A stretch of 34,492 nucleotides of DNA from positions 1 through 34,492 of the forward strand of contig JAPPIX010000309.1 in assembly GCA_028820495.1 (NCBI GenBank). The letters run 5' to 3'. The notes below the pieces were generated by a model. The model did no database searches and was not told the DNA's origin. It was given only the letters and a program-made list of their open reading frames with translations. Position numbers and translations under genes: made by a program. Below, piece after piece: positions 1 to 34,492 of the stretch. The first letter of the stretch is position 1. Each line of letters begins with the position of its first letter. The DNA comes from Gammaproteobacteria bacterium. GTDB lineage: Bacteria > Pseudomonadota > Gammaproteobacteria > Pseudomonadales > Azotimanducaceae.

Positions 1-1133
1 CCGCGCGGGTCGCCCAAAATGTAGTTGTCCATCTGGTTCATGACGTAGGAGAAGCACAGATGGGCGTCGGTGTCGATGACGATGGTGGAGCCGCCCGCCC
101 CACCCCACCACAGGATGTTCGGATTCGGCCCCATGGCGATTTCATCGCTGCCCACGGAGTAGCCCATGCCGTAGCGCACATGGATGCCCAGCACCGCATC
201 GATGCCGTTGGTCTGCTCATTGAGGGCAGTTCGGCAACCATCCGCCGTCAGCAACTCCTTGCCGAAGGCGCGTCCGCCGTTGGCCATGGCGGTTTGCGCC
301 CGCACCACCGAACGGGCGTTGCCATGGCCGTTGGCAGCAGGAATCTCCGCTTGGCGCCAGCCGGGGGTGTTGACCGCGTCAATGACCTCGATGTTGGAGA
401 ACACGCGGCCCGGTATGGTGTCCGAGTCCATTTCCAGGATCGGCGCGGGTTCCGCCGAAGGGATCATCTCCGCGATCCGGTCGAAGTGGCTGGGGCCTGT
501 GCCGATGCGGAAGTCCGCGCCCACCACGTCCGCGACCTCCGCCTTGAAGAAGGCGCCGAAGGATGAGCCGGTGATGCGCCGCACCACTTCGCCGATCAGG
601 TAGCCCTGGGTGATGGCATGGTAGCCGCTCTGGCTGCCCGGCGCCCACCAGGGCGCTTGGCCGGCCAAGTCCGCGCAAGCCAAGGACCAGTCGTAGTGGT
701 CCTCCGCGGAGAAGTGGCGGCTGAAGCCGGGCACCCCCGCCGAATGCGCCAGCAAGTGCCTCACCAGCACGCCTTCCTTGCCGTTGGCGGCGAACTCCGG
801 CCAGTAGTCGGCAACCGGCGCATCAAGGTTCAACTGGCCCCGGTCGGCCAGCATCAACGCCGCGATGAAGGTCATGGTCTTGGTGGTGGAGAACACGTTG
901 ACGATGGTGTCCTCGGCCCAGGGCCGGGTGCGCCCGGCATCCTGGTGGCCACCCCAGATGTCCACCACGTACTCGCCCTCCAAGGTGGCCGCGAAGCTCG
1001 CGCCCACATCCCCCCGTTCGGTGAAGTTGCGTTCAAACGCATCGCGCACCCGCTCGAAGCGGGTGTCGCAGGAGCCTTCAGCCGGGGAGCGCGAGGGGTG
1101 CGCCCCTCGCACGAAAGAGCCTTCAATGTTCAT
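1..1133 (-). CDS. Serine hydrolase, EstB/class C beta-lactamase family (3' end off window)
   Basis: Reading leftward from an ATG at 1133 gives 377 open codons that run off the left edge, so the C-terminus is missing; the family is usually about 380-400 residues, so little is lost. The nucleophile motif SxxK is Ser82-Thr-Thr-Lys85, in the context VFSTTKT. A later GYHAITQGYLIGEVVRR stretch matches the catalytic Tyr region of EstB-type esterases (YxA rather than the YxN of true beta-lactamases), and a WWGGAGGSTIVID segment fits the C-terminal GG(S/T) strand. I see no signal peptide, so it is probably a cytoplasmic esterase or lactamase-fold hydrolase; the substrate is unknown. Its start lies 3 bp downstream of the glutathione transferase stop, which indicates one transcript and perhaps translational coupling. 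Confidence 0.85.
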   Translation of the reverse strand, partial: MNIEGSFVRGAHPSRSPAEGSCDTRFERVRDAFERNFTERGDVGASFAATLEGEYVVDIWGGHQDAGRTRPWAEDTIVNVFSTTKTMTFIAALMLADRGQLNLDAPVADYWPEFAANGKEGVLVRHLLAHSAGVPGFSRHFSAEDHYDWSLACADLAGQAPWWAPGSQSGYHAITQGYLIGEVVRRITGSSFGAFFKAEVADVVGADFRIGTGPSHFDRIAEMIPSAEPAPILEMDSDTIPGRVFSNIEVIDAVNTPGWRQAEIPAANGHGNARSVVRAQTAMANGGRAFGKELLTADGCRTALNEQTNGIDAVLGIHVRYGMGYSVGSDEIAMGPNPNILWWGGAGGSTIVIDTDAHLCFSYVMNQMDNYILGDPR

Positions 1134-1136
1134 ATC

Positions 1137-1865
1137 TCAAACCTCCGTTCGCAATTGGGCGTTGTTGGCGATGCGGGCGCCGGACTTCGCGTAGGCCGCC
1201 TTGCGCTCCGCACTCCATTGATCGATCTCATCCTTGGGCACCCCCCAGCCCAGGCCGCGCTCCACTGCGGGCCGCGCCCGCACCCGCTTCACCCAAGCCT
1301 CGACATTGGGCTGGTCGGTGATGTTGATCTTGCTCCACTTCCAGCCGCGCACCCACGGATAGAGGGCGATGTCGGCGATGGTGAGCTGATCGCCGCAAAC
1401 GTAGTCCCGCCCTTCGAGCCGGGCGCCCAGCACCGCCACCAAGCGCCGTCCCTCCTTGCCGAAGCGCTCCAGCGGATGCGCCTTCAACTCGGGGCCCACG
1501 TCATCCATGTAACGGGTGTAGCTGAGCTTGTTGCCAAACACCGGACCCACGTTGGCAGCCTGCCAATAGAGCCACTGCAGCACGTCCCAACGGGCTGGGC
1601 CGCTGGGCAGCAAGTCCGTGGGGTGCTTTTCGGCGAGGTACTGGAGAATGGCGCAGCTTTCCATGATGCTGAGATCGCCGTCGATCAGCACCGGGATCTT
1701 CTGATTGGGGTTTTTGGCGGTGAACTCCGGGGTGAACTGCTCCCCGGCCGCCAAGTTGATGTTGCGGACCTGAACCGCCGGCAGGTCAACGCCCGCTTCG
1801 ATCAGTTCCTCGATCATGATGCTGACCTTCCAGCCGTTCGGCGTGGCCGCGGTCCAGATTTCCAT
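1137..1865 (-). CDS. Glutathione S-transferase family protein (YfcG/YghU-like)
   Basis: 242 residues. The N-terminal thioredoxin-like domain begins ATPNGWKVSIMIEE, as in the YfcG/Ure2p-like group where Thr/Asn near residue 8-10 contacts glutathione. NPNQKIPVLID contains the cis-Pro, and IMESCAILQYLAEK holds the ES pair that binds the gamma-glutamyl group. The C-terminal helical domain carries the family N-capping segment LTIADIALYPW. It probably acts as a cytosolic glutathione-dependent disulfide reductase or detoxification enzyme. The start is supported by a GGGAG ribosome site just upstream. It is the first gene of a pair with the serine hydrolase and is preceded by a duplicated upstream element at 1893-1978. 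Confidence 0.92.
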   Translation of the reverse strand: MEIWTAATPNGWKVSIMIEELIEAGVDLPAVQVRNINLAAGEQFTPEFTAKNPNQKIPVLIDGDLSIMESCAILQYLAEKHPTDLLPSGPARWDVLQWLYWQAANVGPVFGNKLSYTRYMDDVGPELKAHPLERFGKEGRRLVAVLGARLEGRDYVCGDQLTIADIALYPWVRGWKWSKINITDQPNVEAWVKRVRARPAVERGLGWGVPKDEIDQWSAERKAAYAKSGARIANNAQLRTEV

Positions 1866-1892
1866 AGGCGGAGCTCCCTTACCCCGTGGAAT

Positions 1893-1978
1893 CCGGCTAT
1901 TTTCCCTGATCGCGGGGCAAGATTGTCAAATTAGCCAACTATTGCGCCCGGCTACCGCCCTCGCAATTGTCTGACGCC
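1893..1978 (-). promoter_or_regulatory. Duplicated upstream element, copy 1 (before the glutathione transferase)
   Basis: Read leftward, this stretch shares CCGGGCGCAATAG, then TGACAA, then TTGCCCCGCGATCA and finally TAGCCGG with 3016-3100, in the same order and spacing and in the same position ahead of a gene. Copy 1 contains a perfect TTGACA at 1924-1929 (complement), but no convincing -10 box at 17 bp. It may be a shared promoter/operator or the relic of a segmental duplication. Confidence 0.55.
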
Positions 1979-2184
1979 TAGTCTCGATTGGACCCTTCCA
2001 GTTCGCTGCCCATGAACTCATCGACCTCGCTGCCGGGAATCACATGTTGCTCGCTGGCCCATTCGCCCAAGTCGATCAGCTTGCAGCGTTCGGAGCAAAA
2101 CGGGCGAAACGGGTTTCGGGTCGTCCACTTGGCCGCCTTTCCGCAATTCGGGCAGGCGACTATCCGTGCTGTCCCTTCGGTCAT
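1978..2184 (-). CDS. yacG: DNA gyrase inhibitor YacG
   Basis: 68 residues, the usual YacG size. The zinc ligands are seen as CPNCG (residues 11-15) and CSERCK (residues about 30-35), followed by the family signature [16 protein letters not shown] and an acidic tail. YacG is known to bind the GyrB subunit and block DNA binding by gyrase, and it is largely confined to Proteobacteria, which supports that placement. It starts 9 bp after the stop of the enoyl-CoA hydratase, so it is probably co-transcribed. That partner is unusual: yacG is more often found beside coaE or pilD-type genes. Confidence 0.95.
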
Positions 2185-2193
2185 CTCGCCCGC

Positions 2194-2934
2194 TCAACGC
2201 CCACGAAAAACGGGGGTGCGCTTCTCCCGAAACGCTCGGCCGCCCTCGGTGCCGTCCTCGCTCTTGGCGACGCGCAGCAGCTTCTCCCGCGCCAGCGCCC
2301 CAGCCTCCGCCGGGCTCTTGTTGAGGGTTTGCATGGCCAGCGACTTGAGGGTGGTCACCACCAGCGGCGCCGACTTGGCCAGCACGCCCGCCCATGCGCG
2401 GGCCGCATCGAGCTCCTCGCCAGCGGGCACGACCTTGTTCACCATGCCGGCCTGCAAGGCCCGCCCGGCATCGAAGTCCTCGCCAAGCAGCATGAATTCC
2501 ATCGCCACCTTGTGCGGAATGCGGGCCACGGCGCTGGCGATCAAACCGCCGGTGAAGCCCAGTTGGGCCTCCGGGTACTTGAACACCGCGCTGTCGGCCG
2601 CAACCACCAGGTCGCACATCTGCACGATGACGTAGGCGCCGCCTATGCACCAGCCGTGAACCGCGGCAATGACCGGCTTGTCGAGCGCCACGCCGATGCC
2701 GGGCACGCCCTGCCACAGCTCTCGGGGCGGTGACTTGACGTCGGCACCCACCGAAAAGGCGCGCTCGCCAGCGCCGCACAGCACGGCCACCCGGTCGTCG
2801 CTGTCGGCAAACCGGCGCCAAGCGGCACCCAGGCCCTGAACCACGGCCTCGTCCAAGGCGTTCATGCGCTCCGCCCGGTCGATGGTGACCGTGGCCACGC
2901 CATCGGCGGATTGGTAGGTGACCACGGCGCTCAA
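2194..2934 (-). CDS. Enoyl-CoA hydratase/isomerase (crotonase family)
   Basis: About 246 residues from a TTG at 2934. The body has the crotonase order: an N-terminal strand with GVATVTIDRAERMNALD, the oxyanion-hole segment RAFSVGADVK, the GGAYVIVQMCDLVVAA segment, YPEAQLGFTGG with the first catalytic Glu, and KVAMEFMLLG with the second. Both Glu residues of the rat hydratase pair are therefore present, so hydratase activity on 2-enoyl-CoA is plausible. The TTG overlaps the TGA of a short upstream reading frame (TTGA), which suggests restart by translational coupling. An alternative TTG at 2949 would add five residues. No ATG or strong ribosome site precedes either candidate. Confidence 0.88.
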   Translation of the reverse strand: MSAVVTYQSADGVATVTIDRAERMNALDEAVVQGLGAAWRRFADSDDRVAVLCGAGERAFSVGADVKSPPRELWQGVPGIGVALDKPVIAAVHGWCIGGAYVIVQMCDLVVAADSAVFKYPEAQLGFTGGLIASAVARIPHKVAMEFMLLGEDFDAGRALQAGMVNKVVPAGEELDAARAWAGVLAKSAPLVVTTLKSLAMQTLNKSPAEAGALAREKLLRVAKSEDGTEGGRAFREKRTPVFRGR

Positions 2935-3005
2935 GTTATCTGCAGCCAAGCGATGCCCGGCTTGCGCAAGGCGACTTCGAATCCCGTGAACTCCCCTGTG
3001 TTCAT
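2931..3005 (-). pseudogene. Short leader frame, probable relic of a second crotonase start
   Basis: A 24-codon frame starts at ATG 3005 behind a GGGGGAAA purine run and stops at TGA 2931, sharing two bases with the TTG start of the hydratase. Its end (RKPGIAWLQIT) resembles the first beta strand of crotonases, which commonly read GVAWITLNRPE. It therefore looks like the stump of a second crotonase gene deleted down to its start, now supplying ribosome entry to the downstream gene. It could instead be a real coupling leader peptide. Confidence 0.4.
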
Positions 3006-3015
3006 AGAGTTTCCC

Positions 3016-3100
3016 CCGGCTAGTTTTCTTGATCGCGGGGCAAAGTTGTCACACAAATCTCCTATTGCGCCCGGCGACCACCTTGTCGTCGGTCTGAGGC
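3016..3100 (-). promoter_or_regulatory. Duplicated upstream element, copy 2 (before the enoyl-CoA hydratase)
   Basis: This is the second copy of the element at 1893-1978. Blocks CCGGGCGCAATAG, TGACAA, TTGCCCCGCGATCA and TAGCCGG recur in order, and it ends about 11 bp upstream of the leader ATG at 3005. The blocks are better conserved than the bases between them, which suggests either a functional site or a fairly old duplication. Confidence 0.55.
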
Positions 3101-3109
3101 ATCGCCGCG

Positions 3110-3796
3110 TTAGCCCATGAACATCCGCCAAGTCGCCATGTCCTTGACCGCCAGGTAGGTGTTCTGACGCCGGGTTTCGCCCATGGTGGCATTGGGGACG
3201 TGCCCGTAGTTGTGGCCCGGCAGCAGCAGCGTGTCGTCGGGCAGGGCCTTGAGCTTTTGCAGGCTGTGGTACATGTCCTCGGAATTGGAGCCGGGCAGGT
3301 CCACCCTTCCGCAGCCGTTGATGAACAGGGTATCGCCTGAAACGAGCGTGTTGCGGATGCGGAAGCACTGGGAGCCCGGGGTGTGGCCCGGCGTGTGCAG
3401 AAACTCCACCTCCACCTCGCCCACCTTGAGCACATCGCCGGAATCCACCGCCGCGATGTCGCTGTCGGAAAGCCCCGTGACCTTCTTCACGCCACCCACT
3501 TCCGCACGGTGCGCATAGGCCTTGACCGGGCTCTTGGCCATCAACTCGGCCAAGCCTTCGATCTGGTTGCGGGCGAACGAACCGCCGATGTGGTCGGGAT
3601 GGTAGTGGGTGACTAGGGCGCCGGTAAGCTGGTAGTCCTTTTCCGCCACGTGCGCAAGCAGGCGGTCGATGTCCCAAGCCGGATCGACGATCACCACCTC
3701 GCGGGTCGAGCGGCAACCCACCAAGTAGGTGAAATTCTGCATCGGGCCGATCTCGATCTGCTCGATGATGAGTTCGCTGTCTTCGGTCCAGGGCAT
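3110..3796 (-). CDS. Metallo-beta-lactamase fold hydrolase (glyoxalase II/ETHE1-like)
   Basis: 228 residues from ATG 3796, which has GGAG six bases upstream; a longer frame to 3865 lacks such a site. Metal-binding motifs are THYHPDHIGG (HxHxDH), the His of LHTPGHTPGS, the Asp of SGDTLF and the His of LLPGHNYGH, so the dinuclear site is complete. The segment FINGCGRVDLPGSNSEDMYHSL is typical of the hydroxyacylglutathione-hydrolase/persulfide-dioxygenase branch, so a thioester or persulfide substrate is likely, but the exact reaction cannot be read from sequence. No signal peptide is seen, so it is cytoplasmic. It is divergent from the hicBA pair. Confidence 0.88.
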   Translation of the reverse strand: MPWTEDSELIIEQIEIGPMQNFTYLVGCRSTREVVIVDPAWDIDRLLAHVAEKDYQLTGALVTHYHPDHIGGSFARNQIEGLAELMAKSPVKAYAHRAEVGGVKKVTGLSDSDIAAVDSGDVLKVGEVEVEFLHTPGHTPGSQCFRIRNTLVSGDTLFINGCGRVDLPGSNSEDMYHSLQKLKALPDDTLLLPGHNYGHVPNATMGETRRQNTYLAVKDMATWRMFMG

Positions 3797-3974
3797 GGCG
3801 CGCTCCAATCGGTCAGCCGACTGCCGGTGAAGTTCGGCCCGACGTTTGACCGCCTTCCCGTGCAATCGAAAGGCCGCATGTTACCGAAATTCCACAGCTC
3901 GATTCGACTCATTGCTGTTGGCAACGGCGGAGTTGGCAACGGCACAGAGAGTGTTTCGACCGGACCAGCCGCAC

Positions 3975-3980
3975 TATAAT
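3975..3980 (+). promoter_or_regulatory. -10 box TATAAT ahead of hicBA
   Basis: A perfect TATAAT lies 35 bp before the hicB ATG; the -35 region is weak. The same box in the same setting precedes the hicB relic at 8240-8245, so the promoter was duplicated with the gene. Confidence 0.5.
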
Positions 3981-4014
3981 GAAAGCCTAGCGATTGGAAA
4001 TCGAGTGTTCACCA

Positions 4015-4224
4015 ATGCGAGTTTTTACTTCCGTAGTGGAACATTGTCCGGATACTGGCCTCTATGTCGGTCACGTCCCGGGCTTTCCCGGTGCCCACAG
4101 CCAAGGCGGGACGCTTGAGGAGCTCAATGACAATCTCAAGGAAGTCATTGCCTTGATCCTCGACCAAGGTGCGCCCGTCATGGAAGGCGAGTTTGTCGGC
4201 ACCCAGGTCGTCGTGGTCGCTTGA
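4015..4224 (+). CDS. hicB: HicB-family antitoxin
   Basis: 69 residues from the ATG at 4015, chosen over an in-frame ATG 21 bp upstream because the HicB domain begins right here. The fold is the partial RNase H-like HicB domain: VVEHCPDTGLYVGHVPGFPGAHSQG followed by the helix TLEELNDNLKEVIALIL. There is no separate C-terminal DNA-binding domain, so this is the short HicB form. HicB binds and neutralises HicA and often represses the operon. hicA starts 6 bp downstream. A truncated duplicate lies at 8280-8417. Confidence 0.9.
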   Translation: MRVFTSVVEHCPDTGLYVGHVPGFPGAHSQGGTLEELNDNLKEVIALILDQGAPVMEGEFVGTQVVVVA

Positions 4225-4230
4225 GAGCGG

Positions 4231-4458
4231 ATGTCGTCGGTCCCCGTCCTCAAACCGAGAGAGGTCATAGCCGTGCTCTCCGCGCTCGGTTTCGAGGAGG
4301 TTCGGCAACGCGGCTCGCACAAGCAGTTCCGCCATTCGGACGGACGGGCGACCACGGTGCCTGTGCATGGTGGGCGTGACATATCACCGATCCTCTTGCG
4401 CCGTATCGCCCGGGACGTGGGGTTGACAGTGCGGGAGTTTACGGCGCACCTCCGATAA
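4231..4458 (+). CDS. hicA: HicA-family mRNA interferase toxin
   Basis: 75 residues, the family's usual size. The double-stranded RNA-binding-like fold is recognisable from KPREVIAVLSALGFEEVRQRGSHKQF, with the catalytic His in RGSHKQF, then TTVPVHGGRDISPILLRRIARDVGLTVREF. HicA cleaves mRNA and tmRNA independently of translation. A GAGAG ribosome site precedes the ATG. Gene order is antitoxin first. The catalytic His and full length suggest a functional toxin. Confidence 0.92.
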   Translation: MSSVPVLKPREVIAVLSALGFEEVRQRGSHKQFRHSDGRATTVPVHGGRDISPILLRRIARDVGLTVREFTAHLR

Positions 4459-4787
4459 GGCCTATTCGATATTCCACGAGAAGCGACGCCAGGTGCGGCG
4501 GATGTTTCGGCGGAGTAGTCATCCCGCTTAGGCCAGCGGAAAGGCACCCAGAGGCAACCCGCGACAAGAGCCCTGCGATGCCCTGAACCCATGAGCATGA
4601 AGCTGGCCTTCCCGTCAAAGGGATACGGGATGTACAGGGAAACTCAGAAAAAGTGAAGGCCAAGTCTTGTCCTGCCAGCGACCTTGGGAATTTGCTTTGA
4701 CAGGCGGGCTGAGTGTGTGTGCCACGGGCAACGGGAAACGCATATACTTTGGGAGTCGATTCCGTCGGCCATCCGGGAAGCAGGTCA
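4459..4787. other. Intergenic stretch without a recognisable gene
   Basis: These 329 bp lie between hicA and the SEC-C protein. I see no convincing coding region on either strand. A TATACT at 4743-4748, about 40 bp before the next ATG, could be a -10 box, but its -35 region is poor. TTTGACA at 4696-4702 has no matching -10. Confidence 0.4.
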
Positions 4788-6845
4788 ATGCAAGAGGATT
4801 TTCTGCCGCACGATGTGTGGAACGAACTTGTCGAAGCGGCCGTCAAGAGAATCGTCGGGACGGGCGATCTTGACGGTTTTCTCGCTTGGTTCAGTGACGA
4901 GGTGAATCGGCAACGCCTGTTGGCGCGCCTGCCGCTGGAGGCAGGCAAGACGAAGGCCCTAGCCGTGCAGCTCGGCCGTTCGCTTTGGGGGGCAACCCCC
5001 GCGCCGCACAACGGTTTCAGGCCGCAGCCGCTGCCTAAGCCAAGCCGCAACGCACCGTGCTTTTGCGGCTCCGGCCTGAAGTACAAACACTGCTGCGCCC
5101 GCTTTTCGACCTTGCCAGCCATAAGTTCGGACGATCTCTGGCCAGCCGTGCTCGATGCACTGCCTCAGCGGGACTGTAGGCAACTCGTCGCGGTCGGACG
5201 CGCGCCCGTCGAAAGCCTCATCGATGCGGCCCACGAATCCAAGTTCCTGGGTGATACCCGCAAGGCCATCGGCTTCTTGGAGCCAATGTTCGCCAGCACG
5301 CTCGCCGGCACGGGGCACCAGTACGGTCGTGCCCTTTCATTGCTATGCGACCTGTACGGCGATGCGGGCTGGTCGCGGAAGAAGGCGGAACTGATCGAAC
5401 GGATCGTCGCGGAAGCGCCCCGATCCGAGTTGCGCTCCCTAGCCTTTCAGCGCATGGCCATATTGTGCATCGAACGGGGCGACCGCGACGGTGCTTGGGA
5501 GGCCTTTCGCCAGGCGCAGCGCGACACGCCCGGCGACCCGCTGATCGCCTTGCTGGAAATTCATCTTTTGATGGCCGAACACCAGCCCGAGCGGGCGCGG
5601 GAGAGCGCCCGCGTGTGGCGCAAGCGCCTAGGCAAGCGCAACGCCGAGGAAAACGACCGCGTGATCGCTTTCCTGACGGCGGCTGCTCAGGATCCCCACC
5701 GGGCCATGGCGGCAACGTTCAATGAGGCAACCGGCGGAGCGGGCCAACGGTTGCTCGAGGCGCTGCCGAACATCGTCAAGCGCCCGCTGCCCCGCTACGA
5801 AGTCGCTGCAGTGCCGGCGCTCGATCCGAGCGGCGAACTTGGGGCGGGCATCGCGAGGCAACTGCGCGGCATGGGCATAGCGGAGGAGGACGTCCGCGAG
5901 TTTGCGCCCGAACTGCTTGAACAGGCCCGGAGCTTGGCGCACGGTGACGGTTCGCCTGACGAGGTATCCGACGCAACCTCCGACGCGCATCTCACGCTCC
6001 AGGCACCGGAGCGGCTGCGGGTTCTGGAAGCCGACTGGCACGCCATCTATTCGCCCGGCAAGCCGTTCTCCATCAACGAAGTGCCGCGCCAAGCCGAGTT
6101 CCCTTGGGATCCCAACGAAGAGGATGCTTGGATGGGTTTCCTGGATCGTCATCCGGAAGCGTTCGACAGCATCGATGTCCTGGACGATCTCGCCACCGCG
6201 GTGGAGCTTCACCCGATGCGCAGTTCGGCGGGTTTTCGGGAAGCGATGCAGGTGCCCTTGGTCGAACGCGGCGTTCGCATCCTAGAGCAGGCCTTCGGCG
6301 AAGCCGGCCCGTCCGGCAACCTGTACTTGGAATGGGCCGATGCCCGGAACCGGCCTGTTTTGCGTTGCCTGGCGCGCGCCCAATTCCAGGCGATGGAGCA
6401 GGAGCATGTCGAGCGGGCACAGTACCTAGCGGAGCGCCTGATCGCGCTCAACCCCAGCGACAGCCACGGAATGAGGACCTCGCTCATGAATATCTACCTA
6501 AGAGCGGGCGACGACGAAGGAGCGGTTTTGCTAGCTTCGAGCTACGAGGACGACATGTTCCCGGAACTGCCCTACGGCCGGGTTCTGGCACTGGTTCGAC
6601 TGGGCCGGATGGACGAGGCGTCCGAAGCCGCCCAGCTTGCGGTGAACCGATTGCCGGAAGTGCGCCGTCACCTGATGCGGGAGCGGGCCCGCCAGCCCCG
6701 CATCGATCCATATGGGGTCGCGTTGGGCAGCAAGGAGCAGGCCTGGCTCTACCGGGACGAGATGCGCGACCTCTGGGTGGGTGAACCCGAAGCGATGGCG
6801 CTGCTTAGGCATACCCGGCCCTCGACCGGAACCGACGACGGCTAA
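4788..6845 (+). CDS. SEC-C motif protein with TPR-like helical repeats
   Basis: 685 residues from the ATG at 4788, which has GGGAAGCAGG upstream; the frame stays open 75 bp further left, but without a comparable ribosome site. Residues 84-104 form a SEC-C zinc motif, PCFCGSGLKYKHCC (CxCGSG...CC), as found at the end of SecA and in many uncharacterised proteins. The rest is a long helical repeat region with TPR-like pairs, for example AFQRMAILCIERGDRDGAWE and ALVRLGRMDEASEAAQLAVN. An acidic central part includes FPWDPNEEDAWMGFLD. It has no signal peptide or membrane segment. It probably acts as a cytoplasmic binding scaffold; the function is unknown. Confidence 0.85.
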   Translation: MQEDFLPHDVWNELVEAAVKRIVGTGDLDGFLAWFSDEVNRQRLLARLPLEAGKTKALAVQLGRSLWGATPAPHNGFRPQPLPKPSRNAPCFCGSGLKYKHCCARFSTLPAISSDDLWPAVLDALPQRDCRQLVAVGRAPVESLIDAAHESKFLGDTRKAIGFLEPMFASTLAGTGHQYGRALSLLCDLYGDAGWSRKKAELIERIVAEAPRSELRSLAFQRMAILCIERGDRDGAWEAFRQAQRDTPGDPLIALLEIHLLMAEHQPERARESARVWRKRLGKRNAEENDRVIAFLTAAAQDPHRAMAATFNEATGGAGQRLLEALPNIVKRPLPRYEVAAVPALDPSGELGAGIARQLRGMGIAEEDVREFAPELLEQARSLAHGDGSPDEVSDATSDAHLTLQAPERLRVLEADWHAIYSPGKPFSINEVPRQAEFPWDPNEEDAWMGFLDRHPEAFDSIDVLDDLATAVELHPMRSSAGFREAMQVPLVERGVRILEQAFGEAGPSGNLYLEWADARNRPVLRCLARAQFQAMEQEHVERAQYLAERLIALNPSDSHGMRTSLMNIYLRAGDDEGAVLLASSYEDDMFPELPYGRVLALVRLGRMDEASEAAQLAVNRLPEVRRHLMRERARQPRIDPYGVALGSKEQAWLYRDEMRDLWVGEPEAMALLRHTRPSTGTDDG

Positions 6846-6897
6846 GGAATCGACTGGCCAAACGGCTGGAGGAAGAAAGCGCCTTGGTCGCCAACCA

Positions 6898-7500
6898 TCA
6901 GGCCGGGGCCACTTTAACCGCCGCCAGGTTCCTGTCCTCCCGCCCGCGAGGTGGATTGGCTCTCCCCGGTCCCGGTTCTTCTCGGCATAGCCTCTTTCTC
7001 CCGTATCTGCTCAATGGCCTTCTCGGCCACCGAATCGCCGTTGCCCTGCCCATCAGCCATCTTGAACTCGAACACTTCGCCGCCGTGCAGCGCCGCCATG
7101 TCCGCCCGGCCCTTGCCTGAGGAGTCTTCCACCCGCAGGTCCAGGCCGATGGTGCGGAAGCAGGCGTAAAGCAAACCGGCGTACCATGCCTCGTGGCGGG
7201 CAGGACTGTTGGCGCCCTGCCAACGGTAGGGTGTTGCCGCGAAGAATGATCTGAGCCGATCAGCGAATCCCTCGAAGTCATTGGCGGCCCGCAGGCAGCC
7301 GAGTTCAATCCCTTGGTCCGCTGTCTCCTCCCTTCTGCCGGTGAGGTATCCCAGGAGCCCGTCGCTAAGGCTCTGGCGCACTTCGAGATTGGGATAGTCC
7401 AATTTGTACAGGGTTCTAGGGCCGCGCCTTTCCTCCGCAGCAATGGTCAGATACCCTGCAACCATGGATGAGTCCCAACGGGGCGGCAGTTGAACTGTGG
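6898..7500 (-). pseudogene. Frameshifted, 5'-truncated relic of an AAA-ATPase/PD-(D/E)XK protein (DUF1703 type)
   Basis: Read leftward from about 7500, the frame gives GYLTI, YKLDYPNLEVR, AAATPYRW-like, YAGLLYACFRTIGLDLRVED and GRADMAALHGGEVFEFKM, the C-terminal nuclease part (Asp...Glu-x-Lys) of DUF1703 proteins. Three breaks are visible. The N-terminal ATPase part is absent, since the match ends at the antitoxin operator. The frame shifts after EQIREK, with GYAEKNRDRGEPIHL continuing in another frame. It then shifts again, with REDRNLAAVKVAPA finishing in a third. The gene is dead, or at most encodes a truncated 183-residue product from 7465 to 6914. Confidence 0.75.
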
Positions 7501-7524
7501 TGACTGGTCATCAATACTAGTCAC
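7500..7524. promoter_or_regulatory. Inverted-repeat operator upstream of the Phd/VapC-type pair
   Basis: GTGACTGG at 7500-7507 and CTAGTCAC at 7517-7524 form an 8-bp inverted repeat with one mismatch around a 9-bp AT-rich spacer, ending two bases before the antitoxin ATG. Antitoxins of this class usually repress their own operon through such palindromes. Confidence 0.55.
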
Positions 7525-7526
7525 CT

Positions 7527-7763
7527 ATGGAACGTATCAATGCCTCCGATTTCAAAGCCCGCTGCCTCTCCATACTCGACCGCGTCAAATCAAGTGGCGA
7601 GCGAGTGGTCATCCTGAAGCGCGGCCAGCCCGTGGCGGAGCTTGGCCCAGCGACCCAATCGTCGGATCACTACCCCCAGCTGCGGTTGAAGGGCACCGTG
7701 ACCGTGGTGGGCGACATCGTTGGCCCGGTGGTCCCGGAGGATCACTGGGAAAGCAACCGTTGA
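7527..7763 (+). CDS. Phd/YefM-type antitoxin
   Basis: 78 residues. The N-terminal part (MERINASDFKARCLSILDRV, then GERVVILKRGQPVAELGP) is the Phd/YefM DNA-binding fold. The remaining 35 residues are the variable toxin-binding tail, including GTVTVVGDIVGPVVPED. It is expected to bind the downstream PIN toxin and the palindrome at 7500-7524. Its TGA shares one base with the toxin ATG (TGATG), a coupled arrangement typical of toxin-antitoxin pairs. Confidence 0.9.
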   Translation: MERINASDFKARCLSILDRVKSSGERVVILKRGQPVAELGPATQSSDHYPQLRLKGTVTVVGDIVGPVVPEDHWESNR

Positions 7764-8161
7764 TGACCGCTCTGCTGGACACCCATGTGCTGATCTGGTG
7801 GCTGAACGATCCCATGCGGCTTTCGCCGCAGCAACGGGAAGTCGTGGAAGCCGCCACAGCGGATGCTCCGCTGCACGTCTCGGATATCTCCCTTTGGGAA
7901 GTGGCAATGCTCCAAGGCTTAGGCCGCATTCGACTGGCATTGCCGCTGCGTGAGTGGCTGGAAACGGCCGTCGCTCCGCCACTTGTTCGCAGGCAGGGCA
8001 TTTCCCCGGCAATCGCCACCGAAGTGGCGGCCCTGCCGGATTCCTTCCACCGCGACCCAGCAGACAGGATCTTGGTGGCGACCGCTCGCATTTTGGGCGC
8101 AACTCTGCTCACGAGCGATCGTCGAATCGCGGACGCGTCGCTCATCGCAACCGCGGGTTGA
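7763..8161 (+). CDS. vapC: PIN-domain toxin (VapC-like, Phd partner)
   Basis: 132 residues from the ATG at 7763 overlapping the antitoxin stop; a longer frame upstream is only the shadow of the antitoxin gene. The four PIN acids are in place: Asp in LLDTHVLIWWL, Glu in SDISLWEVAML, Asp in HRDPADRILVATAR and Asp in LLTSDRRIA. PIN toxins are Mg-dependent RNases, often cutting tRNA or rRNA. The WWL and SLWE signatures match the subgroup normally paired with Phd-type antitoxins, as here. It looks intact. Confidence 0.92.
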   Translation: MTALLDTHVLIWWLNDPMRLSPQQREVVEAATADAPLHVSDISLWEVAMLQGLGRIRLALPLREWLETAVAPPLVRRQGISPAIATEVAALPDSFHRDPADRILVATARILGATLLTSDRRIADASLIATAG

Positions 8162-8239
8162 ATTGCGACCTGTCCTGCTGCGCTAATGGAGCTAGGGCAC
8201 AGCAGAGACAGCAATGCGCGAACAAAGCCAACGCCGCTC

Positions 8240-8417
8240 TATAATGACACCCCGGCGATTGGAAATCGGGTGTTCGCTGATGCGGTTTTTTGCTTCCGTA
8301 GTTGAACATTGCCCGGATACCGGCCTCCACGTCGGTCACGTTCCGGGCTTTCCCGGTGCGCCCGTCATGGAAGGCGAGTTTGTCAGCGCCTCATCCGGGC
8401 GCCCCAACAGGCCATGA
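8240..8417 (+). pseudogene. Internally deleted duplicate of hicB with its promoter
   Basis: TATAAT at 8240-8245 and the sequence through 8361 repeat 3975-4090 nearly base for base, including GCGATTGGAAATCG before the start codon. The frame from ATG 8280 reads VVEHCPDTGLHVGHVPGFPGAPVMEGEF, joining the front of HicB directly to its end. Some 80 bp coding for the helix TLEELNDNLKEVIALIL are gone. The break lies at a short GGTGC repeat present at both edges in the intact copy. No hicA follows. The stop codon overlaps the RND pump start. Confidence 0.8.
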
Positions 8418-11400
8418 ACGGCAACGACGACCACTCCGCGGACCCTAAAGGACCGATCGCCTACATGGCTGGCAACGATGTTGCCGCCAACCTTTTCATG
8501 CTTCTGATCCTCGCGGCGGGCCTCGTGTCCCTGTCCGGGCTCGAGCGCGAATCCTGGCCAACCATACACTTCAACCAAATCGAAGTCTCCATCGCCTATC
8601 CCGGCGCAACGCCGGAGGAGGTGGAGGAGTCGATTATCGCCAAGGTCGAAGAGCAGGTCAGTTCCCTTGACGACGTCCGTGCCGTCAAGTCCCTGGCCAC
8701 TCCGGGGGTCGCCTCGGTCAGGCTCGAAATGAAGACGGGCACCGACATACCCCAGGCGCTCGATGAAGTCGATTCGGCGGTCGCCCGCATCCAGTCCTTT
8801 CCGGCGGGCGCCCAGCGCCCCGTAATCACGGAAATGACCAGCCGACAGAGCATCATCCGGCTGGTGGTCTATGGCGACATCCCCGAACGTTCGCTGAAGG
8901 AACTCGCCTACCAGATCGAAGATGAACTGGCGTCGCTGCCACCGGTGTCCATGGTCGAGACCAGCGGCGTGCGAGACTACGAGATATCCATCGAGATACC
9001 GCTGCGCCGACTGCGCGCCCTAGGTCTGACCCTCGATGACGTCGCCGCCTCGATTCGCCGCAACTCGATGGACCTGCCTGCCGGTCAGATCGACACCGCG
9101 CAAGAGCAGATTCGGGTGCGCACCGTCGCACAGCGCTACGTGCAAAGAGAATTCGAGAACATCGTCGTCCTGAGCCGCAGCGATGGCACCATCGTCCGAC
9201 TCGGCGACATCGCCCAGGTCCGGGACGGTTTCGAGGACGCGGACCTGATCGTCCGCCACCAAGGCAAGCCCGCTGCGTTTGTGGAGGTCTCGCGGATGGC
9301 CGGCGAGCATGTCATGGAGGTGGCCACGGCCGTGCAGGAACAGGTTGCGAACGTCATCGTCCCGTCGCTCCCGGAGGGCGTGCGGGTGGACATCCTCAAC
9401 GACGAGTCGCAGACCTACGACGAGCGCGTCGATCTGCTGCTGAAAAACGGCGGCATGGGCTTGTTGCTCGTTTTGGTCGCGCTGGCGTTGTTCCTGGAAA
9501 TCCGCCTCGCGGCCTGGGTGGTTGTCGGCTTGGCCACGGCGTTCATTGGCGTCCTAGCCGTGATGCTGGCGTTCGACGTCCCGCTCCACACGGTCTCGCT
9601 GTTCGTGTTCGTGCTGGCCATCGGCATCATCGTCGATGACGCCATCGTCGTGGCAGAGCACATTCATCTCGAACGCCAGCGGGGCACCCCCGGTGTCATC
9701 GCGGCGATTCGCGGTGCGCGCCGCATCAAGGTGCCGCTGACGTTTGCCGTCCTGACTTCAATCGTGGCATTCACCCCGGTGCTTTTCATACCCGGCGGCA
9801 TCGGCGAAATCTGGCGGGCGTTGCCGATCATGATCATCGCCATGCTGCTCATTTCGCTGTTCGAGTCGCTGCTGATCCTGCCCAATCACCTCTCCCGGCT
9901 GCACGGTCCCGATTGGGTGCCGACCGGCGGCATCGACCGGTTCTTCGCACGCACTAGAGAGGTTGTGGACCGCCGCCTAGCGCAGTTCGTGGACGGCCCC
10001 CTAGATCGGGCGCTGAAGTTTGCGACCGACCAGCCTGCGCTGGTGGTGGCCGGGGCCATTGGGCTTTTCATCGTCAGCGTCTCGTTGTTGCCGGCCGGCA
10101 TCGTCCCCTCCACCTTTGCCGACGACGTACAAGGCGACTTCGTCACGGCGAGGCTCGACATGCCGGACGGGACCACCGCGCAGAGGACTTTCGCGGTCGC
10201 CAAGACGCTCGAGGCAGCCGGTCAACGGGCCATTGAGGCTCTGTCCGCCGAGCGGGGCGATGATGCGTCATCCTTGGTGACAGGCGTCACTGTGACGGTC
10301 GGCGAGGGACCCCGCCGCGAAGGCGGGGGCCTTGCTCCCGTAGCCACAAGGAATCCCCAAGCCAACGTTGCCGCCATCGAGTTCAAGCTCGTCGGCGCTC
10401 AGCAACGGAACATCTCCACCGCTGAAGTCGTGCAGGCGTGGCGCGAAGAGGTTGGCTTCCTGCCCCACGTGCGCGGCATCACCTTCAGCGGCGTGGTCAT
10501 TGACCTCGGCAATCCCGTCGAGCTCGTGCTTTCGCACCCCGACACGGACCGGCTGGTGCAGGTCGCCAGCAGCGTGGCCGAAAGCCTGCGCGGCATCGAC
10601 GGCGTGTTCGACGTGCGCTCGGACCACACCCCCGGCGTTACGGAGTTTCAGCTCAGGCTGCGTCCCGAGGCGCGCACCCTCGGACTCACCCAGCAAGCAC
10701 TCGCCATGCAGGTGCGCGCCGCCTTCTTCGGCACCGAGGTCGATCGGGTGCAGAGAGGCCGCGACGAGGTGCGGGTGTATGCGCGGTTGCCGGAAGACGA
10801 ACGGAACGCGATCACGGACATCGAAGCGTATCGGATTCGCACCCCTGCGGGAGGGGACGTTCCGCTAGGCCAAGTTGCAACACTGGATACCGGCGTCGCC
10901 CCGCCGGTCATCCGGCGCAAGGATGGCCAGCGTGTGGTCACGGTCACCGCCGACGTGGACCAAGCTGTCATTACCAGCGGCCAGGCCAATGCCATATTGG
11001 TCGATTCGCTGCTGCCGGAACTCACTGCGGCGAACCCCGACTTGACGTACACAATGGGCGGCGAACAGCAGCAGCAACTCGACTCGCTGGATGCGCTCTA
11101 TCGCGGCTTCGCGATCGCCATGCTCGTGATGTTCGTCCTGCTGGCCATTCCGCTTCGGTCCTACACCAAACCGTTCATCATCATGGCGGTGATCCCGTTC
11201 GGCGTCGTCGGCGTCATCCTGGGGCACCTGGCGCTCGGGATCACTTTCACCACCACGGCCATCCTGGGCATCCTTGGCCTGAGCGGCGTCGTCGTCAACG
11301 ACTCGCTGGTGATGATCGACTTCATCGACCAGCGGCTGCGGGACGGAGCACCCGCGCGCACCGCGATCATCAAGGGCGCAAAAGGCCGGTTCAGGCCCAT

Positions 11401-11617
11401 CATGCTAACCTCCGTGACCACCTTCCTCGGCTTCACGCCACTGATTCTGGAACAGGCAATCCAAGCGCAGTACCTGCGCCCCTTCGCGGCATCACTCGGC
11501 TTCGGCATCGCCATCACCACGGCCATTTTGATGATGTTGATTCCCGCGCTCTACACAATCCGCCTCAACTTTCTCGACCGTTCCGCCCGCACCATTCCCC
11601 TAGCTTCGACCAACTAG
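8414..11617 (+). CDS. RND-family inner-membrane transporter (HAE1-like)
   Basis: 1067 residues from ATG 8414, where the family's start lies about 15 residues before the first membrane helix (NLFMLLILAAGLVSL). Canonical pieces are YPGATPEEVEESI and the porter loops; TM4 with GIIVDDAIVVAEH, which contains the two Asp residues of the proton relay; LTFAVLTSIVAFTPVLFIPG; and TM10 with LSGVVVNDSLVMIDF. In TM10 Asn replaces the Lys of AcrB, as in a known HAE1 subgroup. The methyltransferase ATG follows 17 bp after the stop, so they are one operon. No adaptor or channel sits beside it; both are in the convergent operon at 14903-17581. The substrate is unknown. Its start is embedded in the end of the hicB relic, with a weak ribosome site. 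Confidence 0.93.
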   Translation: MNGNDDHSADPKGPIAYMAGNDVAANLFMLLILAAGLVSLSGLERESWPTIHFNQIEVSIAYPGATPEEVEESIIAKVEEQVSSLDDVRAVKSLATPGVASVRLEMKTGTDIPQALDEVDSAVARIQSFPAGAQRPVITEMTSRQSIIRLVVYGDIPERSLKELAYQIEDELASLPPVSMVETSGVRDYEISIEIPLRRLRALGLTLDDVAASIRRNSMDLPAGQIDTAQEQIRVRTVAQRYVQREFENIVVLSRSDGTIVRLGDIAQVRDGFEDADLIVRHQGKPAAFVEVSRMAGEHVMEVATAVQEQVANVIVPSLPEGVRVDILNDESQTYDERVDLLLKNGGMGLLLVLVALALFLEIRLAAWVVVGLATAFIGVLAVMLAFDVPLHTVSLFVFVLAIGIIVDDAIVVAEHIHLERQRGTPGVIAAIRGARRIKVPLTFAVLTSIVAFTPVLFIPGGIGEIWRALPIMIIAMLLISLFESLLILPNHLSRLHGPDWVPTGGIDRFFARTREVVDRRLAQFVDGPLDRALKFATDQPALVVAGAIGLFIVSVSLLPAGIVPSTFADDVQGDFVTARLDMPDGTTAQRTFAVAKTLEAAGQRAIEALSAERGDDASSLVTGVTVTVGEGPRREGGGLAPVATRNPQANVAAIEFKLVGAQQRNISTAEVVQAWREEVGFLPHVRGITFSGVVIDLGNPVELVLSHPDTDRLVQVASSVAESLRGIDGVFDVRSDHTPGVTEFQLRLRPEARTLGLTQQALAMQVRAAFFGTEVDRVQRGRDEVRVYARLPEDERNAITDIEAYRIRTPAGGDVPLGQVATLDTGVAPPVIRRKDGQRVVTVTADVDQAVITSGQANAILVDSLLPELTAANPDLTYTMGGEQQQQLDSLDALYRGFAIAMLVMFVLLAIPLRSYTKPFIIMAVIPFGVVGVILGHLALGITFTTTAILGILGLSGVVVNDSLVMIDFIDQRLRDGAPARTAIIKGAKGRFRPIMLTSVTTFLGFTPLILEQAIQAQYLRPFAASLGFGIAITTAILMMLIPALYTIRLNFLDRSARTIPLASTN

Positions 11618-11634
11618 ATGCCAAGGACCACAGA

Positions 11635-12666
11635 ATGCTAAACGCCCTACCCCGCAACCTCGCCCGGGCGTACCGCGGCTGGAACGTAAAAGGCCGCGTA
11701 GCACGCTTCTCCGGATGGCTGGAAGCAAGCAAGCGGGCTGCTGACGACGGCGGAGACTACGACCACACCGAGACGGTCAACGCCTACTACGACCTATGCA
11801 GTGAGTTCATGCAGTTCGGCTGGAACGAGTCACTCCACTTCGCGCCGCTGACGCCAGACGAGACGCTGGAGGATTCCATCCTCCGCCATCAGCGCTTGAT
11901 GATCGACCGCCTGCAACTGCGCGAGGGAATGCGGGTTGTCGATGTCGGCTGCGGCTTCGGTGGGCCAATGCGTCGCGTGGCCCGCGAGTCGGGTGCGCGC
12001 GTCTTCTGCATCAACAACAATGGCCAGCAACTCGAAAAGGCCAAGCGTTTGAACGTCGCAGCCGACCTCGACCACATGGCTGAGTATCTGCAGTGCAGCT
12101 TCATGGACATGAGCGCCATCGAGGCCAACAGGTTCGATGGGGCATACGCGATCGAGTCCACATGCCATGCGCCGGACAAGCAAGGCGCATTTGCGGAGAT
12201 CTTTCGCGTCATGAAACCGGGCGCGTTGTTCTGGGGCCAGGAGATGTGCTTGACCGCTGCATTCGATCCCAACAACGGCTACCACCGGGCGGTCGAGAAA
12301 GACCTCATGCTGGGCATAGCGCTGCGCGAAATCGCCACGTTCACGGCCGTAAACAACGCGTTGGAGGCAGTGGGGTTCGAGATCGTCGAGGCGAGCGACC
12401 TCGGCGTGCAGGAAGGCCCGAGCACGCCTTGGTATCAGCCGATGGCGGGCCGTCGCGGCACCTTGAGGAGCGCCTTCCGCCGCACCCCTTGGGGCCGCAA
12501 AGCAATGATCGGCTCCCTGCGGCTGGCCGAAGCGCTTAGGGCCTTTCCACGTGGCTCAGCCGCAGTTGTGCAACTGATGGATCAAACGGCCGATGCGTAC
12601 GTCAAGGGAGGCGAGTCGGGGATCTTCACCCCGCTGTACTGTTTTCTGGCGCGCAAGCCCGGATGA
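11635..12666 (+). CDS. Sterol 24-C-methyltransferase-like (ERG6/SMT family) methyltransferase
   Basis: 343 residues, preceded by AAGGA. All four signature regions of eukaryotic SMTs are visible: region I at about 59-69 (MQFGWNESLHF; yeast has YEYGWGxSFHF), the SAM-binding region at 103-111 (DVGCGFGGP), region III at 171-180 (YAIESTCHAP; yeast YAIEATCHAP) and FDPNN at 210-214. The end at 329-343 (GIFTPLYCFLARKPG) matches the sterol-methyltransferase C-terminal domain. SMTs transfer a methyl group from SAM to C-24 of the sterol side chain. A bacterial enzyme could act on a self-made or host sterol or on another terpenoid lipid. Tocopherol-type methyltransferases are the nearest alternative but lack this C-terminal signature. 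It is co-transcribed with the RND pump. Confidence 0.85.
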   Translation: MLNALPRNLARAYRGWNVKGRVARFSGWLEASKRAADDGGDYDHTETVNAYYDLCSEFMQFGWNESLHFAPLTPDETLEDSILRHQRLMIDRLQLREGMRVVDVGCGFGGPMRRVARESGARVFCINNNGQQLEKAKRLNVAADLDHMAEYLQCSFMDMSAIEANRFDGAYAIESTCHAPDKQGAFAEIFRVMKPGALFWGQEMCLTAAFDPNNGYHRAVEKDLMLGIALREIATFTAVNNALEAVGFEIVEASDLGVQEGPSTPWYQPMAGRRGTLRSAFRRTPWGRKAMIGSLRLAEALRAFPRGSAAVVQLMDQTADAYVKGGESGIFTPLYCFLARKPG

Positions 12667-12669
12667 AAC

Positions 12670-12820
12670 GACCGGGGCCAGCAATTCTCATTTTGGCTTT
12701 TTCGTTGCGTCAGGCGAAGCTCCCCGGAGCGAGGGCGTCCCGCCCTCGATGGGATTCCTGGTTCATTTCGAGGGCAAGATGCCCTCGCTCCGACAAAATG
12801 AGAATTGCTGGACCGGGGCC
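12670..12820. mobile_element. Palindromic insertion (MITE-like) with flanking direct repeat
   Basis: GACCGGGGCC occurs at 12670-12679 and again at 12811-12820. Between them are 131 bp bounded by a perfect inverted repeat (CCAGCAATTCTCATTTTG at 12678-12695, its complement at 12794-12811). Inside is a second repeat, GGAGCGAGGGC at 12726-12736 and its complement at 12781-12791, plus two small hairpins GAGGGC-N5-GCCCTC at 12731-12747 and 12770-12786. It has no coding capacity. The structure fits a non-autonomous element with a 9-10 bp target duplication. It sits exactly between two convergent operons, where it could also act as a two-way terminator. Confidence 0.7.
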
Positions 12821-12838
12821 TAGTGGGTTGACAGAGCA

Positions 12839-14857
12839 CTAAACAGGGTTCCTCACTTCCGCTACCCGCAACTTGAGCTTCCGGCTGGGGGCAGAGGTGG
12901 GGAAAGGGTTGATGCGGAGCCGATAGTTGTCGGGCTCGATCTCAAGATTGAGGTGGTGGGCGATCAGCAAGAGGTTCACCGGCACTTGCAGCTCCACCCA
13001 GCGGTGGCCGAGGCAAGTGTGGGTGCCTAAGCCATAGGGCGCATAGGCGCTCGACGTCGTTTGCTCCCAACGATCCGGCAGATAGCGGTCGATGTCGAAC
13101 CTCAGGGGATCGGGGAAGTGCTCAGGCGAATAGTGGCACGCGGTCTGGCATATCAACAGTTGGGTCTCAGCTGGCAACTCGAAGCCGTTGATCTCACAGC
13201 GGTTCATCACTGTCCGGAACTGCCAAGGGATCACCGGGTACATGCGCTCGGACTCAAGAAACAGCCGGTGGGTCACATCCATGCTGGAGGCGTTGAATTC
13301 CGCAGGCGCAGGCTCGCGTCCGTTGCCGAACAACGCATCGGCCTCGCGGCGAACGCCTTCGTAGATGTCCGGGTCGCTGACCATGGCATAAACCGCAAAG
13401 CCGAGCGCACTGCCGAGATAGATGCTTGCCACCATGGCGGCGACGAAGGGAAATGCGATATCTGTTTCGGGCAGGAGCTGCGGGTCCGATCGGTGCAGCT
13501 TCAGAATCGCGTCGGCGATGTCTGGCTCCAGGCCAGCGCGCTGGGCAGCGGTGTGCGATGCGTGAATCTCCCTAACCAGCCGCGGAATGTGATGGCGCGC
13601 CCGCCGCATCTTCGGTGTCTTAAGCATGAACTTGGGCAACGCCCCCATCACGTGCGTGATCAGGGCACGGTGTTCGTAGGCGATCAACTCTTCGCTGTAC
13701 TCGGAACAGTCCAAACTCATCACAAGGTGCGAGACCTGGCTGCTGATGTGGTCTTGGAAGGTGGCTGAAGCGCGAAACACGTCGCCCTGCTGCCAACGGC
13801 CGATGCTGTCCTTGCAGTGGCGGATGAGGTCCGGCAGCCGTGCCGTCAGACTCGCCCGTGAATAGGCACTGCGCAAGGACTTGCGCAACTTGTGATGTTC
13901 CGGGCCATCCGCACCCGGCAGGGTCCGAGACGCCCCGAAGATCTCCTCAAGGCCCTGAATGTAGTCCTTGGAGCGCAGATAGAAGCGGCCCTGTCGGTTT
14001 ACCCATTCATTAGCCTCCACACCGAGAACGGCAACGGTGCGCTTTCCGCCCCTGCGCATGGGCATTTCCACCACGGAACCGAACTCCTTGTGAATGCCGT
14101 GCAGTGCCTTGGGGATGTTGCCGGTGCGGAAATCTCGCTGCCGCCACAGGTCACGGGCTCGCAGCTTGGGGATTGGCTTGGCGGGCACGACGCGACGCGT
14201 CAGTGGTCGATAGGCGCTCTCCCGGACTGACTGGTACACCGATCGTCCGACTAGATCGAGTTGGGTGAGGGCCTCGATGCGATGGAGGCACTCGTCGTAC
14301 TCCTCCGGGGCAAGAACGAGGCGGAAGCCGTCGCAGGCATGCATGAGGCCAACCAAGATGGCATCCCTGGGATCTGGAATGTCGGGCTCGAAGAGCAAAT
14401 TCAGGATTCGAGCCTTGGCCTCCAATCGTGTCGTGCCGTCCTCGGCGGTGTAGGAGTGCGACCGCGAGACCGCAGGCGAGAGGGTCCAGAACCCGCCGGA
14501 CTCGTGGTCGAGGATGCCCTTTCGCTCCAGGCCGTGGAGCAATGTGTTGACGATTTCGTCGGCGCCGCTGGCTGCAATCCTCTCGATCCAATACTGGGCG
14601 TTGGCGCTGCGCTCGGACCCGCCGAGTGCTGCCAAGGTCGGGTCAAGCAATTCGTCTCCCGTTGGCGTTGAGTCGAGCACCCGCAACGAATCCAGATCGG
14701 TGTCGACGCGACCTTCGAGGGAGAGGCCGGCGATCACGGCGCCTGCCATGACGCAGGCGAAATCCCAGCCCGGGACCATCTCCAAGTAGCCGCTCTCCTC
14801 GTTGAGCATCAACAGCATCAACTCTTCGGCAAGCCGCAATTGAACTGCTTGTGTCAT
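12839..14857 (-). CDS. GPP34 (GOLPH3-like) domain-cytochrome P450 fusion
   Basis: 672 residues, with AAGGAG upstream of the ATG. Residues 1 to about 215 match GPP34: LRLAEELMLLMLNEESGYL, a GAVIAGLSLEGRV helix, PTGDELLDPTLAAL, a WIE...LERKGIL block and DPRDAILVGLMHACD, paralleling human GOLPH3 (APTGDVLLDEAL, LVEKGVL). From about 235 onward it is a P450: the C-helix region DGPEHHKLRK (317-326), ExxR at Glu535-Arg538 and the heme loop PYGLGTHTCLG with Cys615. The I-helix (about 470-492) reads VASIYLGSALG in place of AGxDT, so the usual acid-alcohol pair is missing. GOLPH3 binds phosphoinositide membranes, so this domain may hold the P450 at a membrane or lipid. It is last in the tolC-hlyD-P450 operon, 45 bp after the adaptor gene. 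Confidence 0.9.
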   Translation of the reverse strand: MTQAVQLRLAEELMLLMLNEESGYLEMVPGWDFACVMAGAVIAGLSLEGRVDTDLDSLRVLDSTPTGDELLDPTLAALGGSERSANAQYWIERIAASGADEIVNTLLHGLERKGILDHESGGFWTLSPAVSRSHSYTAEDGTTRLEAKARILNLLFEPDIPDPRDAILVGLMHACDGFRLVLAPEEYDECLHRIEALTQLDLVGRSVYQSVRESAYRPLTRRVVPAKPIPKLRARDLWRQRDFRTGNIPKALHGIHKEFGSVVEMPMRRGGKRTVAVLGVEANEWVNRQGRFYLRSKDYIQGLEEIFGASRTLPGADGPEHHKLRKSLRSAYSRASLTARLPDLIRHCKDSIGRWQQGDVFRASATFQDHISSQVSHLVMSLDCSEYSEELIAYEHRALITHVMGALPKFMLKTPKMRRARHHIPRLVREIHASHTAAQRAGLEPDIADAILKLHRSDPQLLPETDIAFPFVAAMVASIYLGSALGFAVYAMVSDPDIYEGVRREADALFGNGREPAPAEFNASSMDVTHRLFLESERMYPVIPWQFRTVMNRCEINGFELPAETQLLICQTACHYSPEHFPDPLRFDIDRYLPDRWEQTTSSAYAPYGLGTHTCLGHRWVELQVPVNLLLIAHHLNLEIEPDNYRLRINPFPTSAPSRKLKLRVAEVRNPV

Positions 14858-14902
14858 CAGAACGCTCCTTGGCCCGCTCGCTCGCTTAGGCGCCGTCCTC
14901 GC

Positions 14903-16096
14903 TTATGGGGCCGCAGAGCCCCCGGTACGCACGGCCATGCCATCGGTGGCGAACTGCAAGCCACCGATGATCGCCGCCTGACGGCGATTGAACGCCCCGG
15001 TCACGAAGACCTCATCGTTGCCGCGTTGCAGAACCTGCACCGGCACGATCCGCACGATCCCATCCTGCCCCACCGCCCAAACTTGGTTGCCGGGCTGCAG
15101 TGCTGCGCGCCGAACCCGGAAATAGCTGTCCGGTGCCAGCCCGTTGATTTCCACTTCCGCGAACTTCCCAACCAGCAGCGGCGGATCGCCGAGCGGATCG
15201 CCAGCCGTCTCGAGCGGTTCGCCAGCCGCGAAGGGATCCGGCACCCGCACGATCACATCGATGGTTCGGGTCCGCTCATCGAGCGACACCTCAGCCCGGT
15301 CCACATAGCCCGGCCAAGCGTAGCGAATGCCGCCGTAGTCGGCGACCACGCGGGCGGAGACCTCCCCGTCCTCCGTGGTCCATAGCCCCGGAATCAGCGC
15401 CGCGTCGGCATCGGACAGGGGAACGACCACTTCGGCGGCATCGGCGGCAAACAAGCGCCCCACGGGCTGGCCCGGCACCGCCAGTTGGCCCAAGGCGACC
15501 GACTCCTCGCGCACGAAGCCATCAAAGGGCGCCTCAATCCGGGTTCGCGACAGCGCCAAGTTCGCTTCGGCGAGCCTGGCCTCCTCCCGCAGCAGCGCCG
15601 CCTGGGCCGCATTGAGCTGCGGTTCGCGCAGGGTCAGTGCGCTCGCCACTCCGGCTGCGTCTTGTCGGCTGGAATAGCGCTCGTACTCGGCGCGGGCGAT
15701 TGCCGCATCTTCCCGGGCTTGCAGCAAGGCCACCTTGCGGTCGGCCAGAGCCGCTTCGGCCTCACGCACGCGAGTTCGGTAGTCGGCCTCCTCAATGCGA
15801 AACAGCATCTGCCCCGCCACGACCCTTTCGCCGCTGCGAAACCCCGGATCGACCCAGACCACTCGGCCGCCCACTTGCGGCGCAATGTCAATTTCGGCGC
15901 TTGGCCGCACGGTGCCAGCGCCGTAAACGGGAATGGCCCCGGAGCCTGGGACGATGGCGGCGGTTTCGACATAGGGAATGCGCGACGGCGGCTCCCGGCG
16001 TTCGGGTTCCGGGGCGAGCGACACCAGGAAGACGGCAAGGGCAATGGCGCCGACGATGATGGCGGCGGCAATGAAGTAACCTATGCGTCTGCCCAT
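14903..16096 (-). CDS. HlyD/AcrA-type periplasmic adaptor of an RND system
   Basis: 397 residues from ATG 16096, which has GGGAGG upstream; a GTG at 16114 in the same frame is less likely. A single N-terminal membrane anchor spans about residues 5-26 (IGYFIAAAIIVGAIALAVFL). The lipoyl half-motif IDIAPQVGGRVVWVDPGFRSGERVVAGQ is followed by an alpha-hairpin rich in Ala/Glu/Arg and the second half RIEAPFDGFVREESVALGQLAVPGQPVG, then beta-barrel and membrane-proximal parts. It joins an inner-membrane RND pump to a TolC channel. It lies 21 bp downstream of the TolC gene; the only RND pump in the window is the convergent one at 8414-11617. Confidence 0.92.
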   Translation of the reverse strand: MGRRIGYFIAAAIIVGAIALAVFLVSLAPEPERREPPSRIPYVETAAIVPGSGAIPVYGAGTVRPSAEIDIAPQVGGRVVWVDPGFRSGERVVAGQMLFRIEEADYRTRVREAEAALADRKVALLQAREDAAIARAEYERYSSRQDAAGVASALTLREPQLNAAQAALLREEARLAEANLALSRTRIEAPFDGFVREESVALGQLAVPGQPVGRLFAADAAEVVVPLSDADAALIPGLWTTEDGEVSARVVADYGGIRYAWPGYVDRAEVSLDERTRTIDVIVRVPDPFAAGEPLETAGDPLGDPPLLVGKFAEVEINGLAPDSYFRVRRAALQPGNQVWAVGQDGIVRIVPVQVLQRGNDEVFVTGAFNRRQAAIIGGLQFATDGMAVRTGGSAAP

Positions 16097-16117
16097 GCTA
16101 TTCCTCCCCCGCACTCC

Positions 16118-17581
16118 TTAGTGCGGCGTGGTCCAAGTACCGCCAAGCGCCCGGTGCAAGGCCAAGCGTGCGTACCCGAGGTCGCGCTTGCCGCCCGCCA
16201 GTGCCGATTCGGCGCTGACCAAAAGCTGCCGAGCCCCCAAGTAGTTCCCGTAGTCCGCCACGCCAGCCAGGTAACGCCGCTCCTGCAGCGCCGCCTCGGC
16301 GGAAGCCGCTTCCAAGAGTGTGGTCAGCAGCGTAACGCGGCGAGCGCTGCTCTCCAACCCGGCCAATGCGGCCTCCACCTCGTTGACGGCAGTCACGACG
16401 GATCGCCCGAACGCCGCCCCGGCCTCGGCGAGTTGGGCTTCGGCAAGCGCCACGTTACCGCGCAGTCGACCGCCTTGGAACACCGGCAGGAGCAGGTTGG
16501 CGCTCAGATTCTCGAACCACTGATCCGGATCGAACCAGTCGCCGGATTCAGTGGCCTGCAAGCCGATGGAACCGGACAGGGACAGCGAAGGCAGCAACGC
16601 CGCCCGGCGGGCCCCAACCGCGAAGCGGGCAGCCTCCATCCGCTGCCGCGCGGCGCTGACGTCGGGCCGCTGCGCCAGCAGGTCGGCTGGGATGCCCGCC
16701 GGAGCCGGGGCAGACGCCGCATCCGGTTCGAACGCATCGGGCAGCAGACGCTCAAGGTCAGGACGATGCCCGCCGAGCAGGATCCAGAGCCGCCCTTCTG
16801 CGTCGGCCAAGCGACCTGTCATGCGCGGCAGTTCGGCCTGCGCTTCGGCCAAGGCGCGCTCGGCGGCATAGAGATCGCGAATGTCGCTCAGGCCCCTTTC
16901 GTAGCCGACCGCCGCCAGCGATGCCCGCTCTTGGAAAATCCCGGCGATTTCGCCGGCCAAGCGCCGCTGGCAGCGCAAATCGACGATCTCGAGGTAGGTC
17001 GCAACCGTTTCGGCAAGCACCCCGATGCGCGCGGCTTGAAAGTCCGCTTCGGAGGCCAGATGCTCCGCGCCTGCCGCGAACGCCGCATTGCGGTGGCGAC
17101 CCCAGAAGTCAGCCTCGTAGGCGAAGTCCGCGCCCAGCGAATAGGTGGTCAGATCGAGCCGGTCCGGCAGCGTGAAGCCAAACGCCTCGGTCACATCGGA
17201 ACCCAGCCCGAGTTCATCAAGCTGAGCGCCCAAGCCGGCGTTGGTCGGCGCATCAAAGCGGTTCACGCCAAGCGACGCCTGCGCCGTCGGAAAGCGCGCC
17301 GCGGCGGCGATGCGAGCCCGGGCTCGGGCCTGATCGACGCGGGCGACCGCTTCGGCAAGATCGAAGCTCGAGTCGAGCGCCGTCTCCATGACCCGGTCGA
17401 GCACCGGGTCCGCGAAGGACTTCCACCACTCAAGCGATTCGGGCCAGCGCTGCGCCCCGGCTTCAACGAGGTCATCCGAACGAACCAACGCCGCCTCGGA
17501 GACCGGGGCAGGCGGGGTCAGAGAGCAGGCCGTCGCCAGCAATCCAACGAGCGTCATGAATAGCGCCACCGACGCCGCCAT
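16118..17581 (-). CDS. TolC/NodT-family outer-membrane channel lipoprotein
   Basis: 487 residues from ATG 17581, preceded by AAGGAGAG; this start puts a lipoprotein signal peptide at the N-terminus (ALFMTLVGLLATAC, lipobox LATAC, Cys about residue 19). The frame stays open to 17629, but that start would bury the signal. Two repeated outer-membrane-efflux halves are visible, each with a long coiled-coil region such as LAEAVARVDQARARARIAAAARFPTAQASLGV and ISAARQRMEAARFAVG-like segments with PSLSLSGSIG. NodT-type channels complete tripartite pumps. It is the first gene of the channel-adaptor-P450 operon. Confidence 0.92.
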   Translation of the reverse strand: MAASVALFMTLVGLLATACSLTPPAPVSEAALVRSDDLVEAGAQRWPESLEWWKSFADPVLDRVMETALDSSFDLAEAVARVDQARARARIAAAARFPTAQASLGVNRFDAPTNAGLGAQLDELGLGSDVTEAFGFTLPDRLDLTTYSLGADFAYEADFWGRHRNAAFAAGAEHLASEADFQAARIGVLAETVATYLEIVDLRCQRRLAGEIAGIFQERASLAAVGYERGLSDIRDLYAAERALAEAQAELPRMTGRLADAEGRLWILLGGHRPDLERLLPDAFEPDAASAPAPAGIPADLLAQRPDVSAARQRMEAARFAVGARRAALLPSLSLSGSIGLQATESGDWFDPDQWFENLSANLLLPVFQGGRLRGNVALAEAQLAEAGAAFGRSVVTAVNEVEAALAGLESSARRVTLLTTLLEAASAEAALQERRYLAGVADYGNYLGARQLLVSAESALAGGKRDLGYARLALHRALGGTWTTPH

Positions 17582-17724
17582 GTTCTCTCCTTGCGCTGCG
17601 ACATCAACAAAACAGTTGGGTTGCCGCAAACCCTACACCCTCCATTGCTGGCAAAGCAACGCAAGTGGGAAGGGTTCGGCATGGACTAGAATGAGGGTGC
17701 CCCAGAACAGCCAGTTGAGAGCTA

Positions 17725-18000
17725 ATGAAGTCCCTGCCTCCCGGCGTCGAGTTCTACCGGCGCACACCGGAGTTCACCGAGGCGACCATCCCGGCGGGAC
17801 TCAGAAGATCCCATCGGACGAAAGCCGGGGTCTGGGGTCGGATAACGGTTTTGGAGGGACGGTTGCTTTATCGAGTTCTCGAATCGCCGGAGGGCGAGGC
17901 CACGCTGAACGCCGGCAATCCCGGAATCGTGGAGCCGGAGGTTCGGCACGAAGTCGAACCCCTGGGCAGCGTGCGTTTCTTTATCGAGTTCTACCGATGA
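17725..18000 (+). CDS. DUF1971 (YeaR/TehB-N-like cupin) protein
   Basis: 91 residues, the full size of the domain. The family pattern is clear: LPPGVEFYRRTPEFTEATIPAGL, then HRTKAGVWGRITVLEGRLLYRV, GNPGIVEPEVRHEVEPLG and VRFFIEFYR. It is a small cupin-like fold found alone (YeaR, induced by nitrate/nitric oxide in enteric bacteria) or fused to TehB. The molecular role is not established; metabolite or tellurite-related binding has been suggested. It is divergent from the tolC operon. A TAGAAT at about 17687 could serve as its -10 box. Placement near FixLJ is suggestive only. Confidence 0.85.
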   Translation: MKSLPPGVEFYRRTPEFTEATIPAGLRRSHRTKAGVWGRITVLEGRLLYRVLESPEGEATLNAGNPGIVEPEVRHEVEPLGSVRFFIEFYR

Positions 18001-18179
18001 TGCGGCTGGCATCGCCGCAACGGGGCGCTCAGTGCTTGTGTGCCCTGCCTTACTCTGAATCTTCAGCAGCAAGTGTTGTGGAGTTCGCGGTTGGATGCAC
18101 TAACATGCACCCGTTCCATGAATTCAGTCGTTTCACAAATCGTTGACAGTTTTGACTACAAAGCTAGGAGAACGGCACT

Positions 18180-19715
18180 ATGACAAATCGGCGACTGGCG
18201 AAGGTCATGATCGCTGCGAGCGGTCTTTTGGTTAGCAGCGGCACCGCGTTGGCCCAGCACCACCTGTTGCCGCTGTTCCTGTCCGCTTCCAACACCACTC
18301 AACATTCGGCATCGGGCGTCCGTCAGGAGAGTTTCGTTCGCATCATCAACCACTCTGACGAAGAGGCGCTGGTGGCGATTGAAGGCTACGATGATGCCGG
18401 GGAATACAGCTTTGCGGAGCTTCTGCTGGGCGCCAAGAAAACCATTCACCTCAACTCCGAAGACGTGGAGAACGGTAATCCCGACAAGAACCTGTCCATT
18501 GGATTGGGGCCGTCGACAAAGGGCAATTGGCGCCTGCATCTGTTCACGCGCGGCAAGCAACACATCGAACCAACCGCGTACATCCGCACACGCCCTGACG
18601 GCTTTCTCACCAGCATGTCCGCAGTGGCCCCGTTCAGCAACCGTGGCAAGCGGCATGGCGTGTCCATTTTCAACCCGGCCAGCAACGTCAACCAACGCAG
18701 TTGGCTGCGTTTGGTGAATATGACCCCCGACGATGCCGAGATCACCATTAGCGGGGTCGATGATGCTGGCGTTCCCGCGCCAGGCGGAGAAGTTCGGCTG
18801 TCTTTGCTCGGTCACGAGGCGGTGGCGTTGACTTCCGAGGCGCTTGAGTCAGGGGTCGGCGAAGACATCGAATTGACGGGCAATCTTGGCGAGAAGCTGG
18901 CGCTTGGAAAGTGGCAACTTGAGGTCGTCTCCGATCAAACCATCATCGTGATGAGCCTGCTGGACACTCCGACCGGGCATCTGTCCAATCTCTCCGCTCC
19001 CAAGGCCGACTACCGAAGCCCAGTCGGCCTCTGGGAGGTGGGGTTTGAGGATGGCCTGACGGGTGGCTACCTCATCTTCACTCCGGACAAGCGTCTCCAC
19101 GGATGGGCGCCTGAGACGGATTTGGTCCGAGTTCTGGACGGCGAATGGGTTGACTGGAGCTACGACGAGCTTGCAGGTTCCGGGCTCGCTTATGCGTCGG
19201 GCACATTGGTGGCTGACGACATTGAGCTGCGCCCCATCGACGGTGCGGGCCAAGCTTTCGGGCTTCGCGCCGAATATCGTCCGGACGATTGGATGCGAGG
19301 CCCCATCTTCATTGACCACGACGGGGAGCCGCATGTTCGGGAACTTTTCGGTTCGGCTCTCAACGGCTTCGACCGCGGGGCCGACATTCCGTCGCTGGCG
19401 GGGACCTGGACAGCCGATGAAGGCGATTTTTCGCTCTCGGTCAACTCGGAGGGTGAATTCAGCGGCTCGCTGCGAGTGGGCGATTTCGATTGCGAGTTGT
19501 CCGATGTCCTCACGGATGTCCACCCTGCGCACACCCTCTTCCGCAGTGCCATGGAGGCGAATTGCTTGCCCGCAGACAAGAACCTGGAAATGACGCTCGC
19601 CATTATCGATAGGCCCAATGCGCCGGGCCTCGGCGATCGCGCCTTAGTGTTCGTCGTCTCGTCGGACAAGCGAGGCGCGGTTGGCGCCGCATTGACACGG
19701 CAGTTGTCTCCTTAA
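18180..19715 (+). CDS. Secreted protein with two tandem repeat domains, function unknown
   Basis: 511 residues, with AGGAGA ahead of the ATG. A Sec signal peptide is evident (MIAASGLLVSSGTALA, cleavage about residue 25). Two copies of a domain of about 105 residues follow: the first starts near 48 (SFVRIINHSDEEALVAIEGYDDAG), the second near 165 (SWLRLVNMTPDDAEITISGVDDAG). Each ends with a strand containing LSNLSA or TSMSAVAP. The C-terminal half (from about 275) has a GLWEVGFEDGLTGGYLIFTP segment and a later GTWTADEGDFSLSVNSEGEFSGSL segment that look like related beta sheets. No enzyme motif is seen. It is convergent with the acylase gene, leaving only 3 bp between the stops. TTGACA at 18143-18148 is a possible -35 box without a clear -10. 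Confidence 0.75.
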   Translation: MTNRRLAKVMIAASGLLVSSGTALAQHHLLPLFLSASNTTQHSASGVRQESFVRIINHSDEEALVAIEGYDDAGEYSFAELLLGAKKTIHLNSEDVENGNPDKNLSIGLGPSTKGNWRLHLFTRGKQHIEPTAYIRTRPDGFLTSMSAVAPFSNRGKRHGVSIFNPASNVNQRSWLRLVNMTPDDAEITISGVDDAGVPAPGGEVRLSLLGHEAVALTSEALESGVGEDIELTGNLGEKLALGKWQLEVVSDQTIIVMSLLDTPTGHLSNLSAPKADYRSPVGLWEVGFEDGLTGGYLIFTPDKRLHGWAPETDLVRVLDGEWVDWSYDELAGSGLAYASGTLVADDIELRPIDGAGQAFGLRAEYRPDDWMRGPIFIDHDGEPHVRELFGSALNGFDRGADIPSLAGTWTADEGDFSLSVNSEGEFSGSLRVGDFDCELSDVLTDVHPAHTLFRSAMEANCLPADKNLEMTLAIIDRPNAPGLGDRALVFVVSSDKRGAVGAALTRQLSP

Positions 19716-19718
19716 CCG

Positions 19719-22211
19719 CTACTCCTCGACGACCACCGTCTCGCCGATCTGCGCGGCGCTGATGTCGGCTTCGCAATAAGGGAAGCGCACCCACTCCTTG
19801 CGGCTGTACAACTCGGTTTGGTCGGCGAAGTAGGACGAATCCGGGTCGCTCGATTGGGACGGCACCAGCAGGGTGTCGGCGATTGGGCACTCGTCATCGT
19901 CCCAAGTCACTGCCTGGAGGTGGGAGTTACCGCCGTGCGCCAGATAGCCGCCGTCCTCAAGGCGGGACGAGATTGCGCCATAAACCCCGAGGTCGCCGTC
20001 GGCCCCGTGGATGGGGATGCGCAGGTTGTTGCGGGCAGCGAACTGCACGTCGCCCCAAGGCGCATCCAAGGCCACGCCGGCCTCCTCAAGGGCCAGCACG
20101 GCTTCGCTTAGGGCGTTGATGACCAGCGCCCGGTTGCGGGATTGGCTGAGGTCGATGCCGCGCGGCGTACCAAGCGGGTCTTCCGGGTCGAAGTCCACCG
20201 CCCAGAAGCGGTCACTTTTCACGATGTTGGTGAAGTCGTCCGCCAACTCACGGCGAATCCCGCGCCAGAACTCGCGGAAAACCTGGGTGCCGCGGCTATC
20301 CACGTCCGCCTTGCGGTCCCATTCGGCGAGCGCATCGCAGGCGGCGAGCGCCCGCCGCTCGGCCTCGTCGGCGGTATCGGCAGGCAGCCCCGCGCACAGT
20401 GCGAGGGCGTCATCCAAGGTCAGTTCGGCAGCGAAGACGCGGTTGCCGAACATCAGGCCCTTGAGCGAATCCAGCGTGAAGCCGGGGGCGCTGTCCAAGC
20501 CGTCGGTGGCGTTGCGCCGTTCCTCCACCATCAAATGGCCGATGCGGGTGCGCAGCATTTGCTGTTGATCCTCTCCGCCCAGCCAGCCGAACACCAGCGG
20601 GTAGCCGGTGAGCGGGTTGTTGGGATCGCTCAGCCAGTAGCTGTCGTTGCTGTTGCCGACGTAGTCCCGGGTGCGGATCTTGGGCCGCGCATCGTAACCG
20701 TAAAGGCCTGAGTCCTCCGGGCTGTCCGAGTCCTCGCCCCACTCGCAATCCGGGTCGCTGCCGTCGAGCACCAACGCGGCGTTGTTGGCCAGCCCCGCCA
20801 GCAGCCGTCCGATGCGGGTGAGGCAGTCGTCGAGTTGCGCCTGGGTGACGTGGGGAATGGCAGCCACCTCCCCATAGAAGGCCTCGCCGTCGCGGTCCGC
20901 AGCCAAGGTGTGGAACACCGGCGTGGCGATGCTTTTGAGGGCGTCGGTGAAATCGTCCATGTCCTCGGCCTGCCCCATGCGCCGATACTGCTCGAAGAAG
21001 GCCTCGGCCCTTAAGCTGTTGGCGTCGCGCAAAGCCAGCACGCTGCCGTTGGCAAGGGGCCAAGTGCCGAACAGGGGGCTGATCTCCTTGAGATTGACGA
21101 TGGGGCCGAAGTGGGAGCGGTAGAAGGTGTGGGAGCGCTCCTCCAGCGAGCCGTCCTCCAACTGCACTTGAATGGCCACTTCCTCGGTGGTGATGTCGCG
21201 CCACTCGCCGTCGTAGCGGTACTGCATCAGGTCCAAGGGGTTGAGCTCGAGTTCGTAGAGGGTGAAGCGGGTGGCGAAGGAGGTGGTGTGGGTCCAGGCC
21301 AGATCGCTGTTGAAGCCGATGCCCACCCAGGGCAGCCCCTGCAGGGCCGCGCCGGCCACGTCGTACTCCCCCGGCAAGGTCAGATGCACCTGGTAGAAGC
21401 TGCCGTCGCCGGTCCAGGAGCGATGCGGGTTGCCGAGCAGCAGCCCCTTGCCGGATTGGCTCAAGTCCCGGCCCACCGCCAGCGCGTTGCTGCCTTGGCC
21501 GGGCTGGCGGAGCGCCTTGGCGAGGCGGCTTAAGCCTTTGATGAGCGCGTCTTGGTCCGCCCCATCGATCCCAAAAGGATTATCGAGGCTTGGACCCTCG
21601 GTGTTGTAGATGGCCCGGCGCACGATGCCTTCGTCGGAACCGCCCTTCAAGGGCAGCCGGCCAATCAGCATCCACAAGTCCGTTGCGTCGATTTCATGCA
21701 CCCATTCCGCATCCCGGCAGCCCGAGTCGCCCTCCGGCAGGTTTTCCACCCCCGTCTCCCGGAGATGGCGGTTCATGCCGAAGGCGAAGCCCTCCACCAA
21801 GCGGTGGGCGTCGCTGTCCGCATCGGGCTGGAAGTTGGCGGTGAAGTCGTCCTTGCCGCCAAACAGAAAGCGCAGCACGAAGTCAGTGACCGGATCGCCG
21901 TCCGCCTCGCCGAGCAGTTCCGCGGAGCGGCTGGTGGCGGCGGCGATGCCACGCATGGCCATGCAAAACTGGTCCTGCGCGTAGGCGTACCCGTAACCGT
22001 AGCCGAGGCTGCCCCAATCGTCGGCCTCGACGTGGGGGATGCCGTACTCCGTGCGCCGGATGGTGGCGCTGAACCGCGGCTCCGGCTCGGCGGGCGAATC
22101 GGAAGCCTCCGTTGACGATGATGAACCGCCGCCCCCGCAGCCAGCGGTGGTTAGCAGCAGGATGAGGGCGAAAATCGACGGGATTCGCCGGGGCGATACG
22201 ATCCAAAGCAT
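19719..22211 (-). CDS. Penicillin/AHL acylase-family Ntn hydrolase, lipoprotein
   Basis: 830 residues from ATG 22211, chosen because it puts a lipoprotein signal first (FALILLLTTAGC, Cys25) followed by a Gly/Ser linker; the frame is open to 22352. The order is that of the acylase precursor: an alpha part with TEYGIPHVEADDWGSLGYGYGYAYAQDQF, a linker, then the autocatalytic site Gly240-Ser241 in GQGSNALAVGRD, where Ser241 becomes the N-terminal nucleophile of the beta chain. GNPHRSWTGDGSFYQVHL and LPWVGIGFNSDLAWTHT follow. Members cleave acyl amides such as aculeacin, penicillin or N-acyl homoserine lactones. It is probably periplasmic and membrane-anchored; the substrate is undetermined. The ribosome site is weak. 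Confidence 0.88.
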   Translation of the reverse strand: MLWIVSPRRIPSIFALILLLTTAGCGGGGSSSSTEASDSPAEPEPRFSATIRRTEYGIPHVEADDWGSLGYGYGYAYAQDQFCMAMRGIAAATSRSAELLGEADGDPVTDFVLRFLFGGKDDFTANFQPDADSDAHRLVEGFAFGMNRHLRETGVENLPEGDSGCRDAEWVHEIDATDLWMLIGRLPLKGGSDEGIVRRAIYNTEGPSLDNPFGIDGADQDALIKGLSRLAKALRQPGQGSNALAVGRDLSQSGKGLLLGNPHRSWTGDGSFYQVHLTLPGEYDVAGAALQGLPWVGIGFNSDLAWTHTTSFATRFTLYELELNPLDLMQYRYDGEWRDITTEEVAIQVQLEDGSLEERSHTFYRSHFGPIVNLKEISPLFGTWPLANGSVLALRDANSLRAEAFFEQYRRMGQAEDMDDFTDALKSIATPVFHTLAADRDGEAFYGEVAAIPHVTQAQLDDCLTRIGRLLAGLANNAALVLDGSDPDCEWGEDSDSPEDSGLYGYDARPKIRTRDYVGNSNDSYWLSDPNNPLTGYPLVFGWLGGEDQQQMLRTRIGHLMVEERRNATDGLDSAPGFTLDSLKGLMFGNRVFAAELTLDDALALCAGLPADTADEAERRALAACDALAEWDRKADVDSRGTQVFREFWRGIRRELADDFTNIVKSDRFWAVDFDPEDPLGTPRGIDLSQSRNRALVINALSEAVLALEEAGVALDAPWGDVQFAARNNLRIPIHGADGDLGVYGAISSRLEDGGYLAHGGNSHLQAVTWDDDECPIADTLLVPSQSSDPDSSYFADQTELYSRKEWVRFPYCEADISAAQIGETVVVEE

Positions 22212-22354
22212 TGAGGGTGACTCTGAAGTGGGTGCGAATGAGGCGTCAGTGCGACCACGGGCAATTGTAGCAAAGGCAAGGCCATCATCACTGAAATGCC
22301 GTAGGCAATTTGCCCTTTGGAACCAGAAATGGCTATGCGCGCACAGAAACAAGG

Positions 22355-22391
22355 TTGCATCACATCATCATTGAAAATAACATCTGATGTG
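22355..22391 (+). promoter_or_regulatory. vapBC promoter with overlapping inverted repeat
   Basis: TTGCAT (22355-22360) and TAACAT (22378-22383) are 17 bp apart. CACATCA (22361-22367) and TGATGTG (22385-22391) form a perfect 7-bp inverted repeat straddling the -10 box, and ACATCTGATGT (22380-22390) is itself a palindrome. This is a natural site for VapB self-repression. The transcript leader would be only about 10-20 bases. Confidence 0.45.
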
Positions 22392-22408
22392 CAGATTGGA
22401 TGGATGAG

Positions 22409-22636
22409 ATGAGAACCACGCTTGACATTGACGGTCCGATCCTCCGAGAACTGAAAAAGCGCCAGACCAAGGAGGGCAAGTCCCTTGGCAGGCTCGTATC
22501 GGACCTGCTTGCGCGCGCTTTGCAGGAGGAGGCGGCACCTGCCGATGGCCCGCAACCGGCCTGGATTGCCAAGCCGATGGGCGCGCGCGTCAATCTCTCG
22601 GACAAGGAAGCGGTTTACAGGCTGCTGGACCGTTAG
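22409..22636 (+). CDS. vapB: VapB-type ribbon-helix-helix antitoxin
   Basis: About 75 residues. MRTTLDIDGPILRELKKRQTKEG is the ribbon-helix-helix DNA-binding part typical of VapB partners of the M. tuberculosis-like PIN toxins, followed by KSLGRLVSDLLARAL. The tail PAWIAKPMGARVNLSDKEAVYRLLD is the toxin-binding segment. An in-frame ATG at 22400 would add three residues and cannot be excluded. The toxin gene begins 21 bp after the stop. Confidence 0.88.
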   Translation: MRTTLDIDGPILRELKKRQTKEGKSLGRLVSDLLARALQEEAAPADGPQPAWIAKPMGARVNLSDKEAVYRLLDR

Positions 22637-22657
22637 CGCGGTGGGAGCGATGCGCCC

Positions 22658-23092
22658 ATGAGCTACTCATTGGACGTAAACATCCTGCTCTATGCGTCAG
22701 ACACATCGAGCCCATTCCATGCCGAGGCGGAGGGCTTTCTGCAATCCTGCATGAACCGGCGCGACCTGTTTTACCTGAGTTGGCCGACCATCATGGGTTA
22801 CCTGAGGATTGCCACGCACCCATCGATTTTCGATGAACCGCTGACGCCGGAAGATGCGATGGCCAATGTGGAGACGCTGCTCAATCTGCCGCATTGCCGC
22901 TGCCTCTCGGAAGAGGACGGCTTCTGGGAAACGTGGCGAACGGTTGCCGACGAAACGCAGGTGCGTGGCAATCTGGTCCCGGATGCTCATCTCGCGGCGC
23001 TGCTTCGCTTTCACGGCGTGCGCAGGCTGTACACGCACGACCGGGACTTTCGCAGATTCGACTTTCTCGAAGTGAAGGACCCTGTAGCCTGA
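22658..23092 (+). CDS. vapC: VapC-type PIN-domain ribonuclease toxin
   Basis: 144 residues. PIN acids are Asp in YSLDVNILLYAS, Asp in LVPDAHLAALLRFHG and Asp in LYTHDRDFRRF. The mid-region SWPTIMGYLRIATHPSIF is typical of the VapC subgroup paired with ribbon-helix-helix VapB; its conserved Glu is not obvious in my reading. The ATG follows GGTGGGAGCG, a usable ribosome site. It is expected to be an Mg-dependent RNase controlled by the upstream antitoxin. The gene looks complete. Confidence 0.9.
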   Translation: MSYSLDVNILLYASDTSSPFHAEAEGFLQSCMNRRDLFYLSWPTIMGYLRIATHPSIFDEPLTPEDAMANVETLLNLPHCRCLSEEDGFWETWRTVADETQVRGNLVPDAHLAALLRFHGVRRLYTHDRDFRRFDFLEVKDPVA

Positions 23093-23419
23093 CGGTGCAA
23101 CCGGTCCGTGGCGGTGAAGATGTCCGCCGCGATTCCTGGGAATCGGAGAGTGCCGCCGTAACTGTCGCCAGACGTGAGGCGCACCATCTCGGACGCGATG
23201 CCAAGACCACCCGGGGCGCGGCTCTGACAGATGCCGACTTGGATCGCCTGCCTGGCATTCTGGCAGCGCCACAGGCTGTGCTCTTTGACACACATTGCAA
23301 GCACACTTCTTCGCCTCACTGCAATTGTTGGCAACAACGGACTGGGCGGCCGTTTGACGCCGAACTCCGTTCAACCATAATGCGCCAATGGACGCGGGCG
23401 ATTCCAGAAGCAAAGGCGA
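23093..23419. other. Intergenic stretch with a possible nuclease relic and the fixL-like promoter
   Basis: These 327 bp hold no intact gene. On the plus strand 23131-23292 reads SAAVTVARREAHHLGRD, then GAALTDADLDRLPGILAAPQAVLFD. This resembles the middle of phage-associated barnase/ColicinE5-like nuclease domains, but without a start or a proper end. A promoter-like TTGACG (23354-23359), 16 bp, CATAAT (23376-23381) points at the kinase gene. Confidence 0.4.
23354..23381 (+). promoter_or_regulatory. Sigma-70-like promoter for the fixLJ-like operon
   Basis: TTGACG at 23354-23359 and CATAAT at 23376-23381 are separated by 16 bp; five of six bases match consensus in each box. The kinase ATG lies about 39 bp downstream. 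Confidence 0.5.
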
Positions 23420-24577
23420 ATGGTGAAGGGCTCCCCGCCGGCAAGGGGAGTCTCTGAATCGCCGTCCGCTCTCGGCGTGGACAAGCTTCGCCGGGTGGTC
23501 GATGCGGCTCTGGACGGCATGGTCGTGATCGATTCGGCCGGGACGGTTCTGCTCTACAACGCCGCATGCGAACGGCTGTTCGGGTATTCCGCAGAGGAAG
23601 TGCTTGGCAACAACGTCAACCTGCTCATGACGCCGCGGGACCGGCGCAACCACGACACGTACATCCGCAACTACCTGCAGACCGGCACGGCGAAGGTCAT
23701 CGGCAAAGGCCGCGACGTGACGGGCCGGCGCAAGGACGGTGCGACCTTTCCGATACGCCTGTCGGTCGGCGAACTGCGGGACGACGCCGATGCGCCGCTC
23801 TTTGTCGGCACGTTGCACGACCTCACGGAGACGCTGGGGGCCCGTGCGCGCATCGAGGAGCTGAGATCGGAGCTGATGCGGGTTGCGCGAGCGAACATCG
23901 TCGGGGAGATGGGATCGGCTCTGGCGCACGAGCTCACCCAGCCGCTGTCCGCCATCGTCGGATTCGTGGAAGCCAGCGCCGCGTTGCTCGACCAAGGCGG
24001 CGGCGAGGTGCCGGAAAAGGTTCGCGAGTACATGGAACAGGCCGTCGCCCAGTCGCTGCGGGCAGGCGATGTCGTCCGGCTGCTGCGCGAGTTCACGGCC
24101 AGGGGGGAGACCGAGCGCTCCGTGAACGACATCAACGTGGTCGTCGAGGAGACCTTCCGGCTGGCGACGCTGGGAACGGCCGCCGACGGAATCGACGTGA
24201 AGCTGGACCTCGCGGCGGACCTACCCCCGGTGCTCATCGACCAAGTTCAGATCCAGCAGGTGGTTCTGAATCTGGTCCGCAACAGCATCGACGCCCTGAG
24301 CGATTCCGAGGCCCCCGCGATCACCTTGGAGACCGTGGCAGGCCGGGAGAGGGTCGAAGTGGTCGTCCGCGACAACGGGCCCGGGATCTCGCCGGACGTT
24401 CGAGAGCGGGTGTTCGAGCCGTTCGTTTCGACCAAGCCGGACGGCATCGGCATCGGGCTGAGCATCTGCCGTACCATCATCGAGGCGCACGGGGGCAGGA
24501 TTGAAGTCGAGGCCGGCACCGAGTGCGGAGCGGCGTTCCGCTTTTCAGTTCCGGTATTCGACGAATCGACCGGATGA
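23420..24577 (+). CDS. fixL: FixL-like heme-PAS sensor histidine kinase
   Basis: 385 residues. A single PAS domain occupies about 20-140 and continues into the kinase. His78 in RRNHDTYIRNY aligns with the proximal heme ligand of Bradyrhizobium FixL (RSRHDSYI), and Arg98 in IGKGRDVTGRRKDG aligns with its oxygen-contacting Arg; both pairs are 20 residues apart. The phospho-acceptor is His170 in ALAHELTQPLSAI. The ATPase N box is in NLVRNSIDAL, and the G boxes are DNGPGIS and GIGIGLSICRTII. There are no membrane segments, so this is a soluble FixL type. The protein should sense oxygen (or NO/CO) and phosphorylate the partner at 24574. The stop overlaps the partner's start (ATGA). The upstream AAGG is close to the ATG, so a slightly later start is possible. 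Confidence 0.88.
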   Translation: MVKGSPPARGVSESPSALGVDKLRRVVDAALDGMVVIDSAGTVLLYNAACERLFGYSAEEVLGNNVNLLMTPRDRRNHDTYIRNYLQTGTAKVIGKGRDVTGRRKDGATFPIRLSVGELRDDADAPLFVGTLHDLTETLGARARIEELRSELMRVARANIVGEMGSALAHELTQPLSAIVGFVEASAALLDQGGGEVPEKVREYMEQAVAQSLRAGDVVRLLREFTARGETERSVNDINVVVEETFRLATLGTAADGIDVKLDLAADLPPVLIDQVQIQQVVLNLVRNSIDALSDSEAPAITLETVAGRERVEVVVRDNGPGISPDVRERVFEPFVSTKPDGIGIGLSICRTIIEAHGGRIEVEAGTECGAAFRFSVPVFDESTG

Positions 24578-25209
24578 AGATGGCCGGTGAGTTGATATTC
24601 CTGGTTGACGACGACGATGCCGTGCGCATGTCGCTCAACGCGCTCCTGGAGACGGCGGAATACCGTACGACAACGTTCGGTTCCGGAACCGAGTTCCTGG
24701 ATTTCCCCGATCTCAGCCTCGGTGCCTGCGTCCTGCTGGATGTGAAGATGCCGGGGCCCGATGGGCTGGAAGTCCAGCGGTGCCTGAAGGAACGCGGCGA
24801 GACGCTGCCGGTGGTCTTTCTCACCGGCCACGGCGACATCGCGATGGCGGTGCAGGCTTTGCGCGCCGGAGCGGTGGATTTCCTCGAGAAGCCGGTGAGC
24901 CGGGAGCGGTTGCTCGAGAGCGTGGCGCGGGCCGTCGATTTCGACCGCAGCGTGCGACAGGACCGAGAGGAGCAGTCGGAGATCCGAGCCCGGCTGCAAG
25001 GGCTGACGAAGCGCGAACGGCAGGTGCTCGAACGGCTCGTGGCGGGAAGGACCAACAAGTTCGTCGCTCGCGAACTGGAAATCAGTGCCCGCACCATCGA
25101 GGTGTACCGGCGCAACGTCATGACGAAGATGGGCGCGGCCAGCCTCTCCCATCTAGTGCGGATGACACTCCTGGCCGGGATCGACCCGGTCGGCGACGCC
25201 ACCCCGTGA
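24574..25209 (+). CDS. fixJ: FixJ-like response regulator (receiver + LuxR helix-turn-helix)
   Basis: 211 residues from the ATG that overlaps the kinase stop by four bases (ATGA). The receiver domain (5-122) has the acidic pocket VDDDDAVR, the phospho-acceptor Asp56 in CVLLDVKMPGPDG, Thr in FLTGHGD and Lys in FLEKPV. The C-terminal LuxR-type domain (about 141-200) reads LTKRERQVLERLVAGRTNKFVARELEISARTIEVYRRNVMTKM, as in FixJ. It should activate transcription when phosphorylated by the adjacent heme kinase. A FixJ-box match lies 87 bp past its stop, ahead of the transglycosylase gene. Confidence 0.9.
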   Translation: MKMAGELIFLVDDDDAVRMSLNALLETAEYRTTTFGSGTEFLDFPDLSLGACVLLDVKMPGPDGLEVQRCLKERGETLPVVFLTGHGDIAMAVQALRAGAVDFLEKPVSRERLLESVARAVDFDRSVRQDREEQSEIRARLQGLTKRERQVLERLVAGRTNKFVARELEISARTIEVYRRNVMTKMGAASLSHLVRMTLLAGIDPVGDATP

Positions 25210-25240
25210 CGCACGGCTCAACCTGAAGACCCCGTAATCC

Positions 25241-25266
25241 GGGCGCCGCGCGAGGCGGCGGCGCCC
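25241..25266 (+). terminator. GC hairpin after fixJ
   Basis: GGGCGCCGC (25241-25249) and GCGGCGCCC (25258-25266) form a 9-bp perfect stem with an 8-base loop, 32 bp after the fixJ stop. No T-run follows, so termination is likely inefficient or factor-assisted. Confidence 0.4.
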
Positions 25267-25295
25267 CCGTCGGCGGAGAGCCGAGGTGCGTACTT

Positions 25296-25303
25296 GTACG
25301 TAG
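25296..25303 (+). promoter_or_regulatory. Candidate FixJ box
   Basis: GTACGTAG matches exactly the FixJ-binding consensus GTAMGTAG that I recall for Sinorhizobium. It lies 80 bp upstream of the transglycosylase ATG and just downstream of the fixJ hairpin, a plausible activator position. Confidence 0.45.
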
Positions 25304-25383
25304 GTAATGCGCCGGATAGACAGCGTGTCGAAAGTACGCCTATTGTTCGGAACAGTGAATGGGCAATGGGCGGAGGTGGTGGA

Positions 25384-26031
25384 ATGTCGAAGCCGCGCAG
25401 GATGAAACCGAAGACGACCGGAAGGCGGCTGGGGTATGCCTGCGTGGGCCGGGCGGCGCTGCTTCTGGCTGCCGCCTGCGCGTTCGCCGTTGCCAGCACG
25501 GCGGATCGGGCGGACCACGATCGTCGCGTCTTCGTGAGCATGGCGCTTCCCCAGACGGCCAGCCGCGCAACATGGTTCGAGGAACGCGACGCCTTTGCAG
25601 CGCACCTCGCACGAGCGTTCCATCTTGATCCGTCGGTCGCCGAAGAGTTCGCCGGGTGGATCCTCGAGGCATCGACGCGCCAAGCGCTGCCACCCGAACT
25701 CCTCGCCAGCCTGATCATGACCGAGAGTTCGTTCCGCAAGCACGCGCGCTCGACGATGGGCGCGGTGGGCCCCGGCCAGATCCGACCGGACCTGTGGCGA
25801 GCCTGGTGCGGCGCGGACCTCACCGACCCCCAGGAGAACATCGATTGCGCCGCCTTCATCCTCTCGCACTACCTAGAGGTCTGCGCCAGCGAAGCGACCG
25901 ACGCCAAGGCCTGCGCGTTGCGATCGTACAACGTCGGGTACCGCAACCGCGACAACCGCTACTTTGCCGCCGCCGCCGACCGCTACCTCGCCAAGATAGA
26001 GCGGCATCTGGCCGACCTGCAAAGAACCTGA
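25384..26031 (+). CDS. Lytic transglycosylase (SLT domain), membrane-anchored or secreted
   Basis: 215 residues from ATG 25384, which has GGAGG upstream; a longer in-frame start at 25294 has no ribosome site. A hydrophobic segment at about 24-40 (AALLLAAACAFAVAS) serves as signal or anchor. The SLT domain (about 95-205) contains the catalytic Glu114 in IMTESSFRKHARS and GAVGPGQIRPDLW, followed by ENIDCAAFILSHYLEVC and LRSYNVGYRNRDNRYF. Such enzymes cut peptidoglycan to form 1,6-anhydromuramyl ends, for wall turnover or for fitting envelope machines. Its position behind fixLJ and a FixJ box suggests oxygen-dependent control. Confidence 0.85.
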   Translation: MSKPRRMKPKTTGRRLGYACVGRAALLLAAACAFAVASTADRADHDRRVFVSMALPQTASRATWFEERDAFAAHLARAFHLDPSVAEEFAGWILEASTRQALPPELLASLIMTESSFRKHARSTMGAVGPGQIRPDLWRAWCGADLTDPQENIDCAAFILSHYLEVCASEATDAKACALRSYNVGYRNRDNRYFAAAADRYLAKIERHLADLQRT

Positions 26032-26165
26032 AAAAGCCTTGGCCACTCCCAACTGCAGTTGAATCGAACCCCGAAGGCGCGCGAGCGCATGGGGCCGAAG
26101 AAGTGCGAAGACACCGCTGCCGCGATTCGCGCGATCCTCAGCGAACTTGCGCTCGAAGCTCGTAT

Positions 26166-26468
26166 TGGCGGCGGATTGAGCGGGAGTACGGTTTGGGCCG
26201 CATGCGCACCGATCTGCTGGTCGTTTGGCCATTGCCCGATGATGGGATGGAAGCGCGAACCGTGATCGAATGCAAGGCGCTACACGGGAGCCTTGAGCGC
26301 ACTATCAGCGATGGTATGGAGCAGACATTGGCCTATATGGACCGCTGCGCTGCCAATGAGGGCCATTTGGTGGTGTTCGACCGCACTCCCGACAAGCCTT
26401 GGGACGACAAGGTGTTTCAACGCAAAGCAACCGTCGGCAGCAGGGCCGTCCATGTATGGGGCATGTGA
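26166..26468 (+). pseudogene. C-terminal relic of an AAA-ATPase/PD-(D/E)XK nuclease protein
   Basis: A 100-codon stretch reads RIEREYGLGRMRTDLLVVWPL, VIECKALHGSLERTISDGMEQTLAYMDRC, EGHLVVFDR and a VWGM ending. This is the usual C-terminus of a large family in which an ATPase is followed by a nuclease-like fold (Asp...Glu-x-Lys: RTD...ECK). The upstream part is missing: the frame before RIEREYG runs into the transglycosylase region in a different frame, and there is no start. It is a second decayed member of the nuclease superfamily seen at 6898-7500. Confidence 0.65.
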
Positions 26469-26554
26469 GACGGCAACTCGATGCCTCAGTTGGCCGTCAG
26501 CAGTGGTGTGCTGGCGACGAACTGCTGATGCAGAGCGCGGCAGAGCGCGGCAAG

Positions 26555-26583
26555 TTGGTGGTCAAGGCTATCGCAGCTATACT
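26555..26583 (+). promoter_or_regulatory. Promoter ahead of the DUF1640-like gene
   Basis: TTGGTG (26555-26560) and TATACT (26578-26583) with a 17-bp spacer lie 36 bp before the ATG at 26620. Confidence 0.5.
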
Positions 26584-26619
26584 CAGCAGTTCCCCGACGT
26601 TGCCGAGTTGGAGGCACCT

Positions 26620-26844
26620 ATGGCCAGCGCATTCGACACATTGCAAGCCGCCAAGCAGCTTGAAAGCAGCGGCTTCGAGCGGCAGCAGGCGGAAGCTGTC
26701 GCCGTCGTGGTCCAAAGCGTTCAGGGCGACTTGGCCACCAAAGCCGACCTGAAGGCTGAGATTCTCAAGGCGGCAGTGGCCATCATCGGCCTCAACGCGG
26801 CCATCATGTTCGGGCTGCTGCGGCTGTTCATGGGCGGAGGCTAG
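26620..26844 (+). CDS. Small DUF1640-like coiled-coil protein with C-terminal membrane helix
   Basis: 74 residues from ATG 26620, which has GGAGG five bases upstream. FDTLQAAKQLESSGFERQQAEAVAVVVQSV is the N-terminal helix typical of this family (compare mitochondrial CCDC90/MCUR1). LATKADLKAEI is the coiled-coil repeat, and AIIGLNAAIMFGLLRLFM is a single C-terminal membrane segment. Bacterial members are short and of unknown role, and are often found beside mobile or toxin-antitoxin genes. The same frame is open further left, but the promoter and ribosome site set this start. Confidence 0.8.
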   Translation: MASAFDTLQAAKQLESSGFERQQAEAVAVVVQSVQGDLATKADLKAEILKAAVAIIGLNAAIMFGLLRLFMGGG

Positions 26845-26881
26845 GCATCGGGTGTTGCGGGTAGCGAAGCCTAGCCAAGGA

Positions 26882-26980
26882 CGGAAACATGGGCCGGCAG
26901 GTTACGCCATCCTGGAAAAGCATCCCGACGGATACGTGGCTTATCCGCTGGCTATGGTGACAAAACTCCTAGTTTCCTAG
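26882..26980 (+). pseudogene. Possible fragment of a HicB-like antitoxin
   Basis: A short frame ending at TAG 26980 reads AGYAILEKHPDGYVAYPL, which resembles the first strands of HicB-family proteins (IEKxxDGYVA). No downstream helix or partner toxin follows, and the end overlaps the halogenase stop. It is too short to be certain. Confidence 0.25.
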
Positions 26981-28251
26981 TGGAAGCCGAGGCCTTGGGC
27001 CATCTGCGCGTAGCTGGTCAGGGGAAAGCCGCATCGACGATGCCAGTCCGCTTGGTCGATGTAGGCTTGGTTCATCAATTCGAACATGCCGTCAAACTTG
27101 CGCAGCGCGTCGCAACCCACGGCGTCCGGGTGCACGACGTCCCGATGTTGTGCCCATGCTTCGTCGCGGGCGTGACGCCAGAACTCGCTGTCAAATCTGG
27201 AACCGAGAGAGTAGTGCCACCCCACGAACAGGCCGCTGCAGAGTACGTTGTTGATCAAAAATCGATTGACCACCGCCGCGTCACGCTCAAGATGCTCGAT
27301 GGGACGGTCGAGCCGAATCTGCAGCACCATCCCGATCTGCAATTGGGCCAGCACGATGGCGGTCGCCTCCAGCGGCTCCATGAAGGCGACCGCGTTGCCG
27401 ACCCGGGCAATCGCGCCATCGAAGACTTGGCGGTGGACGAAATTCGGAAACGGTATCACGGCGCGCTGCTCAAACTCCGCTACGCCATCGGCTTCAAGCA
27501 GCGCGTCAAAGTCCGCCTCAACTTCGGCCAGGTCCGTGACCTCACGATTGAAGACATAGCCGTAGGAGGTGTGCACCGTCAATGGGATGACGAACACCCA
27601 CCCATGGGGGCGCGCCACCGCCCGTGTGTAGGTGTGCTGCGGCACAGGCTGCCCCGATTTCGCCTCGATGATCGCCGGGCAGCGTCGAATGATGGCTGTG
27701 TTGGTGGGGATGAAGGCAATGTCGATGTGCTCGTCGGGATGCGGTTCCTTGGGAAATCCACGCGCATCGAAGACCAAGTCGTAGCGTTCCGGCGCTCGGC
27801 CTTCGAATGCCACCTGCGCGCCGCCGTCCACCCTGGTGATGCTGCGCACCCTGGCATCAATGTGGCGAGCGTTGGTGGCCTCCTGCAGCAAGTCTCCCAT
27901 CACGTCGGCGGACAGGTGGTAAGCGTAAGACACCTCCTGCGGCGTGAAGTGGTGGATGAAGTCCCGATCGCGCCGCCCCCAACCCTCGAATGCGACGCCA
28001 TGCTTGCGGGTTCCGTTCAGGCGCTGTTGGATGGCCTCATGGGGCAGGCCGGTAAGCTGCTGCAACAGCGGCACCAAGGAAGGCCAACCGCCTTCACCCA
28101 CACCGATGACCGGGATCCGCGAGTCATAAATGTGGTGCAGTTCATGATCGCCATCGGGATGTTGGCGGGTCACGCTAGCCGCCGCCAAGGCGCCTGCGGT
28201 GCCTCGCCCGACAACGGCAATCTTCCGCAGGTGCTGTGCGCCTGATTGCAT
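26977..28251 (-). CDS. Flavin-dependent tryptophan-halogenase-like protein
   Basis: 424 residues, shorter than the usual 500-540. The FAD-binding motif is GRGTAG (15-20 region, IAVVGRGTAGALAA), followed by IGVGEGGWPSL (family VGEGTxP) and Lys83 in GTRKHGVAFEGW, at the place of the catalytic Lys79 of PrnA/RebH. GNAVAFMEPLEATAI contains a Glu (295) where the second catalytic residue is expected. The family WxWxIP motif appears as WVFVIP (218-223), with Phe for the second Trp. It should use FADH2, oxygen and halide to halogenate an aromatic ring. It is third in an operon with the LolA-like and barrel genes, 27 bp after the latter, beside a RiPP precursor ending in Trp, so a peptidyl Trp halogenase is likely. 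The flavin reductase must come from elsewhere. Confidence 0.85.
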   Translation of the reverse strand: MQSGAQHLRKIAVVGRGTAGALAAASVTRQHPDGDHELHHIYDSRIPVIGVGEGGWPSLVPLLQQLTGLPHEAIQQRLNGTRKHGVAFEGWGRRDRDFIHHFTPQEVSYAYHLSADVMGDLLQEATNARHIDARVRSITRVDGGAQVAFEGRAPERYDLVFDARGFPKEPHPDEHIDIAFIPTNTAIIRRCPAIIEAKSGQPVPQHTYTRAVARPHGWVFVIPLTVHTSYGYVFNREVTDLAEVEADFDALLEADGVAEFEQRAVIPFPNFVHRQVFDGAIARVGNAVAFMEPLEATAIVLAQLQIGMVLQIRLDRPIEHLERDAAVVNRFLINNVLCSGLFVGWHYSLGSRFDSEFWRHARDEAWAQHRDVVHPDAVGCDALRKFDGMFELMNQAYIDQADWHRRCGFPLTSYAQMAQGLGFH

Positions 28252-28278
28252 CGCCTTCCGCTCTCCCGGTCCCGCCGT

Positions 28279-29595
28279 TCAGAAGCTGTAAGTGAAATCC
28301 ACGCCCACGAAGCTGTCGCGCCGTCCAGCGTAAGTCAAGTCCCGCGGATCCGACTGCAAGGGGATGATGGCTTCCAAGCGCATGGTCCAATTCTGCGAGA
28401 GATGGCGTTTCAGTTCCAGATTCAACGAACGCGCGTTGTGGCGCAAGTCACCGAGAATGCCGACCGCGGCCTCCGTGGTGCGCACGTCGTTGAGCGCCAG
28501 GAAGGCGGCGATGAACAGGTCGTTCGCCCAGATGCTCGGCGCACGGCGCCCGCGGTCATCGTAGAGCCACTCCGCGAGCACGGTCAAATCGGCCGACGAG
28601 CCAAACAGGCCGTGCAGAGAGCGTTCCAAGCCAAAAATGTAGGCTTGGTAGTCCTCTTCCTCACCAAGGAGATTGCTGGCGCCAGCCCGGTGAATGGCTT
28701 CGGTCTTGATCAGCCAAGGGCCGGTGGTGAGTTGCGCATCGATCCCGAATTGCCGAATTTGCTCATAGTAGGGGGTCAGGGACGGCTCTGTTACGGACGA
28801 CGGCCCGGATGGCTCGCCAATAAGGGAGCCCTCAGCTTGCCCCAGAGTGGCGCTCTGCTGATGCCGAAGCAACGACCTGCCAGCCAGTGGGTCGTCTGCA
28901 TTTGCCACTTGAAAGGCAGGTTCACGGCCGGTTCCGCGAAAGGCGCTCAGGCCAAGGTCCAGAATGCCCATGGCGTGGCTGTAACGGACCGCGAAATCCA
29001 CGTGCCGCTCTTCGGCGCCACTTTCATAGGCGGCGCTCTTGTCGATTGGGTGGCCCGAGCGAAGTCGCCCGCCACGCCCCGGAAATGTGCGCTTGCGGTG
29101 ATAGGGCAGCACGAACGCCTCAGCCATGCCCCAGTCTCCGGAAACCGTGAGATGCGCCATGGGTTGGCCAAGCTTGGGCCGATTGCGGGGGTGCTCGACA
29201 AGGTCCAATTGATTGACGACATCCACCAAGTTGTGCAACTCGGCCACGCCCCAGAAAACCCGGTCCAGCCCCAACCGCAGTTCCCAGGCGTTGTCTCCCC
29301 AACCGCCGTACATCAAGAAGTACGCCTCGCGCAGGTCTGCGTGCGTGCGCCTGGAATCGGCGCTGTCGTAGCGGTACAGCGGAGTGAAAGTGAAACTGGC
29401 GTTAGCGGCCAAATCTGCGTACAGGGTTGGCTCAACGACCATGCCGGCCGTGCTCGAACGCTGGCCCGGAAAGGCCGGCGAGCGCGGATACCATCGCCCC
29501 TGCAGGCTCAGGTCGCCGGAAAGGTCAAAGGACTGCGCCCCGGCTCCGGCGGCGACCAGGAGCGCGAGTGCCGCGAGCGCGCCGCCGCTGCGCAT
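28279..29595 (-). CDS. Outer-membrane beta-barrel protein (DUF1302-like)
   Basis: 438 residues from ATG 29595, which shares one base with the upstream stop (TGATG). A Sec signal peptide is visible (ALAALALLVAAGAGA, cleavage about residue 21). The rest is alternating amphipathic strands, for example LSLQGRWYPRSP and ASFTFTPLYRYDSAD, a conserved-looking RLGLDRVFWGVAELHNLVDVVNQ segment, and a C-terminal strand ending in Phe (DSFVGVDFTYSF), the outer-membrane assembly signal. It resembles the porin-like partners that accompany LolA-like and MMPL proteins. The role is probably lipid or small-molecule passage. An ORF extending to 29814 is ruled out by the signal peptide. Confidence 0.75.
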   Translation of the reverse strand: MRSGGALAALALLVAAGAGAQSFDLSGDLSLQGRWYPRSPAFPGQRSSTAGMVVEPTLYADLAANASFTFTPLYRYDSADSRRTHADLREAYFLMYGGWGDNAWELRLGLDRVFWGVAELHNLVDVVNQLDLVEHPRNRPKLGQPMAHLTVSGDWGMAEAFVLPYHRKRTFPGRGGRLRSGHPIDKSAAYESGAEERHVDFAVRYSHAMGILDLGLSAFRGTGREPAFQVANADDPLAGRSLLRHQQSATLGQAEGSLIGEPSGPSSVTEPSLTPYYEQIRQFGIDAQLTTGPWLIKTEAIHRAGASNLLGEEEDYQAYIFGLERSLHGLFGSSADLTVLAEWLYDDRGRRAPSIWANDLFIAAFLALNDVRTTEAAVGILGDLRHNARSLNLELKRHLSQNWTMRLEAIIPLQSDPRDLTYAGRRDSFVGVDFTYSF

Positions 29596-30431
29596 CAACG
29601 CATGCGTCGCAGTGCGGTGTGGGTGAATTCGCGGTCGTCGAGATCGGTGCCGAAGCGATAGTCCGTCCAGAGCAGTTCCGTGCGCGCGCCGGTCTGATGG
29701 TTCGCCATGGTCTGCTTGCCGGCCCGCCAAAACCGATCCTGGTATTGCTGATAGTCTTCGAAGGTGAGCGTTTTCACATGCATGCCCTTGCGGTCGTACA
29801 ACGCCACCTTCCAAGCTCGATACTCGCCCTCGTCCTGCCAGACCACCTTGCGGCTGTATCCGGACTTCGGGTCCAGCGGAACCTGTTCAGTCACCATGCA
29901 GGTCAACTCGCCACAGGGTTCATCGCGAAGATACCTGTGGCCGTATTCCTCCACTTCCGGGGAACTCATGTCCTCGAAGGTGAACTCGCTGCCCATGAAG
30001 GACCCGGCGCGTTTCGATGCGCTGATGCGCTTGACCCGCTTCAGAGCCGGCAGATAGAGCCATTGGTCGTCGTCGGCATTGGTGTGAACGTGGGTCAGCA
30101 GGGCGGTGCCCTGCACGTCTCGGGGCTGGTCGAACACGAACAGGCTCTTGTCACCCTCGCCCTCCCCCGGCGCCTCGAGCACCTTGAAGCGCATTTGGCG
30201 AATGCTCTCCCGACCGTGCCGATCATGCAGCACCATCGTCATGCCAGCGGTGAAACTCCCGAAACCGTCACTGCGCTCTCTCGATTCGAGCGCGATTCGC
30301 AGGCCTTTTTCCTCGGGCGTTTCCGCTTGGGCGAGAGGGGGTGCAAGCACCAACGACGCGATGCCCAAAACCAACGAGAAGGCGCACCGCCTTGAGGACA
30401 CCGGACGGAAAAGTGACTTTGTTCGGAACAT
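29595..30431 (-). CDS. LolA-like outer-membrane lipoprotein-sorting protein (TP0789 type)
   Basis: 278 residues from ATG 30431; the signal peptide at about 15-36 (CAFSLVLGIASLVLAPPLAQA) sets the start although the ribosome site is weak. The domain shows the half-barrel pattern of the LolA-like family: MTMVLHDRHGRESIRQMRFKV, DKSLFVFDQPRDVQGTALLTH, DDQWLYLPALKRVKRI and FMGSEFTFEDMSS. This branch usually stands beside an MMPL/RND transporter and a DUF1302 barrel and is thought to carry hydrophobic cargo across the periplasm. Here no MMPL gene is adjacent; the barrel and a halogenase follow. It diverges from the RiPP precursor across 198 bp. Confidence 0.8.
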   Translation of the reverse strand: MFRTKSLFRPVSSRRCAFSLVLGIASLVLAPPLAQAETPEEKGLRIALESRERSDGFGSFTAGMTMVLHDRHGRESIRQMRFKVLEAPGEGEGDKSLFVFDQPRDVQGTALLTHVHTNADDDQWLYLPALKRVKRISASKRAGSFMGSEFTFEDMSSPEVEEYGHRYLRDEPCGELTCMVTEQVPLDPKSGYSRKVVWQDEGEYRAWKVALYDRKGMHVKTLTFEDYQQYQDRFWRAGKQTMANHQTGARTELLWTDYRFGTDLDDREFTHTALRRMR

Positions 30432-30564
30432 CCGCGCAGGTTCGGTGATGGGAAAACAGCATTGTACCGTGATTCTCGGCAGAGCCGGTCGGTGAGTGGA
30501 TTGGGTGGCATGAAAGTGAGCAAAATCCAAAGTAGGCAAAATACTTGCGTTTACCGTGGCATCG

Positions 30565-30570
30565 TATTAT
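30565..30570 (+). promoter_or_regulatory. -10 box TATTAT of the RiPP precursor
   Basis: TATTAT lies about 60 bp before the precursor ATG; the -35 region is poor, which suggests an activator. GGGGT-TG-ACCCC at 30584-30595 in the leader could form a small hairpin. Confidence 0.35.
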
Positions 30571-30629
30571 CTTCACGCCAACGGGGGTTGACCCCGCTAA
30601 CGGTTCTTTCCGAGCGCAAGGAGACTAGG

Positions 30630-30881
30630 ATGAGAAGTGGCGATGAAATGTTGCAGCAGATTGTTGAGAAGTCGGCTTTGGATGACGACTTTCGCCAAGC
30701 GCTCTTGGCTAACCCAAAAGCGACGATCTGCGACGAGTTGGGCATCGAGATGCCCGAGTCGATGACGATTCAGGTTCATCAGAGCGACATGCAGACAGTG
30801 CACGTCGCGCTGCCGCCGGACCCGAACATTAGCGAGGAGCAACTCGAAGCGATTTCCGCTGGCCTGTGCTGCTGCTGGTAA
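30630..30881 (+). CDS. Proteusin-type RiPP precursor peptide (NHLP/Nif11-like leader, core ending CCCW)
   Basis: 83 residues; AAGGAG (30618-30623) six bases before the ATG fixes the start, although the frame is open to 30462. Residues 1 to about 78 are a leader of the nitrile hydratase-like/Nif11 type: EMLQQIVEKSALDDDFRQALLANPKATI, then CDELGIEMPESMTIQVHQSD and VHVALPP. The end reads EEQLEAISAG followed by Leu-Cys-Cys-Cys-Trp. The Ala-Gly before the Leu resembles the double-glycine-type cleavage site of such leaders, so the core would be only five residues. Three adjacent Cys suit thiazoline/thiazole formation by the YcaO enzyme, and the terminal Trp suits the halogenase. A GC hairpin follows directly. 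One further Cys (Cys34) lies in the leader. Confidence 0.88.
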   Translation: MRSGDEMLQQIVEKSALDDDFRQALLANPKATICDELGIEMPESMTIQVHQSDMQTVHVALPPDPNISEEQLEAISAGLCCCW

Positions 30882-30892
30882 GTCCGAGACGA

Positions 30893-30932
30893 CGTTTAGA
30901 GGGGCGGATGCCACTCATCCGCCCCTCTAACG
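30893..30932 (+). terminator. Strong GC hairpin after the precursor gene
   Basis: TAGAGGGGCGGATG (30897-30910) pairs with CATCCGCCCCTCTA, extended by CGTT/AACG with one bulged T, around a five-base loop, starting 12 bp after the precursor stop. It lacks a T-run. It could end the precursor transcript or stabilise its 3' end, giving high precursor abundance. Confidence 0.65.
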
Positions 30933-31082
30933 TCGGCAGCCCCTGCCGCTCGCTCCGGGCGGAGGGCCTTTCGCTTGCTGGTGTGCAGGCGACTTCGTGA
31001 CACCTTGGCCGTAAGCGAGCCCGGTCGCCGTTGGTCCGGCCAATTCATCACCTTGATGTTCGACATCGCTTAGGAAGGGTCC

Positions 31083-32201
31083 TTAAAGAGGAAGCGCCCC
31101 CGAAAGCACCATGTAGATGTAACCCTTGGCCTGCTCCAGCCGATCTCCGGATACGACCAGCTTGATGTGGTGGATGCCGCTTAACATGATGAAGCGTCCG
31201 GTCTTGGCGAACAGCGTTGTCGGTTTCGAAGTCCAATCGCCAAGTGCCTGGATTTTCTCCGCAACCACCCATTCCTCCCCACGCAGGGCATCCAGCAGGG
31301 GCTGCCAATCAGTCAGGCCGTCGATCCAACTGCGGGGGTCGTCGGCATAACGTTGCTTGACGATTGGCGTCAGTCCGAGCGTCGGGCCAAGGCCCTCCGC
31401 CCCCACGTCAAGATTCAAGCCGGTTCTCTCAACTCCGGTGCGCTCGTTGAGGCGCGTCAGCGCGGCCTCGACCACCGAAAGGTCACCCGGCCAATGCAAG
31501 CGTGCCAGAAAGGCACGAACTTCCCCTGGCGTTTCGAAACCCATGACCGCCAAGCGAATGGAGCGTTCACGGGACGGGAATACGCCGAACGAATCCATGC
31601 GCGTGTCGTCAGGCTGCGCTAAGTAAACCCGCTGGACGTTCCGCCGTTCGTTGGCCAGCGCTTCCCAGCCGACACAGGCAACGAGGGCGTCAACCACGGC
31701 GCCGACATCCTGGTCAAGGCCGGCGCCGCCGAACAACGTTCGTTCGTTGGGGCGCAGAAACAATCCCGGCATCGAGCCGTCACCGTCCTGCGACGAACCG
31801 ATGTCATACTCCAGCATCAGCTTGCGCCCCACCACCTCGCGCAGCGCTGAGTTCCCGGCTTCCATTTCCGCGAACAGCCGCGTGATGGCTCTCGCCGTCT
31901 CATCCCCCTCCCCGCGGTGCGCCCGCTCCTCGAAGAAATCGCCCGACCGGTTGCCGCTGGCCAGCGAGGCGCCGAAATCCGCCCTTGGCCGGCGATCATG
32001 CAGCGGCAGCTCAAAGCCAAATGGCTGGGCACCCATGGTGATCGGGAGTTCCCTTGCGCAATCGAGCACGCGCTCCCATTCCCGCTCGCCGATCAGAGCC
32101 GACGAAATTCCACCCCTGAGGTGGCCGAGCAATTCGGCTAAGTCGGCACCTTCCTTGGCAAGGCGATCCTGGGTAACCGCGATGGCCTCAAAAATGTCCA
32201 T
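31083..32201 (-). CDS. Unrecognised RiPP-locus protein, partner of the YcaO enzyme
   Basis: 372 residues, with GAGGAG ahead of the ATG, starting 9 bp after the YcaO stop, so the two are surely co-transcribed. I do not recognise a family with confidence. It has no signal peptide or membrane helix, and few Cys. Visible features are an N-terminal helical part (TQDRLAKEGADLAELLGHLRGG), a middle part with GSMPGLFLRPNERTLFGGAGLDQD, a region with RLHWPGDLSVVEAALTRLNERTGVERTGLNLDVG, and a basic/hydrophobic end (SGIHHIKLVVSGDRLEQAKGYIYMVLSG). The pairing suggests a role in azole maturation, for example in place of the dehydrogenase or as a core-binding factor. That is inference only. Confidence 0.75.
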   Translation of the reverse strand: MDIFEAIAVTQDRLAKEGADLAELLGHLRGGISSALIGEREWERVLDCARELPITMGAQPFGFELPLHDRRPRADFGASLASGNRSGDFFEERAHRGEGDETARAITRLFAEMEAGNSALREVVGRKLMLEYDIGSSQDGDGSMPGLFLRPNERTLFGGAGLDQDVGAVVDALVACVGWEALANERRNVQRVYLAQPDDTRMDSFGVFPSRERSIRLAVMGFETPGEVRAFLARLHWPGDLSVVEAALTRLNERTGVERTGLNLDVGAEGLGPTLGLTPIVKQRYADDPRSWIDGLTDWQPLLDALRGEEWVVAEKIQALGDWTSKPTTLFAKTGRFIMLSGIHHIKLVVSGDRLEQAKGYIYMVLSGALPL

Positions 32202-32210
32202 ATGAGCTCC

Positions 32211-34490
32211 TCAGGCGATGACCGGCGCGGCGTTCAACTCGGATTCGGCCAGCGGCCGCGTTCGGTAGCCCATATTGACAGGAACGTCATACATGCGCCC
32301 GGATGCGAATCGCTCCCAAAAGTGACGCAGGCCGGGCACGATGACGCGCACAACCGGCATGCCGACATCCGGCCTGGTCTGGTCCAGCACCAGGAATTCC
32401 ATGCCCTTGGCTTCAACCAGCGCCCGGCAACGCTCCACGTCGTCACGCGTGTCCGTGGACTCAACCACCGGATAGTCCGAGCCCTGCCTGAGCGGCACAT
32501 CCGGTGCCGGCGCCAGCCAGGAGCAATCGCCGAGCCGGGCCGTCTTCCACCATTCAAGCGCCAGCGGATCGTCGATCATGGGCCGGCCGTCGCCCGCTCC
32601 TGGACGCGGCAGCCAAGTCAGGCACTGGTTCAACTCGCAAATCGCGCGCAGGGCCGCGATGCGCGCATCGGCATGGGCACCAGCGCCGTAGATGATGTCC
32701 TCGGTTTTCGCGTTCGGCCTGCGCGAGAGCGCGACGAACGTGGGAATGCCGATATCGGCCGTGACATCAAGCATCCACAGTTCGCGCTCGTAGCGGCTGT
32801 AGCGTTCCGTCGCCAAGGCTAGGAACTCGTCGTCGAAGCTGGCCAGATCGACCGCCGGCACGCTGAGTTCGTTGTACCACCAGATGGCGAAGGCATCACG
32901 CTCCACCAGTTCATGGAAACCTTGCAGGATGGCCTCCTCCAAGGTGTTCCCCGCCGCGCAGCCGTTGGAATCGGCAATTAGGTCGGCGGCGCCGCGCTGT
33001 TCCGCCGACATGCCGTAGAGCGCCGAAGTCGGCAGATACCGATGTCGCTGCTGGGTCAGCGACCACACGGGCGACCAGTCGATCCGGGTGTCGGGCTGCA
33101 GGCGCGGCGGAACGATGTTGTAGGGATGGCCCTTGGCGTTGATGCGGCCGGCGTTGTCGAGCTGATGGTCGCTGAACAGTTGCACCGCGTTGGGATGGAT
33201 CGCTTGGTCGTCCGGGGCAAAGTCAAGCAGCCGCTTGCGCTCGCGGATTTCGTCTCCATGCAGGGCGCCCGAATAGCGCTCCAAGGCCTCGCATAGCGCA
33301 CTGGCCTCCGACTGCGCCCCGGTGCTGCCCTTGCCCGCGCTCTTGCTGCGCAGGCTGCGCCGCAGCGAACTCAAGCTCCGGCTTCTCATGCCGAGATTGC
33401 TGCCCGCCCAATGGACGTGCAACCAGGAATCGGACTCATCGGTAGTGCGCTTGAGCCAGCTCACGACGCCGCTGACCGGGCTCACCAAGTGGCGATACTT
33501 CGCCAACGTGGCCTCTGGGGCCACCATCCGAACGCCGCCGCTGCCGTAGTGGGTTTTCGGGCTCGACTGCAGATGCACCGGAGCCGGCGGCCGATCCGCT
33601 CGGTGCAGCGCTTGGTCGCCGCAGGCCACGCATTGCGGCCGGCGCATCACGGCATGACGTGAACTTGCAAAGTCGCCGACATGCATGGCGATCGCATGGT
33701 CGTGGATCGGGGCTGCGTCTTCCAGCACCAGCCATTTAAGGATCTCCGCCGCGACCAGGCCATACAGCGCATCAAGCACCGATGGCTCGGTAGCGAACGC
33801 CTTGAAGGCGGCGTCCTCGCCCGCAATGTCGCGCAGGAAACCATGCACCTCCTGGTGGTTGCGCATGCGGCTGGTCAAGCAGGTCCAGCAAGGTCCCACT
33901 TGGTCTCCCCGAAAGACGGGTCCAAACAGCGGCTCAATGCCACGGGGCCGCACCAGCATCCAAGGGGCGCCGGCTTCGAGCTGGCGCCGATTCACCTCCT
34001 CAAGGCGGTCCTCGAGGTAACTCCCGCAGACGATCACGGTGAGCTCGGGGGCGGCGTTCTCGACCCGGGCACCCGAAGCTTCCAAGCGTCGAATCAACCG
34101 GCCATCGTCACCGGCAACCGCGACTCTCGAATTGGCCAGCCGTTGTTCGGCCCAACAGGGCGATGCGCCGAGGGAGGACCAGTAAGCGGCCCGGTTTCGC
34201 TCCATCCCGTGCTCGCCGGATACGACATAGCCCTTCTCCGAGAGCGCCGCGATGGCAGTTCGCACCTCCGCAGCGGCAAGGCGGCCCTCAAGGAGGGCGA
34301 CGATCTCCTCTTGATCCCGACTGCCGTCCAGCAATGGCAGCAAATCGCAGTGCAGCCTGCCGTGCAGAAGGGTATTGAAGGTTTCCGAAACCAACAGCAT
34401 CTGATTGGCGCCGATGGCATGGGCTTGCAGGTGGGGGGCAAGCGCTGGGCGGGCGATGCGCCCAACATCGGCGGGGGTCGTTCGCCGCAT
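32211..34490 (-). CDS. Fused TOMM leader-binding/E1-like and YcaO cyclodehydratase
   Basis: 759 residues from an ATG at 34490, two bases from the window edge, so a start further upstream cannot be excluded. Residues 1 to about 95 look like a leader-recognition winged helix (LLPLLDGSRDQEEIVALLEGRL, then RTAIAALSEKGYVVSG). About 115-300 is the E1-like part with zinc pairs CWTC (201-204) and CVAC (287-290). From about 310 it is YcaO: SAGKGSTGAQSEASALCEALERYSG (384-408) and SNGCAAGNTLEEAILQGFHELVERDA (508-533) carry the ATP/Mg-binding Glu and Arg residues. YcaO uses ATP to cyclise Cys (or Ser/Thr) to azolines. The C-terminus ends APVIA without the PxPxP tail common in such enzymes. It acts with the 372-residue protein downstream and most likely on the CCCW precursor. 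Confidence 0.92.
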   Translation of the reverse strand: MRRTTPADVGRIARPALAPHLQAHAIGANQMLLVSETFNTLLHGRLHCDLLPLLDGSRDQEEIVALLEGRLAAAEVRTAIAALSEKGYVVSGEHGMERNRAAYWSSLGASPCWAEQRLANSRVAVAGDDGRLIRRLEASGARVENAAPELTVIVCGSYLEDRLEEVNRRQLEAGAPWMLVRPRGIEPLFGPVFRGDQVGPCWTCLTSRMRNHQEVHGFLRDIAGEDAAFKAFATEPSVLDALYGLVAAEILKWLVLEDAAPIHDHAIAMHVGDFASSRHAVMRRPQCVACGDQALHRADRPPAPVHLQSSPKTHYGSGGVRMVAPEATLAKYRHLVSPVSGVVSWLKRTTDESDSWLHVHWAGSNLGMRSRSLSSLRRSLRSKSAGKGSTGAQSEASALCEALERYSGALHGDEIRERKRLLDFAPDDQAIHPNAVQLFSDHQLDNAGRINAKGHPYNIVPPRLQPDTRIDWSPVWSLTQQRHRYLPTSALYGMSAEQRGAADLIADSNGCAAGNTLEEAILQGFHELVERDAFAIWWYNELSVPAVDLASFDDEFLALATERYSRYERELWMLDVTADIGIPTFVALSRRPNAKTEDIIYGAGAHADARIAALRAICELNQCLTWLPRPGAGDGRPMIDDPLALEWWKTARLGDCSWLAPAPDVPLRQGSDYPVVESTDTRDDVERCRALVEAKGMEFLVLDQTRPDVGMPVVRVIVPGLRHFWERFASGRMYDVPVNMGYRTRPLAESELNAAPVIA

Positions 34491-34492
34491 TA

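Follow-up and report, generated by a model that had tools for sequence, protein, structure and literature searches.

The 34,492 nt stretch of DNA analyzed here (the window) lies on contig C63 of a draft genome of 5.1 Mb in 418 contigs. An open reading frame on its forward strand runs from an ATG at 30630 to the end of a stop codon at 30881, with a ribosome-binding-site-like AAGGAG (30618..30623, +; recognized by sequence) 6 bases 5' of the ATG. Its 83-residue product, ending ...NISEEQLEAISAG-LCCCW, divides into a leader (residues 1-78, ending AISAG) and a core (LCCCW, residues 79-83), and the precursor ending AISAG-LCCCW that the original prediction placed at 30630-30881 is thus found at exactly that position. 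The product matches the leader_NHLP model TIGR03793 with 66.5 bits (cut-off 50.9; E 1.4e-18) over residues 6-78; the model ends at Gly78, so LCCCW alone remains after it. There were zero Nif11-family matches in NCBIfam and Pfam: of the "NHLP/Nif11-like" leader first proposed, the NHLP part stands and the Nif11 part has been discarded.

A proteusin precursor with an LCCCW core, as originally called, is also what the literature describes: SrpE, from the Agarwal group, is a sponge-microbiome proteusin with this same core (PMC10286304, PMC10858898, as far as these cover it). We regard it as close to certain that 30630-30881 is the srpE gene of srp, a RiPP cluster of sponge symbionts. Among the related SrpE records, a sponge is named outright by Spongia_Bin9 (L094) only. 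The founding paper of the srp cluster is reportedly that of Nguyen et al. (JACS 2021).

A scan of the GTDB collection, one genome per species, with leader patterns lying outside the core yielded 74 loci confirmed by tblastn, at 72 of which SrpE is present at 72% identity or more and reaches residue 82. With relatives at 74 loci and a conserved core, the idea of a chance open reading frame was dropped. The 72 loci, six more from relatives (L005-L010, some of them the same genomes), and the window were aligned as 79 rows. Seventy-five are full length, and these comprise 71 distinct nucleotide sequences, all with at least 70% identity; rows below 70% (paralogues and NHLP fusions) were left out of the core count. 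The original prediction looked for conserved Cys and Trp at the C-termini of close precursors, and no free variation is seen there: the core is LCCCW in 70 of the 71 and LSCCW in one (L006/L039), with L79, C81, C82, and W83 each in 71/71 and C80 in 70/71 (one Ser). Of the four shorter rows, two run into contig ends and show LCCC, and the other two are fragments of 44 residues with LCCCW at the end. Because the search patterns were confined to the leader, they placed no demand on the core. Many leader positions are variable, and all three stop codons are used (TAA 35, TAG 32, TGA 4). Leader residues 66-72 read NISEEQL at the window locus, unlike the NLTEEQL reported for published SrpE, in which L67 and L72 form an L(X)4L motif in the account available; the window copy has I67 and L72, and position 67 is Ile in 70 of the distinct sequences and Met in one. 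By record title, the SrpE loci come from Proteobacteria, Acidobacteria, Gemmatimonadetes, Nitrospinota, and Chloroflexi, among many groups, although single phylum labels are of limited trust, since nearly all of the records are metagenome bins.

A few loci carry further precursors. At two of them a second one lies about 3.5 kb from srpE, with a WCCCGN core in one case (L082:4282-4527) and WCCCGQ in the other (L088:4465-4710). Precursors with RCCCCA cores occur twice at a non-SrpE locus (L106) and once at L107, which shares a single contig with an SrpE locus (L077).

Both tailoring genes that the original prediction named in the neighborhood were recovered by profile matches. The YcaO gene, srpC (32211..34490, -), encodes a 759 aa fusion of leader-binding and cyclodehydratase parts (PF02624 305 bits, TIGR03604 270.6, TIGR03882 132); a run of Ns begins 3 bases past it on the contig, and its start codon is provisional. 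It is present at 51/72 SrpE loci, counting up to 8 kb on each side. The second, srpI (26977..28251, -), encodes a 424 aa brominase of the Trp-halogenase family (PF04820 154.6 bits). Lys83 is invariant in SrpI copies (38/38), and is taken here as the published catalytic Lys84, the two being equated by position rather than by comparison with a published sequence.

The YcaO chemistry on the three Cys and the halogenation of the terminal Trp that had been predicted are both already in print. According to the parts of the srp work available, the YcaO enzyme SrpC converts the Cys of LCCCW to thiazolines, giving a partly modified mixture in E. coli, and bromination at indole C6 of the terminal Trp is the work of SrpI and requires an attached leader (PMC10286304, PMC10858898); thiazoline formation and Trp-6 bromination have been demonstrated for other SrpE copies (PMC10286304). 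As far as it is described, the published srp locus is like that in the window in its NHLP precursor, identical LCCCW core, YcaO SrpC, and Trp-6-brominase SrpI. The precursor, its core, and the Cys and Trp chemistry are therefore not new.

The original prediction went further, to an oxidized, tri-azole peptide with a (halo)tryptophan at its end, the work of a YcaO system of two genes with 32201-31083 as the second half. The YcaO and halogenase genes are indeed present. However, the published modification is to thiazolines, at least in the sections at hand, and azoline oxidase and nitroreductase families had no match among the 27 window ORFs scanned, so azole formation was discarded; nor is there a YcaO pair, SrpC itself being a TIGR03882-TIGR03604 fusion and 32201-31083 being predicted to fold as an ABBA protein and not as a YcaO partner. 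A tri-azole product is thus extremely improbable.

A constant place for srpI beside srpE was also discarded, since srpI is within 8 kb on either side at 40/72 loci. Of 29 SrpE genomes without a local copy, 22 have a near full-length one elsewhere (one with an internal TAG) and one has a fragment; at E 1e-30 no SrpI was found in 6 of the 29 searched, including a chromosome-level assembly (L048/G101). Four of these six have another match to the Trp-halogenase family, as does the genome of L106. In the chromosome-level case, the srp locus has an LCCCW core, and the different Trp-halogenase-family match is some 0.28 Mb away, if the coordinate systems agree.

Two genes between srpI and srpE encode outer-membrane type proteins. 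One is a LolA_like protein of lipoprotein-sorting type (29595..30539, -; PF17131 203 bits), given here as the longest ORF, with its true start probably later, and found at 25/72 SrpE loci; the other is DUF1302-like (28279..29595, -; PF06980 18.4 bits, below the cut-off) and found at 17/72. Transporters occur within 8 kb of srpE on either side as C39 type (25/72 loci) and NHLM type (47/72). On a separate contig, C282, the window genome has a C39 peptidase-transporter copy (79% identical), next to which a second ABC protein is encoded. LahT is a peptidase of the C39 type. In the srp work, as far as it is described, a chimeric leader was removed from the modified LCCCW core with LahT150. The C39 peptidase-transporters or NHLM-type ABC proteins at SrpE loci, together with the C282 copy, make cleavage of SrpE after AISAG plausible.

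Two terpene-type enzymes went unrecognized in the original prediction; one of them lies outside the window. The gene within the window (31083..32201, -) is convergent with srpE and encodes a 372 aa protein, here called X372. It has no match in Pfam or to YcaO-partner families, and a sequence search of the PDB gave 0 matches up to E 1. An AF2 model (pLDDT 91, pTM 0.90) was built on 46 aligned sequences (alignment A1: the window and 45 of 60 extracted, the window's own copy being among the 60). All 50 of the 50 Foldseek matches listed for it against the PDB are ABBA prenyltransferases: the best is a 6-dimethylallyl-tryptophan synthase (E 7.4e-6), and PriB, TleC, CymD, and the RiPP enzyme PagF are also listed. 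TM-scores to these ABBA enzymes are moderate (0.40-0.57 by query length; rmsd 6.2-10.6 A). X372 is accordingly predicted to be an ABBA-fold protein of prenyltransferase type.

Residues E64, D75, D133, R211, R216, K316, H345, K347, K359, and Y361 are kept in 10/10 homologues chosen to span 27-85% identity (alignment A4), and the Arg, Lys, and His among them are candidates for diphosphate binding, assigned by sequence conservation rather than by mapping onto ligand structures. A tyrosine shield is usual in ABBA prenyltransferases; judging from the conserved residues, none is evident in X372. Some ABBA proteins, PatF for example, are inactive. The gene is local at 57/72 SrpE loci, and at 55 of these 57 it is convergent with srpE at a distance of no more than 400 bp. 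Its homologues are not confined to Trp-containing precursors: they stand beside the Trp-free RCCCCA cores at L106 and L107 (41-43% identical) and, in genome G014 (36-37% identical), beside the Trp-free cores VCQC, LCACM, and GGECIC. The family is therefore not Trp-specific, and X372 could act otherwise.

In G014 (L110, on C21), two X372 paralogues adjoin three proteusin precursors, each with a short Cys core, and neighboring genes at 5978-7660 resemble what, by eye, we take to be a DUF692/DUF2063 pair. Elsewhere, a divergent X372 homologue (29% identical; L112, G136:C147) lies near genes that, again by eye, resemble those for an ABC protein of NHLM type and for a second halogenase.

The second gene lies 2.5 kb past the window end (C63:36982-38283, equivalent to L108:10983-12284; -). 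Its 434-residue product joins an NHLP leader domain to what is predicted to be a class II terpene-cyclase domain. Between it and a 100-base N gap on the contig lies a fatty-acid-desaturase/AlkB-type gene with a C-terminal GlnE-like stretch (C63 ~34.7-36.9 kb, L108:8700-10927; -; PF00487 92 bits, PF03710 31 bits), a type of gene found at 37/72 SrpE loci. The N-terminus of the fusion scores 44.3 bits with the NHLP leader model, under the cut-off of 50.9, and the L(X)4L motif is absent from this domain. Alignments were made of 36 of 48 extracted fusions (A2) and of 25 of those 36 (A3), and a structure was modeled on the L034 copy rather than that of the window genome; the best of five models has a mean pLDDT of 79.6 (65-69 for the others), with much of the NHLP part below 60. 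Foldseek matches to the C-terminal part of this L034 model are led by drimenol synthase (E 3.2e-11), followed by squalene-hopene cyclases and MstE. A profile match to drimenol synthase (1.2e-7) sets the fusion's DLDST over its DLDTT. A PDB entry titled D333N has DLNTT at the aligned place, so that by alignment, residue numbering aside, the corresponding Asp fits the catalytic one. Full-length copies (n=42) have DLDST in 36 cases and DLDSS in six, and Q..DG.W, presumably a QW-type motif, is also kept in the alignment. With both an alpha/alpha toroid fold and an acid motif of DXDD/DXDTT type found, the C-terminal domain is predicted to be a class II terpene cyclase. The drimenol synthase AsDMS and MstE share this fold and motif but, unlike the fusion, have no NHLP domain (the AsDMS chains are named as HAD-family in the PDB). 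No paper on fusions of NHLP domains with terpene cyclases was found in the library searched, which is incomplete.

In a set of 97 relatives (own genome included), SrpE is present in seven; X372 orthologues (at least 54% identity) are in exactly those seven, and the fusion is in the same seven plus one other (G004), in the assembly of which SrpE and X372 were not found. Fisher tests over the 97, uncorrected for relatedness, give 8e-11 for X372 with SrpE and 6e-10 for the fusion with SrpE. In the wider set, the fusion is local at 47/72 SrpE loci and was found in 20/23 further SrpE genomes searched (a search of 26 handles that also took in L051, L070, and the non-SrpE locus L106), and X372 was found in 11/13 further SrpE genomes searched. 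The fusion was not found in SrpE assemblies L037, L055, and L098, nor X372 in L055 and L098. In the genome of L106, with RCCCCA cores, an X372 homologue is present, but no SrpI was found at E 1e-30 and no fusion at E 1e-20.

These distributions bear on a rival account, in which the pathway ends as published, with a leader-free tris-thiazoline bromo-Trp pentapeptide; X372 would then be a dead ABBA protein or a chaperone or partner of SrpC, and the fusion would belong to an unlinked terpenoid step. Thiazoline formation and bromination alone have been demonstrated in the srp literature, to the extent available; X372 homologues accompany Trp-free cores; and the cyclase gene here lies ~6 kb from srpE rather than next to it, past srpC and the desaturase-type gene. 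The confinement of X372 orthologues to the SrpE-bearing relatives, and of the fusion to those and G004, argues the other way, as do the NHLP domain, which ties the cyclase to proteusin chemistry, and the acidic motif kept in 42/42 copies of the fusion. A polyprenyl synthase within an operon of genome G046, of the same family, speaks against this account as well, and we consider it unlikely.

The G046 operon holds, on one strand within 4.1 kb (L109:6396-10472), two proteusin precursors, an X372 homologue (28-30% identical), a cyclase, and the polyprenyl synthase (PF00348 185 bits). The precursor cores include Tyr, His, and Arg, and the cyclase has a DADDT motif and no NHLP domain. The presence of a prenyl-diphosphate synthase in this run is the best evidence that the X372/cyclase pair works with isoprenoids on proteusins. 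The same genome has eight tandem proteusin precursors at another locus (L114, G046:C1:3010528-3013990), the cores seen being rich in His and Tyr.

Our preferred reading, to which we give a probability of roughly 0.55, is that this is srpE of the srp cluster and that its product is a short bromo-Trp, tris-thiazoline peptide carrying a cyclized terpene. The early steps would be those in print for SrpE, as far as they are described there: thiazoline formation from the Cys of LCCCW by SrpC, and bromination of the terminal Trp at indole C6 by SrpI with the leader still attached. X372 might then attach an isoprenoid to the modified core. Once all of the Cys are consumed as thiazolines, the Trp indole is the sole nucleophilic side chain left. 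The NHLP-cyclase fusion would protonate and cyclize the core-bound isoprenoid, perhaps brought into the same enzyme assembly by its NHLP domain acting as a dock, and an NHLP-type C39 peptidase-transporter might finally cut after AISAG and export the core. For the terpenylation step by itself the odds seem about even. The particular form in which srp is a peptide-terpenoid hybrid, with an ABBA prenyltransferase acting on LCCCW and a cyclase recruited by its fused NHLP leader domain, is more tentative, with chances a little short of that.

Ribosomal peptides that bear terpenes are already known, with a direct precedent in NctPC: as far as its source covers it, an ABBA prenyltransferase is there fused to an MstE-like cyclase, and the Trp of a ribosomal peptide is geranylgeranylated and the chain then cyclized (PMC13290415). 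The NctPC/ChrPC systems are like the one proposed here in having an ABBA prenyltransferase domain and an MstE-like cyclase, acting on Trp in NctPC; as described, they differ in that both domains are in one protein, whereas srp has separate genes with the cyclase fused to an NHLP leader domain, and in that the srp core is also thiazoline-modified and brominated. The terpenylated peptides of NctPC/ChrPC are said to come from Hubrich et al. (Chem 2024). The mpp cluster offers another parallel in MppC, a leader-dependent ABBA prenyltransferase encoded with an SrpI-like brominase, although in the accounts available it differs from srp in its Nif11 leader, lanthionine chemistry, and geranyl at indole C5 (PMC12715784, PMC11791876). 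The word "cyclase" is absent from the main text of PMC12715784, and that of the srp paper PMC10858898 contains none of the words "prenyl", "terpene", and "cyclase".

The order and site of these steps could conceivably be different. The cyclase might come first, with free farnesyl or geranylgeranyl diphosphate as its substrate, and X372 then transfer the cyclic terpene, or X372 might prenylate a Cys sulfur or the terminus rather than Trp. Drimenol synthase, the best structural match, was solved with free diphosphate, and relatives of X372 stand beside Cys-rich, Trp-free cores. Against this, MstE, among the next best matches, was solved with prenylated dihydroxybenzoates; the order in NctPC is prenylation and then cyclization, in the portion of its description at hand (PMC13290415); and conversion of every Cys to thiazoline leaves SrpE without a free thiol. 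We find such variants distinctly doubtful, and prefer prenylation of the core by X372 followed by cyclization.

Novelty rests on the inferred terpenylation, the SrpE precursor itself being known. No report of srp terpenylation was found in the literature searched (an incomplete library), and no mature srp compound is named in the cited srp literature, in the parts available. What would be new relative to NctPC is that the two enzymes are separate, that the cyclase carries a leader domain, and that the peptide also has thiazolines and bromine. If X372 and the NHLP-cyclase are indeed part of srp biosynthesis, a search aimed just at the bromo-thiazoline peptide would overlook the srp product; what opens up is the identity of the natural product, with predictable exact masses that could be sought in sponge extracts. 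Calculated [M+H]+ values for the free core are 573.1771 as the tris-thiazoline, 651.0876 with 79Br as well, and 787.2128, 855.2754, and 923.3380 with Br plus a C10, C15, or C20 isoprenoid, respectively; cyclization would not alter them. The leader domain would in that case be an enzyme docking domain and not a substrate tag, a new use of RiPP leaders.

Further from srpE, the window also contains a gene whose product joins a cytochrome P450 to a GPP34 domain (12839-14857, -; PF05719 116 bits, PF00067 105 bits), adjoined by one for a sterol-type methyltransferase (11635-12666; PF08498 61 bits).
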